A DNA stretch of 64,000 nt, from NCBI GenBank assembly GCA_021371795.1, contig JAJFVK010000014.1, positions 1-64,000 of the forward strand, given 5' to 3'. The notes under the pieces were generated by a model, which was given only the letters and a program-made list of their open reading frames with translations, was not told the DNA's origin and ran no database searches. The translations under genes and the position numbers were made by a program. Positions 1 to 64,000 of the stretch are shown in pieces. The DNA comes from Planctomycetaceae bacterium (lineage in GTDB: Bacteria; Planctomycetota; Phycisphaerae; Sedimentisphaerales; UBA12454). How positions within the stretch are numbered: position 1 is the stretch's first letter; every line of letters starts with the position of its first letter.

Positions 1-355
1 TCGCCGTTTTTAGCTTGCAAACGCAGTTACGCAGTTATGTTCAAAAGCGATTTCAAATCGATTCCATTAAATTGTCTTTATAACATACTTTATTAAAGAC
101 ACTTATAACTTTTTTTATATCTGTCAATGGGACAGTAGTGATTTTAAATATTAAATTCTAAATCTTATAATGCGTCCGATAACTCTCTTGTTCATATAAA
201 ATCGATTATTTTTAAAAATTTTTAAGGATATTATTGGCTCGTCCGATAATTTTATTAAAGTACGAGCTAAGTGTTTACCGATTAATGACATATTATCATT
301 TTGGTGAAATTTTTTTTGGTGGGATGTAAAATTAAAAAAAACTGGATATACATCA
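1..355. other. AT-rich upstream region of the first regulator
   Basis: No credible gene is seen here. An 8-bp perfect inverted repeat (TGTCTTTA at 73-80 and TAAAGACA at 94-101), followed by a T-run at 110-116, could end a gene lying outside the window. The decamer CGTCCGATAA occurs twice on the plus strand (173-182 and 240-249), 67 bp apart, upstream of the sigma-54 activator gene, and could be a pair of regulator sites. Neither role is demonstrated. Confidence 0.4.
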
Positions 356-1759
356 ATGATGTTAAATAATGTCATCACAGTCGGCAAAGATTCACAACTA
401 CTGCAGTTGGCTGGTCAATTTGGCCGTGAGGTTTTTTCCGCAGAAGACATTAACGAAGCACTGGACATTGTAAAAAGGGCGAATCCTGAATTAATCATTT
501 TTAGTAGCCAGTTTGACGTTGTCGATGTGAGAAAAATTATCGGCGTTCTGAATAAGAAATCGAATTCCTGTATTGTTTACGTTGGCAATGATGTGTCCGG
601 CAATTCTTCGCAGGCGTTTCTTGACGCTGGCGCAAATTATTATTTGCAGGGCGAAAAGGAATATCACAAGCTCAACGAGATAGTGAACAAGATTAATGGC
701 GCATCTGTCGGCGATGTGGATGTTTTTTTTGCTGATGAACTTGCCGCATCGGTTGCGATGGTCGGCAAAAGCAAAGCGGCGCTGCATTCGCTAAAGATGA
801 TTAAGCTTGTCGCCGCAAGTCAGTGCAATCCGGTTTTGATTATTGGTCAGACCGGCACAGGCAAAGAAGTTGCCGCTCGTGCAGTGCATAATCTTCGCTG
901 TTCGGGTCAGCCGTTCGTCGCTGTTAACTGTGCCGCTATGACGGCCAATTTGCTCGAAAGCGAGCTGTTCGGCCACGTCAAAGGTTCGTTCACAAGTGCG
1001 GACCGTGAAAAGACAGGTCTGATTGAATTAGCTGCCGGCGGTTCGATATTTCTCGATGAAATCAGCGAAATGCCTCTCGATTTACAGGCTAAACTCCTGC
1101 GGGTTATTCAGGAGAAGACTTTCCGTAAAGTCGGCGGCACAGAAGAGATACAGTGCAAAGCCACGATAATGGCATCGAGCAATCGCAACCTTTCCCTTGA
1201 AGTGCAGGCCAAACGATTTAGGGCAGACCTTTACTATCGATTGGATGTTTGCCCCATTACCCTTGCGCCGCTGTGTTCACCAAGCCGCAGAGAAGATATT
1301 GGGCTTTTGGCCGAGTATTTCCTTAAAACTTCGCAGATTTGCCTCCAAAAGGCCGGAAAAATCAAATCTATTACCAAAATTGCTATTGAATCGTTACAAC
1401 AACACGATTGGGCGGGAAATATTCGTCAGCTAAAGAACGTTATTGAAAGGGCGATTTTGCTCGAAAACACCGACAAAATCGGCCTTGACAGTATAGTGCT
1501 GGACACTTCAAGATTTGAGGAGTGTTCAGACACTCTGCAGGCCGAAACCATCAGGGATTTCTCATTGGACAAAGCTGAAAAGCAATTGATTGCAAGAGCT
1601 TTGCAGGAAACGCGTTGGCAAAAGACCAAAGCCGCAGATTTGCTTGGCATAAGCAGGGCAACTTTATACGCCAAGGTCCGGCAGCACAGTATTGAAGTTG
1701 TCGGTGATGACAATGATAATGTTTCCAATCAGTTGCCGGCAGAATGTATGAAATCCTAA
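356..1759 (+). CDS. Sigma-54-dependent transcriptional activator with degenerate receiver (NtrC/FleQ-like)
   Basis: This is an enhancer-binding protein that would use ATP hydrolysis to open sigma-54 promoters. Residues 1-115 resemble a receiver domain, but the expected phosphoacceptor strand reads LIIFSSQF, with no Asp, so classical phosphorylation is unlikely. The AAA+ domain has Walker A GQTGTGKE near residue 163 and Walker B IFLDE near 231. The sigma-54-contacting loop, normally GAFTGA, reads GSFTSA near 209. A Fis-type helix-turn-helix closes the protein (about 420-455). It lies upstream of flagellar genes and of a sigma-54 promoter at 1854, so a flagellar master-regulator role is inferred. 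Two ATGs occur in tandem (356 and 359), with no clear ribosome-binding site. Confidence 0.9.
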
Positions 1760-1853
1760 CAGCCGTTCAATTTTCAACTCTTTTTCTTTACCAAAATCTG
1801 ATTTTTAGTCAAAAAAACCGCTTTTTCCCTTTAAAAAGTCTTAATTTCCGCTT

Positions 1854-1869
1854 TGGCACAATTCTTGCA
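1854..1869 (+). promoter_or_regulatory. Sigma-54 (-24/-12) promoter
   Basis: The sequence TGGCAC-N5-TTGCA matches the sigma-54 consensus; the invariant GG (1855-1856) and GC (1867-1868) have the standard spacing. It lies about 75 bp before the TPR gene at 1942 and just after a sigma-54 activator gene, so it probably drives the TPR-TPR-activator-fliLMN-flhA run. Confidence 0.88.
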
Positions 1870-1941
1870 AGAACGTTGGATATGTGTTCTGCCAATGCGC
1901 ATTGAAGCAGGACACATTGGAACTTTTTAAAAGTTATACGT

Positions 1942-4527
1942 ATGACAGAATTAAATCAAAAAACCGACATAGGAGAATTGGGCCAGCATTGGCACGAAAG
2001 GCTCAAAGAACTCCGTCTTGCCAGGACGAATAAGGCTCAAAGACAGCCGCGTCAGGCTCCACAGGCGGATAACAGTGTCCATATCCCAGCGGACGAAGAG
2101 CTTTTTGCCGGTACTGTACACGAGGAATTGACATCGAAGGACATTTTTGCCGGCGATGATTCGACGTATGAAGAACTTGAAGCTGCGGTTCATGTTATAC
2201 CTGCTGTTTCAGCGTCTGTTAAGTCATCCGCAAAGGCTAAGTCATCACGGCCGGTACCCATATCACTTACATACAGTAGTTTTTCCCCACTGGAAATATC
2301 GCTTGCTGCCGGTGTTTTAATTATCGTGGCAGTGTTGATTTTTGAGTTTTTCAGTCCTTTCGCTATTCGCAGTCCCTGGCACAAAGCGCAGCAGTCTCAA
2401 GCAGTTCAACCAACTGCCGAGACAGTCGAACCGGTTGTCGAACAAGTCGAACCACAGGTCGAAGAAGTCATTGCAGTTGAGCCGTCCCAGCCCGCAACTT
2501 TGCAATCGGCACAGCAATTATACCTGAAAGAAGAATATCCACAGGCACTGGAAGTTTATACGAAATTATATGAAAATCCTTCTGTCAGCAAAGACGACCT
2601 GATGAAAGATTTTCTGCAGTTGCAAATGGCTTTATGTGCCGAGCGAATCGGCCAATACAATCAGGCCGCCATAGATTTCAGAAGGTTATTATACAGTCGT
2701 TCGCCGGTTGTTAGAGTTATGGCAGGTTATCATTGCGGTTTGCTTGAGATGCACAGAAATGATTATCTTAGTGCCAGAACAAAGGCGTATCAGGCGATTG
2801 CCTTGATTGACGCCGTCGATTTCGACAAGGACTGGGCTTATTCATTTAGAAGGAATTGTTATTTTCTTGCCGCCCAGGCGATGACAAAAGAGGTTGTGAG
2901 ACTTTGTGATACTTACGGTCAGCAGCCCGCAGAGTTATGGCCTGCTTATAGTGCCGCCGATGAAATTTTCCTTAATCTTGACGAAAGCAAAATTTATGAT
3001 TTGTTGAATTCCGGCACTAACAAGCTTTTGCCTGCCGCTCTCGGCCCGCAAGTTCAGAAATTCGATAATCAGGGCGGCTTTGACTTATATAATATTGTTT
3101 GCGACGGCGCTTCGATAGAAGAGCTGGTTGGCAAATTTTCATTTTCTACACAAATCAATTCGAAATGGGATTTGAATTTAGACGATTCGGGTATTCGCAG
3201 GCAGCTTGTTTATTTATATCTGCGTTCGGCACAGACTCGTCAGTTTGCGACCGTTGCCGCAGGTTGTGCCGGTTTGCTTGCTGATACGAGTGACAACGGA
3301 TTGATTAACATTTATAATCCGTCATCGTATTCGCTGCTGTCGGAGCATCTGACAAGATTGAGCAGTCAGGCGGTTTCGCAATGGCGTGAGTTCGTTTTGA
3401 TGTTCCCCGAAGACGAACGTCAGGCAAGTGTGCATTTTGCATTGGGTCTGCTGTACGTACCTGCGAATCTTTATACTGAATCGATATCAGAGTATAAACT
3501 GGTAGCAAATCGTTTCGCACGTTCACCGCTGGCTCCGTACGCTCTGGTCAATCTGGCAAATATCAGATGTAATTTGAAGGATTATCATGGCGCGTATGAG
3601 GATTTACGGCAGTTGACCGAGCAGTTCCCGGATTCTCAAGTTTCTGTTGATGCGTCTTTATACTATGCCGACACGGCGTTTAAAGCCGACTTGAAAGAAG
3701 AGTCTGCCAGGATTTACAAGAAGGTTTATAATTCGGCTCTGACTCCTGATGTTCAGGTTTCCGCCGCGTTTGGTGCCGGCAAAAGTTCGTATATGGTACA
3801 GGATTATGAAGATGCCGAAAAGTGGCTGACTAAATACCTCGCCGCTGTGCCGAACACGCCGAGCAGGGATTTGTATCAGGCTTATCTTTACCTGGCCAGA
3901 ACTTATTTGGCTCTCGATAAAATAGATTTTGCCTGTGAGGCGATGAATTACGCTATGCAGGGTGCGTCGCAGTATTTACAGAAAGAAGAATACATCGATG
4001 TTATTCCCTCGCTGGTTGACGCCTATATGAAGAATGGCAGTTATGTGCAGGCGCTGAATCTGCTGGGCAGTATCGATATGACTTCGCTGACGCAGGACGA
4101 ATCTGTTCAGGTATTAATATTGAAAAGCAAAATGCTTCGCGCTATGGGGCTTATCGACAGGGCGCTTACGATTTTCGGCGACAGGGTCGAATATACTTAT
4201 GACAAGCAGTTGAGATCGCAGATTTATTTTGAGTTGAGTCAGTCTTACCGGCAGAAGGGCGATTTAAACACCGCCGGCAAACTGTTAAGCGAAGTCGTTG
4301 TGCTGGCAAAAGCAGGGCCGCTGCTATACGACGCCTCGATTAGTCTTGCGAATATTTGTCTTGAGCTTGGCAATGGTTCACAGGCCATATCTGTTTGCCG
4401 TCAGCTTCTGGAGTTGGAGCCTGAAGCGGGAGTAAAACAAAAGGCGCTTGAGATTTTAGCCGCCGCGTATAAACAAAATAAAAATTATGACAGCGCTGCT
4501 TTGGCGCTTTTGGGACAATGGAAATAA
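1942..4527 (+). CDS. Large membrane-anchored TPR protein in flagellar cluster
   Basis: An 861-residue protein of unknown exact role. The N-terminal 110 residues are polar and presumably cytoplasmic. A single membrane span follows at about 114-137, then a Glu/Val/Pro-rich linker, then a long array of tetratricopeptide-like helical repeats to the C terminus (for example around 175-260 and 500-850). This topology puts the repeats in the periplasm, a common layout for scaffolds. It is the first gene after the sigma-54 promoter and overlaps the next gene by 10 nt, so it is probably translated with the flagellar operon. A role in assembling a flagellar or envelope structure is inferred; no enzymatic motif is visible. 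Confidence 0.75.
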   Translation: MTELNQKTDIGELGQHWHERLKELRLARTNKAQRQPRQAPQADNSVHIPADEELFAGTVHEELTSKDIFAGDDSTYEELEAAVHVIPAVSASVKSSAKAKSSRPVPISLTYSSFSPLEISLAAGVLIIVAVLIFEFFSPFAIRSPWHKAQQSQAVQPTAETVEPVVEQVEPQVEEVIAVEPSQPATLQSAQQLYLKEEYPQALEVYTKLYENPSVSKDDLMKDFLQLQMALCAERIGQYNQAAIDFRRLLYSRSPVVRVMAGYHCGLLEMHRNDYLSARTKAYQAIALIDAVDFDKDWAYSFRRNCYFLAAQAMTKEVVRLCDTYGQQPAELWPAYSAADEIFLNLDESKIYDLLNSGTNKLLPAALGPQVQKFDNQGGFDLYNIVCDGASIEELVGKFSFSTQINSKWDLNLDDSGIRRQLVYLYLRSAQTRQFATVAAGCAGLLADTSDNGLINIYNPSSYSLLSEHLTRLSSQAVSQWREFVLMFPEDERQASVHFALGLLYVPANLYTESISEYKLVANRFARSPLAPYALVNLANIRCNLKDYHGAYEDLRQLTEQFPDSQVSVDASLYYADTAFKADLKEESARIYKKVYNSALTPDVQVSAAFGAGKSSYMVQDYEDAEKWLTKYLAAVPNTPSRDLYQAYLYLARTYLALDKIDFACEAMNYAMQGASQYLQKEEYIDVIPSLVDAYMKNGSYVQALNLLGSIDMTSLTQDESVQVLILKSKMLRAMGLIDRALTIFGDRVEYTYDKQLRSQIYFELSQSYRQKGDLNTAGKLLSEVVVLAKAGPLLYDASISLANICLELGNGSQAISVCRQLLELEPEAGVKQKALEILAAAYKQNKNYDSAALALLGQWK

Positions 4528-5309
4528 AAAATATAAAATTTGAAATTTCGGGTTGCATAGGCATTTTGACAATATGTCTGGCATTTTTTGTTTCGGTTTC
4601 TGCCGCCGAGGAGTTTGAGCCTTTAGACGTTTTGGACGCGAACTTCCAGACCGTTGTTGATATGAATATGGTTCCGCTTGATTTTCTTAGTATAGCGCAG
4701 GCAAATCTTCTTACGAAGATGGATGGTTCTTCGGATTTGCGGAGTCAGCTCAAACAAGTAATTGACCGGATTAATTCTGTTCAATTCAAATCTAAAGAGC
4801 AGGCCGATCGCGATGCGGCCGTATCGTCCGACATAGCCGTCGCTGAAAATGCCGCCAAACAGGACAAAGAGGCCAAAGACTTTCCAAAGACAATTATTCC
4901 CGATGCTTCAGTCTCGCAGGATAGTCAAAAAAACATGAACATCACAGAGCAGACTTCGCGAATGATTGAACAGAGTATTCAGCAGCCGCAGAGCGTGAAA
5001 AATCCGCTTGAACTTGCAGACATTTTATACAATTGCGGCCGGCTCAAAGACGCCGCGGTGTTTTATCAGCAGGCACTCGAAGATTCAAACGAAATTAACG
5101 ACGTTATGTACAAAGACAAGGCATGGATTTTGTTCCAGGCCGGAAACTGTCTTCAGAAAATAGAACCTCAAACAGCCGTGAAGATGTATAAACGTCTGAT
5201 AGCCGAGTATTCTGATTCTACCTGGGCACAGGCCGCCGGTGCAAAAAGCAATCTTATCGAATGGTACCTTCAGCAGAAGCCGGACGCACTGTTAAAGAAG
5301 GCTAAATGA
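4518..5309 (+). CDS. Exported TPR-like protein, function unknown
   Basis: A 263-residue protein with a hydrophobic N-terminal signal (about residues 10-30, ending at an alanine-rich site), a variable middle, and a C-terminal TPR-like segment (about 155-250) of the kind seen in YbgF/CpoB-type periplasmic proteins. It starts inside the end of the preceding TPR gene and overlaps the following activator by 4 nt (ATGA), so the three are translationally coupled. It may work with the large TPR protein in the periplasm; the role is not known. Confidence 0.7.
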   Translation: MEIKNIKFEISGCIGILTICLAFFVSVSAAEEFEPLDVLDANFQTVVDMNMVPLDFLSIAQANLLTKMDGSSDLRSQLKQVIDRINSVQFKSKEQADRDAAVSSDIAVAENAAKQDKEAKDFPKTIIPDASVSQDSQKNMNITEQTSRMIEQSIQQPQSVKNPLELADILYNCGRLKDAAVFYQQALEDSNEINDVMYKDKAWILFQAGNCLQKIEPQTAVKMYKRLIAEYSDSTWAQAAGAKSNLIEWYLQQKPDALLKKAK

Positions 5310-6703
5310 GACTTATGAACAAGAACGTATTAGTTGTTGACAGCGACAAGGACTCAACGCGGGTTGTGCTGGAGATTTTAGCTCGCAGAGGAATTCGCGC
5401 AACCGTTGCCGGCTGTGGCAAAGCAGTTGCCGATTTTCTTGTCCGCGACAGTTACGATCTTGTGTTCAATGTTGTTCGTGTTAGTCATCCGCAGGATGAT
5501 TTCCGTATCATTCGAGATATTAGAACGACCTGGCCGCAAATGCCGCTGATTACGATTTGTGATTCGCAAAATCAGCCGCAAAATAACCAGCAGTTGCTCG
5601 ACATAGTTGCCGCCGTAACAAACGCAGGCTGCTGTGATTGTCTGATTAAGCCTTTGGATAAATCACGCATTGAAAATCTGCTCGACAGTGTACTGCCGAA
5701 CAATAAAGTCGCCATCGCAGATTATGACGACAGGGACAATCTTTCGACGATAATCGGCAGGAGTGAAAAGCTGCTGAACATTGTTAATTTGTCCAGAAAA
5801 GTTGCGCCGACATCCGCACCGGTTTTGATTGGCGGAGAGAGCGGCACAGGCAAGGAACTGATTTCGTTTCTCATTCATCGTTTCAGCAAACGGGCTGCCG
5901 GGCCTTATATTAGGGTAAATTGTGCCGCGCTGAACGATTCGCTTCTTGAAAGCGAACTTTTCGGTCATGAAAAAGGCGCGTTTACCGGGGCTTATGCGCA
6001 GCGCAAAGGCAGATTTGAAATGGCGCACGGCGGAACTTTACTGCTCGATGAAATTACCGAAACGCCGATAAATTTTCAGGCCAAACTGCTTCGCGTTCTC
6101 GAACAGCAGGATTTTGAACGTGTCGGCGGAAACGACAGCGTTAAAGTTGATGTTCGCGTTATCAGCACTTCCAACAGGGATTTGCTTTCGGAAATTGCCA
6201 ACGGCAGATTTCGGCAGGATCTTTATTATCGTCTTTGCGGCGTGAAATTAGTTATTCCGCCTCTGCGGGATCGTGCTGATGATTTGCCAGACCTGGTTTG
6301 GCACTTTGTAAATCTTCACGCTCCGCAGTCGCAGCGAAAAATAACGAGCCTTGATTCTTCGATGATGAATCTTTTCGCGAAATATCATTGGCCGGGGAAT
6401 ATTCGTCAGTTGCGAAATGTCGTGATGACTTCGCTGATTCTCGGCTCCGGCCCGAAATTATCGTTAGCAGATGTTTCGTGGCTCTTCGAAGAAATTCAGC
6501 CTCGACAGCAGGAAGTTGCGTCGCTGTCCGAATTGACAGGTATGCCTCTTGAGCAGGTTGAAAAGCAGGCGATTTTGGAAACGCTCGACAACACCGGCGG
6601 CAACCAGACAAAGGCCGCAAAAATTTTAGGCATTAGCGACAGAACATTAAGAAGCAAAATTCGCAGTTATAGTAAAAACGATGAGTTGCAATTGGTATCA
6701 TAA
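5306..6703 (+). CDS. Second sigma-54-dependent activator with non-phosphorylatable receiver
   Basis: An NtrC-class activator of 465 residues. The receiver-like region (about 5-120) keeps the fold signature, including NVLVVDSDKD at the start and the late Lys (LIKP), but the phosphorylation site reads LVFNVV, with Asn/Val in place of Asp. The AAA+ domain is canonical: Walker A GGESGTGKE (about 176-184), an intact GAFTGA loop (about 224) and Walker B LLLDE. A Fis-type DNA-binding helix-turn-helix is at the C terminus. It differs from the activator at 356 in having the full GAFTGA motif. Starts at 5306 (ATGA overlap) or 5315 are both possible. Position just before fliL supports flagellar control. 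Confidence 0.9.
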   Translation: MRLMNKNVLVVDSDKDSTRVVLEILARRGIRATVAGCGKAVADFLVRDSYDLVFNVVRVSHPQDDFRIIRDIRTTWPQMPLITICDSQNQPQNNQQLLDIVAAVTNAGCCDCLIKPLDKSRIENLLDSVLPNNKVAIADYDDRDNLSTIIGRSEKLLNIVNLSRKVAPTSAPVLIGGESGTGKELISFLIHRFSKRAAGPYIRVNCAALNDSLLESELFGHEKGAFTGAYAQRKGRFEMAHGGTLLLDEITETPINFQAKLLRVLEQQDFERVGGNDSVKVDVRVISTSNRDLLSEIANGRFRQDLYYRLCGVKLVIPPLRDRADDLPDLVWHFVNLHAPQSQRKITSLDSSMMNLFAKYHWPGNIRQLRNVVMTSLILGSGPKLSLADVSWLFEEIQPRQQEVASLSELTGMPLEQVEKQAILETLDNTGGNQTKAAKILGISDRTLRSKIRSYSKNDELQLVS

Positions 6704-6728
6704 TTTTTTTTGATTAAGGGTATTAGTA

Positions 6729-7418
6729 ATGGCAGAAGCTGACAAAAAACCGGCTCCTAATGCAGAACAGAAGGACGCTCCAAAAGCCGAGGCTCCTAAA
6801 ACTGAAAATAAGGATGTAAAAGAAGCACAGCCCAAGACTGCGGCTAAAACAGGTATGCTTACTTATGTGATTATGGTGGTTGTCGTGCTTGTGCTTGCCG
6901 GCAGCGGTTTTTTCCTCGGCCGCATATTCGCAGGCGGTGCAGACCCGAATGCCGTACAGGAAGAAGTAAATAAACCTGAAGTAAAAAAAGAAGAAAAGAA
7001 AGAAGTAAAGAAGGAAGAGAAAAAAGGCGGTCATGGCGGCCATGGTGCAAAGGAAGAAGAAAAGCCCGCAGCCCCGGTACTCTCGCCGACCGATACGTGG
7101 TATTTCAGCGGACTGGAATCTGTAGTTGTCAATCCCGATGAGCCTGGCGCCACGCGATATGTCCGCGTAGGTCTGAATCTCGAATTCGGAGGTGATTTTG
7201 CTTCCGAAGAAGCTGAAGAGCTTATTAACGCAAAAAAACCGCTGCTGATTAACTGGCTCAATCTTTATTTTAAGAGTCTTACTCTAAACCAGATGCAGAA
7301 CGACAGGGATATGAAGAGGATGCTGGTGCAGATTTGCGATGCGTTCAATGAAATTCTCTTTCCAGATGAAAAACCTAAAATCAAAAAAATTCTTATCAGG
7401 GAATTTAACATACAATGA
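6729..7418 (+). CDS. fliL: Flagellar basal body-associated protein FliL
   Basis: FliL sits in the inner membrane around the stator and supports motor torque. The protein has a charged, Ala/Lys-rich cytoplasmic N terminus, one membrane span at about 43-65, a Lys/Glu/His-Gly linker, and a conserved periplasmic domain ending in the typical FliL tail (LIREFNIQ). At 229 residues it is longer than many FliL proteins because of the extended linker. The start at 6729 is preceded by a weak purine-rich site. It overlaps fliM by 4 nt. Confidence 0.88.
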   Translation: MAEADKKPAPNAEQKDAPKAEAPKTENKDVKEAQPKTAAKTGMLTYVIMVVVVLVLAGSGFFLGRIFAGGADPNAVQEEVNKPEVKKEEKKEVKKEEKKGGHGGHGAKEEEKPAAPVLSPTDTWYFSGLESVVVNPDEPGATRYVRVGLNLEFGGDFASEEAEELINAKKPLLINWLNLYFKSLTLNQMQNDRDMKRMLVQICDAFNEILFPDEKPKIKKILIREFNIQ

Positions 7419-8365
7419 TTTCCGCCGCGGATAACAATCTGACAAAAGAAAAAATTCAGCAGCTTCTTGCTGCTGTCGGCAAAAGAGCGTCCGATCCTGC
7501 CGACCTGAATCCTGACGCCAAAGATCACAACTGGCGTGCGTCGAAATATTTCAGTAATGAGCAGGTAAAAAATGTTGAGGCGTTTGCCGCAAAGGCCGCG
7601 GGCAATATTGCCGCCAGTTTTCAGAAAATTTTCTTTTACAAATTCGATGTCGCGGTTACTTCCGTCAGTCAGCACACTGCCGGCGATTTTATGCAGCCAG
7701 GCGGTAGTGTAAAATATTATCTTTCTTTCGCCGCCAAAGACCAGCCTGCCGGCCTATTCGTTATGCCTTCGCAGACCGCCAATCTTTGGGCTTCGCAGCT
7801 TCTGGGTGAAAGCAAAGCAGAACCTGCCGCAGAAAAAGAATTGTCGCAGTTGGAATTGTCGCTGTTGTTTGATGTTGCGTCCTCATCGATTAAGGCCGTT
7901 TCAGATGCGTATGCTGATACTGAAATGACGGCTGTCGGCGAAGTTTCACCAAAAATTCCTCTTGAGGTGGATAACATTCGGGACGTATGCAAAGTTGGAC
8001 TGAACATAAGAAAAGTCGATGCCGAGCAGCCGGTCGAGGCGTTTTTCCTGTTTTTATCAGACAAGCTGACCGCGATTGCCGGCCAGTCGAAAGCTGAAAA
8101 TATTTCTCCGCAGAATGTCACAAAAGCGTTGATAACGCATCTTCATAATATTCCCGTGTCGATGACGATTCGTTTCGCCGGCGCGAAGGTAAATCTGCAG
8201 CAGTTGATGGCTCTTGAGCCTGACGACACGATTTTGCTGGATAAAAAACTCACAGAACCGGTCGAGGTGCTTTACGATAACAAAGTTATCTTCCGCGCAA
8301 GGCCGGCAAGAGCTGATGATAATTACGCGGTAGTAATTACGGAATTATATAATAATAAAAAATAG
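7415..8365 (+). CDS. fliM: Flagellar motor switch protein FliM
   Basis: FliM forms the middle of the C-ring and receives the chemotaxis signal. The 316-residue protein has a short N-terminal segment (LTKEKIQQLLAAVG) in the place of the FliM CheY-binding/LSQ-type motif, a central CheC-like domain (about 45-230) and a C-terminal SpoA domain (about 235-312). The N-terminal motif is divergent, so CheY binding cannot be assumed. ATGA overlap with fliL, followed after 24 nt by fliN, fits the usual fliLMN order. Confidence 0.85.
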   Translation: MISAADNNLTKEKIQQLLAAVGKRASDPADLNPDAKDHNWRASKYFSNEQVKNVEAFAAKAAGNIAASFQKIFFYKFDVAVTSVSQHTAGDFMQPGGSVKYYLSFAAKDQPAGLFVMPSQTANLWASQLLGESKAEPAAEKELSQLELSLLFDVASSSIKAVSDAYADTEMTAVGEVSPKIPLEVDNIRDVCKVGLNIRKVDAEQPVEAFFLFLSDKLTAIAGQSKAENISPQNVTKALITHLHNIPVSMTIRFAGAKVNLQQLMALEPDDTILLDKKLTEPVEVLYDNKVIFRARPARADDNYAVVITELYNNKK

Positions 8366-8389
8366 TTTGAACATTGTAAGGATAAAAAA

Positions 8390-8779
8390 ATGGCAGAAGC
8401 AGCCGTAGCAGAGAATGTTGAGCAGCAAAACCAGACACCGCAGGACGATTCCAAAACACAGGTACAATCTGTTGACTTTCCGCAGGCGGTCGAAGGCAAA
8501 GTTGCAGGCCCGGGTTCGAGCATTGATATTTTGCTGGATATGGAAGTGCCGGTTTCTGTCGTTCTTGGAAAAGTCGAAGTTCCGATACAGAGATTTCTTC
8601 AGCTTGGCACAGGTTCGGTTTTGAAACTCAACAAATCGATAGAAGAGCCTGCCGAGTTGTATTTGAAGGATACGAAATTCGCAATCGGCAATATTGTTGT
8701 CGTCGATGACCAGTTCGCGATTAGAATAAAGGAAGTTATCGGCACTGTCGCCGCACCGCAGCCTGCCGTTAAGAAATAA
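8390..8779 (+). CDS. fliN: Flagellar motor switch protein FliN
   Basis: FliN builds the base of the C-ring and docks export substrates. A 129-residue protein with a disordered acidic/Gln-rich N terminus and a C-terminal SpoA domain (about 45-120) containing the recognisable stretches LLDMEVPVSVVLGKVEVP and VVVDDQFAIRIKEV. Length and position directly after fliM support the call. A good ribosome-binding site (AAGGA) lies upstream. Confidence 0.92.
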   Translation: MAEAAVAENVEQQNQTPQDDSKTQVQSVDFPQAVEGKVAGPGSSIDILLDMEVPVSVVLGKVEVPIQRFLQLGTGSVLKLNKSIEEPAELYLKDTKFAIGNIVVVDDQFAIRIKEVIGTVAAPQPAVKK

Positions 8780-8799
8780 GCTCTGGAGAATAAGTTTAA

Positions 8800-10938
8800 A
8801 TGGCTAAGATGAATAAATCTGTTTCGACACCTCTTCCGCTGGAAGACGCTTCTTCGCATTCTCGGAGCAATATTATTCTGTCCCTTGGCATTGTTGCGAT
8901 TCTTGCGACTTTGCTTGTGCGGATGCCCACGCCTTTGCTGGATATGCTGCTTGCGTGCAGTTTATCGCTTTCAGTTGCCATTTTAATTATCACGATGTTT
9001 TCAAGGGAAGCGCTCGACTTATCGACGTTCCCGTCATTACTGCTTTTTGTTACGCTGTTCAGACTTTCGTTGAGTGTCGCGTCCACCAGACTGATTTTGC
9101 TGCAGGGCGATGCCGGCAGAATTATTGAAACTTTCGGTCAGTTCGTCGCCGGCGGCAGTTTTGTTGTCGGTATGGTAATTTTCCTGATTATGTTCATCAT
9201 TCAGTTTGTCGTGGTTACAAAAGGTGCCGAGCGTATCAGTGAAGTGTCCGCCAGATTTACGTTGGATGCTATGCCCGGCAAGCAGATGGCCATTGACGCC
9301 GATTTGAATGCCGGCGCGATTACCGAATCGCAGGCAAATGAGCGAAGGGCCAAGATTATAAAGGAGAGCGAATTTTACGGAGCGATGGACGGTGCCAGCA
9401 AATTCATCCGCGGCGATGCCATCGCGACGATTATCATTACGGTTATTAATATCATCGGCGGTATCGCGATTGGTTATTCGCGAGGTATGCAGGTCGGAGC
9501 CGCCGTGAAAGCATATTGCATCCTGTCGATTGGTGACGGTCTTGTCTGTCAGATTCCTTCGATGATTATTTCGATTAGTTCAGGCTTTCTGGTTACGAAA
9601 ATTTCATCCAGTAAAAGTGTCGGCCAGGATTTATCAAAGCAGCTTTTCAGAACTTCGCAGCCTTTAACGATAGCGGCTTTTGTTATTGCCGCGATTGGTT
9701 TTGTGCCCGGTCTGCCTGCTCTGCCGTTTTTGATTTTGGCGGCAGGTTCGGGAATTATGGGGCGAGTTATTGCAAAAAGGGAAAAAGGCGAAGGCAAAAA
9801 AGCAGAAGAGCAGCCGCAAAAAAACAAATCCGCCAAACAGCAGCAGCCGATTGAGGAAATGCTCGATGTCGACAGAATTTCAGTACAGGTCGGCGTAAGA
9901 CTTATCAGTCTTGTTGACCCGCGTAAAGACAGCGCGATATTTGACCGCATCGGTGCTCTTCGCAGAAAATTTGCGCAGCAGCTCGGCATTGTAATACCGC
10001 TTGTCCGTCTTCGCGACAATATCAACATAGACTCCAACGCGTATGAAATCAGGCTTTTGGATCATACTATTGCGTCAGGCCGGCTTGAGCCGAATATGTT
10101 TTTGGCGATGGATTCCGGCGCCGCGAAAATGAAGATTGATGGCATACCGACCACAGAACCCGTGTATGGTTTGCCCGCTATATGGATTAACGAGGCTACG
10201 AAAGAAAGGGCCGAGCTTAACGGCTATACAGTTATAGACCCTGAATCGGTCTTTATAACGCATTTATCTGAAACGCTCAAAAAGCATGCTGACGAGTTAT
10301 TGACTCGTGAGGATGTTCAGCAGCTTGTTGACAGATTGCGAAAGACGCAGCCTTCACTTGTCGGCGATATCGTTGGTGAGCTTATGCCGATTGGAACTCT
10401 TCAGCGTGTGCTGAAAAATCTTTTAAGAAATGGAATTCCGATTCGCGAACTGCCGCTGATACTTGAAGCGCTCGGCGAATGTGCCGCCAAAACCAAAAAT
10501 CCTGAAATTCTTACGGAAATCATTCGCAAGCATTTATCACGTACGATTACCGAGCAGCATAAAGACAGGAATGGCAAGATTCAGGCCATAACTCTTGACC
10601 CTGCACTTGAGCATCAGATGGCATCGAGTTTACGTCAGGAAAACGACGCTCTTACGCTTGGCCTGCCCAGTGAAACGACGATGGCGATAAATAGTTCTGT
10701 CGCCAATGCGTGGAAGACCGTTATGGACAAGGGCGTTGAGAAGGCAATTTTGCTTTGCGATTCGAGACTGCGTATGCCGTTGGCCGCGATGTTTGCGCGT
10801 TCGCTGCCGCAGTTGCCGGTTATCGCGTATAATGAAATCGCGATTGGTACCGATATAGAACCTTTACAGACAATAACGCTTCTGCAGACCATGAAAACGA
10901 ATAATACAAAACAGGAACTTGTAGGAGCGTCAGCGTAA
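8800..10938 (+). CDS. flhA: Flagellar export gate protein FlhA
   Basis: FlhA is the large ion-using subunit of the flagellar type III export gate. The 712-residue protein has an N-terminal half with about eight membrane spans and the family signature LSLSVASTRLIL, then a cytoplasmic half from about 340 that forms the FlhA nonamer ring binding export chaperones. Length matches the family. It directly follows fliN; fliO, fliP, fliQ, fliR, flhB and flhF, which often lie between or beside them, are not in this window and must be elsewhere if the flagellum is functional. Confidence 0.97.
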   Translation: MAKMNKSVSTPLPLEDASSHSRSNIILSLGIVAILATLLVRMPTPLLDMLLACSLSLSVAILIITMFSREALDLSTFPSLLLFVTLFRLSLSVASTRLILLQGDAGRIIETFGQFVAGGSFVVGMVIFLIMFIIQFVVVTKGAERISEVSARFTLDAMPGKQMAIDADLNAGAITESQANERRAKIIKESEFYGAMDGASKFIRGDAIATIIITVINIIGGIAIGYSRGMQVGAAVKAYCILSIGDGLVCQIPSMIISISSGFLVTKISSSKSVGQDLSKQLFRTSQPLTIAAFVIAAIGFVPGLPALPFLILAAGSGIMGRVIAKREKGEGKKAEEQPQKNKSAKQQQPIEEMLDVDRISVQVGVRLISLVDPRKDSAIFDRIGALRRKFAQQLGIVIPLVRLRDNINIDSNAYEIRLLDHTIASGRLEPNMFLAMDSGAAKMKIDGIPTTEPVYGLPAIWINEATKERAELNGYTVIDPESVFITHLSETLKKHADELLTREDVQQLVDRLRKTQPSLVGDIVGELMPIGTLQRVLKNLLRNGIPIRELPLILEALGECAAKTKNPEILTEIIRKHLSRTITEQHKDRNGKIQAITLDPALEHQMASSLRQENDALTLGLPSETTMAINSSVANAWKTVMDKGVEKAILLCDSRLRMPLAAMFARSLPQLPVIAYNEIAIGTDIEPLQTITLLQTMKTNNTKQELVGASA

Positions 10939-10979
10939 TATGATTTTATTGAATCTTTACATGTTGTTATTGCCAGAAG

Positions 10980-11020
10980 TCTCATTGAGCGTAAGCGAAT
11001 TGGGACGACGAAGCAATCTC
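10980..11020. repeat. REP-like intergenic repeat
   Basis: The gap after flhA holds a stretch of the type CATTGAGCGTAAGCGAAT...GACGAAGCAATCTC. It resembles the widespread bacterial intergenic repeats built on CATTGCGAGCG/GAAGCAATCTC. It has partial internal symmetry. The function is unknown; only one copy is obvious in this window. Confidence 0.45.
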
Positions 11021-11067
11021 AAGTGTTCACTTAGATATGACATCGTTGATTTGAAAGGATTGAATTT

Positions 11068-11304
11068 ATGCTGTTAAATGACAGGCCGATTGCCATAGGT
11101 TTTTCTGTTCTTGGTTTTTTTGGTATTGCGATTGTTGGATGGTTTAGCGGCCTTTCACAGTTGACTTGTTGTAAAAGAGCCATTGTTGCTGCTTTTTTTG
11201 TGTACGTTGCCGTATCAATTGCTATGAAGGTGGTAAATATTATTTTGACAGAGGCATTGATAGACAGCCAGATGAAACAGCAGCCTAAGGAACAGGTTAA
11301 ATGA
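11068..11304 (+). CDS. Small two-span membrane protein between flhA and fliA
   Basis: A 78-residue protein not recognised as a named family. It has two hydrophobic segments (about 9-30 and 37-60) and a short charged C terminus. A good ribosome-binding site (GAAAGGA) precedes the ATG, and the reading frame overlaps the start of fliA by 4 nt, which supports a real gene. The position often taken by flhF/flhG is held by this protein instead. A role as a flagellar accessory membrane protein is only inferred. Confidence 0.65.
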   Translation: MLLNDRPIAIGFSVLGFFGIAIVGWFSGLSQLTCCKRAIVAAFFVYVAVSIAMKVVNIILTEALIDSQMKQQPKEQVK

Positions 11305-12101
11305 CAGTAGAAACTGAAAATATCTGTACAGATCTGCCCGTTGAAGAAACGAACGAGCACCTGAAAAAGCGTGCGCGGCGGGCATACAATGGCCATAAGA
11401 AGGATGCCATTGGCAGTGATTTGATAGTTCAGTTTCTGCCGATGGTTCACAAGATTGTCCAGCGGGTAGTTACCTACATTAAGCCGCCGTTGTCGTATGA
11501 CGACCTTGTCTCAGCCGGAGCCGTCGGCCTGATTAAGGCTGCGCGAGATTACGATTCTTCATTGCAGGCTGAATTTAAAACGTATGCGTATATCAGGATT
11601 AGAGGCGCGGTTCTTGACGAGTTGCGGAATTTTTCACTGCTTTCGCCGAACGCTGAAAAGCAGATAAAGGAAACCGCGCAAATGACCCTTGAGATGACCA
11701 ACCAGACCGGCAAAGCGCCCTCGGATGAAGAGCTTGCCGATAAATTGAATATTACCGTGGATAAACTTTACCAGACTTACGAGAATGCACGTACCAGGAA
11801 TTTTGTTTCGATAGATTCCGTTTCGGATAATTTTGCTTCGCTGGGTTCTTCTTTGATTGCTTCCGGCGAGATGTCGCCTTCTGATCAGCTTGAGCAGAGT
11901 GAGCTTGTCGAAAAATTAACCGAAGCTATCCAGCAGCTTAGTGAAAGACAACGACAGATTATCATACTTTACTACAACAAGGATTTGACAATGAAGCAGA
12001 TAGCGGAGGTTTTTAATATTACAGAACCGCGTGTCAGCCAACTGCACGCAAGCGCTTTATTTAATTTGTCAATTAAGATGAGGAAATTGAGAGATGGTTG
12101 A
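11301..12101 (+). CDS. fliA: RNA polymerase sigma factor for flagellar genes (FliA, sigma-28)
   Basis: FliA directs RNA polymerase to late flagellar promoters of the TAAAGTTT-N11-GCCGATAA type. The 266-residue protein shows region 2 (LVSAGAVGLIKAARDYD, then FKTYAYIRIRGAVLDELR), region 3 (about 125-165) and a region 4 helix-turn-helix (MKQIAEVFNITEPRVSQLH). Length is typical for FliA/WhiG-type factors. A matching promoter lies upstream of the FlgM-like gene at 14067, and a similar element lies upstream of the gene at 54854. The start overlaps the preceding small membrane protein. Confidence 0.93.
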   Translation: MTVETENICTDLPVEETNEHLKKRARRAYNGHKKDAIGSDLIVQFLPMVHKIVQRVVTYIKPPLSYDDLVSAGAVGLIKAARDYDSSLQAEFKTYAYIRIRGAVLDELRNFSLLSPNAEKQIKETAQMTLEMTNQTGKAPSDEELADKLNITVDKLYQTYENARTRNFVSIDSVSDNFASLGSSLIASGEMSPSDQLEQSELVEKLTEAIQQLSERQRQIIILYYNKDLTMKQIAEVFNITEPRVSQLHASALFNLSIKMRKLRDG

Positions 12102-12309
12102 TGATAGTTTAATTAAGCCGATTGATGGTCAGAATGTTATGAGTATTAAATCTGCCAAAGACAAAGACATCAATGACAAGCGAAAACGCCAAAACAACGG
12201 CCAAACGCAGCAGCACACAGAACCGAAGATTTCTGACGATTTGGATGATTCGGAAGTTGAAAAAAGCAATCATAACAAAGGTGAGCATTGGATTGATTAT
12301 TGTGCCTGA
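12094..12309 (+). CDS. Small charged protein coupled to fliA
   Basis: A 71-residue, highly polar and probably disordered protein of no recognised family. Its ATG lies 8 nt inside the 3' end of fliA (ATGGTTGA overlap), an arrangement that suggests translational coupling and supports a real gene. The C terminus is GEHWIDYCA. No domain can be named. Confidence 0.5.
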   Translation: MVDDSLIKPIDGQNVMSIKSAKDKDINDKRKRQNNGQTQQHTEPKISDDLDDSEVEKSNHNKGEHWIDYCA

Positions 12310-12342
12310 TTCTGATTTGAAAAAAACAGGCGTGTTTGCTGT

Positions 12343-12367
12343 GTAGGGGTAGACCCAGTATCTGCCC
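12343..12367. repeat. Dispersed repeat, GTAGGGG...TCTGCCC type, copy 1
   Basis: A 25-bp intergenic sequence that starts GTAGGGG and ends TCTGCCC, with GACC in the middle. A 26-bp relative lies at 32272-32297 before uvrA. The ends can pair (GGGG with CCC), giving a weak hairpin. It belongs to a broad class of GC-rich intergenic repeats in bacteria; the role is unknown. Confidence 0.5.
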
Positions 12368-12396
12368 GGCTAACGATGATTTATACAGGATTAAAG

Positions 12397-12627
12397 ATGG
12401 AAAATTCCGCTCGAATTATAAAGGGCAATAACGTAAAATTGGAAGGTACTTTTAGTCTTGACAGTGGGATGTCCAGGCCGGGCGCAGCGCACGGCGGGAC
12501 GGCACTGCCGGCCGCGGTACAGGCCAGAATTTTGGAAAATAATCCTCAATACGCAGTGATTGAGGTTATATGCAGTTGCGGCACGAAAACGCAAATCAGA
12601 TGTGAATACGAATCCGCAAAAGGATAG
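12397..12627 (+). CDS. Small cysteine-containing protein, function unknown
   Basis: A 76-residue protein if the ATG at 12397 is used, which has an AGGA site seven bases upstream; an earlier ATG at 12376 would add seven residues. The C-terminal half reads as a compact beta-type unit with a CSCGT segment and a third Cys seven residues later, suggesting metal binding or a disulfide. I do not recognise the family. It sits in the flagellar run, 5 nt before the next gene. Confidence 0.6.
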   Translation: MENSARIIKGNNVKLEGTFSLDSGMSRPGAAHGGTALPAAVQARILENNPQYAVIEVICSCGTKTQIRCEYESAKG

Positions 12628-12631
12628 AACA

Positions 12632-13210
12632 ATGGAGAATATAAAAATGAAAAACGGCAAAATCATAAAAGTCTTAATTATATCTTTTGCGATGTTTCTA
12701 TTTGCAGGCTGCCAGCGTAGTGAGCGGATTGCAGAAGAAGCAAAACTTAAAGCTGCCGAGCGAAACGAATCGGTATCAAAAAGATTCCAGCCTGCCTCGT
12801 CTTCTGAAGGCGGCACAACGATTGACTCGGCATTAAGGCTTGCGCAGGAGCACGCCAAACTGTCCGAAAAGTACTCCGCCTCACAGCAGCAGAATCTCGA
12901 ATTAACAGAGCAGAACGGCAGGCTCAAAGAACGGCTTGCAATTCTGGAACCGGAACTAAAACAGACAAAGAAGGAATTGGAAGAGGCGAATAAACTTGTT
13001 GTTGATATGAGGATTGAGCTGAACAACTGGAAGGCAGACACGATTGGTTTTCGTGATGAAATGCGAGAGGCCGACAAAGTGCAGTTGGAAACCCTGCTAA
13101 AAATACTCGAAACACTTGGCGGCGAAGTCAACTCTCCTCCTGTGTCTTCGCAGGGTCTAAATGCCGATGCTGAAAACAATATGCAGGGTGGTTCAAATGA
13201 AAAAGAGTAA
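12632..13210 (+). CDS. Coiled-coil lipoprotein
   Basis: A 192-residue lipoprotein. After two candidate Mets there is a hydrophobic signal ending in the lipobox FAGC, then a long heptad-rich coiled coil (about 65-150) and a disordered tail. The start at 12632 is chosen over an in-frame upstream codon at 12560 because it has an AAAGGA site and leaves the upstream gene intact. It overlaps the next lipoprotein gene by 14 nt. It may be an envelope partner of the flagellum; no specific function is assigned. Confidence 0.7.
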   Translation: MENIKMKNGKIIKVLIISFAMFLFAGCQRSERIAEEAKLKAAERNESVSKRFQPASSSEGGTTIDSALRLAQEHAKLSEKYSASQQQNLELTEQNGRLKERLAILEPELKQTKKELEEANKLVVDMRIELNNWKADTIGFRDEMREADKVQLETLLKILETLGGEVNSPPVSSQGLNADAENNMQGGSNEKE

Positions 13211-13826
13211 ATTTCTTGTTTTATTAGTGCCGTTTTTTTTAGCCGGCTGTATCGGTTCAAAAAAGTACAATCCCGATACCGCGTATTATTTTTTGTCTCC
13301 GAATAAGGATTTGAGGGACCTCGGCAGGATTGTGCTGCTGGAGTTGGCTAATGAATCGGCGTATCCGAAAGTCTCTTCAGATGTTACTGATGCGCTTTAC
13401 GGCGCGATGCAGAAGATACAGGTTTTTGGAATTACATCGATTCGGCACAGCGACCAGCGATGGCAGAATTTACAGTTGGGAAGATTTGATGATTACACGC
13501 TTGAGCAGTTGTCGGCGATGCACAAATCTTTGAAGGCTGACGCTGTGTTAAGAGGTACGGTTACAAGATATGAGCCGTTTCCGCATTTGGTTATAGGGCT
13601 TCGTCTGGAGCTTATTGATTTATCAGACGGTCAGTTGTTATGGGCACTGGAACAGATTTGGGACGCCGCCGATAAGAGTACGCAGAGCAGAGTTAGGGAT
13701 TATTATAAAACTTCGCTTTTGCCCGGAACGGATTCGCTTGAAGTTGGATTGGGCACGGTAAGTTCGTTAAGATTTATCGAATTTGTAACTTACGAAGTTT
13801 CAAAAACAGTTAAGCCTAACAGGTAA
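13197..13826 (+). CDS. Lipoprotein in flagellar cluster, FlgO/GNA1162-like in layout
   Basis: A 209-residue lipoprotein with signal ending FLAGC. The mature region contains an alpha/beta unit with a DAVLRGTVTRYEPFP stretch that resembles the nucleotide-binding-like fold of outer-membrane lipoproteins such as FlgO or GNA1162. That resemblance is by eye and weak. The start at 13197 (ATGAAAAAG) gives a proper signal peptide; the frame stays open upstream to 13161. Overlap with the coiled-coil lipoprotein indicates co-translation. Confidence 0.65.
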   Translation: MKKSKFLVLLVPFFLAGCIGSKKYNPDTAYYFLSPNKDLRDLGRIVLLELANESAYPKVSSDVTDALYGAMQKIQVFGITSIRHSDQRWQNLQLGRFDDYTLEQLSAMHKSLKADAVLRGTVTRYEPFPHLVIGLRLELIDLSDGQLLWALEQIWDAADKSTQSRVRDYYKTSLLPGTDSLEVGLGTVSSLRFIEFVTYEVSKTVKPNR

Positions 13827-13855
13827 TAATACGATTTTAAAATTTCTTGTGCTTT

Positions 13856-13869
13856 CCTCTGCGGTTAAA
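13856..13869. repeat. CTCTGYGG-TAAA repeat, diverged copy
   Basis: CCTCTGCGGTTAAA here resembles the TCTCTGTGGCTAAA copies at 30585-30704. It is followed by AGCGAAGCG, also present near those copies. It is probably the same class of intergenic repeat. Confidence 0.35.
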
Positions 13870-14001
13870 GCGAAGCGGGCAGCGAAGTTGCAAATCTTAC
13901 AACGTGCGAGTAATAATACCAGTTGGTATTTTGGGACGTCTGGTTATCGGCCTGTGATAATATTTACTTTAAAAAATTTGTTATTTTTTTAAAAAATGGT
14001 A

Positions 14002-14028
14002 TAAAGTTTTGAAGGAATTTTGCGAAAA
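14002..14028 (+). promoter_or_regulatory. Sigma-28 (FliA) promoter
   Basis: The -35 element TAAAGTTT (14002-14009) is an exact match to the enterobacterial FliA consensus. After an 11-bp spacer the -10 element reads TGCGAAAA (14021-14028), matching 5 of 8 positions of GCCGATAA including the CGA core. It lies 38 bp before the FlgM-like gene, and fliA is encoded 2 kb upstream. Confidence 0.75.
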
Positions 14029-14066
14029 TATGAATAACTAAAGTATTACGCAAAAGGTTTACAAAA

Positions 14067-14333
14067 ATGATTGAAAAAATAGACAATAGTCAGGTCCCGG
14101 ATGTCATGAAAGACATTTTAAAACAAAGCGGACCTTCTGCCCCAAAGGCCAATAATCTGGAAGATGCTTCACTGCAAATTACACATCAGGAAATTATCGA
14201 GCAGGCTGGTCAGCTTCCCTCGCAGGACACAAATGCTGTCGAGGAAGCCCGCAAACTGATTATGTCCGGTCAGCTTGATACGCCCGAAAACATTCGCGCA
14301 GCAGCACAAAATATTGCAAAGTTTGGTGTGTAG
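14067..14333 (+). CDS. flgM: FlgM-like anti-sigma-28 factor
   Basis: FlgM holds FliA inactive until the hook is complete. The 88-residue protein has a disordered N-terminal part and a C-terminal helix-turn region with the FlgM pattern: VEEARKLIMSGQLDTPENI followed by a helix. Length fits the family (about 90-100). It sits behind a sigma-28-like promoter, as flgM commonly does, and near fliA. The match is by pattern only; a second FlgM-like gene lies at 54854. Confidence 0.65.
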   Translation: MIEKIDNSQVPDVMKDILKQSGPSAPKANNLEDASLQITHQEIIEQAGQLPSQDTNAVEEARKLIMSGQLDTPENIRAAAQNIAKFGV

Positions 14334-14340
14334 TGTTTAG

Positions 14341-14361
14341 CCGTCGCCGGTGCGGCGATGG
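14341..14361. terminator. GC-rich hairpin between convergent genes
   Basis: CCGTCGCCG (14341-14349) and CGGCGATGG (14353-14361) form a 9-bp stem with one G-T pair and a 3-nt loop. It lies 8 nt past the flgM stop. There is no strong T-run, so termination is probable rather than certain. Confidence 0.45.
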
Positions 14362-14364
14362 AGT

Positions 14365-14598
14365 TTAAGCCAGATAATTGATGATTTGGCCTGTTGGTAT
14401 CGTGTTTAGATTTTCCGCACAAATTCCAAAAGCATTACTGTTTGATACTCTGTGGGTTTGTCTGTTCCAGAAGTCCGCGGCGTGTAATTCATCGTTCCCA
14501 TAAACATATTCACGGGCTTGACCTATCGACTGAATCGCCGTCTCTTGCGAGTCGATTGGCACTGAACTGATTATTTTGCATGGAATTCTTTTTTTCAT
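14365..14598 (-). CDS. Small hypothetical protein
   Basis: A 77-residue protein convergent with flgM. No family is recognised. Codon use is like its neighbours, and a basic N terminus (MKKRIPCKII) is followed by a mixed polar region with two Cys. Nothing in the context fixes a role; it could be a spurious frame. Confidence 0.45.
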   Translation of the reverse strand: MKKRIPCKIISSVPIDSQETAIQSIGQAREYVYGNDELHAADFWNRQTHRVSNSNAFGICAENLNTIPTGQIINYLA

Positions 14599-14812
14599 TT
14601 ACGCATATTAACAGATTTGAGTAAAAATTTCAATTGACTCGTGCGTATTTGTTTGTTAGTCCGGCTCTACGTGTTCTGCGAAGTGTTTTTATAGGAACTT
14701 GGCCTAAAATTTTTCTTGTTCCGGGAAAGTGATTTATGCCGAAGCGAAAATAAAAAAATATCCGCCATAAGCGGATTCCACTACTACTTTCTACTGAATA
14801 CTGACTATTTAG

Positions 14813-15079
14813 TTATTCTTCTTCTTTTTTCTTTTCGAGCAGATTTCTCAAGTGTTTATTTTCACGTCTGGTCGCTTCGAGGTCGAAAAGTTGATATTTT
14901 ATGCAGAGTCGCAGATAATCGAGGGATTCTTGGAGGCTGTCCATACTTTTGCGGAGTTTTTTGCAGTTATCGCTTGCTTGCCTTGCCAGGCTGGCAAGTT
15001 TTTGTTCTTCTGGCCCGGCGACTGCGTCGAATTCTTTCAGCAGTTCATTTAATTTGTCTTCAATTTTTGGCTCTTCCAT
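14813..15079 (-). CDS. Small coiled-coil protein, function unknown
   Basis: An 88-residue, strongly helical protein with heptad patterns over most of its length and a very charged C terminus. The start at 15079 (MEEPKIEDK) is chosen because GGAAACAGGAA lies just upstream; an in-frame codon at 15151 would add 24 residues of unlikely sequence. No family is recognised. Confidence 0.6.
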   Translation of the reverse strand: MEEPKIEDKLNELLKEFDAVAGPEEQKLASLARQASDNCKKLRKSMDSLQESLDYLRLCIKYQLFDLEATRRENKHLRNLLEKKKEEE

Positions 15080-15327
15080 TTCCTGTTTCCTTTTTACAGC
15101 CCCGATTAAGATGTTCTTATAATAACCAATTTTGGCGTTAAAATCAAGCAAAATTGCCCTTTTTCCCTATTTTAACGCGGTTTTGAGTGGGCAGAACCCA
15201 TTTTTTAATCAAAAAACAGGCATTTTCCGCTTGTCCTTGTGATTTAAAGGTTTAAAATTAATGGATTAGATTTGTAATTTTTTGTAACACTTTAGCCGAT
15301 TGCAGAAAAATAGGGATTTGATTTTCG

Positions 15328-15528
15328 ATGCAAATTATTGCTAAATGCCCGAAATGTAAAACAGGTTGGCTCTTGGATTCGGTTGCCGCCGACAGGAGGA
15401 CTACTTGCAGCAAGTGCGGTCTGCTTTTTAAGGTTCCAAAACTCGAGGAAATCTCAAAAGCCGTCAAAGTAATAGAAACCGCGGCTGGCGTGGTCTATGT
15501 GGACCAGGACGGTAAAATTTTCGGCTGA
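15328..15528 (+). CDS. Zinc-ribbon protein, MJ0042-type
   Basis: A 66-residue protein with two CxxC pairs (CPKC at 7-10, CSKC at 28-31), the pattern of MJ0042-like zinc-finger domains found at the N terminus of many planctomycete and delta-proteobacterial proteins. Here the domain stands nearly alone, followed by a short beta-rich tail. It may bind nucleic acid or protein; nothing more can be said. It ends 3 nt before the convergent YkgJ-type gene ends. Confidence 0.7.
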   Translation: MQIIAKCPKCKTGWLLDSVAADRRTTCSKCGLLFKVPKLEEISKAVKVIETAAGVVYVDQDGKIFG

Positions 15529-15531
15529 TAA

Positions 15532-16368
15532 TTATTTTTGCAGAATGTCTTGCAGGGAGCTTTTCTCTGATTTTTCCTGCAAAATTTCCGCGAAGCGTCT
15601 TACCATTTTTTCTGCAGGCCATTTGTGTTCCGCCCGCGCAAGGTTATCCTGTGCCCACGCAAGAGAGAACGGCAGCATTACCGCTTCGACTTCTGTGCCT
15701 TCAAGTTCGCTTGCCAACTGTCCCAGCGATTCGAGTACGCTGACGTCCATTGCCTCGACATTTGGTCTGCACATATTTTTTTTCTGACACGAATCTGACG
15801 CCCCGATTACGATATGCTCACGGCAGGCAAGCGGTCTTTCCGCATATATTTTACACAATCCGCTCTTCGATAAAAACGGGCATACCAGCCCGAGTTCTCC
15901 GTACCATTTATTTATTTGGCTTACTCCATGTCTGCCTTCTTCTGCGAAAGTGTTAAGACATTCTTTATTTTCTGTTTTTTTGAGTATTTTTTCTGCCGAG
16001 TAAATACAGTCGCGCAGAAGTTTATTGCATTTTTGCCCAGGCATTTCGAGGAATTCTTCTCTCATTCGAAATACTTCCGGCACAGACATCGGTATAAGTG
16101 AGCTGCAGCACGCGCAGCAGCCTTTTTTGCATGGTATGATTTGTCCTTTTCTCGCAATCATTTCGCGATGTGCTATTGCGATTTTGCTCGACATTTTTCT
16201 TGCCGGCATCACGATATCCGCAAGCGTTGCTTCTTCATTCATTATGTTTATAGCGAAGGACATTTTTTGTTCGGCCGCTTCGAAGCTGAAGTCGATAACC
16301 CTTCCCGGAAGATTGTCCAATACTTCAGGACTACTTTCCATTACTGCTAAATTTTCATTGTCAGCCAT
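15532..16368 (-). CDS. YkgJ-family cysteine cluster protein
   Basis: A 278-residue protein with a Cys-rich region (CKKGCCACC near 98-106) and further Cys at VCPF, LCKIYAERPLACREH and near CQKKNMC. This matches the zinc or iron-chelating cysteine cluster family (YkgJ/UPF0153), whose role is unknown, with some members implicated in metal binding or post-translational modification. Co-directional with the small anchored coiled-coil gene upstream at 16379, only 10 nt away. Confidence 0.8.
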   Translation of the reverse strand: MADNENLAVMESSPEVLDNLPGRVIDFSFEAAEQKMSFAINIMNEEATLADIVMPARKMSSKIAIAHREMIARKGQIIPCKKGCCACCSSLIPMSVPEVFRMREEFLEMPGQKCNKLLRDCIYSAEKILKKTENKECLNTFAEEGRHGVSQINKWYGELGLVCPFLSKSGLCKIYAERPLACREHIVIGASDSCQKKNMCRPNVEAMDVSVLESLGQLASELEGTEVEAVMLPFSLAWAQDNLARAEHKWPAEKMVRRFAEILQEKSEKSSLQDILQK

Positions 16369-16378
16369 TATTTGTCTT

Positions 16379-16789
16379 TCAATTTGATGGTATTGCAGTG
16401 TTGTTCGAATCGCTGTTTGTATCGTTGGCCTCGTTGACTGTTTTAGTCAGTTGCTCATCCTGTTTTATACCCAGAGTTTTTTCTATGTTCTCAAGTTTAG
16501 CGGTTATTACCGTGAGTTTGTTATCTATTTCAGAAAGTTTTTTATATATCGCGTTGGCATCGGAGTTGAATTTGGTTCCGCTTGATGTTGCGTAAAGAAG
16601 TTTGTCAACCATACGTTCATAAGCGTCAATCATTTTGTCGAGGTTGCTTTTGTATTCCGGCAGGGAGATTTCGTTTTCGATTTCATACCGGCTGTCGTGC
16701 CTTTCGTGCGTAGAGTTAGTAACGGCAATGACCGTCGCGCAGACCGCCGCTGCGATTCCAAGAGAGAACAGAATTTTGTTTTTTGTCAT
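16379..16789 (-). CDS. Small membrane-anchored coiled-coil protein
   Basis: A 136-residue protein with an N-terminal hydrophobic anchor (about 8-25) and a coiled coil (about 70-115), ending in an Asn/Ser-rich tail. A GAGG ribosome-binding site lies upstream. First gene of a two-gene run with the cysteine cluster protein. The family is not recognised. Confidence 0.6.
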   Translation of the reverse strand: MTKNKILFSLGIAAAVCATVIAVTNSTHERHDSRYEIENEISLPEYKSNLDKMIDAYERMVDKLLYATSSGTKFNSDANAIYKKLSEIDNKLTVITAKLENIEKTLGIKQDEQLTKTVNEANDTNSDSNNTAIPSN

Positions 16790-17020
16790 TTAAGACCTCG
16801 CATATCTTTTAATAGAAAACACCAATATACTGCTACTCTCTTATCGTATTATCTGACCTGCGATATAATTACGGAAAGTACCTGATTTTTCGGGAAGTAC
16901 CTGATTGATGTTTTTTGCTGTAAGTTTTTTTGTATTAAAGATTTGCGTGGTAAATTATGGTGTTTTATGTAATTTTTTTTTAAAAATTAGAAATGATACT
17001 TTCCCTTGCTATGCGATTTT

Positions 17021-17054
17021 CGGGGGTTAGCACTGCCATCATTACAATCCCCCG
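17021..17054. other. GC-rich inverted repeat in long intergenic region
   Basis: CGGGGG (17021-17026) and CCCCCG (17049-17054) can form a 6-bp GC stem with a 22-nt loop, in an otherwise AT-rich gene-free stretch (16790-17366). It could belong to an untranslated RNA or to a terminator. There is no coding frame. Confidence 0.35.
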
Positions 17055-17154
17055 GACACCTTTAACTAAAAAGGCGTTTTCAATACTGAAAAAGGCATTT
17101 TTATTGCAGGAATTTTACTTGCATTGCCGATGAACCCATTGTATATTGCTCGCA

Positions 17155-17267
17155 AGCTTTCGTATAAAGGGGCGCAGTATGGGCCGCAGCATCACGGCAT
17201 GGCAGGCTCAAGCCTTGGACGATAAGCCCAACCAGTCCGATAACCTTTATTGGACACCGTGAAAGCT
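17155..17267 (+). ncRNA. Candidate structured RNA upstream of tRNA-Gln
   Basis: About 113 nt with nested long-range pairing. AGCTTTC (17155-17161) pairs with GAAAGCT (17261-17267), and ATAAAGG (17164-17170) with CCTTTAT (17244-17250). Inside are hairpins GCCG/CGGC (17183-17186, 17195-17198), AGGC/GCCT with a 4-nt loop (17204-17215) and GGAC/GTCC (17217-17220, 17235-17238). TGGGC (17180-17184) could pair with GCCCA (17226-17230), making a pseudoknot. The domain is GC-rich within an AT-rich gap and has no coding frame. It matches none of the RNA families I could recall (SRP RNA, RNase P RNA, tmRNA, 6S RNA, common riboswitches), but I cannot search Rfam. Confidence 0.45.
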
Positions 17268-17366
17268 ATAACGATTGAAAATTGTCGATTGAATATTGAA
17301 GATTCATTTTGTCTGTTTGCGTTTTTTTAATTTTTCAATCTTAAATCTTAAATATTCAATATTAAT

Positions 17367-17438
17367 TACCCGGTGGTGTAATCGGTAACACAGAGGTTTT
17401 TGATACCTCCATTCATGGTTCGAGTCCATGCCGGGTAG
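17367..17438 (+). tRNA. tRNA-Gln (TTG)
   Basis: A 72-nt cloverleaf. Acceptor TACCCGG pairs with CCGGGTA, the D-arm is GTGT...ACAC, and the anticodon stem GAGGT/ACCTC encloses the loop TTTTGAT with anticodon TTG. The T-arm contains GGTTCGAGTCC. CCA is not encoded. A terminator hairpin follows. Confidence 0.93.
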
Positions 17439-17444
17439 TATAGT

Positions 17445-17475
17445 CTCAAACTGATTGTCAGTTTGAGAGTTTTTA
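17445..17475 (+). terminator. Terminator after tRNA-Gln, CTCAAACTGA repeat stem
   Basis: CTCAAACTGA (17445-17454) and TCAGTTTGAG (17458-17467) form a 10-bp perfect stem with a 3-nt loop, followed by a T-rich run. The same arms recur in the hairpin at 61710-61736. Confidence 0.8.
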
Positions 17476-17514
17476 GTTTTGAGTTTTTAGTTAAAACTTA
17501 AAAATTGAGGTAAA

Positions 17515-18732
17515 ATGTCTGAAAAAGTAGCGATAATATTGGCTGCAGGTATGAGCAGCAGGATGAACACAAAGCTTCCGAAGGTTCTGCACGAAGTTTG
17601 CGGCAGGCCGATGCTGGCTTATGTGATTGATGCCTGTCGAGAAGCCGGTGTTAAAAAACTCTATATTATTGTCGGCTATGGCAAAGAGCAGGTCATAAAT
17701 TACTTCCACGATGATAAAAATATCGTCTGGGTCGAGCAAAAAGAACAAAAAGGTACCGGACACGCGGTGCTTTGCTGCAAAGAGCATCTTGCCGATTTTG
17801 ATGGCGATACGCTGATTCTTTGCGGCGATATGCCATTGATTCGGCCTGAAATAGTCAAAACGCTGGTCGAAAAACACGACCACGAAGCGGCCGCGGCGAC
17901 GCTGGCGACGGCGATACTCGAAGATACGAGAAGTTACGGCAGAATCATTCGCGATGGTTACGGCAATATTCAGGGTATTGTTGAAGAAGCCGACTGCAAT
18001 CATCAGCAAAAACTGATAAAAGAAGTCAACCCAAGCTATTACTGCTTTAAGAATAAAATTTTGTTCGAAGCGTTGAGCAAGATTACACCCAACAACAAAA
18101 AGAATGAATACTATCTGACAGACGCACTTCATCTGGTTATTAAGGCCGGTCATAGAGTTGTAGCTGTTACGGCGGTTTCGCCGGAAGACGCAATCGGCGT
18201 CAACAGCAGGCAGCAGCTTAGCGAAGTCGGCAGAATTATGCAGCTTAGAATTCAGGACAAATTCGTCAAGAGCGGCGTTACAATTGTTGACCCGCCGAAT
18301 ACCTGGATTGACGCCCGCGCACAAATCGGACTGGATACGGTTATTGAACCGTTTACATATATTCACGGAAAAGTCAAAATCGGGAATAATTGCAGGGTAG
18401 GGCCTTTCGCTTATGTTCGCGAAGGTACGGTACTCGGCAGCGATGTGATTCTCGGCGTTTTCACGGAAGTGAAAAATTCGACGCTTTCCGACGGCGTTCG
18501 GGCAAGACATCACAGTTATATCGGTGACGCGGTGCTGGGCAAAAATGTCGATATCGGAGCGGGCGCGATTACGGCGAATTTTGACGGTCAGAAAATTCAG
18601 AAAACTGAAATCGGCGATAATGTTTTTGTCGGCTGCGGTTCAGTTATTGTAGCACCGGTTAATATTCCGGCTAATATTCAGATTGCACCGGCTTCAGCAG
18701 TTACTTCGGATAGTTTACAAGAGAAAAAGTAA
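17515..18732 (+). CDS. glmU: GlmU-type UDP-N-acetylglucosamine pyrophosphorylase/acetyltransferase
   Basis: Makes UDP-GlcNAc for peptidoglycan and lipid A. The N-terminal nucleotidyltransferase domain has LAAGMSSRMNTKLPK at its start and the CGDMP metal site. From about residue 240 there is a left-handed beta-helix with EVKNS and RHHSYIGDA, then VDIGAGAIT. At 405 residues it is about 50 shorter than typical GlmU, and the usual VNIGAGTIT reads VDIGAGAIT, so acetyltransferase activity is likely but not certain. It could instead be a related sugar-phosphate nucleotidyltransferase. The next gene, prs, feeds nucleotide synthesis. Confidence 0.85.
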   Translation: MSEKVAIILAAGMSSRMNTKLPKVLHEVCGRPMLAYVIDACREAGVKKLYIIVGYGKEQVINYFHDDKNIVWVEQKEQKGTGHAVLCCKEHLADFDGDTLILCGDMPLIRPEIVKTLVEKHDHEAAAATLATAILEDTRSYGRIIRDGYGNIQGIVEEADCNHQQKLIKEVNPSYYCFKNKILFEALSKITPNNKKNEYYLTDALHLVIKAGHRVVAVTAVSPEDAIGVNSRQQLSEVGRIMQLRIQDKFVKSGVTIVDPPNTWIDARAQIGLDTVIEPFTYIHGKVKIGNNCRVGPFAYVREGTVLGSDVILGVFTEVKNSTLSDGVRARHHSYIGDAVLGKNVDIGAGAITANFDGQKIQKTEIGDNVFVGCGSVIVAPVNIPANIQIAPASAVTSDSLQEKK

Positions 18733-18747
18733 GGGATTTACATAGAA

Positions 18748-19692
18748 ATGAAAAATAAAATAAAAGTATTCAGCGGTTCGAGTAATCCGGAACTTACAAA
18801 GAAGATTTGCGAGTATCTTGGAATACCGGTCGGTTGTGCTCATATAGAAAAATTTCCGGATGGCGAAAAAATTATCAAATGTGAAGACGATGTTCGCGGC
18901 AAAGACTGCTTTGTCGTTCAATCTGGCTGCGAACCCGTTGATGAAAATATTATTGAGCTTTTGATTTTTCTCGATTGTCTCAAGCGTGCAAGCGCAATGC
19001 GGGTTACTGCGGTTATTCCGTATTTCGGTTACGCACGTCAGGACAGAAAAGACGAAGGCAGAACGCCTATTACGGCAAAACTTATTTCGAATTTGATTAC
19101 GACGGCAGGTGCTGACAGAGTATTGGCGATGGATTTACACGCCGCCCAGCTTCAGGGATTTTTTGATATTCCTATGGATCATCTGTTCGCAGAGCCTGTG
19201 CTGACAAAATATTTCAATACGAAAAAATTTAAAGATTTGACAGTTGTTTCACCTGATGTAGGCAATATAAAACGCGCGGCAAGATACGTCGAGCATTTGA
19301 ACGGCGAGCTTGCGATTATTCACAAACGCAGATTAAGCAGCAAGGAAGTACAGTGCGGAGCAATCATCGGAACGGTAAAAGGCAGAGATGTTCTGATGTG
19401 CGATGATATGATTTCTACGGCGGGCACGGTGTGCAGCGCAGCAAAACTTGTCAAGGAACAGGGCGCCAATAAAATTTATGTTGGTGCAACGCACGGCGTT
19501 TTTTCTGATAGTGCCGTTGAAAAAATTAAAAAAGCTCCAATCGATGAAATCATCGTTACCGACACTATACCGCTCAAGGCTGAAGCGGCGGCGCTGCCGA
19601 ATATTAAGGTCCTAACGGTGTCTAACATCCTCGGAGAAGCGATAAAACGTATATACAGTAATGAATCAATTAGTGCAATGTTTAGATTATAG
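18748..19692 (+). CDS. prs: Ribose-phosphate pyrophosphokinase
   Basis: Converts ribose 5-phosphate and ATP to PRPP for nucleotide, His and Trp synthesis. The 314-residue protein shows the family's start (FSGSSNPELTKKI), the ATP region YARQDRK, the metal site DLHAAQLQGFF and the PRPP-binding loop DDMISTAGT. Length is typical. It lies 15 nt after glmU and 45 nt before rplY in the common glmU-prs-rplY-pth order. Confidence 0.97.
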   Translation: MKNKIKVFSGSSNPELTKKICEYLGIPVGCAHIEKFPDGEKIIKCEDDVRGKDCFVVQSGCEPVDENIIELLIFLDCLKRASAMRVTAVIPYFGYARQDRKDEGRTPITAKLISNLITTAGADRVLAMDLHAAQLQGFFDIPMDHLFAEPVLTKYFNTKKFKDLTVVSPDVGNIKRAARYVEHLNGELAIIHKRRLSSKEVQCGAIIGTVKGRDVLMCDDMISTAGTVCSAAKLVKEQGANKIYVGATHGVFSDSAVEKIKKAPIDEIIVTDTIPLKAEAAALPNIKVLTVSNILGEAIKRIYSNESISAMFRL

Positions 19693-19737
19693 AAAAAAAC
19701 AATATAAGATTATATAATTAATTTGAGGTAAAAAAGT

Positions 19738-20406
19738 ATGTCGAAGCAAGAGCTGGTTTTAAAGGCACAAACAAGAAAAGAACGTGGCAAAAAAAGCAAT
19801 GCCAAATTGCGCGAGCAGGGCAGTATCCCTGCGATTATTTACGGCCACAAACAGGACCCGCAGTCGGTAACTCTTAGTGAGCACGATTTTGTCGAGGTTC
19901 TTCACAAGGGAAAAAGACTTATGGACGTCGAAGTTGACGGTAAGCCTGAAAAATTCCTGCTCAAGGAAATTCAGTACGACCACCTGGGCAAAAGAATGAT
20001 TCACGTTGATTTCGTCCGCGTTGATTTGAGCGAAAAGGTAACGGTCGAAGTTCCGCTTGTCCTGAAAGGCACCGCAGTTGGCACAACAGAGGGCGGCGTT
20101 CTTGAAGAACATCTGGATAAGATTGAAGTCGAATGTCTGGTAACAGCAATTCCGGAATCAATCGACGTATCGATTAAGGCATTGAAGATTGGCGACTTTA
20201 TGTTTGTCAAAGATATTGTTGTACCGGCAGGTATGAAACTCGTTACGGATCCTGAACTGCTGCTTGTCGCATGCAAGGAACCTGTTGAAATCGCTGAACC
20301 GTCAGCCGAAGACGCTACTCTTGAGCCTGCAGTTCCTGAAGTTATTACTGAACGTAAGCCTAAGGAAGGCGAAGAAGGCGAAGAGGCCGCTGGTGCCAAG
20401 AAATAG
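19738..20406 (+). CDS. rplY: 50S ribosomal protein L25 (CTC/TL5 type)
   Basis: Binds 5S rRNA in the large subunit. The 222-residue form has the N-terminal L25 domain (about 5-95, including GKKSNAKLREQGSIPAIIYG) and the second beta domain of the CTC/TL5 proteins (about 100-185), then an acidic, Glu-rich tail. A GAGG site lies upstream. It stands between prs and pth, as in many bacteria. Confidence 0.94.
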   Translation: MSKQELVLKAQTRKERGKKSNAKLREQGSIPAIIYGHKQDPQSVTLSEHDFVEVLHKGKRLMDVEVDGKPEKFLLKEIQYDHLGKRMIHVDFVRVDLSEKVTVEVPLVLKGTAVGTTEGGVLEEHLDKIEVECLVTAIPESIDVSIKALKIGDFMFVKDIVVPAGMKLVTDPELLLVACKEPVEIAEPSAEDATLEPAVPEVITERKPKEGEEGEEAAGAKK

Positions 20407-20430
20407 TGTTGACGAGCCGGAAAGTTTCCA

Positions 20431-21012
20431 ATGGACGAAATTCGATTAATAGCAGGACTTGGAAATCCCGGTAAGGAATACGAAGGAACTCGTCATAACA
20501 TAGGATTTGAAATAATAGACAGACTGGCGGATAAACTGGGAGCTGATGTACGACAGGATAAATTCGGCGCCGCGTTCGGCCAGACGGCTCTTGAAGATAA
20601 AAAGTTAATATTGTTAAAGCCGCTCAAGTATATGAATAACAGCGGGCAGGCAGTCGCGACCGCGACCGGTTTTTACAAATTGCAGCCATTGCAGATTCTT
20701 GTAATCACCGACGATATGGCGCTCGAGCCGGGATTGATACGGTTAAGAGCCTCCGGTTCGGCCGGCGGACATAACGGCCTTGCTGATATTATTGAAAAGT
20801 TGAGCACAGTTGATTTCGCACGGCTTCGAGTCGGTATCGGCGACAAAGGGCCGACAATCGGAAGAGATTATGTTCTTTCGCGGCCCGGCAAAGAAGAGCA
20901 GGAACTGATAAATCAGGCTGCTTCGCAGGCTGTTGAAGCTGCGATTTTCTGGGCGCACAAAGGTATTGATGCGGCAATGACTAAGTTTAATAAGAAAAAT
21001 AATATTGTTTAA
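20431..21012 (+). CDS. pth: Peptidyl-tRNA hydrolase
   Basis: Releases peptides from peptidyl-tRNA that drops off ribosomes. The 193-residue protein has the hallmark start GLGNPGKEYEGTRHNIGFE with the catalytic His, the KPLKYMNNSG loop, the catalytic Asp region ITDDMAL and GSAGGHNGL. Length is typical. It follows rplY by 24 nt and precedes rpsF. Confidence 0.96.
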   Translation: MDEIRLIAGLGNPGKEYEGTRHNIGFEIIDRLADKLGADVRQDKFGAAFGQTALEDKKLILLKPLKYMNNSGQAVATATGFYKLQPLQILVITDDMALEPGLIRLRASGSAGGHNGLADIIEKLSTVDFARLRVGIGDKGPTIGRDYVLSRPGKEEQELINQAASQAVEAAIFWAHKGIDAAMTKFNKKNNIV

Positions 21013-21029
21013 TTTTTAAGGAGTTTACA

Positions 21030-21476
21030 TTGGAAACCGTAACCAAAAGATTGTACGAGACACTGTTTCTCGTTGATGCCGGCGAAGCTGCGTCGGACTG
21101 GCAGGGCATAAATGATCACATAAAGAAAATTCTCGATCGCAGCGAGGCCGAGATTATTAGTATGCGTAAATGGGACGACAGGCCGCTTGCCTATCCGATT
21201 TTGGGCAAGAAAAGAGGCGTTTATATTCTCGTTTACTTCAACGCCAACAGCAACAAACTCGCTGATATGGAACACGACATCAGACTTTCAGAAAGAATTA
21301 TGCGTTCGATGACTCTTCGCGGCGACCATATTACACAGGCTGATATGGATAAGGATACACCGGCAACGCTTGCTGAAAAAGGCATAGCAAAACCAGTATC
21401 TCCGGTTGCAGAGGCAATAGCAGCAGCAGTTGTTGAAAGTGATGAAGACGCTCCGAGTGTTGACGTTAAGGAATAA
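21030..21476 (+). CDS. rpsF: 30S ribosomal protein S6
   Basis: A small-subunit protein that pairs with S18. The 148-residue product has the S6 fold over residues 5-100 (YETLFLVDAG, then WDDRPLAYPILGKKRGVYILVYF split by loops) and an extended acidic Ala/Glu-rich tail. The start codon is TTG at 21030, with TAAGGAG seven bases upstream; no ATG fits. First gene of rpsF-ssb-rpsR-rplI-dnaB. Confidence 0.94.
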   Translation: METVTKRLYETLFLVDAGEAASDWQGINDHIKKILDRSEAEIISMRKWDDRPLAYPILGKKRGVYILVYFNANSNKLADMEHDIRLSERIMRSMTLRGDHITQADMDKDTPATLAEKGIAKPVSPVAEAIAAAVVESDEDAPSVDVKE

Positions 21477-21518
21477 CCGGCTTATCACGTTGCGTGATAA
21501 ATTTCGAAAGGATGTTTT

Positions 21519-21959
21519 ATGGCGAATTTCAATAAGGTTATTCTGCTGGGCAATCTGACACGCGACCCGCAGTTGTCTTATCTGCCAAATCAGACGGCGG
21601 TCGTTGATTTCGGCCTGGCTATAAATAGAACCTGGACAGGCCAGGACGGGCAAAAAAAAGAAGAAGTTTGCTTTGTAGATTGCAGAACGTTCGGCAAACC
21701 CGCTGAAACGATAAACAAGTACTGCAAAAAAGGCAAACCGCTTATGGTTGAAGGCCGATTGACTTTCGATAGCTGGACTGGCAAGGACGGACAAAAACAC
21801 AGCAGGCACCGTGTTACAGTAGAAAGTTTCCAGTTCATATCTTCTGCACCGGGTGGTCAGGGCGGCCAGGGCGTTGTCGGCGGCGAGTCCCAGATTCCCG
21901 CAAACGATGCGCCAATGGACCAGACCCCGAGCGGCGGCGGAGATGATATACCGTTTTGA
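21519..21959 (+). CDS. ssb: Single-stranded DNA-binding protein
   Basis: Coats single-stranded DNA in replication and repair. The 146-residue protein has the OB-fold start (NKVILLGNLTRDPQL) and WTGQDGQKKEE, a Gly-rich linker, and the acidic C-terminal tip DDIPF that recruits partner proteins. It lies between rpsF and rpsR, a common arrangement. Confidence 0.96.
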   Translation: MANFNKVILLGNLTRDPQLSYLPNQTAVVDFGLAINRTWTGQDGQKKEEVCFVDCRTFGKPAETINKYCKKGKPLMVEGRLTFDSWTGKDGQKHSRHRVTVESFQFISSAPGGQGGQGVVGGESQIPANDAPMDQTPSGGGDDIPF

Positions 21960-22008
21960 TTTAAAATATAAAATTTAAATATAAAATATTATTTTTAGGA
22001 GTCCTTAA

Positions 22009-22278
22009 GTGAAAGGCCAAAATTTTAAAAAGAAGCCGGATAAAATGAAAAAAAGAAAACGGCGAGAAAATGTTACACAGCAGAATCAGTGCAGATTTTG
22101 CCGTGCGAAAACAGAGTATGTCGATTATAAAGATACGGATGTTTTAGGCAAACTGCTTACGCATCGCGGCAAGATTTTCTCACGCAAACGCAGCGGTAAC
22201 TGCGCAAGCTGCCAGAGGAAAGTAAAACTTGCGATTAAACGCTCAAGATTTATGGGTTTGCTTCCGTTCACAAGTTAA
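22009..22278 (+). CDS. rpsR: 30S ribosomal protein S18, zinc-binding form
   Basis: Pairs with S6 on the platform of the 30S subunit. The 89-residue protein has a lysine-rich N terminus and two Cys pairs (CRFC, and CASC later), the zinc-carrying form of S18. The start is GTG at 22009, with TAGGAG upstream. Confidence 0.94.
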   Translation: MKGQNFKKKPDKMKKRKRRENVTQQNQCRFCRAKTEYVDYKDTDVLGKLLTHRGKIFSRKRSGNCASCQRKVKLAIKRSRFMGLLPFTS

Positions 22279-22340
22279 TTTAGAAATCGAATACTGCCGC
22301 GAACATTTTGGTGAGCGGTAAACATTATCGGAGATATTAT

Positions 22341-22838
22341 ATGAATGTTTTGTTAGTTGAAGATGTTGAAAATCTCGGCTGGTACGGCGATGTCGTTAAG
22401 GTTAAAGAAGGCTACGCCAGAAATTATCTTCTGCCGCAGAGACTTGCAGTAGTTCCGAGTGAAGCAAAGATCAAGGCGATGGCTGAAGAAAAAGCCAAAA
22501 GAGCGACTGTAAGGCAGGTTGTTATTGAGAACTTCAAGAAAGCCGCCCAAGCCGTCAATGGCGCAGAAGTCGTACTGGCAGCAAAGGCCAACGAGCAGGG
22601 TCATCTGTTCGGTTCGATTACAGAAAAGGAAATTGCCGTCAATCTTCGCGGTCAGGGATTTGCGATTGAGGATAAATTTGTTCATCTTGACAGCCATATC
22701 AAGGAAGTCGGTGAACGTATCGTTAAATTGAAATTCACAACGGATGTTACAGCTTCGGTAAAAGTCATAGTAGTGCCGGAAGTTGCAAGTACGGAAACGA
22801 CCGATGCCTCCAAAGAAGGACAGACAGAGCAGCAATAA
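22341..22838 (+). CDS. rplI: 50S ribosomal protein L9
   Basis: A large-subunit protein near the L1 stalk. With the ATG at 22341 (GGAGA upstream) the product is 165 residues. It has the N-terminal RNA-binding domain ending in GYARNYLLPQRLA, the connecting helix and the C-terminal domain. The frame stays open further upstream to a TTG at 22308, which adds nothing conserved. Its end overlaps the start of dnaB. Confidence 0.95.
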   Translation: MNVLLVEDVENLGWYGDVVKVKEGYARNYLLPQRLAVVPSEAKIKAMAEEKAKRATVRQVVIENFKKAAQAVNGAEVVLAAKANEQGHLFGSITEKEIAVNLRGQGFAIEDKFVHLDSHIKEVGERIVKLKFTTDVTASVKVIVVPEVASTETTDASKEGQTEQQ

Positions 22839-24210
22839 GGCCGGTTTGCGGCAGGCGGATGCCTCCGCGGCTCTGACCTCAAGGACGATGCCTGAATCGC
22901 TCGAAGCCGAGGCGGCAGTGCTGGGTTCGATGATACTCGACCCGCAGTGCATCGGTTTGGTGGTTCAAAAGCTTACGTCCTCTGCATTTTATCGCATCGA
23001 ACATCAGATGATTTTCGAGGCGGTAATTTCGCTTTGGGACAGGAAAAGCGATACGTTTGACCTTCTGCTCCTGAGGGACGAACTGAAAAACCGCAAGCAG
23101 CTTGAAGAAGTCGGCGGGCCTGAATATCTTGTGAAAGTCGCCGAGGCGGTGCCTTCTGCGGCGAACGTCGAGCATTATGTGCAAATCGTAAAAGATAAGC
23201 AGATGATGCGCGAACTTATCAGCGCCGCGGGCGAAGTGCTTACAGAAGCTCTCGAAGATTCCGGCAGCGTGGCGGAAAAATTGGACAGGGCAGAGCAGAA
23301 GATTTTTACCGTTACGCAGAAAAAAGTCAGCGGTAACGCCGCTTCGATGAAGGAAATTCTGACTGAAACCTTCGAGGCGATTGACAGACGGCAGGGGCAT
23401 CATATTACCGGATTGCCCACAGGTTTTGCCGAACTGGATGATTTGACCTGCGGTTTGCAGAACGGCGAAATGGTTATTATCGCCGGCAGACCAAGTATGG
23501 GAAAGACCAGCTTTGCGATGAATATGGCCGAGCATATCGGGGCGGATAATAATATTCCTGTCGCTATTTTCTCGTTGGAAATGGGCAGACAGCAGCTTGC
23601 CGAGCGTATGCTCTGCAGCAGAGGTATGATTGATTCACAGCTTGTCCGCAAGGGAATGGTCAACGATTCTCAATATCAGGAGCTTGTTCACGCGGCAAGC
23701 GAATTGAGTGAAAAACCGATTTATGTTGACGATACGCCGGGCATTACACCGCTGGAACTTCGCGGCAAAGCAAGGCGTCTTCGCAGCAGATATGGTATTA
23801 AAGCTATCTTTATAGATTATTTACAGCTTATGAGTATGGGCGGTTCGGTCGAGTCGCGTCAGCAGGAAGTCAGTGAAATCAGCAGATATTTAAAGGCGCT
23901 TGCAAGGGAGCTTGAAGTGCCTGTTGTTGTTTTAAGTCAGCTTAATCGCGCGTCTGAAGGCAGAGAAGGACATCGGCCGAGAATGAGCGATCTGCGTGAA
24001 AGCGGCAGTATCGAACAGGATGCCGATGTGATTATGCTTCTGCATCGTGAAGATTACTATCACAAAGGCGAAGCGGATTATGAAGAAACGGCTTTGGCCG
24101 AGGCAATTATAGCAAAACAGCGTAATGGTCCGACAGACACTGTCGAGCTTAGCTTTAATGGTATTTATACTCGTTTCGGCAACAAGGCGAGAGTAAAAGA
24201 ACCGTTTTAG
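22804..24210 (+). CDS. dnaB: Replicative DNA helicase DnaB
   Basis: The hexameric helicase of the replication fork. The N-terminal helical domain begins SLEAEAAVLGSMILDP; the RecA-like domain has Walker A GRPSMGKTSFA and the SQLNRASEGR segment. No intein interrupts it. The start ATG at 22804 lies inside the last codons of rplI (overlap to 22838); a TTG at 22783 is an alternative. The length of about 468 residues is typical. Confidence 0.96.
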   Translation: MPPKKDRQSSNKAGLRQADASAALTSRTMPESLEAEAAVLGSMILDPQCIGLVVQKLTSSAFYRIEHQMIFEAVISLWDRKSDTFDLLLLRDELKNRKQLEEVGGPEYLVKVAEAVPSAANVEHYVQIVKDKQMMRELISAAGEVLTEALEDSGSVAEKLDRAEQKIFTVTQKKVSGNAASMKEILTETFEAIDRRQGHHITGLPTGFAELDDLTCGLQNGEMVIIAGRPSMGKTSFAMNMAEHIGADNNIPVAIFSLEMGRQQLAERMLCSRGMIDSQLVRKGMVNDSQYQELVHAASELSEKPIYVDDTPGITPLELRGKARRLRSRYGIKAIFIDYLQLMSMGGSVESRQQEVSEISRYLKALARELEVPVVVLSQLNRASEGREGHRPRMSDLRESGSIEQDADVIMLLHREDYYHKGEADYEETALAEAIIAKQRNGPTDTVELSFNGIYTRFGNKARVKEPF

Positions 24211-24216
24211 CAAAAC

Positions 24217-24242
24217 CTGAAGAATACCACAGGTATTTTTTA
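24217..24242 (+). terminator. Terminator after dnaB
   Basis: AATACC (24223-24228) and GGTATT (24232-24237) form a short stem with a 3-nt loop, followed by a T-run. It is just past the dnaB stop and ends the ribosomal/replication operon. Confidence 0.6.
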
Positions 24243-24354
24243 ATTGCGCGTTGAACGGTTTATAAGTTATTGCACCGGCTTCGCTAAGCCGCGATGTGTA
24301 AACGCGATTTTTTAATGCCGTTGGTATAAGGATAGATTTGTAGAAAGGGATTTT

Positions 24355-26754
24355 ATGAATAATTCCAGCAGCCCTGCGATATACAGACCGATGAAGGTTT
24401 TGCTTGTTATTTTTATAATATCATTCATTAGTAATCCCACCTTATGCGATTCTATGGGACAAGCTCCGAACACAATTGCAAAATCCAATGCCAATATAAC
24501 GCAGCCCGCGGTTGCACAGTCTTCGGCGATGGACAACAGAATAATCGACAGCATTTCGGTTATGGGCAATGTTTATATCACCAAGGGCAAAATAATGGCT
24601 GCCGCAAGAAGCAGGGCAGGCCAGACATTTACAACTTCGCAGGTACTGGAAGACTGCAAAAGAATAGCGAATCTTCTCGGCGTTGAGTTCGCGTATTACA
24701 ACGTCGAACCTGCCGGTGATAAAGTCAGGCTTACATTCGTAATCAAAGAAAAAATCGTTATCCGAAAACTTGTTTTCAAGGGTGATAAAAAAACCAAACA
24801 AAGCAAACTCACCGAAAAAATCGGATTCCAGAGGGGCGATTATCTTGATAAACTCACGGCATCCGATGGCGCAGAAAAACTAACCGACTATTATAAATCG
24901 ACCGGTTTCCCATTTGTGAAGATTACCTGCGATGATTCGAGAATCAGTGAAGGAACACTGGAATATACCATCGATACCGGCCCAAAAGTAAAAATCAAAA
25001 AGACAAAATACGACGGGAATGGGCATATCAAAAAGGGCGAGCTTAATAAAGTTATTAAAAGCAAGCCGAAAAATATGCTTATTTTCCAGAATTACTATAA
25101 ACAGGCCGTTCAGGATAACGACCTTATCGAAATTCAGAAGGCTTACGACAAAAGAGGTTATCTCGATACGAAAGTTACCTCTAAACTGAACTTCATTAAA
25201 AACCGGAAAGGTGTTGAAATTACGTTTGTCATCGAAGAAGGCAAACAGTACGACCTCGAAAAGATTATTTTTTCAGGCAATGAATTTTTGAGCGACGCCA
25301 ACCTGATGAGTACCTTCAGATTGAAAAAAGGTCAGTTTTACAGTAATGAAAAAGCTGACTATGACAAAGATGAGATTCTCCGCGATTATCGCGAAAGAGG
25401 TTTTATCGATGTTAGAGCGCTGTCGTTAAGGCAGTTTGTCGGCGAAGATAAAATTAACGCGGTATTCGATATTAACGAAGGCGGCAGATACCGCATCGAC
25501 AACATTAACATCGCCGGCAATAAAAAAGTACAGGATAAGGTAATCAGGCGTATTCTTGATGAAAGAGAATTCAAGCCGGGCGAATGGTACAACGCACACA
25601 TCGCGCAGGGCAACGGCGAAGGTCAGCTTGAGAAAGATGTAAAAGGAAGCGTTTATTCCGAGACGGCAGTTATTACGCCTGTCGGCGATAAGCCCGGCAG
25701 GAAAGACGCTGAAGTCAGAATCAAGGAAGGCAAAACCGGCTCGGTTATGTTCGGTGCCGGCGTAAGCAGCAACGATGGTCTGATTGGTCAGGTTATTTAT
25801 GAGCAGAGAAATTTCGATATTAAAAAATGGCCGAAAGGCTGGCGAAAATTTTTCTCTGAAGACGCGTTCAAGGGCGCAGGACAGACTTTCAGAATCACTC
25901 TCGAACCCGGTACCGAAGTCAGCAGATATTCGGTTAGCTGGACGGATCCATATTGGAGAGATAAACCAATCTCGCTTACTGTATCAGGTTCAAGCTGGGA
26001 AAGAAGCAGAGAAAGTTATGACGAGTCAAGAATAAGAGCCGGTGTTGGCTTTACGCATCGTCTTAAAAACGGATGGTATAGAACTTTAGATTTCAGGGCC
26101 GAAAGCATTAATATCAGTTCTCTTGATTCTGATGTTCCGAAAGAAATACGGGATGTAAAAGGCAATAGTATGCTGGGCGGTGTTAAAACTGGTTTCGGAA
26201 GAAACACAACCGACAGCAAATATCTGCCGACAAAAGGCAAAAATTACGAATTGTCTTACGAACAGGTTGCCGGCGATTTTACGTTCGGCGTTGTCGAAGG
26301 TACATACCGCTGGTACAAAACTCTGCGTGAGGATATTGCCAGACGCAAAACAGTTCTTGAAACTAAATTATATGCCGGTTCAATTGTCGGCGACGCTCCG
26401 GTATTCGAAAAATTCTATGCCGGCGGCACAGGCAGTCTTAGAGGTTTCAAATATCGCGGAGTCAGCCCTCGCAAAGGTCCTGACGACGACCCAATTGGAA
26501 GCCAGTGGATAGTAACCGCCAGCAGCGAACTTCAGGTTCCGATGTATTCGGATAACCTGGCGGGTCTTCTGTTTGTTGATACAGGTATGATTGAAACCGG
26601 CGGAATCAGGGCATCGGTCGGTATCGGTGTTCAGATTATGATACCGCAATGGTTCGGACCAGTACCAATGAGATTTGAACTGGCCGCGCCGTTTATGAAG
26701 GACGGCGACGACGATACGCAGATTTTCAGTTTCTCTGCCGGTGCATTGTTCTAA
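24355..26754 (+). CDS. bamA: Outer membrane protein assembly factor BamA
   Basis: The Omp85 protein that inserts beta-barrels into the outer membrane. The 799-residue protein has a signal region (about 12-33), several POTRA domains (about 58-430), and a C-terminal barrel with the Omp85 loop FYAGGTGSLRGF and a terminal Phe. A good ribosome-binding site (GAAAGGG) precedes 24355. It heads a cluster with ompH and lpx genes and is direct evidence of an outer membrane. Length fits the family. Confidence 0.95.
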   Translation: MNNSSSPAIYRPMKVLLVIFIISFISNPTLCDSMGQAPNTIAKSNANITQPAVAQSSAMDNRIIDSISVMGNVYITKGKIMAAARSRAGQTFTTSQVLEDCKRIANLLGVEFAYYNVEPAGDKVRLTFVIKEKIVIRKLVFKGDKKTKQSKLTEKIGFQRGDYLDKLTASDGAEKLTDYYKSTGFPFVKITCDDSRISEGTLEYTIDTGPKVKIKKTKYDGNGHIKKGELNKVIKSKPKNMLIFQNYYKQAVQDNDLIEIQKAYDKRGYLDTKVTSKLNFIKNRKGVEITFVIEEGKQYDLEKIIFSGNEFLSDANLMSTFRLKKGQFYSNEKADYDKDEILRDYRERGFIDVRALSLRQFVGEDKINAVFDINEGGRYRIDNINIAGNKKVQDKVIRRILDEREFKPGEWYNAHIAQGNGEGQLEKDVKGSVYSETAVITPVGDKPGRKDAEVRIKEGKTGSVMFGAGVSSNDGLIGQVIYEQRNFDIKKWPKGWRKFFSEDAFKGAGQTFRITLEPGTEVSRYSVSWTDPYWRDKPISLTVSGSSWERSRESYDESRIRAGVGFTHRLKNGWYRTLDFRAESINISSLDSDVPKEIRDVKGNSMLGGVKTGFGRNTTDSKYLPTKGKNYELSYEQVAGDFTFGVVEGTYRWYKTLREDIARRKTVLETKLYAGSIVGDAPVFEKFYAGGTGSLRGFKYRGVSPRKGPDDDPIGSQWIVTASSELQVPMYSDNLAGLLFVDTGMIETGGIRASVGIGVQIMIPQWFGPVPMRFELAAPFMKDGDDDTQIFSFSAGALF

Positions 26755-26794
26755 TAGTTATTTTTCAGGGGAAAATTTTGAAAGGATTAATAAA

Positions 26795-27421
26795 ATGAAG
26801 AAACAGAATATTATTCTCGTCGCTTTATTGGCAGTTTTACTGGTCGCAATTTTGTGCATTGAAAATTCATGCGCAGCCAAAGATAAAATGCTGCCGTCGC
26901 CGCGAATCGCTGTTGTCAGTGTTCGTGAATTATTCGATAACAGCACGTATAAAACACAGACTGAAAAAGAACTTTCAGACGAAGGCGAAAAAAGATTCGC
27001 TGATATCAAAAAAATGGAGCAGGACATAGAGGCTGACAAAAATGCCATCAGCAAATTAAAGGACGACAGCCCGGAATATATGGCTACTCTCAAGGCACTG
27101 ATGATCAAACAGTCACAGTACGAAGCAGAGAAGGAATTTTATCAGCAGGATTTGACTCTTAAGGAAATGCACAGCAAAGAAAATATCTATCGCAAAATTC
27201 TTGAAGCCATCGCGGAAGTCGCCAAAGACAAGGGCTTCAATATGATTCTCAACAGGGATGATAACTATCTCAATCAGCCTGAAAGCTCTCCGCCGGCTCA
27301 AAATCCGACAGATATGATTCTGACTACCAAGACGCACAAACTTCTTTATTATGATAAATCTTATGACATTACACAGGATGTTTTGATTACTCTTAATAAC
27401 AAAGCTCCCAAGACAAAATAA
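26795..27421 (+). CDS. ompH: OmpH/Skp periplasmic chaperone
   Basis: Holds unfolded outer-membrane proteins for BamA. The start at 26795 (AAAGGA upstream) gives a 208-residue protein with a signal peptide ending near CAAKD, the Skp start ([12 protein letters not shown]), and a long central coiled coil (about 50-130) that forms the tentacles. The C terminus ([20 protein letters not shown]) is typical of the family. It lies between bamA and lpxD, the classic order. Confidence 0.9.
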
Positions 27422-27423
27422 CT

Positions 27424-28461
27424 ATGAAAATGACAATAAATGAAATAGCTCAAATTTTAAAAGCGCAGCTTGTCGGCAGCGGTTCTGCCGAAGTTACAGG
27501 CGTTTGTACTTTTGAAACCGCTGTGCCGGATAAAATAACTTTTGCCTCCGATGCCAAACTGCTTGAGCAAATCGCGACTTGCAAAGCGGCCGCGGTGATT
27601 GTGAAAGACAAAGTCGAATCGCCAATACCGCTGCTTGTTGTCGGTAATGTCGAAAAGGCGCTCATCGAAACGATGAAATTATTTATGCCGAAACTTGAAA
27701 AACCGGCCGCGGGAATACATAAAACCGCCGTTGTAGAAGATGGAGCCGATATTGCCCCGACAGCATCGATTGGGGCTATGGCATTAATAAGGAAAGACGC
27801 TAAAATCGGTGCCGGGACGGTAATTGGCGCCGGCTGTAAGATTGGACAAAACGTTACAATCGGCAAAGACTGCAAACTTGACGATAATGTGGTTGTTTAT
27901 CACAACTGCACGATTGGTAATTATTGTTTTATTAGCGCAAACGCGACAATAGGAGCTACCGGCTTTGGTTATTATTTTATCGACGGCCGACATCAGTTGA
28001 TTCCGCACACCGGTGGTGTTATTATAGAAGACTGCGTGGAAATTGGCGCAAACACCTGTGTTGACAGGGCGAAATTTGGCAATACAATTATTGGTGCCGG
28101 TACGAAGATAGACAACCTTGTCCAGGTGGCGCATAATGTTGTTATCGGCAAGTGCTGTCTTATAGTTTCGCAGGTTGGTATTGCCGGCAGTTGTAAAATT
28201 GGCAACGGTGTCGTTCTTGCCGGTCAGGTTGGTATGAAAGACCATATAACCATCGGCGATATGACACGAGTCGGCGCGCAAGCCGGTGTTATAAATGATA
28301 TTGGTCCGAATTTAACAGTCGTTGGTTCGCCGGCGATTGATGCTAAGGAAAAATTTCGGCAAGTGCTTTCGACCCAGAAACTGCCGGAAATGAATAAGCA
28401 ATTAAAACAGTTGTTGAAGAAAGTTGAGCAGCTTGAAGCCGCAAAAGACAATAGCAAGTGA
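27424..28461 (+). CDS. lpxD: UDP-3-O-acylglucosamine N-acyltransferase LpxD
   Basis: Adds the N-linked acyl chain to UDP-3-O-acyl-glucosamine in lipid A synthesis. The 345-residue protein has a small N-terminal uridine-binding domain (about 1-95), a left-handed beta-helix of hexapeptide repeats (about 100-300) with the catalytic His region VAHNVVIG, and a C-terminal helix. It starts 2 nt after ompH and overlaps lpxC-fabZ by 38 nt. Confidence 0.95.
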
Positions 28462-29743
28462 ATTTAGACTTTCCGGCAAAGGAATGTTCGGCGGTCAGGA
28501 CGCGAAAGTCCTTTTCCGACCCGCGGATGTTGACACGGGTATTGTGTTTGTACGTCTCGATATGCCCGAACCGGTGCGCATCGAAGCAAATGTCAAAAAC
28601 ATTGGCCAGCGGAGCAGAAGAACTGCGCTGATAAAGGGCGATGCGAGCATCGAAACGGTCGAGCATTGTCTGTCGGCTGTAAGCGGGCTGGAAATAGATA
28701 ATATCATTATCGAAGTTGATGGTCCGGAACTTCCGTGTATGGACGGCGGGCCGCTTGAGTTTTTCAAGGCGCTGAAAAAGGCAGGCTGTGTCGAACAGTC
28801 CAAACCTCAAAAAGAATTTACGATTACCGAGCCTGTTACGATTGTGGAAGGCGATGCGTCGATATATGCTCTTCCATGTGCTTCTGATGAATTGCAGATT
28901 ACGTATGATATGGATTACACCAAGCATACCGGCATCGGCAGGCAGATGTTGAGTTGTACGCTGACACCTGAATATTATGAGCAGAATCTTGCACCGGCAA
29001 GAACGTTTCTGCTTGAAGCCGAGGCAATGCAGTTTCAATCACACGGAATTGGTACGCATTTAACCCCGAAAGATATTCTTGTTATCAATTCTGACGGGCC
29101 GATTAAAAACAGTTTCAGATTTCCAGACGAATGTGTCCGTCATAAAATTGTCGATTTAATCGGCGACATCGCGCTTGTCGGCAGAAGAATCAAAGGCCGA
29201 ATCGTCGCGTACAAGAGCGGTCATAATCTAAATCAGTCGCTGGCCAAAAAACTTGTTCAGCAGGCCGAGCAGCAGGACAGAGTTACAAAAGCCGGTACGG
29301 ACGCGCTGCTCGATATTCGCAGGATTCAAAAAATATTGCCGCATCGCTATCCGTTTTTGCTGGTTGATAAAATCATCGAAATTGACGGCGATAGGTTAAT
29401 CAAAGGCGTTAAGAACGTAACTTTTAATGAAATGTTTTTTCAGGGGCATTTTCCCGGAACGCCGATAATGCCGGGCGTTTTAATTCTTGAAGCGCTCGCA
29501 CAGGTATCCGGTTTGCTTTTTGCGCAGAAGCTGGAGCATACCGGTAAACTGGCACTTTTGCTTGGGATGGATGCGGTGAGGTTACGAAAAACCGTTGTGC
29601 CAGGCGACCAGTTGATTCTGATTTCTGAAACGACAAGAATCAGAAGCAGAACGGCTGTATGTAAATGTCAGGCTTTGGTCGGAGACGCCAAGGCCGCTGA
29701 AGCGGAAATAATGTTTATGCTCGTCGATGACGAGACTGTATAA
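28424..29743 (+). CDS. lpxC-fabZ: Bifunctional LpxC-FabZ (UDP-3-O-acyl-GlcNAc deacetylase / 3-hydroxyacyl-ACP dehydratase)
   Basis: The N-terminal LpxC half (about 1-285) carries out the committed deacetylation of lipid A synthesis; zinc ligands appear in VEHCLSAV and HKIVDLIGD. The C-terminal FabZ half (about 290-439) dehydrates hydroxyacyl-ACP, with [10 protein letters not shown] and [12 protein letters not shown]. The fusion is known in Bacteroidetes and some Planctomycetes. The likely start is a TTG at 28424 (a second TTG follows three codons later), inside the lpxD coding sequence; no ATG precedes the conserved TIA segment. The adjacent lpxA uses the same hydroxyacyl-ACP pool. Confidence 0.94.
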
Positions 29744-29767
29744 TGTTTTTTTTCAGGAAGATATAGA

Positions 29768-30580
29768 ATGACTAAAATTCATCCAACTGCAGTTATTGAA
29801 CCAAGTGCGCAAATTGGAAATGATGTCGTAATTGGCCCTAACTGCTACATCGATTCAGGGGCAAAATTAGGCAATGGCTGTATTCTCGACGCTAATGTCG
29901 TAATCGGCAGGAACGTAATTATTGGGGAAAAAAATGTTTTTTATCCCAGTACGGTAATTGGCAGAAATCCTCAAATGCTTGGCGCTACGCCGGACTCTCC
30001 CTGCGGCACGCTCGAAATCGGCAATAATAATATGATTCGTGAATTTGTTACAATTCATCCGAGCATTTATACCGACAGTAAAACAAGCGTAGGCAGCGAT
30101 AATTTGATTATGGTTGGGGCGCATATCGGTCACGACTGCATTGTCGAAGACAAAATAGTCTTAAGCAATATGACACAAATAAGCGGTCACTGCAAGGTTG
30201 AAACTGGCGCCTGGCTTAGCGGCTCTGTATTGATTCATCAGTTTACGACAGTCGGCAAATGGAGTTATGCTACCGCATTGGCAGGCCTCAATCACGATGT
30301 TCCTCCCTTTGTTACTGTAAGCGGCCATTATCCGCCTGAAGTAAGATTAATTAACGAAAGAGGAATGATAAGAGCAGGTCTCAATGATAATCAGCAGCGA
30401 GCGGTTTTAGATGCTTTTAAATTTTTATTCAAGAATGATAAACCGCTTCTTGAAAACGCCAAAACCCTGGTGGCACAGGGCGGCCTCGATGAAAACGTTC
30501 AGTATCTCGTGGATTTTATTTTAAGAAGCAGCCAGCATCGTTTCGGCAGGTATCTCGAATCATTGAGAAGAAAACATTAG
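29768..30580 (+). CDS. lpxA: Acyl-ACP:UDP-GlcNAc O-acyltransferase LpxA
   Basis: First step of lipid A synthesis, acylating UDP-GlcNAc or its 3-amino analogue. The 270-residue protein is a left-handed beta-helix (about 1-190) with the catalytic His region GAHIGHDC and a C-terminal helical domain (RGMIRAGLND). Length is typical. A GGAAG site lies upstream. The dehydrogenase that follows raises the possibility of a 3-amino sugar substrate. Confidence 0.95.
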   Translation: MTKIHPTAVIEPSAQIGNDVVIGPNCYIDSGAKLGNGCILDANVVIGRNVIIGEKNVFYPSTVIGRNPQMLGATPDSPCGTLEIGNNNMIREFVTIHPSIYTDSKTSVGSDNLIMVGAHIGHDCIVEDKIVLSNMTQISGHCKVETGAWLSGSVLIHQFTTVGKWSYATALAGLNHDVPPFVTVSGHYPPEVRLINERGMIRAGLNDNQQRAVLDAFKFLFKNDKPLLENAKTLVAQGGLDENVQYLVDFILRSSQHRFGRYLESLRRKH

Positions 30581-30584
30581 TAAA

Positions 30585-30704
30585 TCTCTGTGGCCTCTGC
30601 TGGAGCGAAGCGAAAGTCCTCGAATCTTTGGGATTTTTGCACCTCGAAAGCAAAAATCAGAGAGGATGTTCTCTGTGGCTAAAAAAGAAAAATATCTCTG
30701 TGGC
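30585..30704. repeat. Three TCTCTGTGGC repeats with hairpins
   Basis: TCTCTGTGGC occurs at 30585-30594, 30670-30679 and 30695-30704. Between them, GATTTTTGC (30632-30640) and GCAAAAATC (30650-30658) form a perfect 9-bp stem, and CAGAGA/TCTCTG (30658-30663, 30670-30675) a second one. The element fills the gap between lpxA and the next gene. Confidence 0.6.
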
Positions 30705-30711
30705 AAATAAT

Positions 30712-31716
30712 ATGGAAAAAATAAGAACAGCAGTCGTTGGTGCCGGCAAAATGGGGCACATTCATTCAAAGGTTTTAAGCAAACTTCCGCAGAGTAACCT
30801 TGTCGCGATAGTCGATGTTCAGGAAGAAAAAGCAAAAAAACTGGCGAAAGAATTTAAGTGTGAATATTTCACAGACCCCAAAGAACTTATCGGCAAAGTT
30901 GACGCTGTTACAATTTCCGCTCCGACAAAAAGCCATCTTGCGATTGCGGAGGTTTTGATAAAAAATAAAATCGCGGTGCTTATTGAAAAGCCGCTTGCCG
31001 CAAGTTCAGAAGAAGGCGAAAAAATCGTCGCACTGGCAAAGCAGTACGATGTTGTCGTCGGCGTGGGGCATTCAGAAAGATGCAATCCTGTTGTGCAGGC
31101 GATGAAGCGTTTGAAAATCGAACCCAAGTACATCCAGGCCGAGCGAATCAGTCCGTATTCTTTCCGTTCGACTGATATCGGCGTTGTGCTGGATGTTATG
31201 ATTCACGATATCGATATTATTCTTGCTCTTGCGCAGAGTCCTGTGAAAAAAGTTGATGGTTTTGGCGTAAATGTCATTGCCGATACCGAGGATGTTTGCA
31301 ACGCGAGAATATTTTTTGAAAACGGCTGTGTTGCCAACGTTACCGCCTCAAGACTTGCGTTGAAAACGCTTAGAAAAATCCGTGTATTCAGCAGGCAGGC
31401 ATATTTGAGTCTGGACTTTTTCAAAAAAGAAGGAATTGTAATAAAGACCGATGGCAATGTTGACGTTGTCAAATGGGTCAAGGAAAAACAGGCTCTCGGC
31501 AATTTCGATTTTACTGGAATCAACTGGCCGGAGTTACTTCATATCGAGCAGTTGAGTATTGACGACAGAGAGCCGCTGCGTGTCGAGCAGGAATCTTTTC
31601 TTGCCGCCGTTGCCGACAGAACAAAGCGTCCTGAAGTTACAGCCGAGGAAGGTTTGGCCGCGCTCAAGTGCGCTGAAGAAATTCTCAAGTCCGTCAAAGA
31701 ACACAAGTGGGAATAG
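30712..31716 (+). CDS. Gfo/Idh/MocA-family dehydrogenase, GnnA-like
   Basis: An NAD(P)-dependent sugar dehydrogenase. The Rossmann start is VVGAGKMGHIH (residues 7-17) and EKP lies in the usual place (IEKPLAASSEEG). Position directly after lpxA suggests the GnnA role, oxidising UDP-GlcNAc at C3 before transamination to a 3-amino sugar for lipid A. The partner aminotransferase GnnB is not in the window, so this is an inference. The start at 30712 (MEKIRTAVVG) is chosen on family fit; the frame is open to 30628 through the repeat region, and no strong ribosome-binding site is seen. Confidence 0.8.
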   Translation: MEKIRTAVVGAGKMGHIHSKVLSKLPQSNLVAIVDVQEEKAKKLAKEFKCEYFTDPKELIGKVDAVTISAPTKSHLAIAEVLIKNKIAVLIEKPLAASSEEGEKIVALAKQYDVVVGVGHSERCNPVVQAMKRLKIEPKYIQAERISPYSFRSTDIGVVLDVMIHDIDIILALAQSPVKKVDGFGVNVIADTEDVCNARIFFENGCVANVTASRLALKTLRKIRVFSRQAYLSLDFFKKEGIVIKTDGNVDVVKWVKEKQALGNFDFTGINWPELLHIEQLSIDDREPLRVEQESFLAAVADRTKRPEVTAEEGLAALKCAEEILKSVKEHKWE

Positions 31717-31745
31717 ACGAATTTAAGATTTGATTTAAAATTTAA

Positions 31746-31778
31746 GGCTGTCTCTATTGAATTTAATTAGGGACAGCC
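31746..31778 (+). terminator. Hairpin after the lpx cluster
   Basis: GGCTGTCTCT (31746-31755) and AGGGACAGCC (31769-31778) form a 10-bp stem with one G-T pair and a 13-nt loop, 29 nt past the stop. There is no long T-run; it may end the bamA-lpx operon. Confidence 0.55.
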
Positions 31779-31828
31779 ACCTATTAAATTTCGGCCGTAG
31801 GCGGCTTCATAATTTTGATTTTTGCTAT

Positions 31829-31857
31829 TTGATTTTTTACCTATTTTATGGTATAAT
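31829..31857 (+). promoter_or_regulatory. Sigma-70-type promoter in the long pre-uvrA gap
   Basis: TTGATT (31829-31834), a 17-bp spacer and TATAAT (31852-31857). The predicted start near 31864 is 456 nt before uvrA. It could drive a long uvrA leader or a separate small RNA. Confidence 0.5.
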
Positions 31858-32319
31858 ACCCGTGTAAAATTGATGGATGGGGTTTTTACTATACCCTGTC
31901 CCCTATACCCTAAACCCTTTACTCTAAAACTTGCACATATTTTCTGGCTATCAGACATCTTTAATTTTTTAGACGATTTCACTTCATTTTACTACGTTTC
32001 CAAATGATTTTACTTCAATTTACTTTGATTTAGTTACGTTTTAGTGTCAAAAAATGTTGATTTTGGTCAAAACTGACTAAAAAAATGAGCAGTTAGCGGT
32101 GTTTTTGACGGTTTTTGGGGTGTTTTGATATGCTTTTTGAGGCTTTTTTAACGTTTTTGAACGTTTTTTTTATAAATTTCGCGCACGTTTTGATGTAAAT
32201 TCTTGCACACTTTTGGTACAATAGCCAAATTGGTTTATTCTCTGATTTCTATAGTCAGATATATAGAGTATGTAGGGGCTGACCTGTGTGTCTGCCCTGT
32301 AAAAAATAACGGAAATTAA
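31858..32319. other. T/G-rich gene-free region before uvrA
   Basis: No coding frame is credible. From about 32040 to 32180 the plus strand is strikingly rich in T and G with repeated GTTTTTG-like words, and 31890-31920 has CCCTATACCCTAAACCC-like runs. A second, closer promoter candidate, TGGTACAAT (extended -10, 32214-32222), lies 98 nt before uvrA. A GTAGGGG...TCTGCCC repeat sits at 32272-32297. Confidence 0.5.
32272..32297. repeat. Dispersed repeat, GTAGGGG...TCTGCCC type, copy 2
   Basis: A 26-bp relative of the sequence at 12343-12367, 22 bp before uvrA. It shares GTAGGGG, GACC and TCTGCCC with that copy. Confidence 0.5.
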
Positions 32320-35172
32320 ATGCAGAAATCCATAAAAATAATTGGCGCTAATCAGCACAACCTTAAAAATATAAGTGTCGAGATACCGCGCGATAAATTT
32401 GTTGTGATAACCGGTATCAGCGGTTCGGGCAAAAGTTCGCTTGCGTTCGATACGATTTACGCCGAAGGGCAGCGGAAATATGTCGAGTCGCTAAGCGCGT
32501 ACGCACGTCAGTTTCTCGAACAAATGCAAAAGCCGGACGTTGAACATATTGAAGGTCTGCCGCCGACGATTGCCATAGAGCAGCGAAGCGCATCGAGCAA
32601 TCCGCGTTCGACCGTCGCGACAACGACAGAGATTTACGATTACTGCCGAGTACTTTACGCAAGAGCGGGCACTCCGCACTGCTGGGTCTGCGGCAAGGAA
32701 ATTTCCAGTCAGCACGCATCGCAGATTGTCGAAAATATTATGTTGCTGCCGCAGGATACGAAGGTGCAGATTTGCTCTCCGCTGATTCGCGGACAAAAAG
32801 GCGAACATCGTGAAATCTTTCAAAAGATTCAAAATGAAGGTTTCGTTCGTGTTCGTCTTGACGGTACAATTTACGACATCAAAAATGTTCCCAAGCTCGA
32901 CAAAAATAAAAAACACGATATCGCGGCGGTTGTCGATAGATTAATAATAAAGGATACCATTCGTGTTCGTCTTGCTGATTCGATTGAAACCGCATTAAAA
33001 CTTGGCGAAGGTCTTGTTGTTGTGATGGTTCAGGAGCCGGGCGGCGATAAGCAAAATGGCGGCAACGGCGGCTGGAAAGATTTGCTCTTCAGCGAAAAAT
33101 TTGCCTGCGATGCGCATCCGCAATCGTCGCTTGAAGAGCTTTCGCCTCGCTTGTTCAGTTTCAACAGTCCTTATGGTGCGTGCCCCGGCTGCGACGGCCT
33201 GGGTCAGATTCTCGAATTTGACGAAGACCTGATTGTGTCGGATAAAAATCTTACGCTCGAAAACGGTGCCATTGAAGCCTGGCGAAAGGGCGGCAAGAGG
33301 ATGAACATTTATTACAGTGTGATGATACAGAAATTCTGCGAAGATTTTGAAATCAGCCGGCAGATACCGTTTGCGAAAATTCAGCAGGAAGTAAGAAAAA
33401 TCCTTATGTACGGCACCACGGAGCAGGATGAGAAAAAATATCGAACATCTTTCGAAGGTGTAATTCCAAACCTTAATCGTCGCTGGCAAAACACAAGCAG
33501 CGAATACGTAAAAGCACGCCTGCACAGTTATTTATCCGAACAGCCCTGCAGAACGTGCGGCGGAACAAGGCTGCGAAAAGAAGCGATTGCTGTTACAGTC
33601 GGCGGTAAAAACATAAGCGAAGTTTCTGGTATGAGTGTTGAGGATGCGCAGAAATTTTTCACAGGGTTGAATTTACATGGCGAAAAGGAGATTATCGCGG
33701 CCGGCCCGTTGAAAGAAATCAAAGCGAGATTGAAATTTCTCGTCGATGTCGGTTTAGGTTATATCACATTAAACCGCACAAGCGCAACATTAAGCGGCGG
33801 CGAAGCGCAGCGAATCCGTCTTGCAACGCAGGTCGGCAGTGGACTTGTTGGCTGCTGTTATGTGCTCGATGAGCCTACAATCGGTCTGCATTGCCGTGAT
33901 AACGACAGACTGCTTGGCATTTTGAAAAGCCTTGTCGAAATTGGAAATACCGTTATTGTCGTCGAGCACGATGAGGATATTATTAAGGCTGCCGATTATG
34001 TTATCGATATCGGCCCCGGCGCAGGCGACCATGGCGGCGAGGTTATAGCGGCCGGTTCTTTGCAGGAAGCGTTAAATGCTCCGCGTTCGCTGACAGGCGA
34101 TTATCTTTCCGGCCGAAAGAAAATTGAAGTGCCGACACGAAGACGTACAGTTCGAATGACGCACTGCATCGAAGTCAAAGGCGCAGCGGAGAATAATTTG
34201 AAAAGTATCGACGTCAAATTCCCGCTTGGTGTTTTCACATGTGTAACAGGCGTTTCAGGCTCCGGCAAAAGCACGCTCGTTACGGATATTCTGCTAAAAG
34301 GGCTTTGGCGCAAGCTGTATTATGCCGGCGCAAAACCCGGCAAACATAAAAATATCCTCGGCACAAGTCAGGTCGATAAAGTGATTGAAATCGACCAGTC
34401 GCCAATCGGTAAAACGCCGCGAAGCAATCCGGTTACATATACAGGCGTATTCGATTTGATTCGCCAGTTGTTCGCCAAAACACGTGAAGCGAGAATCCGC
34501 GGCTACAACTCCGGCAGATTCAGTTTCAACATCAAAGGCGGCCGATGCGAACACTGTCAGGGGCAGGGCACGAAAAAAATAGAAATGCACTTTTTGCCGG
34601 ATGTTTACGTCATCTGTCAGGAATGTAAGGGCAAAAAATACAATCCGCAGACCCTTGAAATTACGTACAAAGGCAAGAATATCGCCGATGTTCTCGATAT
34701 GCGGATTGAAGAATCGTTGAAATTTTTCACAAATTTTCCGCACATCGTTCGTCTGTTGAAGACTCTCAATGATGTCGGACTTGGATATATGCAGCTCGGC
34801 CAATCTTCTACAACGTTGTCCGGCGGTGAAGCGCAGCGTGTCAAACTTGCAGCAGAATTGGGCAAAACATCCACAGGGCATACGCTTTATATTCTTGACG
34901 AGCCGACAACTGGTCTGCATTTTGCCGATATTCATAATTTGCTGAATGTACTGCAAAGATTGTGTGATTTGGGAAATACGGTGATAGTTATCGAGCATAA
35001 TCTTGATGTTATAAAACTGGCCGATTATATTATAGACTTGGGTCCGGAAGGCGGACAGGCCGGCGGTCAGGTTATTGCCACTGGTTCGCCGGAGGAAATT
35101 TTAAACGTGAAAGCAAGTTATACCGCGAAATATCTTAAACAGCATTTGAACGGCGGCGCGAAAAACCAATGA
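32320..35172 (+). CDS. uvrA: Excinuclease ABC subunit A
   Basis: The damage-recognition ATPase of nucleotide excision repair. The 950-residue protein has two ABC modules: Walker [13 protein letters not shown] (about 34) and [11 protein letters not shown] (about 644), and two LSGGEAQR signatures. Zinc-binding Cys groups are at CWVCGK, CRTCGG and [16 protein letters not shown]. Length is typical. A CGGAAA site precedes the ATG. It overlaps mtnA by 4 nt, so the two share a transcript. Confidence 0.98.
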
Positions 35173-36215
35173 AAAATTTTAAAACTCTACAATGGGTTGG
35201 CGATATAAACGGCAGTCTGGAATTGACAGACCAGCGGAGACTGCCTGTCGAATTTGTTACCATTCGGTGCAGAACTGTCGAGCAGTTATACAATTTAATA
35301 AAGACTCTCGCCGTAAGAGGTGCACCGGCAATCGGCGTTGCCGCTGCGTTTGGCGTTTGTCTTGCCGCGCAGGAAACAGAAAATTTAAAACTTCCAGAAG
35401 CCGTAAAACACATCGAAGAGAAAATTAATTATTTGGCTTCATCAAGACCGACTGCCGTCAATTTGTTTTGGGCATTGGAGAGGATGAAGAAAAAGTTAAA
35501 CGAAATTACTGAAGTTGATAATCTGCAAAAATGTTTATTAGACGAAGCGCAGAAAATTTTCGATGAAGACGTTGAAATGTGCCTTAAAATCGGAATCAAC
35601 GGGGAAAGATTTATTGCAGACGGCAGTTCGATTCTGACGCACTGCAACGCCGGTGCTCTTGCGACAGCCGGCACAGGTACTGCGCTTGCCCCGATGTTCG
35701 AGGCGCAGAAAAATGGCAAAAAATTTAAAATTTATGTCGACGAAACCCGCCCGCTTTTGCAGGGTGCGCGTCTTACCGCGTGGGAGCTTACGCAGGCAGG
35801 CATTGATGTTACGCTGATTTGCGATAATATGGCCGGGACGCTTATGAAGGATGGAAAAATAACTGCTGTAATAGTCGGTGCAGACAGAATCGCCGCTAAT
35901 GGCGATACCGCGAATAAAATCGGAACTTATTCGGTGAGCGTTCTGGCGAAAGCGCACAATATTCCATTTTATATCGCTGCGCCGTCGAGCACTTTTGATT
36001 TTAAGATTCAAACCGGCGATGAAATTCCAATTGAACAGCGAAACGCTGATGAAGTTTCTAATTTTATGAATTTAAGGACTGCACCGAATGGAATTAAGGT
36101 GTATAATCCCGCTTTCGACGTTACGCCGGCGGAAAACATAACAGCAATAATAACTGAAAAAGGTGTTATCGAATGTCCGACAAGAGAAAAAGTCAAAAAT
36201 CTGATGAACTCGTAA
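35169..36215 (+). CDS. mtnA: S-methyl-5-thioribose-1-phosphate isomerase
   Basis: Converts 5-methylthioribose 1-phosphate to the ribulose form in methionine salvage; homologues also act on ribose 1,5-bisphosphate-type substrates. The 348-residue protein shows RGAPAIGVAAAFGV, the catalytic Cys in THCNAGALATAG, and the catalytic Asp in GADRIAANGDTANKIGTY. ATGA overlap with uvrA. No other salvage genes are nearby. Confidence 0.93.
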   Translation: MKNFKTLQWVGDINGSLELTDQRRLPVEFVTIRCRTVEQLYNLIKTLAVRGAPAIGVAAAFGVCLAAQETENLKLPEAVKHIEEKINYLASSRPTAVNLFWALERMKKKLNEITEVDNLQKCLLDEAQKIFDEDVEMCLKIGINGERFIADGSSILTHCNAGALATAGTGTALAPMFEAQKNGKKFKIYVDETRPLLQGARLTAWELTQAGIDVTLICDNMAGTLMKDGKITAVIVGADRIAANGDTANKIGTYSVSVLAKAHNIPFYIAAPSSTFDFKIQTGDEIPIEQRNADEVSNFMNLRTAPNGIKVYNPAFDVTPAENITAIITEKGVIECPTREKVKNLMNS

Positions 36216-37945
36216 CGCTTCCTGATTCGGCGAAAGAAAAAAGAGCAGACATTTTTGTTTTGTTTCTGCTTTTGGCTTTCGGGCTTTATCATTCGATTAA
36301 TTATTGGGGGCATCAGCCTGTTCCGCATTTTGATTTTCACTGTTTTCATACCTCGAGTCGTCCGCTTTTATCATTTCAACCGCCGACAGATTATAAACGC
36401 ACTCCGCTTGTCGGACTTTTGCACATCTGGCTTGGCAAAATCACCGGCGGAGCGTATCCGGAGTTGCAGGGCGGCTGGCTTTTAAATTCGATTTCACACA
36501 CGCTGACGGTTGTTTTTCTGTGGCTGGCTGGTCGGCATATCATCGGCAAACACGCGATATGGTTTGCAATCATTGCCATCATTAATCCTTTTGGACTGCA
36601 ACTGCTGACGGAAGCTATTGCCGAAACACCGATGCTGTTTTTTATCTGGCTAACGTTTTATTTGATTTTCATTCGTTCCAGATGGGCGTATCTTGCCGCC
36701 TCGCTGGCGACGATGGTGCGTTACGAATGTGCCGCGCTGATTTTCGGTATGTTCGTAATGGATATGATAGAAGGCAATAAAAAGCAGCGCATTATGGCTT
36801 TTGTGTATTCTGCGGCTGCGTCAATTCCGCTGGGACTATGGCTGCTGGGCACATTTCTCGAAGGCAACACCGGCGGCACTCACTATTTGAATATTTTCTC
36901 AAAAGATTACATCACGCAATTCACCGGCGGCGCAGACAAAAGCACCGGCTTTTTAAAAAATGCAAAAGTTTTGTGGGAGGCCGGTTTTCTTTCGCTGATT
37001 CAGCCGGTTCCTTCTATGTCAGAATCATTTTCCAAAACAATAATGATTTTCAGCCAGGTATTTGTCGCGGTCGCGTTTTTCTTCGGCTCAATTTACGGCC
37101 TGATTAAAAAGCAATGGAAGATTTTGATTATGCTGATTTTCTTTGTGCCGTATTTTGTAGTGCACGCCAAATATCCTTATCCGATTCAGAGATATTACGC
37201 GACGGTATTTGGAATTGTGATGCTGATAGGCATTTACGGCGTTGTTGGTTTCTGGTCTCTTGTAAAAAGATTTTTACCCAGGCCGGCAATTATTTGCGCA
37301 CAGACTCTTTTTCTGATAACCTGTCTTATATGGACGCTGACACTTTGGGGCTATTTGCCGCGTATTGCGACTATGAGCATGGCGAGTGTCCGGCTTCCGT
37401 ATGTCAGTATATTAGTTATGGCGATTGCGTTTGCTGCCGGATTATATATCTGCCGTAAAAATATTTTCACTCGCATTGTCGTTCTTTTATTAATGTTGCT
37501 GATGATTGTTTCAAATCAGTTTAGCGTGGCTGCTGTTGTCGGCAACGGCGATCGTGATATAGAGTTTAAATATTTGACAGACTGGTATTGCCAGAACGCA
37601 AAGCCGAACGAAAAACTTGTTACTACTGTGCCGATTATACTCACGATTATGGCTCCACAGTATAAGGACAATTTCATTCACACGAATACGTTTGATGCGA
37701 ACTCTCCGGAGGAGTTTGTCCGCCAGTGTTACGAAAGGGGTATCACCTATGTTGCGTGGGATTCGCGAATGGGTATGACGCCGGGCAATGTATATTATAA
37801 ATCGTGGAAGATGGAGAACATAGCGCCTTTAGCCGTTGGCAGAGATATTGGCCCGTATCAGTTTATCACGCAGATTAGAGTCAATCAGCGGAGATATATA
37901 AACCTGTACCGTTTGCGTCCTGTCTCGCAGTTGCTGCAAAAATAA
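36173..37945 (+). CDS. Multi-span membrane glycosyltransferase-like protein (GT-C fold)
   Basis: A 590-residue protein with about ten to twelve hydrophobic spans and a soluble C-terminal domain (about 450-590). The first periplasmic loop contains an Asp in the place where GT39/ArnT-type enzymes carry their catalytic acid (HFDFHCFH, about 53-60). By layout it would transfer a sugar from a lipid carrier to an acceptor outside the membrane; the substrate is unknown. It overlaps mtnA by 43 nt, unusually long, so the true start could be later, but the N-terminal sequence is plausible. Confidence 0.75.
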   Translation: MSDKRKSQKSDELVTLPDSAKEKRADIFVLFLLLAFGLYHSINYWGHQPVPHFDFHCFHTSSRPLLSFQPPTDYKRTPLVGLLHIWLGKITGGAYPELQGGWLLNSISHTLTVVFLWLAGRHIIGKHAIWFAIIAIINPFGLQLLTEAIAETPMLFFIWLTFYLIFIRSRWAYLAASLATMVRYECAALIFGMFVMDMIEGNKKQRIMAFVYSAAASIPLGLWLLGTFLEGNTGGTHYLNIFSKDYITQFTGGADKSTGFLKNAKVLWEAGFLSLIQPVPSMSESFSKTIMIFSQVFVAVAFFFGSIYGLIKKQWKILIMLIFFVPYFVVHAKYPYPIQRYYATVFGIVMLIGIYGVVGFWSLVKRFLPRPAIICAQTLFLITCLIWTLTLWGYLPRIATMSMASVRLPYVSILVMAIAFAAGLYICRKNIFTRIVVLLLMLLMIVSNQFSVAAVVGNGDRDIEFKYLTDWYCQNAKPNEKLVTTVPIILTIMAPQYKDNFIHTNTFDANSPEEFVRQCYERGITYVAWDSRMGMTPGNVYYKSWKMENIAPLAVGRDIGPYQFITQIRVNQRRYINLYRLRPVSQLLQK

Positions 37946-38084
37946 ATTTTTGGCAGTGGAATGTGCCTTTTGACTTCCTGTGGAGGCGCAAGCGTTGCAA
38001 TGGTATTTTTCAAGATTGTCATAATACAAAACTGCCGATTTGCATAACAATCCTGTTATTTGGGGGTGTTTGTTATTCTGTCTA

Positions 38085-38114
38085 TTGACCTGCTATAAGT
38101 AAATTTAGTATTCT
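38085..38114 (+). promoter_or_regulatory. Sigma-70 promoter adjoining a start codon
   Basis: TTGACC (38085-38090), an 18-bp spacer and TATTCT (38109-38114). The ATG at 38125 lies only 11 bases past the -10 box, so the transcript would be leaderless or nearly so. Confidence 0.5.
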
Positions 38115-38124
38115 TGCATAGTAT

Positions 38125-39390
38125 ATGGCAAACTATGTGAAGAATAGATGGCTGATTGCTTTAAGCGCGGTTGGTATTCATATTTCCATCGGCTCGGTTT
38201 ACGCGTGGAGCGTAGCGGCTAAGCCGATTATGAATCTCTTCGGCTGTTCACTTTCTAAAATTACATTTACATTTTCAATCGCAATTTTTTTTCTCGGATT
38301 GAGCGCAGCATTTCTGGGGCAGTTCGTCGAAAACAAAGGGCCTCGAAAAGCTGGAATGCTCGCTGCATGTTTTTTCGGTGTCGGCGTTGCCGCGTCAGGA
38401 CTGGCAATCAGACTGCAATCGATTTGGCTTTTATACTTATGTTATGGAATGCTCGGCGGAATCGGTATCGGCATCGGATACATCACACCTGTCTCAACTT
38501 TGATAAAATGGTTTCCAGACAGAAGGGGACTTGCGACGGGCATCGCGATTATGGGATTTGGTTTTGCGGCTTTTGTCAGCAGTTTTGTAATGAAAAAATT
38601 AATGTCCATTCCTTCGGTAGGTCTTGAAGGAATGTTTTATATTCTTGGCTCCGCATATTTTATTTTAATATTTACCGCATCGCAATATATTGCGCCGCCT
38701 CCGAAAGGGTGGATGCCTGCGGGCACGAAATTAAGTAACGGGGCGATGAAAATCAAAACCGACCTTGCACAATTGACCGCAGGCCAGGCGGTTAAGACGG
38801 TTCGGTTTTATTTTCTCTGGCTGATGTTCTTTATCAATATCTGCTGTGGTATATCGGTGATTTCGGTTGCTTCGCCGATGGGGCAGGAACTGGCCGGGTT
38901 ATCAGTTGCTGCGGCGACAGGAATGGTCGCGATACTCGGCATATTCAATGGTCTGGGCAGAATCGGCTGGTCGAGTGTTTCAGACCATATCGGCAGACCC
39001 GTAACATGGACGTCTTTTTTTGTAATTCAGATTGTTTTATTTTTACTGCTGCCGAAAGTTTCACAGCCGATGGTTTTTCAGATTTTTATATTTTTGATAA
39101 TCACCTGCTACGGCGGAGGATTCGCCTCGATGCCGGCGTATATCAGCGACTTGTTCGGCACAAAACAGGTTTCGGCGATTCTCGGCTATATTTTGACGGC
39201 GTGGTCGGCGGCGGGCATCGTCGGGCCAATGCTGCTTGCATACGTGAGAGATAAAACACAAAGTTATTCATCGACGTTGTACATTTTCAGCGGTTTATTT
39301 ATAGCGGCATTGCTCATCTCAATTCTATTAACTATCAATATCTGCGAGATACGAGCTAAAAATCTTGAACCGGCGGTTTCTTTAGCGTAA
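38125..39390 (+). CDS. Major facilitator transporter, OFA (oxalate/formate antiporter) type
   Basis: A 421-residue carrier with 12 predicted spans. The start (NRWLIALSAVGIHISIGSVYAWSV, split here by the membrane) and the loop WFPDRRGLATGIAIMGFG match the OFA subfamily, which moves small carboxylates such as oxalate, formate or pyruvate. The actual substrate is unknown. No ribosome-binding site is seen before the ATG. Confidence 0.88.
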   Translation: MANYVKNRWLIALSAVGIHISIGSVYAWSVAAKPIMNLFGCSLSKITFTFSIAIFFLGLSAAFLGQFVENKGPRKAGMLAACFFGVGVAASGLAIRLQSIWLLYLCYGMLGGIGIGIGYITPVSTLIKWFPDRRGLATGIAIMGFGFAAFVSSFVMKKLMSIPSVGLEGMFYILGSAYFILIFTASQYIAPPPKGWMPAGTKLSNGAMKIKTDLAQLTAGQAVKTVRFYFLWLMFFINICCGISVISVASPMGQELAGLSVAAATGMVAILGIFNGLGRIGWSSVSDHIGRPVTWTSFFVIQIVLFLLLPKVSQPMVFQIFIFLIITCYGGGFASMPAYISDLFGTKQVSAILGYILTAWSAAGIVGPMLLAYVRDKTQSYSSTLYIFSGLFIAALLISILLTINICEIRAKNLEPAVSLA

Positions 39391-39402
39391 ACTGTTTACG
39401 CG

Positions 39403-40713
39403 ATGAAAGACAAATTATCAATACTGCTGGTAAATCCGCCGATTTATGATTTCGCGGCTTACGACTTCTGGCTCAAGCCTTTGGGGATGCTAACGGCTGC
39501 GGGCAAAATCGCAAACGCAGACTTTCAGCTATTCGATTTTTTAGACCGTGTGCATTCTTTTTATTCAGGCAAACCGAAATTTAAAAATGACAAATGGGGA
39601 CGCGGGAGTTTTTATTCAGAAATAATCACCAAGCCCGATGTTTTTAAAAATGTCCCTCGAAAATTTTGCCGATTCGGACTGCCGAAAGATTTTTTTATCG
39701 AATTTCTGAAAGAAAATGACCATTGCGATTATGTTTTCGTTCAAACCGTAATGACTTACTGGTATTTAGGCTATAAAGAAGTTATCGAAACTGTAAAAAC
39801 TTATTGGCCTAAAGCGAAAATAGTTTTAGGTGGGCCTTATACAAAAATTTGTCCGGAACACGCAAAAAGTATTGGTGCGGATTTTATTGATGGAGAGGAA
39901 AACAACCCCGTCATGGTCCCCGCAAGAGGGATTGAAATGATGACGAGACTAAACGGGGTGTCATTGTGGAATCTTTATAAAAATCCGGAAACGGCAGCGA
40001 TGAAGATAACGCAGGGGTGTCCTTTCAAATGTACTTACTGCACTGTACCTATTTTTAATAAAGGATTTACGGCCAGGCCTTACGAAGAAATAATCGAGGA
40101 ATTCAATTTTATAATTTCGCTCGGCGTTAAAAATATCGCATTCTATGACGATGCGCTTTTATATAAAGCTGATGAAGTTATAAAACCTTTTCTACGGTAT
40201 GCCATTAATAACAAAATTAAAATTAATTTTCACACACCGAATGCGCTTAACGCAAGATTCATAGATGCAGAACTTGCGGATTTACTTGTGAGGGCAGGCT
40301 TCAAGAGTTTTTATCTTGGTTTTGAGAGCAGTGCAGATGAATTTCAAAAGCAGACCGGCTCGAAAATTTTAGACAGGGAATTTTCAGAGGCTGTGAAAAA
40401 TCTTGTTACGGCCGGTGCTGAAAAAAATAGTATTACCGCATATTTAATCCTGGGACATCCGAAATTTGAGATTCAAAATGTTGAAGACTCTATGAAATAT
40501 GTTAACAGCCTGGGTGTTCGGTCGATGTTGGCGGATTTTTCACCTATTCCTATTGTGGCGGACAGCAAACTATGTGAGAAATATGTTGATATAAGCGAGC
40601 CTTTGATGCACAATAAGACCGTCTTTCCGATTATTGTATATGGGGCTGATAAAGTGAATCGAATAAAAGATATATGCCGAAGTTTAAATCATAAAGTCGA
40701 AGGTGCCGAATGA
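39403..40713 (+). CDS. Radical SAM protein with B12-binding-like N-terminal domain
   Basis: A 436-residue enzyme. The N terminus (ILLVNPPIYDF...LKPLGMLTAAG) resembles the cobalamin-binding domain of this class, followed by IVLGGPY. The radical SAM core begins at the CPFKCTYC cluster motif (about 206-213), which binds a 4Fe-4S cluster and SAM. The substrate is unknown. It overlaps the aldo/keto reductase gene by 4 nt (ATGA), so the two are probably made together and may act in one pathway. Confidence 0.85.
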   Translation: MKDKLSILLVNPPIYDFAAYDFWLKPLGMLTAAGKIANADFQLFDFLDRVHSFYSGKPKFKNDKWGRGSFYSEIITKPDVFKNVPRKFCRFGLPKDFFIEFLKENDHCDYVFVQTVMTYWYLGYKEVIETVKTYWPKAKIVLGGPYTKICPEHAKSIGADFIDGEENNPVMVPARGIEMMTRLNGVSLWNLYKNPETAAMKITQGCPFKCTYCTVPIFNKGFTARPYEEIIEEFNFIISLGVKNIAFYDDALLYKADEVIKPFLRYAINNKIKINFHTPNALNARFIDAELADLLVRAGFKSFYLGFESSADEFQKQTGSKILDREFSEAVKNLVTAGAEKNSITAYLILGHPKFEIQNVEDSMKYVNSLGVRSMLADFSPIPIVADSKLCEKYVDISEPLMHNKTVFPIIVYGADKVNRIKDICRSLNHKVEGAE

Positions 40714-41849
40714 AACAAAGCAGAGAAATAAGTTTTGGAAAAAGAAGCGGATTGAAGGTTCATCCAGTGAGTATGGGAGGGATGCGTTTTCCGAAAGATG
40801 TCGATGAGGCTATTTTGCTTATCAGGCAGGCTATTGATTCAGGCATGATTTATATTGATACGAGCAGAGGTTATAGCGACAGCGAAACAAAACTTGCCAG
40901 GGCACTTAAAAACGGTTACAGAGAAAAAGTAATTCTTTCAACAAAGTGGTGTCCGTGGAATCTTAAAGTCGAAGACAATGATGATACTTCCGCGGAGTGC
41001 ACTTACAAGAGACTCCGTGAATCGATGAAAAGGCTCGATGCCGAGTATCTGGATTTTTATCAGATATGGAGTATTAATAACAGGGAACAATGGGAGCAGG
41101 TAACGTGCAAAGGCGGAATGCTCGACGGAATTTTACGCGCTAAAAAAGAAGGGCTTGTAAAGCACATCGGTTTTACAACTCACGATACACCTGAAAATAT
41201 CGAAAAATATATCGATGAGGCGGATTGGTGTGAAGCGATTCTGTTTACGTATAATATGCTGAACAGGACGTATGAGGATTCAATCGCCAAGGCGCACGAA
41301 AAAGGCATTGCGACAATAGTAATGAATCCAATCAGCGGCGGAGTTTTAGTGCAGGATTCGCCGCCGTTGAATGTTGCGGTTAAAAACGCGATTGGTTCGG
41401 ATGATTTGGTTGAAACCGCGCATCGATGGCTTAAGACGAATAAAAACATAGATACGATTATCTGCGGCATTGCCAAGCCGTCTGATATAACTTCAACACT
41501 TGCAAATTATGAGAAGCCTGATTTTACGCCGGAGCAGATAAAACGACTTAATACGGAATTTGAAAAAATATCAATCAAAAACACCGGTTTTTGTGTCGAT
41601 TGCAAATATTGTCTGCCATGTCCGAAAAATATTTATATTCCCGGCTTTATGAATATCGCGTATTTCAGTGAATATTTAAAAGTTGAAGACAAGCCGCGCG
41701 ACAGCTATAACTGGATGGTCAATCCGATTAATGCGAGCAGTTCTGCCGACCCGTCGGAATGTATCGAATGCGGCAGATGTGAACAGAAATGTACGCAGAG
41801 AATTAAAATTATCGATATGCTTAAAAGGCTAAAACGAAAATTTGGATAA
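40710..41849 (+). CDS. Aldo/keto reductase with C-terminal 4Fe-4S domains
   Basis: A 379-residue oxidoreductase. The TIM-barrel reductase part shows the tetrad residues Asp/Tyr in DTSRGYSDSE, Lys in STKW and His in HIGFTTH. The C terminus adds ferredoxin-like Cys groups (CVDCKYCLPCP and CIECGRCEQKC), found in a known subgroup of these reductases. This suggests electron exchange with ferredoxin rather than only NADPH. Co-translated with the radical SAM gene. Confidence 0.9.
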   Translation: MKQSREISFGKRSGLKVHPVSMGGMRFPKDVDEAILLIRQAIDSGMIYIDTSRGYSDSETKLARALKNGYREKVILSTKWCPWNLKVEDNDDTSAECTYKRLRESMKRLDAEYLDFYQIWSINNREQWEQVTCKGGMLDGILRAKKEGLVKHIGFTTHDTPENIEKYIDEADWCEAILFTYNMLNRTYEDSIAKAHEKGIATIVMNPISGGVLVQDSPPLNVAVKNAIGSDDLVETAHRWLKTNKNIDTIICGIAKPSDITSTLANYEKPDFTPEQIKRLNTEFEKISIKNTGFCVDCKYCLPCPKNIYIPGFMNIAYFSEYLKVEDKPRDSYNWMVNPINASSSADPSECIECGRCEQKCTQRIKIIDMLKRLKRKFG

Positions 41850-41874
41850 TATTTTTGTAAAGATATAATTGTAG

Positions 41875-42498
41875 TTATTTTGTTTTCCAATCGTATTCTG
41901 CGTTGCCGTGGCTTTCGGGGTCGTCATTGGACATCAGGAAAATTTTGCCTCTCGCGGATTTGTCTTTGTCAATCCATCCGACAACGTAAACAGGCGCTTC
42001 TGTCGGCCATTGTTTTTTGTCAGCATCAGTTTTGACCTGAAGATATTTTCCTTTGGTAATGAAATACAATAGCTTCTTATTGTAGCCGTTCGGGTCGCAA
42101 TATGTTTTTGTCGGGTCGATGTTGCCGCGGAAGTCAGCGGTTATTGTATAACTCGATTTGTCTTCAGGGTACTCATAACTGCATTGCCAATGACCTTTGG
42201 CCAGGCCGTTTGGTTCGATTGCGATTTCAATATTGCCTCTGTTTGTGTCTTTTCTTGTAACAGGTGAGGTTAGGATCGTTTCGCAGAGTATCAGCGTTTT
42301 GCCGCCTTTACCCGTTTGTTTAACAGGCAGCGGCATAAGCCGTTTTTCTTCGAACCACGGTCTTTCATCATAAGCGGCCTTTTTGTCAACCGGTCCGAAG
42401 ATTGCGGATAAGTCAATCATATACAGCAGGGCGCCGATTAATAACACTACAAGCAAACCAAGAAGAGCGGCTGAGCCATTATTTTTTAAGTTTTGCAT
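41875..42498 (-). CDS. Membrane-anchored protein of unknown function
   Basis: A 207-residue protein with an N-terminal anchor (about 10-28) and a beta-rich soluble part that is probably extracytoplasmic. No family is recognised. A CAGGAAA site precedes the ATG. It shares a transcript with the dehydrogenase gene upstream (20-nt gap). Confidence 0.65.
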   Translation of the reverse strand: MQNLKNNGSAALLGLLVVLLIGALLYMIDLSAIFGPVDKKAAYDERPWFEEKRLMPLPVKQTGKGGKTLILCETILTSPVTRKDTNRGNIEIAIEPNGLAKGHWQCSYEYPEDKSSYTITADFRGNIDPTKTYCDPNGYNKKLLYFITKGKYLQVKTDADKKQWPTEAPVYVVGWIDKDKSARGKIFLMSNDDPESHGNAEYDWKTK

Positions 42499-42517
42499 TT
42501 TTGTTTTCCTGAATATT

Positions 42518-43534
42518 TTATTTTAAAGAAATTGTTCTACCGGTTTGGGCGGATTTCTTTTCAGCTAAAACAATTTTGACAGAATTGAGCGAATCCTGCG
42601 GTGTTGTAATTGCCGGGATTTTTTTGCCGTTGATTGCTTTTATAAAGTGCAGCAGTTCGCCCATATAACCATTGTTCTTCGGTAGTTTTGGCGTAATTAA
42701 TTTTCCTTTGTCGGTCGCGACTTTAAATACCGGCGTTCTTGTGCAGTCATACGATATTGTCGCTCTCTCAAGCATTACATTAAAACTCATTTCGAAGCCG
42801 AACCCTTTTTTCATTGTCCAGCCGCCCTCTGCGGTAATGACTTTATTGTCGTCATATATGAAATTAGTAACGATGTAATCGGTGCCTTTGCTTGGGCCTT
42901 TAATGCCGCGTGAAAAAACTTTTTTCGGCGTTCCGAAAAGATACTGAACGTAATCGCTGTCGTGGATGTGCAGATCGAGAATCGCTCCGCCGGATTTGTT
43001 CTTGTCCATAAACCAGTTGTTCCATGACCATATTGGAGCATAACTTAATCGCTGAAAAGTTGCGCCTAATACTCTTCCGTATTTTCCGGAATTGACAATG
43101 TTGCGAAGGTATATGTATTCCGGCCAAAATCTGATGCAATGGCCAATCTGCAAAATCTTTTTATATTTCTTCGCGGCGTCAATCATCTTTTTACAATCTT
43201 TGGTATTCAGTGCCATCGGTTTTTCACATAAAGTATGCAAACCGGCCTTGATTGCTTTAATTGTGTAAATGTAGTGCAGATATGTGGGGAGCGTTATCGA
43301 AACAGCGTCGAGGTTTTGCTCTTTAACCATTTTGTCGAAATCAGAGTAGAGCGGGATTCCTTTTAAATCGAGCACCTTTTTTGAGCCGCGAATATTACCG
43401 ACGGTTCCGGTTGCAGATAATCTGCACATCTCCACATCGCACACAGCGGCGATTTTGACATTTTTTATTTGCTGATAGCACTGGAAGTGCATCTTGCCCA
43501 TAAAGCCGAAGCCAACTATTCCAATCCTAATCAT
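42518..43534 (-). CDS. Gfo/Idh/MocA-family oxidoreductase
   Basis: A 338-residue NAD(P)-dependent enzyme with the Rossmann start GIVGFGFMGKMHFQ and the conserved CEKP segment (LCEKPMALNTKD), then a substrate-binding half with a candidate His near GGAILDLHIHD. Planctomycetes carry many paralogues acting on sugars or inositols; the substrate is unknown. A good site (AAAGGA) lies upstream. It is divergent from rex. Confidence 0.9.
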   Translation of the reverse strand: MIRIGIVGFGFMGKMHFQCYQQIKNVKIAAVCDVEMCRLSATGTVGNIRGSKKVLDLKGIPLYSDFDKMVKEQNLDAVSITLPTYLHYIYTIKAIKAGLHTLCEKPMALNTKDCKKMIDAAKKYKKILQIGHCIRFWPEYIYLRNIVNSGKYGRVLGATFQRLSYAPIWSWNNWFMDKNKSGGAILDLHIHDSDYVQYLFGTPKKVFSRGIKGPSKGTDYIVTNFIYDDNKVITAEGGWTMKKGFGFEMSFNVMLERATISYDCTRTPVFKVATDKGKLITPKLPKNNGYMGELLHFIKAINGKKIPAITTPQDSLNSVKIVLAEKKSAQTGRTISLK

Positions 43535-43694
43535 TTCTGCAATCCTTTATTTTCAAAATGGTGATTTTATTAAAATAATATAAATATTTTATCCTGGCAA
43601 GATGAATTGTCACTAATATTTTATTCGTAAATCCTTGTTTTTTAGGACTTTAAAGAAAATATTGTCGTATCGAGAAAAAAATCTTTACTTCTGT

Positions 43695-43723
43695 TTGCAT
43701 TAATGTCGGTAGGTTGTTATTAT
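43695..43723 (+). promoter_or_regulatory. Sigma-70 promoter of the rex-hyd operon
   Basis: TTGCAT (43695-43700), a 17-bp spacer and TATTAT (43718-43723). The predicted start near 43730 falls in the dyad at 43725-43756. Confidence 0.65.
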
Positions 43724-43724
43724 A

Positions 43725-43756
43725 TAGAGAAATATTTATCGATAAAAGAATCTCTA
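43725..43756. promoter_or_regulatory. 32-bp dyad at the rex transcription start, candidate operator
   Basis: The core TTTATCGATAAA (43735-43746) is a perfect 12-bp palindrome. It is flanked at equal distance by TAGAGA (43725-43730) and TCTCTA (43751-43756). Twelve of 16 positions per half are symmetric. It begins directly after the -10 box, where a repressor would block transcription. It does not match the common Rex site (TTGTGAA-type), so the protein that binds it is open. Confidence 0.6.
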
Positions 43757-43782
43757 TTAAAACCCTCTACGAAAGGGAATTT

Positions 43783-44433
43783 ATGACAGAAAATATGAAA
43801 GTAGTGCCGGTTCCGACGCTGAAGCGACTGCCTTCTTATCTGTACCTGCTTAAAAATTTTAAAAGGCAGGGCAGGGATGTTATTTCGTGTACGCACATCG
43901 CGGCAGAGTTGAAGTTTGACCCTACACAGGTACGCAAGGATTTGGAATGGACTGGCATAATAGGCAAGCCCAAAATCGGTTATGTAACAGATTTGCTGAT
44001 TGACGCGATTGAAGAATTTCTCGGCTGGAAAAACACAACAGACGCTTTTCTTATCGGGGCTGGAAATCTTGGCGCGGCGATTCTTGGTTATGAGCAATTT
44101 AAAACTCATGGCATGAATATCATTGCTGTATTCGATAATGACCCTGCGAAAATAGGCACTGTCATTCACGGCACAGAAGTACTGAACATTGAAAAACTTT
44201 CCGACCTTGTTCGGCGAATGCACATTCACATCGGCATAATTACAGTTCCGGCTGCCGTGGCGCAGAACATCGCGGATACTTTAATCGAGGCAGGCATTTT
44301 GGCGATTTGGAATTTCGCTCCTGTTATGCTCAAGCATCCCGACAACATCATCGTCGAGAATGTTCATCTTTCAATGAGTCTGGCTGTATTGACAAACGGC
44401 CTTAGCAGAAAAATGAAAGGAAATACGGATTAA
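43783..44433 (+). CDS. rex: Redox-sensing transcriptional repressor Rex
   Basis: Rex binds DNA when NADH/NAD+ is low and lets go when NADH rises. The product of 216 residues has a winged-helix N-terminal domain (about 1-80, with DPTQVRKDLEWTG), a Rossmann domain with GAGNLG, and a C-terminal swapped helix. The start at 43783 (GAAAGGGA upstream) is chosen; an upstream in-frame codon at 43714 precedes the predicted transcription start. It is followed 1 nt later by hydC, so Rex probably controls the hydrogenase genes and itself. Confidence 0.93.
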   Translation: MTENMKVVPVPTLKRLPSYLYLLKNFKRQGRDVISCTHIAAELKFDPTQVRKDLEWTGIIGKPKIGYVTDLLIDAIEEFLGWKNTTDAFLIGAGNLGAAILGYEQFKTHGMNIIAVFDNDPAKIGTVIHGTEVLNIEKLSDLVRRMHIHIGIITVPAAVAQNIADTLIEAGILAIWNFAPVMLKHPDNIIVENVHLSMSLAVLTNGLSRKMKGNTD

Positions 44434-44434
44434 T

Positions 44435-44935
44435 ATGTCAAAGGTTAAGAACACTGAAATACCAAAATTCAAAAAGGTCTGCGAGATACTCGCACGCTAC
44501 AACAATGATTCGTCTAAGCTGATTCCGATTTTACAGGCTGTGCAGGATGAGTACAGGTATCTTCCGGAAGAGATTATGACTTTTATCGCGACGTCCGTGA
44601 AAATTCCGCCTGCTTCAGTTTACGGCGTGGCGACTTTTTACGCACACTTTTCACTTGAGCCGAAAGGCAAATACATTGTGAAGCTTTGCGATGGAACGGC
44701 CTGTCATGTGAAAAATTCGATTCCGATTCTTGAAGCGATAAGGGAAAATCTCAATCTAAACGAGAAAACGAAAACTACGCCGGATATGCTCTTTACGGTT
44801 GAAACAGTTTCGTGTCTCGGCGCCTGCGGACTTGCGCCGGTGGTTGTAATAAACGACGATGTGCATGGACAAATGACTCCTGAAAAAGCATTAGCGCTTT
44901 TGGAAGATATTAAGCGAAAAGAGAGTGTACAATGA
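44435..44935 (+). CDS. hydC: NADH-linked [FeFe]-hydrogenase subunit HydC (NuoE-like)
   Basis: The small thioredoxin-like 2Fe-2S subunit of the trimeric hydrogenase. The 166-residue protein has the four Cys in CDGTACHVKN and CLGACGLAP, the NuoE/HndA pattern. It passes electrons within the complex. It overlaps hydB by 4 nt. Confidence 0.94.
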   Translation: MSKVKNTEIPKFKKVCEILARYNNDSSKLIPILQAVQDEYRYLPEEIMTFIATSVKIPPASVYGVATFYAHFSLEPKGKYIVKLCDGTACHVKNSIPILEAIRENLNLNEKTKTTPDMLFTVETVSCLGACGLAPVVVINDDVHGQMTPEKALALLEDIKRKESVQ

Positions 44936-46776
44936 ATAACGCAGAAAGAAGAATAATAATTTGTGCCGGCACGGGATGCGTCGCCAACGGTTCTTTGAAA
45001 GTTTATGAAGAATTCAAAAGAATACTGGGCGAAAAAAATATTCCTGTAACGCTGGAGTTCAAAAAAGAAGAACATAATCACGACGGCATTCGCATTTCCA
45101 AAAGCGGCTGTCAGGGTTTCTGTCAGATGGGGCCGTTAGTTACGATTATGCCGCAGGAAATTCTTTATACAAAAGTAAAACCTGAAGATGTAAACGAAAT
45201 TATCGATACAACAATTATCGGTGCGGGCATTGTGGATAGATTGCTGTACGTCGAGCCGGCAACGAAAAAGCACTGCACCGGGCCGAACGATATACCATTC
45301 TATCAGAGGCAGAGCAGAACCGTATTGAAAGAATGCGGATTTATCGACCCTGAAAGCATCGACGAATATATGAGTCACGGCGGATACGAACAGGCCAACC
45401 GTGCGTTCACGAAACTTTCCGCAAAAGATATCTGCGATGAAATTTCATTCTCCGGTCTTAGGGGCAGAGGCGGCGGCGGTTTTCCGACAGGTAAAAAATG
45501 GGAGCTGACGCGAGTTCAGCCGGGGCCGAAAAAATATGTTATATGCAACGGCGATGAAGGCGACCCAGGCGCGTTTATGGACCGCAGCGTTATGGAAGGA
45601 AATCCGCACAGCGTTATCGAAGGTGTTATCATCGCGTGCAAGGCAATCGGCGCAGACCAGTCGTATATTTATGTACGTGCTGAATATCCTCTTGCTGTAC
45701 AGCGTATGCGAAAGGCAGTTCAGGACGCTTACGAACGCGGCATTTTGGGCAAAGGTGTTTTCGGCACAGTAAATAAAATTGACTGCGAAGTGATGGAAGG
45801 CGCGGGCGCATTCGTATGCGGCGAAGAAACGGCATTAATCGCATCGATAACAGGCAAACGCGGAATGCCATCGCCGAAGCCGCCATTTCCGGCACAAAAA
45901 GGACTTTGGGATAAACCCACAGTTATAAATAACGTTGAGACACTGGCGACTGTTCCGCTGATTATGAAAAACGGAGCGGCAGCGTTCAAAAAAATCGGCA
46001 CAGAAAAATCGCCTGGCACGAAAACTTTTGCTCTCACCGGACACGTATCGAATACCGGTTTAATCGAAGTACCATTCGGCGCGACGCTGCGTGAAGTTGT
46101 TCACAATATCGGCGGCGGCGTAACCGATGACAAAGGAAATATCACTCCGGAAGGTTTTAAGGCTGTTCAGATTGGGGGGCCTTCCGGAGGCTGTTTAACG
46201 AAAGAGCATTTGGATTTGTCGCTCGATTTCGATTCGCTTCGAAGCGTCGGCGCGATGGTCGGTTCCGGCGGTCTTGTCGTGATGAATCATCAGACCTGTA
46301 TGGTGCAAATCGCAAGGTTCTTTATGCAGTTTACGCAAAACGAATCGTGCGGCAAATGCGTTCTTTGTCGTGAAGGTACGCAGCAGATGCTCGCGTTGCT
46401 TGACGATATTATCGAAGGCAGAGCAACTGGCGAAACGCTGAAACTTCTTGAGACGCTTGCATGGGCAGTGCAAAAAGGTTCACTTTGCGGACTGGGCAAA
46501 ACGGCGCCGAATCCGATTTTGTCAACGATGAAAAATTTCAGGGCGGAATACGAAGCGCACGTTTTTCAGAAACGCTGTCCGACACGCAGATGCAAAGCAT
46601 TGTGTCTGCCGGTGATTGACGCGGCAAAGTGCAAAGGCTGTACGGCCTGCGTGAAGCAGTGTCCGGTCGGCGCGATTACAGGTGAAAGAAAAATGCCGCA
46701 CGTAATCGATGCTTCAAAGTGCATCAAATGCGGCGCGTGCATAAAAGTATGTAAATTCAATGCGATTGGGATTTAA
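44932..46776 (+). CDS. hydB: Hydrogenase subunit HydB (NuoF-like, flavin and NADH-binding)
   Basis: The NADH-oxidising or NAD-reducing subunit, with FMN as the likely site of bifurcation. The 614-residue protein has an N-terminal 2Fe-2S thioredoxin-like domain (CAGTGCVANG, GCQGFCQMG), the FMN/NADH domain (GLRGRGGGGFPTGKKWE), a 4Fe-4S site (CGKCVLCREG), and two extra C-terminal ferredoxin clusters (CKGCTACVKQC and CIKCGACIKVC). These extra clusters are typical of HydB and HndC rather than respiratory NuoF. Overlaps hydC. Confidence 0.95.
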   Translation: MNNAERRIIICAGTGCVANGSLKVYEEFKRILGEKNIPVTLEFKKEEHNHDGIRISKSGCQGFCQMGPLVTIMPQEILYTKVKPEDVNEIIDTTIIGAGIVDRLLYVEPATKKHCTGPNDIPFYQRQSRTVLKECGFIDPESIDEYMSHGGYEQANRAFTKLSAKDICDEISFSGLRGRGGGGFPTGKKWELTRVQPGPKKYVICNGDEGDPGAFMDRSVMEGNPHSVIEGVIIACKAIGADQSYIYVRAEYPLAVQRMRKAVQDAYERGILGKGVFGTVNKIDCEVMEGAGAFVCGEETALIASITGKRGMPSPKPPFPAQKGLWDKPTVINNVETLATVPLIMKNGAAAFKKIGTEKSPGTKTFALTGHVSNTGLIEVPFGATLREVVHNIGGGVTDDKGNITPEGFKAVQIGGPSGGCLTKEHLDLSLDFDSLRSVGAMVGSGGLVVMNHQTCMVQIARFFMQFTQNESCGKCVLCREGTQQMLALLDDIIEGRATGETLKLLETLAWAVQKGSLCGLGKTAPNPILSTMKNFRAEYEAHVFQKRCPTRRCKALCLPVIDAAKCKGCTACVKQCPVGAITGERKMPHVIDASKCIKCGACIKVCKFNAIGI

Positions 46777-46780
46777 ATAA

Positions 46781-48790
46781 ATGGAAAATAAAACATTATT
46801 TATAGATGGTCGTGAAGTAACTTTTGACAACGAACGCAATCTGCTCGAGGTAATCCGAAAGGCGAATATCGAGCTGCCGACATTCTGTTATCATTCAGAA
46901 TTGAGCGTGTACGGCGCGTGCCGTCTTTGTATGGTTGATATCGAAGGGCGAGGTCTTGTCGCGTCCTGCTCTACTCCTCCGGAAGCGGGACTCAAAGTCA
47001 AGACCAGCAGTCAGGAACTGCGGGAATTGAGACGTATTTCAATTGAACTGCTTTTGGCAAGTCATGATTATTCCTGTCCCACCTGCCAAAAAAATACGAA
47101 TTGCAAATTGCAGGACCTCGCCCGTAAATTAGGCGTCACGAAAGTAAGATTCAAACCTGTGAAGAAATCGCTGCCGCTGGACGATTCTTCGCCATCGCTT
47201 GTTCGCGACCCGAACAAGTGCATTCTCTGCGGCGACTGTGTGAGAATGTGCGCCGAAGTGCAGGGCATAGGCGCTATCGATTTTGCTCATCGCGGTCATA
47301 ATGTTTGTGTTTTGCCGGCGTTCGGGAAAGACCTGAATTCTGTTGAGTGCGTTTACTGCGGCCAATGTGCAAATGTATGTCCGACCGGCGCTATTACACC
47401 AAAATATGAAATTGACGATGTTTGGAAGGCGATTGAAAATCCTGCGAAAAAAGTTGTCGTTCAAATCGCACCGGCCGTAAGAGTCGCGCTCGGTGAAGCG
47501 TTTAATCTGCCCGCGGGCACTATTTCCATAGGTCAGATTGTTTCAGCGCTTCGGATTATGGGATTCCATAAAGTTTATGATACTTCTTTCGCGGCTGATT
47601 TGACGGTTATCGAAGAAGCGACAGAATTTCTTAAAAGAAAACAAACCGGCGAAAAACTTCCGCAGTTTACGTCCTGCTGTCCGGGCTGGGTAAAGTTCGC
47701 TGAACAATATTATCCGGAACTTCTGCCGAACCTGTCTTCGTGCAGGTCTCCGCAGCAAATGTTCGGTTCGCTCGCAAAGAGTATGCTGCCAGGCATTTTG
47801 GGAGTTGATGTAAAAGATTTGGTTGTAGTTTCGATTATGCCTTGTACCGCGAAAAAGTTTGAAGCCAAACGCAGTGAGTTTGCGGTCGGTGATATACGCG
47901 ATGTCGATTATGTATTGACAACGCAAGAGTTGGCCAGAATGATTGAGGAACGCGGACTTGAGTTCAATAAGTTGAGTCCAGATTCGCTCGATATGCCGCT
48001 TGGATTCAAAACCGGCGCGGGCGTAATATTCGGCAGCTCCGGCGGTGTAAGCGAAGCGGTATTGAGATACGCTTATGAAAAAATCAGCGGCAAGAAACTG
48101 GATTCTTGTGATTTTGTAGAAACTCGCGGCAAAGAAGGTATCAGGGAAATCGGCGTAAATATTGACGGAACGCATTTAAAAATCGCGATTGTGCACAGTC
48201 TTGGCAACGCACGCAAAGTAGCGGATGAAGTAAAGGCCGGCAAATGCGATTATGATTTCATTGAAGTGATGGCTTGTCCGGGCGGATGTATCGCCGGTGC
48301 CGGTCAGCCTGTTTCGCTCGACCGGAACGTGGTCGCGCATCGAAGCAAAGGATTGTATGAAGCCGACAAGATGCTCCAGCTTCATAAATCACAGGACAAC
48401 CCATATATCGCAGATGTTTACAAAAATGTACTTAAATCGCCGAATTCTGAAAAGGCGCACAAACTGCTGCATACGAGCTATTACAACCGCAGAAGAATTG
48501 AAAGCGATACGCTTGATTTGGGCAGCAATCAGGGCGAAAAACTGGCGGTCAACGTTTGCGTCGGAACAAGCTGCTATATCCGCGGCTCACAAAAATTGTT
48601 AAGTCAGTTGATAAATCATCTGCAAAGCTCTAATATAGCGGACAAGGTCGATATTAAGGCGACATTCTGCTTTGAGAATTGCAGTAAAGGCCCGACAATA
48701 AAAGTCGGCGATAAGGTAATTCATAAATGCACATTTGAAAAGGCTCGTGAACTGATTGAAGAAAAGATAACGCAAATTCAAACAGGCTAA
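46781..48790 (+). CDS. hydA: [FeFe]-hydrogenase catalytic subunit HydA
   Basis: Reversible H2 evolution. Order of domains in 669 residues: N-terminal 2Fe-2S (CRLC), His-Cys cluster (HDYSCPTCQKNTNC), two 4Fe-4S (CILCGDCVRMC and CVYCGQCANVC), the H-cluster domain with the three signatures TSCCPGW, MPCTAKKFE and CPGGCIAGAGQP, and a C-terminal 2Fe-2S thioredoxin-like domain. This is the HydA of trimeric NADH-linked enzymes. With HydB and HydC it may couple NADH and ferredoxin to H2. The maturases HydE, HydF and HydG are not in the window. Confidence 0.97.
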   Translation: MENKTLFIDGREVTFDNERNLLEVIRKANIELPTFCYHSELSVYGACRLCMVDIEGRGLVASCSTPPEAGLKVKTSSQELRELRRISIELLLASHDYSCPTCQKNTNCKLQDLARKLGVTKVRFKPVKKSLPLDDSSPSLVRDPNKCILCGDCVRMCAEVQGIGAIDFAHRGHNVCVLPAFGKDLNSVECVYCGQCANVCPTGAITPKYEIDDVWKAIENPAKKVVVQIAPAVRVALGEAFNLPAGTISIGQIVSALRIMGFHKVYDTSFAADLTVIEEATEFLKRKQTGEKLPQFTSCCPGWVKFAEQYYPELLPNLSSCRSPQQMFGSLAKSMLPGILGVDVKDLVVVSIMPCTAKKFEAKRSEFAVGDIRDVDYVLTTQELARMIEERGLEFNKLSPDSLDMPLGFKTGAGVIFGSSGGVSEAVLRYAYEKISGKKLDSCDFVETRGKEGIREIGVNIDGTHLKIAIVHSLGNARKVADEVKAGKCDYDFIEVMACPGGCIAGAGQPVSLDRNVVAHRSKGLYEADKMLQLHKSQDNPYIADVYKNVLKSPNSEKAHKLLHTSYYNRRRIESDTLDLGSNQGEKLAVNVCVGTSCYIRGSQKLLSQLINHLQSSNIADKVDIKATFCFENCSKGPTIKVGDKVIHKCTFEKARELIEEKITQIQTG

Positions 48791-48793
48791 AAT

Positions 48794-50518
48794 ATGAAAA
48801 ATACGCAGGTCGTTTTTACCAACAAAGCGCGTTGCAGAGATTGTTACAGGTGTGTTCGAGTATGTCCTGTAAAGGCAATCCAGATGCGCGATAACCAGGC
48901 GTTTGTTGTTGAAGAAAAGTGCATTATGTGTGGAACCTGCGTTCGGCAGTGTCCGCAGCAGGCAAAAGTTTTCAGGAACGACCTCGAAGAAGCGAAAATC
49001 ATTGTAAAAGAAAATCCTGTTGTCGCCGCGAGTATCGCGCCATCTTTTGCGGCAGTTTTCAGCAATTGGCAGGTAAATTCATTTGCCTCCGCTTTGCGCA
49101 AACTCGGTTTCAGCTATGTTGCCGAGACAGCGGTCGGCGCTTATTATATTTCCCAAAAATCCGGCGAAATCGTCGAAGCCAATCCGGATAAGAATCATTT
49201 TTCGACCGCTTGTCCTGTTTTTGTCAAATATGTTGAAATTTATCAGCCGCAGGCGATTGAAAATCTTGTGCCGGTGGTTTCGCCAATGATTGCGCACTCT
49301 AAAATCATAAAAGAAAAACTCGGTGGCAAGGCGAAAGTTATTTTCATTGGCCCTTGCATTGCCAAAAAAGGCGAAATTCAACGGCCGGAGTATAAGGGTA
49401 TTGTTGATTGCGCTTTGACGTTCGCGGAATTGAAGCAATGGTTCGAGCAGGAAAAAATCGACCTGAATAATTGTGAGCAGAGCAGTTTTGATGATGTTGT
49501 GCCGGGCAAGGCGAGATATTTTCCTCTGGCCGGCGGTGAAATCAAAACGCGCGAAAAAAGTTCGGATATGCTTGAGCCGAAGATTGTCAGTATCAGCGGT
49601 TTTGATGATATTAACGAGGCGCTGAAAAATTGGACGTCCGACGGGCAGGGAATTTTTATTGAGCCTTTGTTTTGTTCAAACGGCTGTATCAACGGGCCGG
49701 CGACGGATTGTGCGGAAAATTTGTTCGAGCGAAGGAAGAGAATTATTTCCTACGCGGTGAACAAAAATGAAAAAGCTGATTCGTCTGTCACGCTTGAACT
49801 TTCAGCAGGATTTAATCCGCAGATTATCAAAGAAATCGAAGTAACCGAAGAACAAATCCGTGCGCAACTCGAAAAGACCGGCAAATTGAATCCGCAAGAC
49901 CAGCTCAACTGCGGAGCCTGCGGGTATCCGTCGTGCAGGGAAAAAGCAATCGCGGTTATTCGCGGAATGGCAGAAGAGCAGATGTGCATTCCTTATATGC
50001 GGCGGCTGGCCGAGCAGCGAACAGACCGAATTATCGAAACAAGTCCGAACGGGATTGTCATACTCGACGACAAGCTGAATGTTATGAGTATGAACCCGGC
50101 GTTCAAGAAATTTTTCTTTTGCACCGATGCGCAGTACGGCAAACGAATTTCTTCACTGATGGATCCCGAACCGTTCGAGATACTGCTCAATTCGGATATG
50201 AAATTTAATGAGCAGACCGTTACTCATGAAAAATATAACATAATTTGTCATCAGATTATGTACTGTCTGCGGGAAGAAAATCAGGTTGTCGGTATTTTCG
50301 TGAATATCACGAACAGTCAGCTTACTAAAGAAAAACTTGACCAGTTGCGCGTGCAGACGATTTCGCAGGCTCGTGAGCTTTACGATAATCAGCTTGAAAT
50401 GGCGCAGAAAATCGCGCAGTTCCTCGGCGAAAGCACCGCAAAGGGCGAACGGCTTGTCGCAAATCTGATGCAGCTTGCTGAAGATGAATCGCAGAGAAAA
50501 CAAAAGAGACGTGAATAA
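48794..50518 (+). CDS. hydS: Sensory [FeFe]-hydrogenase HydS-like with PAS domain
   Basis: A 574-residue putative H2 sensor. Order: two 4Fe-4S clusters (CRDCYRCVRVC and CIMCGTCVRQC), a hydrogenase domain with altered motifs, a further 4Fe-4S site (CGACGYPSC) and a PAS domain (about 400-505), then a C-terminal helix. The first motif reads TACPVF where HydA has TSCCPGW, so the proton-transfer Cys is Ala, as in known sensory forms; the second is GPCIAKK and the third CSNGCINGPA. No kinase domain follows, so output would need a partner, probably the phosphatase encoded next. Confidence 0.9.
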   Translation: MKNTQVVFTNKARCRDCYRCVRVCPVKAIQMRDNQAFVVEEKCIMCGTCVRQCPQQAKVFRNDLEEAKIIVKENPVVAASIAPSFAAVFSNWQVNSFASALRKLGFSYVAETAVGAYYISQKSGEIVEANPDKNHFSTACPVFVKYVEIYQPQAIENLVPVVSPMIAHSKIIKEKLGGKAKVIFIGPCIAKKGEIQRPEYKGIVDCALTFAELKQWFEQEKIDLNNCEQSSFDDVVPGKARYFPLAGGEIKTREKSSDMLEPKIVSISGFDDINEALKNWTSDGQGIFIEPLFCSNGCINGPATDCAENLFERRKRIISYAVNKNEKADSSVTLELSAGFNPQIIKEIEVTEEQIRAQLEKTGKLNPQDQLNCGACGYPSCREKAIAVIRGMAEEQMCIPYMRRLAEQRTDRIIETSPNGIVILDDKLNVMSMNPAFKKFFFCTDAQYGKRISSLMDPEPFEILLNSDMKFNEQTVTHEKYNIICHQIMYCLREENQVVGIFVNITNSQLTKEKLDQLRVQTISQARELYDNQLEMAQKIAQFLGESTAKGERLVANLMQLAEDESQRKQKRRE

Positions 50519-51664
50519 ATGTCAAATTTGTACATTGACATAAAATTAGTTCAAAGCTCTAAACTGCCACAGGGGCCTTGCGGCGATTTGGTTGTTTCCG
50601 ACCGGAATTCTACTTCAACGACAATTATCTGCTGCGATGGAATTGGCTCTGGTATCAAGGCGAATATAGCCGCCAATCTTTGCGCGAGCAGATTGAGTGA
50701 GCTTCTCAAAAGTGGATTCACTTTGCGCGAGGCTTTCAATGCCGCGGTTAAAACAATGAATCAGTGGCGGAGTCCTGAAAAACCATTCACGGCATTTTGT
50801 ATTTGCAGAATTTTAAACGATGGCACAGCGACGATTCTTGCTTATGAATTTCCGCCGGCGATATTGCTTGCATCTGGTTGCGCGACAGTTATCCCGCAGC
50901 AAATTCATTCGCAGGATATTTGCATCAGTACCGAATCGACGTGCATACTCGAGCCGGGTGATGCGATACTTTTGACCAGTGATGGCATTACGCAGGCCGG
51001 GATGGGTGGAACACTTGTAAATGGTTGGGAAACCGAAGGCGTGCAGAAGTTTGCGAATGCGGAAATACGCAAGGGCACTTCGCCAGACGATATTGCTGTG
51101 ATGGTTCACAATCAGGCTCGCAATTTGTGGGCAAAATCTAAAGGCGACGATTGCACGGTGTTGGCTGCAAAATGTCGGCAGGGAAATTTTGTAAATTTAA
51201 TGACCGGGCCGCCGAGTCATCAAGTCAATGACGCGAAAATTGTTCAGGAATTTGTAAATTCGCTTGGAACGCATATCGTTTGCGGCGCGACGACAGCTTC
51301 CATCACGGCTAAATATCTTGGTAAAAAGGTTTCCGTCTCGCAGGACGCGAGCTTAATCGCTCCGCCGAAATATTCGATTGACGGAATCGACCTTGTAACT
51401 GAAGGCGCGGTGACGCTCAATCAGGTTTATAATATCTGGGATGAAGAGGCTGACAGCTTCGAAGAGGAAAGTGGCGTTACTGAATTATGGCATCATCTTA
51501 AAAAAGCTGACTGTATTCGCATATTTATGGGGTGTGCTTTTAACAATGCCAGCGATAATATCGCTTTCAAACAGACCGGCATTTTAACAAGAGCTAAAAT
51601 CATTCCCTTGCTGGCAAACAAATTACGAAGCGAAGGAAAACTGGTGCTTGTCAGGTATGTTTAG
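50519..51664 (+). CDS. PP2C/SpoIIE-type serine phosphatase linked to HydS
   Basis: A 381-residue protein. The N-terminal half (about 1-225) is a PP2C-like domain with CDGIGSG, TSDGI and DDCTVL at metal-binding positions. The C-terminal half (about 226-381) is of unknown function and contains an HIVCGATTASITAKYLGK stretch. The ATG follows the hydS stop codon with no gap. Phosphatases of this type next to group C [FeFe]-hydrogenases are known from anaerobes. It probably turns the sensor state into dephosphorylation of a target protein; the target is unknown. Confidence 0.88.
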   Translation: MSNLYIDIKLVQSSKLPQGPCGDLVVSDRNSTSTTIICCDGIGSGIKANIAANLCASRLSELLKSGFTLREAFNAAVKTMNQWRSPEKPFTAFCICRILNDGTATILAYEFPPAILLASGCATVIPQQIHSQDICISTESTCILEPGDAILLTSDGITQAGMGGTLVNGWETEGVQKFANAEIRKGTSPDDIAVMVHNQARNLWAKSKGDDCTVLAAKCRQGNFVNLMTGPPSHQVNDAKIVQEFVNSLGTHIVCGATTASITAKYLGKKVSVSQDASLIAPPKYSIDGIDLVTEGAVTLNQVYNIWDEEADSFEEESGVTELWHHLKKADCIRIFMGCAFNNASDNIAFKQTGILTRAKIIPLLANKLRSEGKLVLVRYV

Positions 51665-51855
51665 GGTGTCAAACCAGCAGGCAGAGCGTTTAGATTAAAA
51701 AATTAAATTGATAACGGGGTTTTGGGCGATACAATACAGAAGCGATGTTTCTATGATACGCGTATATTGGATATTTGATGTCTGGACAAGTCTATCGAAC
51801 ATATCTAACCCATCATGTGTTATTTAACATCTTTCGTTGATATTATGGTAAATAT

Positions 51856-51899
51856 GCTGCGTGTGCAGCTTTATCCGTCAAAAGACGGGATTTTTTATT
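51856..51899 (+). terminator. Double hairpin with T-run in RRM gene leader
   Basis: GCTGC/GCAGC (51856-51860, 51865-51869) is followed by CCGTC/GACGG (51875-51879, 51884-51888), then a T-rich run to 51905. The T-run ends about 13 nt before the RRM gene start. It may end the hyd operon or act as an attenuator for the RRM gene. Confidence 0.6.
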
Positions 51900-51917
51900 T
51901 TTTTTGAGGAATCTCAA

Positions 51918-52295
51918 ATGAACATTTATGTAGGAAATTTGTCGAACGATTTAACAGAAGACCAGTTGAAACAAGCCTTTGAGGCTTACGGCGAGGTTAA
52001 GTCGGCAGCTATTATTAAGGATAAAATCACCGGCGAGCCCAGAGGCTTTGGCTTTGTTGAGATGCCGTCTAAAGAACAGGCAGCAGCAGCTATGCAGGAA
52101 CTTGACGGTAAAGACCTTGGCGGCAGAATGTTAAAGGTGAACGAAGCAAAAGAGAGAACAACTGGCGGCAGAGGTGGTTTCGGTGGCCCACGCAGAGGCG
52201 GTTTCGGCGGCGGTGGCGGCAGAGACAGCAGAGGCGGCGGCTTTAGAGGCAATAGAGACAGCGGTGGTAGCGGCGGCGGATATCGCTCACGCTAA
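51918..52295 (+). CDS. RRM-type RNA-binding protein
   Basis: A 125-residue protein with one RNA-recognition motif (about 1-80): RNP2 is IYVGNL and RNP1 is RGFGFVEM. The tail is Gly/Arg-rich. It resembles the Rbp proteins of cyanobacteria and planctomycetes, some of which are cold-induced. The start at 51918 (TGAGGA upstream) is chosen; the frame is open upstream to 51861 but runs through the hairpins. Expression may be controlled by the leader hairpin. Confidence 0.92.
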   Translation: MNIYVGNLSNDLTEDQLKQAFEAYGEVKSAAIIKDKITGEPRGFGFVEMPSKEQAAAAMQELDGKDLGGRMLKVNEAKERTTGGRGGFGGPRRGGFGGGGGRDSRGGGFRGNRDSGGSGGGYRSR

Positions 52296-52454
52296 TTGCC
52301 CAGCTTACTTATATGATTATCGGTAGTCTATATCCTGAACGGTGTGGACTGCTGTGATTTTAGAGTGAAAACCCTGTTTTTTGATGTTTTTCAGGCGATT
52401 TTTGCGCTTGACAAAATAATTACGAAATGAGATAATCCATTTTCTGTAAGTTTT

Positions 52455-52527
52455 TCCCCGATAGCTCAATCGGTAGAGCGAGCGGCTGTTAACCGCTAGG
52501 TCCTAGGTTCAAATCCTAGTCGGGGAG
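52455..52527 (+). tRNA. tRNA-Asn (GTT)
   Basis: A 73-nt cloverleaf with acceptor TCCCCGA/TCGGGGA, D-arm AGCTCAATCGGTAGAGC, anticodon loop CTGTTAA (GTT), and T-arm GGTTCAAATCC. CCA is not encoded. Confidence 0.95.
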
Positions 52528-52530
52528 ATT

Positions 52531-52563
52531 GTCCGCTATTGAAAAAATTGGCGGACTTTTTTA
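52531..52563 (+). terminator. Terminator after tRNA-Asn
   Basis: GTCCGC (52531-52536) and GCGGAC (52551-52556) form a 6-bp stem followed by a T-run. Confidence 0.8.
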
Positions 52564-52833
52564 TGCGCTCATTTCTGGATTTTATAGCCTTCCTAACCAT
52601 CGCTTTATCCGCTTGTTACAAAATATGTTACATGAAAAGTAGCTAAATTTTTTAAAGCAATAACCCCCTCCCCCGAACCTCTTGACCTGTTAACCCTAAA
52701 CAGTCCAGTTTGGTAAACTCTCAGATTCTCTGTTCTACTGACTAATTGGTTGAATAATCCTGTCCCATTTGGGGGATATACAAACAATTTTCAATTTGTG
52801 TGATCAGACGACGGGAAAAAATGCTGGTTGGCA
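52564..52833. other. Gene-free stretch after tRNA-Asn
   Basis: No gene is supported. A frame on the minus strand (52605-52787) has no ribosome-binding site and no recognisable sequence. A C-rich tract is at 52664-52676. No integrase or att repeat is seen next to the tRNA. Confidence 0.4.
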
Positions 52834-53049
52834 TTAGGCTTTATCGATTGTTATTCTTCTTTTAAGTTTGGTTGATATGGCGGCCAGCAGGATATGTTTT
52901 AAGCGGTCGAGTGTCAGACTGGAAAGATACTCATCTGTAAAATCGAATTTAAATGTTCCTCTGAAATTTTTTATCTTGTGCTCGACTTCGTTTCTTCCAA
53001 GCGAAGCAATTGCTATTGCCAAACGTTCATACAATCTTTCACTATCCAT
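52834..53049 (-). CDS. Small hypothetical protein
   Basis: A 71-residue protein with a helical N terminus and a C-terminal basic helix; the order of residues (FTDEYLSSLTLDRLKHILLAA) looks like a folded domain rather than a chance frame. The family is not recognised and the ribosome-binding site is weak. It is divergent from queA. Confidence 0.6.
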   Translation of the reverse strand: MDSERLYERLAIAIASLGRNEVEHKIKNFRGTFKFDFTDEYLSSLTLDRLKHILLAAISTKLKRRITIDKA

Positions 53050-53180
53050 TTACTCGCCCTGTATATATTGTTATTGTTATGCTTTTATCATCGGTTTTAT
53101 TGACCAGGTGCTTTATCAGCATCAAAAAAACTTCCACGATTTTTTTTGTTATTTTCCGAAAGGTCTGATAATTTAATGTA

Positions 53181-54236
53181 ATGAATACATTAGAATTTGA
53201 CTATTATTTGCCGCAGGAGTTAATTGCGCAAAAGCCGGCCGATTCTCGCGATTCAAGCCGAATGCTGGTTTTAAACCGTTCCACAGGCTCTATAGCCGAC
53301 AGCGGTTTTGGCGATATTATTAGACATTTGCAGAAGAACGATTGCCTTGTCATCAACAATACAAAGGTAATTCCGGCTAGATTCTATGCCCAAAAGAGCA
53401 CCGGTGCCGCGATTGAAGGCCTGTTTTTGTCTCTTGAACAGAGCTTTTGGAAAGCGATGCTGAAGAACTCCTCAAAGCTGAAAGAAGGTCAAATAATAAG
53501 CCTTTTAGACAGAGAAAAAAACAACTTCTGTCCGGCAAAACTTGAGACAAAACTCGACGCCGGCCAATGGCTTATCAGTCCTCAAAGTCCGCTGGATACC
53601 GACCGGATTTTGGAGACAATCGGCTTTACTCCCTTGCCTCCGTATATAAAAAGGCCGGAGCCTGTTTTGCAGCATCAGGAGGATTGCCGACGGTACCAGA
53701 CCGTTTACGCCCGCCACAACGGCGCAATTGCCGCCCCTACTGCGGGCCTGCATTTTACCCCTGAAATACTCGACAAAATCGTCGACCTCGGCGTTGCAGT
53801 TGCGCAAGTTACGCTGCACGTTGGCGCAGGAACTTTTCTGCCGGTAAAAACCGAAATACTCGAAGAGCACAAAATCCACAGTGAAGAATACTGCATCGAT
53901 GCGCCTAACGCGGCCATTATAAACAATTCCATCAATTCAGGCGGTAGAATCATAGCCATCGGCACAACATCCGTCAGAACGCTCGAAACCGTCGCGATTG
54001 CGGCGGGGGGCAGGAAGGTCATTCCATCAAAAGGCTCTACGAATCTTTTTATCCTGCCCGGCTTTAAGTTCCAGATTACAGACGCGATGGTTACAAATTT
54101 TCACCTGCCGAAATCTACATTATTGGCACTTGTGGCGGCGTTTGCCGGCATGGAAACGACATTAAAGGCGTACAGACACGCTGTGGAGCAAAAATATCGC
54201 TTTTATTCTTACGGCGATTGTATGTTGATTATATAG
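53181..54236 (+). CDS. queA: S-adenosylmethionine:tRNA ribosyltransferase-isomerase QueA
   Basis: Transfers the ribosyl part of SAM to preQ1 in tRNA, forming epoxyqueuosine; its tRNA substrates include those with GTN anticodons such as the nearby tRNA-Asn and tRNA-Asp. The 351-residue protein has the start FDYYLPQELIAQKPA, the HNGAIAAPTAGLHFTP region and the C-terminal DAMVTNFHLPKSTLL. Length is typical. No clear ribosome-binding site precedes the ATG. Confidence 0.97.
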   Translation: MNTLEFDYYLPQELIAQKPADSRDSSRMLVLNRSTGSIADSGFGDIIRHLQKNDCLVINNTKVIPARFYAQKSTGAAIEGLFLSLEQSFWKAMLKNSSKLKEGQIISLLDREKNNFCPAKLETKLDAGQWLISPQSPLDTDRILETIGFTPLPPYIKRPEPVLQHQEDCRRYQTVYARHNGAIAAPTAGLHFTPEILDKIVDLGVAVAQVTLHVGAGTFLPVKTEILEEHKIHSEEYCIDAPNAAIINNSINSGGRIIAIGTTSVRTLETVAIAAGGRKVIPSKGSTNLFILPGFKFQITDAMVTNFHLPKSTLLALVAAFAGMETTLKAYRHAVEQKYRFYSYGDCMLII

Positions 54237-54321
54237 ATTAAATTGTTGCCTAAGGATAAAGTGCCGATATAATGACTGGCTTGTAATAAATTTTAGATTT
54301 AGTTATGTAGGGTTAGTAGAA

Positions 54322-54780
54322 ATGATTTTGACACAAATTCTTGAACCGACTTGTGTAAAGGTTCCGCTTGAAGGCACAGATAAAGAATCTGTAATAAAGG
54401 AACTCGTTGACCTTCTTGGCGCAGCAAATTTATTAAATGACAAACAGCAGGTTTTCCAGTCTGTTATCACACGCGAAAGCACAAAGAGTACCGGCATTGG
54501 TTTCGGTATAGCTATTCCGCACGGCAAATGCAATGGCGTAAAAGAGCTTGTAATGGCGATAGGCATTTCACACAAAGGCCTTGATTTTCAGAGCATTGAC
54601 AACAAACCTGTTTACATTATTGTTTTGCTGGCTTCACCGGTTGACAGAACTGGCCCGCACATCCAGGCATTGGCCAGAATCAGCAGATTAATGCTTGATG
54701 AGGAATTTAAAACAACGCTTCAAAACTCACAATCCGCCGAACAGTTGTATAAATTGATCAGCGAAAAAGAAGCTGAATAA
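54322..54780 (+). CDS. PTS IIA-like protein, PtsN type
   Basis: A 152-residue IIA-Ntr/fructose-type domain. The active His is in IPHGK (His67), the site phosphorylated by HPr-like proteins. Such proteins often regulate carbon, nitrogen or potassium metabolism, sometimes together with sigma-54 genes. A promoter-like TTGCCT-N16-TATAAT lies at 54246-54273. No other PTS gene is in the window. Confidence 0.9.
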   Translation: MILTQILEPTCVKVPLEGTDKESVIKELVDLLGAANLLNDKQQVFQSVITRESTKSTGIGFGIAIPHGKCNGVKELVMAIGISHKGLDFQSIDNKPVYIIVLLASPVDRTGPHIQALARISRLMLDEEFKTTLQNSQSAEQLYKLISEKEAE

Positions 54781-54853
54781 CTCCCTGTGCGGTTAGGATA
54801 GGGACCCAAAACACATAAGAAGTGCGTTTATGTTCAAGTGTAGCGGTATTCGC

Positions 54854-55147
54854 TTATTGCTCTACGATAAGTTCTTCGAGCAGTCTGTCGATAGTAGCAT
54901 CGAGTTTTTCATCGATTTGATATTCACCCATACTGATTTGTCTGCGGACGGTCGTTATTTTCTCGTATCTTACTTCCGGCAGTTGGGCGATTTTATCCAA
55001 AAGCTGCGAAAGCGGTTTTTTGGCCGCCGACTGCAGCATTTCTTCTGTTCTTATATCATCTGTGGGATTTAACTCTTCGCACTCATTCAAATTGAGCCTG
55101 CGATTAGAAGCCATGGTGTTATGTAATTGTGTTTTAAATTGTTTCAT
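54854..55147 (-). CDS. Second FlgM-like anti-sigma-28 factor
   Basis: A 97-residue protein if the ATG at 55147 is used; a TTG at 55213 would add 22 residues. The C-terminal part (YEKITTVRRQISMGEYQID followed by a helix) is a closer fit to the FlgM pattern than the gene at 14067. The N-terminal part is polar and probably disordered. A TAAAGTTT element upstream resembles the -35 of FliA promoters. It is far from the flagellar block, which is unusual. Confidence 0.65.
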   Translation of the reverse strand: MKQFKTQLHNTMASNRRLNLNECEELNPTDDIRTEEMLQSAAKKPLSQLLDKIAQLPEVRYEKITTVRRQISMGEYQIDEKLDATIDRLLEELIVEQ

Positions 55148-55301
55148 TTCCGCTAAAACCTTTCTCGAATACAATTTAGCCCGAGAATAATCCGTTTTTT
55201 CAGCTAAATCCAAAGGCTCAAAGCATTTCGGCTTTTACGAGCCCCTATATGTTGTGTCCCGTTAATCCATTACGGCTTTAAATTTATTACTTACAATACT
55301 G

Positions 55302-55330
55302 ATATCGTCTGTATGAAAATCAAAACTTTA
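55302..55330 (-). promoter_or_regulatory. Sigma-28-like promoter of second FlgM gene
   Basis: Reading on the minus strand, TAAAGTTT (55330-55323) is followed after 13 bp by GACGATAT (55309-55302). The -35 is an exact consensus match and the -10 shares CGATA, but the spacer is 2 bp longer than usual. Confidence 0.5.
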
Positions 55331-55717
55331 AAAAAGTTTTAACTTTTTTATATATATTTAAATGTTGCGTTTTTGCATAAAAACTGTGTTTTTAGCCCTG
55401 TTACTGCATATTATCAAGGCTGTTTATTTTAATTTAAGCTACGATGTAATTGATAATTTGGCGAATTTGATGGGATACAACATATTGTGTGTCGAGGTCC
55501 TAAAACAAGCATAAATTGTTTCGTTGATGGAGAATTGGTTTACATAAAATGGAAAAAGTAAATTTTTAAATGTGGTTGTGCGGTTCGTAAACTTCTTCAA
55601 CAGCTTTGCTTAACAGTTATGAACGAGATGAAAATTATTAAGAATCCGGATTAATATAGCTTGACAAACTAATTTTTGCGATTACTTTTATACATCTCAA
55701 TTAGATGAGCAATTTAC
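55331..55717. other. AT-rich gene-free stretch before tRNA-Asp
   Basis: No coding frame or clear repeat is seen. The stretch is AT-rich and probably holds the promoter of tRNA-Asp. Confidence 0.4.
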
Positions 55718-55791
55718 GGGGCCGTAGCTCAATTGGCTAGAGCATCGGACTGTCGATCCGAAGGTTGAGGGTTCGAACCCCTTCGGCCTCG
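55718..55791 (+). tRNA. tRNA-Asp (GTC)
   Basis: A 74-nt cloverleaf: acceptor GGGGCCG/CGGCCTC (one G-T pair), D-arm AGCTCAATTGGCTAGAGC, anticodon loop CTGTCGA (GTC), and T-arm GGTTCGAACCC. CCA is not encoded. Confidence 0.95.
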
Positions 55792-55798
55792 TTAATGT

Positions 55799-55836
55799 AA
55801 AACCTTGCAGGTAAATAACTTGCAAGGTTTTTTTTG
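55799..55836 (+). terminator. Terminator after tRNA-Asp
   Basis: AACCTTGCA (55801-55809) and TGCAAGGTT (55821-55829) form a 9-bp stem followed by eight or more T residues. Confidence 0.88.
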
Positions 55837-55852
55837 TTTCACTAAAAATATC

Positions 55853-56196
55853 AAAAAAAGCAAGTGCACCAAAATGCACTAAAAAGAATTGGATCAGGTC
55901 TGTGAAAATTAGAGCTGGAGAGGTGGTGAGAAGGTCTAAATTTGAGAATTGATCCAAAAGTGTTAAAATCTTATCTATTTAATAGATTGATAATTTTTCT
56001 TAAAACCCCGTATTTACCACAGTTGAAATGGGTAAGTAATTAGGTTATAATTGGCCGTCGATAGCTTGGGTTAGTCCTTTTGTTAAGGACGGGGCGGATT
56101 TGGAAGAAAGCGAGAAAACGAGCCATTTCTTTTTTCCTCTATTATTAGCTCCTTAAAGTGAATTTGTAATTATTTATTTTTTTGGAGGACGAGAAA
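55853..56196 (+). repeat. Conserved PEP-CTERM gene leader, copy 1
   Basis: About 340 bp nearly identical in large parts to copy 2 (56952-57307). It contains, in order: AGCAAGTGCACC, an inverted repeat TTGGATCA/TGATCCAA (55889-55896, 55950-55957), two AGGTCT words, TTACC/GGTAA arms flanking the -35 box, a sigma-70 promoter, a GTCCTT/AAGGAC hairpin (56074-56090) and a ribosome-binding site. Each copy sits before a PEP-CTERM gene. Confidence 0.8.
56023..56051 (+). promoter_or_regulatory. Sigma-70 promoter of first PEP-CTERM gene
   Basis: TTGAAA (56023-56028), a 17-bp spacer and TATAAT (56046-56051). It is repeated exactly in copy 2. TTACC and GGTAA arms on either side of the -35 could be an operator. 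Confidence 0.72.
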
Positions 56197-56892
56197 ATGA
56201 AGAAAACGGTCATAGTTTGCGCAATTGTTATGCTTGTGATTGGTCTGTCAGCCAATACAAATGCTGCGTATGTAGAAACATTCGACAGTAGTAACGCCGG
56301 TTGGTTGTGGATGAACCAGAGCTATGTTCAAACGGCTACCACCTATAACAGCACCGGAGGTAATACTGATGGGTACATAAGTTGCATTGCTACCACTTTG
56401 TCGCGTGTTGTTGGCATTAATCCTACTAATATTGTTGGTGGGGTTGGAACCGGACAAACGACTTGGACGGATCTAACTGACAGTACATTGACTGTGGATT
56501 TTAAAGTTAGCGGCACTGCTACGGCTCAGGATGGCGGTACCCCAATGGTAAGGTTCTACGTCGCCAGCGGCGGCACATACTATATCGCTAAGGAGGCCTA
56601 CAGCTGGAATCCAAACAGCGACATAAGTTGGACAACACATCAGATAGCTTTGTTGGCGGAAAATTTTGTATGTGAGTTAGGAAGCAAATCCTTTGCAGAT
56701 GTAATCGCTAATGCAGACGATATAGGCCTGCAGTGCGGCCCCAGTGATGGCGCAACTTATGTAGACGTTCCTGGAATCGGCTTTGCCGGCGATGCAACGC
56801 TTATGTTTGATAACTTCGGTACAATTCCAGAACCAGCAACAATAAGTATTCTTGCAATAGGTGCATTGGGTCTGATTCGCAGAAAAAAATAG
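56197..56892 (+). CDS. PEP-CTERM sorted surface protein A
   Basis: A 231-residue exported protein. The signal peptide (about 1-22) is followed by a Thr/Ser/Gly-rich beta region that looks like a secreted binding domain, and the C terminus is a PEP-CTERM tag (PEPATISILAIGALGLIRRKK at the very end, proline motif then membrane span then basic tail). Such tags are cut by exosortase after export. The start at 56197 has GGAGG upstream; a TTG at 56182 lies inside that site. No exosortase gene is in the window. The ligand is unknown. Confidence 0.85.
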   Translation: MKKTVIVCAIVMLVIGLSANTNAAYVETFDSSNAGWLWMNQSYVQTATTYNSTGGNTDGYISCIATTLSRVVGINPTNIVGGVGTGQTTWTDLTDSTLTVDFKVSGTATAQDGGTPMVRFYVASGGTYYIAKEAYSWNPNSDISWTTHQIALLAENFVCELGSKSFADVIANADDIGLQCGPSDGATYVDVPGIGFAGDATLMFDNFGTIPEPATISILAIGALGLIRRKK

Positions 56893-56918
56893 AATCATCA
56901 AAAATTAATGAATTTAAA

Positions 56919-56947
56919 ACGGCAGGATTATTCTTGCCGTTTTTTTT
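56919..56947 (+). terminator. Terminator of first PEP-CTERM gene
   Basis: ACGGCAGG (56919-56926) and CTTGCCGT (56933-56940) form an 8-bp stem with one G-T pair, followed by T residues. The same hairpin ends the second PEP-CTERM gene. Confidence 0.88.
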
Positions 56948-56951
56948 GTGA

Positions 56952-57307
56952 ATAAAAAAGCAAGTGCACCAAAATACACCAAAAGGAAGAAGGTCAGGTC
57001 TGTGAAAATTAAGAAAAATTCGAGTGAGAGAAGGTCTAAAATTGAGTATTGATCTAACTTTCAAATCTACCTACTTAATAGATTGAGAAGATTTTTCTTG
57101 AAACCCGTATTTACCACAGTTGAAATGGGTAAGTAATTAGGCTATAATTAACTATCGTAGTTTGGGTTAGTCCTTTTGTTAGGGACGGAGCGGAAGATTT
57201 GGAAGAAGGCGAGAAAACGAGCCATTTCTTTTTTCCTATCTATTATTTAGCTCCTTAAAGTAAATTTGTAATTATTTATTATTTTATTTTTTGGAAGGAA
57301 AGAGAAA
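56952..57307 (+). repeat. Conserved PEP-CTERM gene leader, copy 2
   Basis: Second copy of the leader described at 55853. The dyad arms change together in part (AGGTCA at 56991-56996, TGATCT at 57050-57055), and the transcribed hairpin keeps pairing (GTCCTT at 57170-57175, AGGGAC at 57181-57186). The promoter box is unchanged. Confidence 0.8.
57120..57148 (+). promoter_or_regulatory. Sigma-70 promoter of second PEP-CTERM gene
   Basis: TTGAAA (57120-57125), a 17-bp spacer and TATAAT (57143-57148), the same as copy 1 except for one spacer base. Confidence 0.72.
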
Positions 57308-57946
57308 ATGAAAAAGTTAGTAGCAATTTGTGCGGTATTAGTCACAGTCACCGCCAGTCTTATGGCTGCACCAGTTACCGGCACCTATGATTCCCGCACA
57401 GAGGGTTCAACGATTATTGCGAATGTTCCTTATGTGGAAGGTGCAACTGTTTCATCATTTTGGGAAGATGTCACAGGAGATGTCGGAATGTTCGATGCTT
57501 GGGGGTACTCTGGCGATACTCAGTGGTATATTGAAGCACATGACCCTGCTTGGGAAGACGGAATCTATTGTGGCTTTATTCAGCTCAACAGCTTCGGTAA
57601 CGCCCCGTGGTTCGGAGACAATCCAACAGAGGTCGGCGGCTACGAAGGGCTGATTACAGAGTGGACACTGGAGGAAACTTACACAGGGGAAGTTCTTGAC
57701 CTTGTACTAAGAGGCACTGCTGTCCTGGACAAAAAACACATGATGCCTTGGTACCCAATCACAATGGATAAGTTCGTGGACATGTCGCCAGTGTCAATCA
57801 GTTTTGAAATGGGGTTTAATGGCGTATCTGATGAAGGTTATATCGGCGGTACTCCTGATTATCTTGTCGTTACAGTCATTCCTGAACCAGCAACAATAAG
57901 TATTCTTGCAATAGGTGCATTAGGTCTGATTCGCAGAAAAAAATAG
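57308..57946 (+). CDS. PEP-CTERM sorted surface protein B
   Basis: A 212-residue exported protein with a signal peptide (about 1-20), a beta-rich and Trp-rich body, and the same PEP-CTERM tag as protein A. The bodies of A and B are unrelated to the eye; only signal layout, tag, terminator and leader match. A GGAAGG site precedes the ATG. Exosortase processing to the outer surface is inferred. Confidence 0.83.
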   Translation: MKKLVAICAVLVTVTASLMAAPVTGTYDSRTEGSTIIANVPYVEGATVSSFWEDVTGDVGMFDAWGYSGDTQWYIEAHDPAWEDGIYCGFIQLNSFGNAPWFGDNPTEVGGYEGLITEWTLEETYTGEVLDLVLRGTAVLDKKHMMPWYPITMDKFVDMSPVSISFEMGFNGVSDEGYIGGTPDYLVVTVIPEPATISILAIGALGLIRRKK

Positions 57947-57972
57947 AATCATCAAAAATTAATGAATTTAAA

Positions 57973-58000
57973 ACGGCAGGATTATTCTTGCCGTTTTTTT
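57973..58000 (+). terminator. Terminator of second PEP-CTERM gene
   Basis: ACGGCAGG (57973-57980) and CTTGCCGT (57987-57994) with a T-run, the same hairpin as at 56919. Confidence 0.88.
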
Positions 58001-58177
58001 GTGAATAAAAAAGCAAATATGTACCGGTTCAGTTTGAAATGGACAAATCCATTTTACAGTTAAGTGACTGCTTTGCTTTGGTATCCAGTAGTGCTCCAGT
58101 GAGTCTCTTATCATCACCACCACCACTACTATATATTGGAATTGGTGGAGTCAAGTAAATACCCACTTCTTAGAAAT

Positions 58178-58389
58178 GAGGGGTGCATCAAGATTTTTCG
58201 GCACTTCTTCATTTATCGTAACAAAAACAAACGTTATTTGTTCTTCAAAAATGCGGTTTTATATAAGTTTATGTCAGTGGTTACTATGCTATCAGCCATT
58301 GCAAAGTAAGATGACCATTCTTAACTGACGTTTGCTATTAAAGTTAAGCGTGGGAGTACAACGTGCCACTATTTTTTGATGCACCCCTC
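58178..58389. mobile_element. MITE-like element, 212 bp
   Basis: Perfect 14-bp terminal inverted repeats, GAGGGGTGCATCAA (58178-58191) and TTGATGCACCCCTC (58376-58389), bound an AT-rich, non-coding 212-bp segment. The size and ends fit a miniature inverted-repeat element moved by a transposase encoded elsewhere. No target duplication is obvious. The family is not assigned. Confidence 0.7.
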
Positions 58390-58669
58390 TGTCACACCAA
58401 AAAGTGAAGAATATTGACAGTTACATGAATTTTCATTATACTCAAGCTTTTATTCTTATTGGATTTAAGTTTTGCGAAATCACACCAAGTGAAAAACGCT
58501 ATTATGTAGGTTTGTCATCTGGATAAACGGGTTGTAGGCGTATGTAAATCGTTATTTTGTAACAGGTTATATCTTCGACAGGTTTGTAAAGTTGTCCCGT
58601 TCGGGGAGTTTTCAGAGATTCTATACAGCCTCATTTTTTTGCCGACCTTTGTGTCCCAGTATTTTGTTA
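58390..58669. other. Gene-free stretch after the MITE-like element
   Basis: No coding frame. The word TCACACCA followed by AGTGAA occurs twice (near 58393 and 58481), with TCAC/GTGA arms in each case. The role is unknown. Confidence 0.35.
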
Positions 58670-58698
58670 TTTAAAGATTATTTATTATTATATATAAT
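58670..58698 (+). promoter_or_regulatory. Promoter adjoining the kinase start codon
   Basis: TTTAAA (58670-58675), a 17-bp spacer and TATAAT (58693-58698). The ATG at 58710 lies 11 nt past the -10 and has no ribosome-binding site, so the mRNA may be leaderless. Confidence 0.5.
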
Positions 58699-58709
58699 TG
58701 ACAATATAA

Positions 58710-59555
58710 ATGGCTATTGAACGATTTGAATTAGAAGGTTTTACAATCATCAAAAAACTTGGCGTAGGAGCCAGGAGCATGATTTTCCTTGCCAAAGACA
58801 AGGAAAGCGGCCAGACCGTTGCGCTCAAACGAGCCGTATATGAAACACCTGAAGATTACCGTATTTTTGAGCAAATAGAAAATGAATATGAGGTTTCAAA
58901 GGCAGTCAATCATCCTTATCTCCGCAAATGCAATAAGCTGATTAAAATTCGCAAACTTCTCAAAGTAAAAGAATTGTGTCTGTCGATGGATTTGTTTGAG
59001 GGCGAATCGCTTGAGAGGTCAAAAGGTTTGAGTCTTGGCGATGTGCTTTTGGTTTTCAGAATGGTTGCCGAGGGACTGGGCGCGATGCATCAGCAGGGAT
59101 ACATTCACTGCGATATCAAACCAAATAATATTCTCATCAATAACGAATCCGGAGCTATCAGCATTATCGACCTCGGACAGGGCTGTAAAATCGGAACTGT
59201 AAAGCCGCGAATTCAGGGTACGCCCGATTACATCGCTCCCGAACAGGTTAAGAGAATGCACTTAGACGCGCGAACGGATATTTTCAATCTCGGTGCGACA
59301 ATGTACTGGGCGCTGACAGGCAAAAATGTGCCGACGCTGATTCCGCAGGGCAACGATCTTGCGGCGCTTCTGGGGCAGAAAGGTCTTACCGCTCCGCATC
59401 AAATTTATAAAAAAATTCCGATAAGCGTTTCGAATCTTGTCGTTGATTGCGTTAAGGAAGAACCTTCAAAACGTCCCACGTCGATGGCGAACGTGATTAC
59501 AAGGCTCGACTTGCTGATTCACAGCATCTTCTCCAAAAGGATAGGCGGACAATAA
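58710..59555 (+). CDS. Serine/threonine protein kinase
   Basis: A 281-residue Hanks-type kinase without a membrane span. Lys40 (VALK) is the ATP-binding lysine; the catalytic loop reads HCDIKPNN, Cys replacing the usual Arg of HRD; the metal motif is DLG in place of DFG; then GTPDYIAPEQ and DIFNLGATMYWALTG. The key catalytic residues are kept, so activity is likely. It is followed without a gap by a phosphatase gene, forming a kinase-phosphatase pair. Confidence 0.92.
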   Translation: MAIERFELEGFTIIKKLGVGARSMIFLAKDKESGQTVALKRAVYETPEDYRIFEQIENEYEVSKAVNHPYLRKCNKLIKIRKLLKVKELCLSMDLFEGESLERSKGLSLGDVLLVFRMVAEGLGAMHQQGYIHCDIKPNNILINNESGAISIIDLGQGCKIGTVKPRIQGTPDYIAPEQVKRMHLDARTDIFNLGATMYWALTGKNVPTLIPQGNDLAALLGQKGLTAPHQIYKKIPISVSNLVVDCVKEEPSKRPTSMANVITRLDLLIHSIFSKRIGGQ

Positions 59556-60404
59556 ATGGCGGAAGATTTTATCAAGCTGCTTGAGGCCGGTATCCTTGCT
59601 AACGAGCAGGATAAATTCCGCAAGGCTAATATAGTGGCTTTGCCGGCAGCGGGCGATTTGGTAATTACCGGAGACATTCACGGCCATAGAAGAAATTTTG
59701 AACGCATCGTTTCATATTCAAATCTCGAAAAAAATCCTGACAGGCATCTGATTTTGCAGGAAATTATTCACGGTGGTCAGGAAGATACGCATGGCGGCTG
59801 TCTTTCGTTCGAGGTACTTGCCGATGCCGTCAAACTCAAACTTAATTTTCCAAACCAGGTGCATTTCATCCTCGCCAATCACGATACCGCATTCATAAAC
59901 AACAGCGATGTGATGAAAGGCGGCAAGGAAATGAACGCGTCAATGAGGGCTGCGCTGAAGCGAAAATACGGCAGCAGGATGAAGGCGGTTGAAAGCGCAA
60001 TCGAAAGATTTTTGTTTTCGCAGCCTTTGGCGGTTAAAACTGCCAATCGAATATGGATTTCACATTCGCTGCCGGCAGACAGAAACGTTGATAAATTCGA
60101 TTTTTCAATTTTCGACAGGCACCTGAAAGTGAGTGATATTGTTCGTCCTAATTCGGTTTATACGCTGACGTGGGGCAGAAATCAAAGCGAAGAAAGCCTT
60201 AATTTTTTCGCCGGTAAACTCGATGTCGATTTGTTCGTACTCGGTCATCAGGTGCAGGAAACCGGCTGGTCAAGCAATAATAAGAATCTTATAATTATCG
60301 ATTCGCAGCACAATCACGGCCACTTGATACGGGTTGAACTTGACGCTGAATATACGATAGACAAGCTGATTAAATCGCTTGTTCCGATTGCGAGTATTGG
60401 CTAA
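59556..60404 (+). CDS. Calcineurin-like metallophosphoesterase
   Basis: A 282-residue protein with GDIHGH (about 39-44), a region aligned with the usual GDxVDRG that reads EIIHGGQED, ANHD in place of GNHD, and a late GHQ motif (VLGHQVQ). It probably hydrolyses phosphoesters using two metal ions. It may remove phosphate from the targets of the kinase encoded just upstream, or act on a small nucleotide. Confidence 0.85.
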   Translation: MAEDFIKLLEAGILANEQDKFRKANIVALPAAGDLVITGDIHGHRRNFERIVSYSNLEKNPDRHLILQEIIHGGQEDTHGGCLSFEVLADAVKLKLNFPNQVHFILANHDTAFINNSDVMKGGKEMNASMRAALKRKYGSRMKAVESAIERFLFSQPLAVKTANRIWISHSLPADRNVDKFDFSIFDRHLKVSDIVRPNSVYTLTWGRNQSEESLNFFAGKLDVDLFVLGHQVQETGWSSNNKNLIIIDSQHNHGHLIRVELDAEYTIDKLIKSLVPIASIG

Positions 60405-60415
60405 GGACGGTTAAT

Positions 60416-61618
60416 ATGATTTTTTTGTACGCATTGGTTGTTATTACCATGATTGCGCAGGGGCTGACGGTTCTGCTGGTCGTGCGGAATTATCGATTTG
60501 TTTTGCGCAAAGCCGACCGCAATCGCATCGGATTCTGCCGTAAAGCCGCGCTAATTATTCCCTGCAAAGGTATTGATACCGAATTCGAAAAAAATATCAC
60601 TTCATTTTACAATCTCGACTACAGCGATTATGAAATAATTTTCGTGACTGAAAGCGAATCCGACCAGGCATATAATCAACTGCTTGCAATCAGGGAGAAA
60701 TTACAAAACAAAACAAAGGCTTACAAGATAAGCGTTATTTCAGCGGGCGTTTCAGCTCGTGCCGGCCAGAAACTTCATAACCAGCTTTTTGGATGTGCTG
60801 CCGCGGCAAAAGACACCGAAATATTTGCGTTTGCGGATTCGGATGCCTGTGTTCGGTCGAACTGGCTGAATGAACTTACATATCCGCTGCGGAAGGAATG
60901 GCACGGCATTTCGAGCGGATATCGATGGTATGTCCCGATGAAGAATAATTTCGCGACGATTGCGATTTCGATACTGAATGCTAAAGTCGCGCAGCTTCTT
61001 GGCGCGACGATTTTCAACCAGGCATGGGGCGGGTCGATGGCGATTCGTGTCGAGACGTTTAAAAAACTCGGAATGGAAAAAATCTGGCAAAATGCCGTCA
61101 GCGATGATTTGACAATAAGCAGGGCGACAAAAAAAGCAGGCATGAAAGTTTTTTTTGTGCCGGCCTGTTTTGTCGCTTCTTATGAACAATGCAATTGGCC
61201 GAGCTTTTTTGAGTTTGCACGCAGGCAATTTCTTCTTACGCGAGTTACTTCTTTCGGAACGTGGTTTTTTGGATTAATCATCTGTTCATATTCGGTGTTT
61301 GCTTTATGGGGATTTGCGGCAATCGCGGTTTATCTCAAAAGCACAGGTTTTTCGCACTGGTATATATTTTTATTGGCGGCGATGTTGGCGCTGTCGGGAC
61401 AGATTTTTACTGCTTCGCTGCGTCAGAAAATGATTAGTGAAATTTTTCCTGCTGAATGGCAGCGTTTGAAAGTAGCGGCGATAGCCGATATTTTGGCCGC
61501 TCCGGTGTGGGCGTTGCTTATGCTGGTTTGCATTATTTCTTCGTCTGTCGGCAGAACGATAGAATGGCGAGGAATTAAATATAAATTGATAAGTCCGACG
61601 GAAGTGGAACGGATTTAG
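60416..61618 (+). CDS. Glycosyltransferase family 2, membrane-bound
   Basis: A 400-residue protein with an N-terminal span (about 1-23), a GT2 catalytic domain with ALIIPCKG, a DSD metal site (FADSDA), SDDLTIS and an RRQFLLTR motif, and C-terminal spans (about 285-305, 315-340 and 360-385). The layout resembles ceramide glucosyltransferases and HpnI. It may glycosylate a lipid; the substrate is unknown. It lies 11 nt after the phosphoesterase (AAGGA site), so the three genes share a transcript. Confidence 0.88.
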   Translation: MIFLYALVVITMIAQGLTVLLVVRNYRFVLRKADRNRIGFCRKAALIIPCKGIDTEFEKNITSFYNLDYSDYEIIFVTESESDQAYNQLLAIREKLQNKTKAYKISVISAGVSARAGQKLHNQLFGCAAAAKDTEIFAFADSDACVRSNWLNELTYPLRKEWHGISSGYRWYVPMKNNFATIAISILNAKVAQLLGATIFNQAWGGSMAIRVETFKKLGMEKIWQNAVSDDLTISRATKKAGMKVFFVPACFVASYEQCNWPSFFEFARRQFLLTRVTSFGTWFFGLIICSYSVFALWGFAAIAVYLKSTGFSHWYIFLLAAMLALSGQIFTASLRQKMISEIFPAEWQRLKVAAIADILAAPVWALLMLVCIISSSVGRTIEWRGIKYKLISPTEVERI

Positions 61619-61709
61619 AAATGGAAGATTGAAAATTTATTCAATTTTTAATTATCTATAAAATGTCATCCCGACAAAGTTGGGATTCCACAGCTAACAA
61701 CTAACAACT

Positions 61710-61736
61710 CTCAAACTGACCATCGGTCAGTTTGAG
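61710..61736. terminator. Two-way terminator with CTCAAACTGA stem
   Basis: CTCAAACTGACC (61710-61721) and GGTCAGTTTGAG (61725-61736) form a 12-bp perfect stem with a 3-nt loop, between two convergent genes. Ten bases of each arm match the terminator at 17445. Confidence 0.8.
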
Positions 61737-61739
61737 TAA

Positions 61740-62792
61740 TTATTTGTTTTCGTTGCCGATGAGGTAAACTCTGTTTTTGCCGTTGCGTTTTGCTTCGAAG
61801 AGCGCTTTGTCGGCCTGCTCCAAAAGCTGCGGTACTGTTGAGCCGTCGCGAGGAAATGTAGCCAGCCCGCCGCTGATTGTCAGTGTGCCTTTGCCGTCAA
61901 CGCCTAATGCCGGTAAATCTGTTGTGTTGAGTTCTCTTCTAAATCGTTCACAGATATTTATTACCTGCGTCGGATGTTCGCTTTCAATTCTTCTTCGTTC
62001 TTCCAGTTCGCTGCTGTCGAGTGCGATTGCGTTTTCACCGGGCAGGTTCCAGAAGACTACCGCAAATTCATCGCCGCCGATTCTGGCGACAACGTCCTGT
62101 CTGCGACAGCATTTCTGCATAAGAACAGCAGCCTGTTTCAAAATATTATCGCCGACCGGATGGCCGTAAAGGTCGTTGTATTGTTTGAAATTGTCAATAT
62201 CGAAAATCAGCAGCGTTACCTGCAGAGATAATTTTTTTGCGTGGTTGATTATCTGACGCAGGAATTCACGAATGTATCTTCTATTTTTAACACCGGTCAG
62301 TTCGTCTTCCATCACAAGTCTTTCGAGAATCGCGATGCGATCGAGCTGTTCCTGCATAACGGGGCTGCTTGACAGCGAAGCAGAGACTTGTTGCGCTTCG
62401 GGCGATGCTTTCGGCGGATTTTTCAAAAAGAAAACAACCGGACAGATATAATAATCGTCTAAAAGTTTCGTACCGTTTGAAGAGTGAGAGACAATATGGG
62501 CGGCAATTGGCTCCTGCCACATATGCGTCAGTAAATATATCTTTGCGGCAGGGTTAGACTGACGAAGTTTTTTTAACAGCCCGTTCAGCTTGTCATCCAG
62601 AACATCTGTTGTCATTGCTATGACATCAAATTGCTGTTTTTCGCACACATCAACAGCTTCCGAAACCTGCAGGCAGTTCTGAATCCGAATATCCTCATTT
62701 GCATTGGTATTAACAATGTTATTATCGGTCTTGCCAATAAGCAACACTTCGGCTTGCGGTTTTAAATTGTCTATTGTTATCCTGCTTTGCAT
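61740..62792 (-). CDS. Diguanylate cyclase (GGDEF) with receiver-like N-terminal domain
   Basis: Makes cyclic di-GMP. The start at 62792 gives 350 residues. The N-terminal part (about 1-120) resembles a response-regulator fold but without the usual acidic start. The GGDEF domain (about 170-350) has the full GGDEF motif in RIGGDEFAVV, and RRQD five residues upstream is a product-inhibition site. The ATG lies 9 nt past a strong -10 box, so the mRNA should be leaderless; an in-frame codon at 62822 is upstream of the predicted start. Confidence 0.9.
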   Translation of the reverse strand: MQSRITIDNLKPQAEVLLIGKTDNNIVNTNANEDIRIQNCLQVSEAVDVCEKQQFDVIAMTTDVLDDKLNGLLKKLRQSNPAAKIYLLTHMWQEPIAAHIVSHSSNGTKLLDDYYICPVVFFLKNPPKASPEAQQVSASLSSSPVMQEQLDRIAILERLVMEDELTGVKNRRYIREFLRQIINHAKKLSLQVTLLIFDIDNFKQYNDLYGHPVGDNILKQAAVLMQKCCRRQDVVARIGGDEFAVVFWNLPGENAIALDSSELEERRRIESEHPTQVINICERFRRELNTTDLPALGVDGKGTLTISGGLATFPRDGSTVPQLLEQADKALFEAKRNGKNRVYLIGNENK

Positions 62793-62801
62793 TGTCCGGC
62801 T

Positions 62802-62830
62802 ATTATACCAAAAACAGAGCAAAAAGTCAA
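62802..62830 (-). promoter_or_regulatory. Sigma-70 promoter of the diguanylate cyclase
   Basis: On the minus strand, TTGACT (62830-62825), a 17-bp spacer and TATAAT (62807-62802). The ATG at 62792 is 9 nt past the -10 box, so transcription starts about 3-4 nt before it. Confidence 0.72.
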
Positions 62831-62885
62831 ACTTGGCAAAAAAGGTAATTTAAAGAGGGTGAGCGGCATTTTTAGTTGGGAAGTG

Positions 62886-63998
62886 TTATTTGGCGGCGGG
62901 CAATACTGCTAATTTTTCCTGTGCCTGTTCAGCGAGATAGCTGCTTGGATAGTCTTTCAGGAATTTCTGCAGGCCGGTTTGGGCTTCAGCGAGGTATTTT
63001 TCCTTTTCTTTTTCGCTTAACTGATGTTCTTTCCAGATAGTAAGTTTCAGCGAAGCCTGTTCAAATTTCGCCTGTGTCCCGCCATCGGTTCCGGGGTAAT
63101 CTTTTGCGACTTTGCCCAACTGGTCGGCTCTTTGAATCGCGTCGGAAATCAGCATTATTTGTGCCAGCACGATATTGTCTTTCAGCGGAGAATTTTCGCC
63201 GGCCTGTTCGAGCAGATAATCGAGCTGGCTTTTGTAAAGCACGTCGTGCGGATTGAGCAGAACGAATTGCGCGACAAGTTTTTTATTTTTATCATTGTTT
63301 CCGAGATTTTCGTTGCTGATGAGAGTTTGCAAATATAAAAATCTTCTCTTCAGTTTTTTAAGGTCGTATTCCGTGATAACCGTTTTGGCAGGCTTGCGGA
63401 AAATTTCGCCGGTCACGTCCGCGGATACCTGTTTTACATTTTCCATTTCTTTGGCAATCATTACCAGGCTTTCATTAATCATTTCCTGTGTGTGAGAAAA
63501 TTCACCCATTCCGGCAAGATGAATCGCTCTTCGCCAGCGGGCTTCGATGGATTCGGGACTATCTGGAAATTCTGAAAACAGCCTGTGCCATATTGGAAGA
63601 TTTTCTCTGTGCGGGTAATCGTTGTAAAAATGCAGCGTTTCTTTTTCGACGAGGATATTTAACTCCGGCGTAAGCTCGCTAAGCATCGCTTTGTAATAAA
63701 GCGCGATGGGCATTCGCCGTATTCTCGCGCGGCTTTTTAATAAAGTCGTATGAACTATTTCCGGTTTCCACCACTGTTTTTCAGGATTGATGAATTTTTC
63801 GTATTCCTTTAATAACTGCCTTTTACGCGATTGATAGGCCGGTGCGGAATATTCATAGAACCATTCCGGCCAGCGTTCAAGAAGCAGGCGATTTTGAATT
63901 TCCTTTTTGAGAACGCCTCTTAACGCGATAGTATCAACAGGATAAAACGGCGGCTGGAAATAACTGTTTCTGCGAGGCCCTTTTAGTACGTTGTCCAA
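62886..63998 (-). CDS. Partial TPR-like protein, cut by window edge
   Basis: At least 370 residues are in the window; the first in-frame start codon seen is a TTG at 63998, and the true start probably lies beyond the edge. The C-terminal part (about 270-370) is helical, with LLEQA, YPSSYLAEQAQEKL and similar units of YfiO/BamD- or TPR-type repeats. The function is unknown. Confidence 0.65.
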   Translation of the reverse strand: MDNVLKGPRRNSYFQPPFYPVDTIALRGVLKKEIQNRLLLERWPEWFYEYSAPAYQSRKRQLLKEYEKFINPEKQWWKPEIVHTTLLKSRARIRRMPIALYYKAMLSELTPELNILVEKETLHFYNDYPHRENLPIWHRLFSEFPDSPESIEARWRRAIHLAGMGEFSHTQEMINESLVMIAKEMENVKQVSADVTGEIFRKPAKTVITEYDLKKLKRRFLYLQTLISNENLGNNDKNKKLVAQFVLLNPHDVLYKSQLDYLLEQAGENSPLKDNIVLAQIMLISDAIQRADQLGKVAKDYPGTDGGTQAKFEQASLKLTIWKEHQLSEKEKEKYLAEAQTGLQKFLKDYPSSYLAEQAQEKLAVLPAAK

Positions 63999-64000
63999 TG

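Follow-up and report, generated by a model that had tools for sequence, protein, structure and literature searches.

Tandem PEP-CTERM genes of a planctomycete with common ends and unlike bodies: evidence for a probable exchange of bodies within a conserved shell

Two adjacent PEP-CTERM genes of a Planctomycetaceae bacterium carry nearly the same sequence at both ends around bodies that appear unrelated. They lie in a stretch of 64,000 nt (assembly GCA_021371795.1, contig JAJFVK010000014.1, positions 1 to 64,000; hereafter the window, to which coordinates without a contig name refer). The explanation preferred here, with a probability of roughly 0.77, is that a conserved shell holds exchangeable bodies, that the locus was duplicated and its 3' ends later converted, and that the bodies are turned over during evolution. 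The sequence comparisons indicate that the bodies were exchanged by recombination over evolutionary time and not by rapid on/off switching.

The source genome (G000) is a draft of 2.85 Mb in 28 contigs, and was examined through searches and selected stretches. Planctomycetes bacterium GWF2_42_9 (G001), which the grouping of the search tool places in the same genus, was treated as the sister species. G002 is of the same genus as the source, G007 of another genus and G021 of a different family within the same order; all genomes compared were draft or metagenome-assembled.

The pair lies on the plus strand, immediately 3' of a tRNA-Asp(gtc) gene (55717-55792, plus strand). Unit 1 (55854-56953), delimited by direct repeats and junctions, consists of promoter and 5' leader (leader A, 55853-56196), gene A (56197-56892; 231 aa, with a putative signal peptide to about 56265 and the body at 56266-56823), the sorting tag (IPEPATISILAIGALGLIRRKK, 56824-56889) and an intrinsic terminator (56916-56943). 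Unit 2 (56954-58016), delimited in the same way, repeats this order with leader B (56954-57307), gene B (57308-57946; 212 aa), a tag of the same 22 aa (57878-57943) and a copy of the terminator (57970-57997). A FlgM-like anti-sigma gene (54857-55213, minus strand; Pfam FlgM, E = 1e-7), conserved in G001, marks the left edge of synteny; the other neighbours of the pair are PTS EIIA, Ser/Thr kinase, phosphoesterase, glycosyltransferase and GGDEF genes. Just 3' of unit 2, two 27-nt inverted repeats (58178-58204 and 58363-58389, 78% identity) surround about 160 nt; they resemble the remnant of a small insertion element, with no second copy in the sequence examined.

Searches of the source genome aligned the leaders over their full length at 83% identity (55853-56200 and 56954-57311; E = 5.5e-95), and the tag, terminator and tail at 98% (56820-56965 and 57878-58016; E = 3.8e-63). 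The longest exact matches are 78 nt, across tag and terminator, and 38 nt, in the promoter. When all gene pairs were compared, the A/B leaders scored 1e-84, against 0-1 pair at E < 1e-3 with shuffled leaders. The bodies of A and B gave no BLASTP match outside tag and signal peptide, and a comparison of their profiles returned a probability of 0.2%; Hhalign gave less than 1% for A/B and for either of them with gene C, the G001 gene at the same locus. AlphaFold2 models of A and B from single sequences reached a pLDDT of 32-34, and no solved relative was found. The first-pass annotation had described common upstream sequence, tags and terminators around bodies without visible similarity, and these comparisons bear it out. 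It had also placed the start of a next leader behind both terminators; behind terminator B there are only 10-16 nt (GTGAATAAAAAAGCAA), which are the end of the duplication, and no third leader.

The junctions show that the unit was duplicated in tandem at a 10-nt repeat, in the source lineage. The repeat, AAAAAAGCAA, occurs at 55854, 56954 (to 56963) and 58007 (to 58016), and the unit edges read ...ATATCAAAAAAAGCAAGTGCACC at the start, ...GTGAATAAAAAAGCAAGTGCACC in the middle and ...GTGAATAAAAAAGCAAATATGTACC at the end. The middle junction, GTGAAT-AAAAAAGCAA-GTGCACC, joins the left side of the end to the right side of the start, and recombination of this kind across AAAAAAGCAA is what a tandem duplication between two short repeats leaves behind, the site at 58007 being the micro-repeat where the duplication arose. 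The duplication half of the earlier idea is thereby upheld. The homologous coding sequence of simple tandem duplicates is absent, since only the tag and the signal region match and the homologues of A and B form separate families.

The two ends differ in age. With G001 gene C as the third sequence, sites in tag and terminator group A with B in 33 cases and either copy with C in 3 cases each, as against 46 for A with B and 29 and 24 for the other groupings in the leaders (Fisher p = 4e-5). By this count the 3' ends are younger than the leaders, in agreement with the homogenised ends of the first-pass annotation, and with a divergence of 2% against 17% they were probably made alike again by later gene conversion between the copies.

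Homology between the source and G001 extends over window positions 54853-56204 (75.6% at the DNA level) and stops at the start of gene A. The G001 locus has the same FlgM-like gene, the tRNA-Asp at identical spacing, a leader 76% identical to leader A and 72% to leader B, and one PEP-CTERM gene (C), which has a third body and whose terminator is a homologue (72%) of terminators A and B. No homologue of body C turned up in 59 related genomes, and outside signal and tag it did not align significantly to body B. It follows that at this locus the shell is ancestral, whereas at least some of the bodies are not.

Bodies A and B each have homologues elsewhere. A homologue of body A (57% identity) is present in G002, where it adjoins a clpB-like gene under an unrelated leader; homology at the DNA level begins in the signal cleavage region (56268), includes the tag and ends at 56919. 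Body B is 64% identical to a G021 protein with a different leader and a different tag, and there the DNA homology is restricted to 57375-57839. The leader and signal of gene B match gene C as far as about 57387, and its tag matches that of gene A from 57878. These limits define gene B as a mosaic whose breakpoints lie close to the signal cleavage site and immediately ahead of the tag; for gene A, the general likeness of the tags (about 70% among all of them) prevents an exact placement. The closest donor bodies, at 57-64% amino acid identity, are not near enough to show recent transfer. Since divergence in place cannot yield bodies from two pre-existing families, we infer recombination.

A third, diverged cassette was found at C12:15232 of the source genome. 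A hidden Markov model (HMM) of the A, B and C leaders matched it at E = 6e-8, the next match in 528 kb of other sequence being at 0.06. The three terminators, modelled in a separate HMM, led to the same gene, again at 6e-8. Since the locus had been picked for its tag and for a weak similarity of its terminator, the leader match is the independent part of the result. The cassette (locus L141, C12:13700-16000, 439-1700) lies directly 3' of a tRNA-Val gene and carries a fourth body, of the family of C21:40420 and C21:105379, both of which stand under other leaders. The terminator of this cassette resembles that of the G001 gene (86% over 76 nt) more closely than it does terminators A and B. Searches with the leader and with tag and terminator found no further close copies in the source genome; the copies there are the full-length pair and this diverged relative. 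On an evolutionary time scale, the proposed replacement or swap of the gene centre is supported by the third body in G001, the homologues of A and B under other leaders and the fourth body in the distant shell.

Other PEP-CTERM genes have common ends as well. On C21, five tandem genes (98124-101886, minus strand) have mutually unrelated bodies and are about 70-84% alike in tag, terminator, signal region and intergenic DNA. The same block is present in G007 (C175; 78% over 162 nt), around bodies unlike those on C21. For genome-wide counts, 62 PEP-CTERM genes were parsed and one run-on duplicate was dropped, leaving 61; the tags of upstream neighbours were stripped before leaders were compared, many apparent shared leaders being such tags. 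Pairs of genes shared leaders in 6 cases (0-1 after shuffling), downstream sequence in 8 and bodies in 11, with an overlap of 0 between leader and body sharing and of 1 between downstream and body sharing. For 96 genes from the family and order, the region of ribosome-binding site (RBS) and signal was shared by 128 pairs, bodies by 29 and both by 2, a count that is supportive only, because RBS and signal are partly under functional constraint and the outside loci were picked by similar tags or bodies. One pair of the source genome (C3:4714/6058) has the form of a normal duplication, with bodies 85% identical, an RBS and signal region at 71% and leaders that are not alike, the reverse of A and B.

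These observations are brought together in the following history. The shell, made up of promoter, leader and signal peptide in front and of sorting tag and terminator behind, would enclose an exchangeable body. One ancestral gene would have stood 3' of the tRNA-Asp in the common ancestor with G001; its tandem duplication at the 10-nt repeat, in the source lineage, is shown by the junctions. Before or after this event, the bodies would have been replaced by unrelated PEP-CTERM bodies through ordinary recombination, with one exchange point at or close to the cleavage site of the signal peptide and another immediately ahead of the tag, as the homology limits suggest. The two 3' ends would have been made alike again afterwards, probably by gene conversion. 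Exchange of this kind would represent turnover of the repertoire on an evolutionary scale and not a programmed switch. A stronger form, in which conserved ends, some of them behind tRNA genes, serve as landing sites and exchange is frequent enough to vary the surface between strains of one population, is considered unlikely.

One alternative is a plain tandem duplication after which the bodies diverged rapidly in place, while promoter, tag and terminator were held by function. The tandem duplication is certain, and fast evolution has been described for PEP-CTERM proteins (Haft et al., 2006; PMC1569441). Homologues under other leaders can, however, be recognised for body A as well as for body B, which makes the two distinct families and not drifting copies. 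The Hhalign values also tell against it, and the whole-gene duplicates on C3 kept their bodies and lost the likeness of their leaders; divergence in place is accordingly regarded as improbable. Phase or antigenic variation, suggested in the first-pass annotation, would mean that programmed or frequent recombination between homogenised ends swaps or deletes the expressed body within a population. The identical repeats of 78 and 38 nt that flank the bodies would in principle suffice for RecA-dependent loss of one of them, the 3' ends are younger than the leaders, and the bodies differ between two species at the orthologous locus. Each copy, however, has a complete promoter, start, stop and terminator; nearby, silent or promoterless copies were not found, the flanks contain no recombinase, and there are neither inverted repeats around the bodies nor an invertible promoter or segment. 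With only two close copies in the genome and leaders that have diverged by 17%, the suggested role found no backing and is judged very improbable.

A mobile cassette that inserts behind tRNA genes with the bodies as cargo would account for the position of both shell loci of the source genome, behind tRNA-Asp and tRNA-Val, the only tRNA genes directly 5' of PEP-CTERM genes in the stretches scanned, and the tRNA-Asp flank is variable within the genus. At the tRNA-Asp locus, however, neither an integrase nor a direct repeat of the tRNA end was seen; leader DNA had no match in phages and protein B none in plasmids or viral contigs; there are two such loci only, and the G001 copy is simply orthologous. 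We give this reading very little credence. An error of assembly, with reads of two loci joined at the repeated tag and terminator, might arise in a draft of 28 contigs, where short reads might be misassembled across a repeat of about 137 nt at 98% identity. There are several differences between the copies, each flank is unique and the left one is syntenic with G001, and tandem PEP-CTERM genes with common ends also occur on C21 and in G007, which together make such an error extremely unlikely.

The flank 3' of the tRNA-Asp (55717-55792; loci L085, L088 and L095) differs strongly between species of the family, and in some of them contains stretches that read like tyrosine-integrase genes. This flank is likely an insertion hot spot.

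In both leaders the end of a motif, CCGTATTTACCACAGTTG, overlaps the -35 hexamer TTGAAA, which is followed by a 17-nt spacer and the -10 hexamer TATAAT (56008-56051 in leader A and 57105-57148 in leader B, plus strand; the TATAAT is at 56046 and 57143). In the form CCGTAKTTACCACRNTTG (56008-56025 and 57105-57122) the motif occurs about once per genome in 9 of the 59 genomes, and the reversed control gave 0. Further sites are at C1:31566 of the source genome and at loci L063-L071; in related genomes the promoters near it belong to genes for regulators (FixJ type and solitary LuxR type), for a beta-helix protein and for a small Cys-rich protein. It resembles, in sequence only, an operator of the FixJ/NarL type, the FixJ consensus from SELEX being GTAGTTTCCC (PMC4999443). 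Related genomes have the motif 5' of FixJ- and LuxR-type regulator genes. A and B are its only PEP-CTERM carriers among the 62 genes of the source genome, and a role as regulon mark of all PEP-CTERM genes was rejected. The leaders had no credible match in Rfam; RNAalifold of the three leaders produced a GTCC-GGAC hairpin without useful covariation. From about +40 to +230 past the motif, a stretch whose reading frame is not conserved is itself conserved in G003, at C1:31566 of the source genome and in G002 (L069, L070 and L071). It contains a GCCGGTGCCG...GGTACG block and a terminator-like end, and is possibly a small RNA driven by the same promoter motif.

Membership of A and B in the PEP-CTERM class was supported by PF07589 (21.3 and 21.6 bits; cut-off 20.7) and TIGR02595 (18.3 and 19.9 bits; cut-off 16). 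The translated N-termini, read by eye, have a K-rich start, a hydrophobic stretch and an AxA-like site. The source genome has a single match to the exosortase family PF09721 (C7:4795-5580; E = 2.4e-54). Both genes look intact and, each with its own promoter and intrinsic terminator, seem to be transcribed separately; as predicted from these features, their products should be exported and, after recognition by the one exosortase, reach the cell surface or matrix. Elsewhere in the source genome, one open frame (C13:270618-271322) contains two PEP-CTERM tags, the first internal and the other behind a second domain, and is perhaps a fusion of two neighbouring genes.

Exchange of bodies would offer a concrete route for renewing the repertoire in a cell with dozens of exosortase-sorted proteins, in which the signals for regulation, export and anchoring stay and the exposed body is replaced. 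One prediction is that, for these genes, orthology of loci and orthology of proteins disagree, and such a mismatch may explain many PEP-CTERM genes that look species-specific. Searches of open-access papers on PEP-CTERM with phase variation, tandem duplication or recombination gave no title or abstract on body exchange. As far as those titles and abstracts go, exchange at the level of the locus within a conserved shell is new, but as a variant within a kind of protein family already known.

In the sap system of Campylobacter fetus and the vmp system of relapsing-fever Borrelia, conserved ends enclose very different bodies, which can be exchanged by recombination through the ends; these systems rely on silent copies and one expression site, and their switching has been measured. 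The A/B pair would resemble them in its conserved ends around unlike bodies, and differs in that both genes have a promoter and that no silent archive was found. The SitA lipoprotein toxins of myxobacteria (PMC8546572) are described as modular polymorphic proteins in which a conserved delivery part is joined to variable parts. That arrangement appears similar, whereas at the present locus no toxin or immunity gene was seen and conservation spans both ends together with regulatory DNA. The nearest system is that of PEP-CTERM and exosortase (EpsH) itself, with which the pair has in common a signal-like N-terminus, a short C-terminal PEP tag and one exosortase, as well as many paralogues with unlike bodies and long non-coding upstream regions. 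Haft et al. (PMC1569441) described PEP-CTERM as a modular tail on fast-evolving sets of proteins, noted their rapid turnover and reported long non-coding upstream regions that in Proteobacteria have a shared sigma-54 site (PrsR). Here, in contrast to that site, the entire shell of promoter, leader and signal in front and tag and terminator behind is common, with a sigma-70-like promoter, and the shell is kept at an orthologous locus while the body changes.
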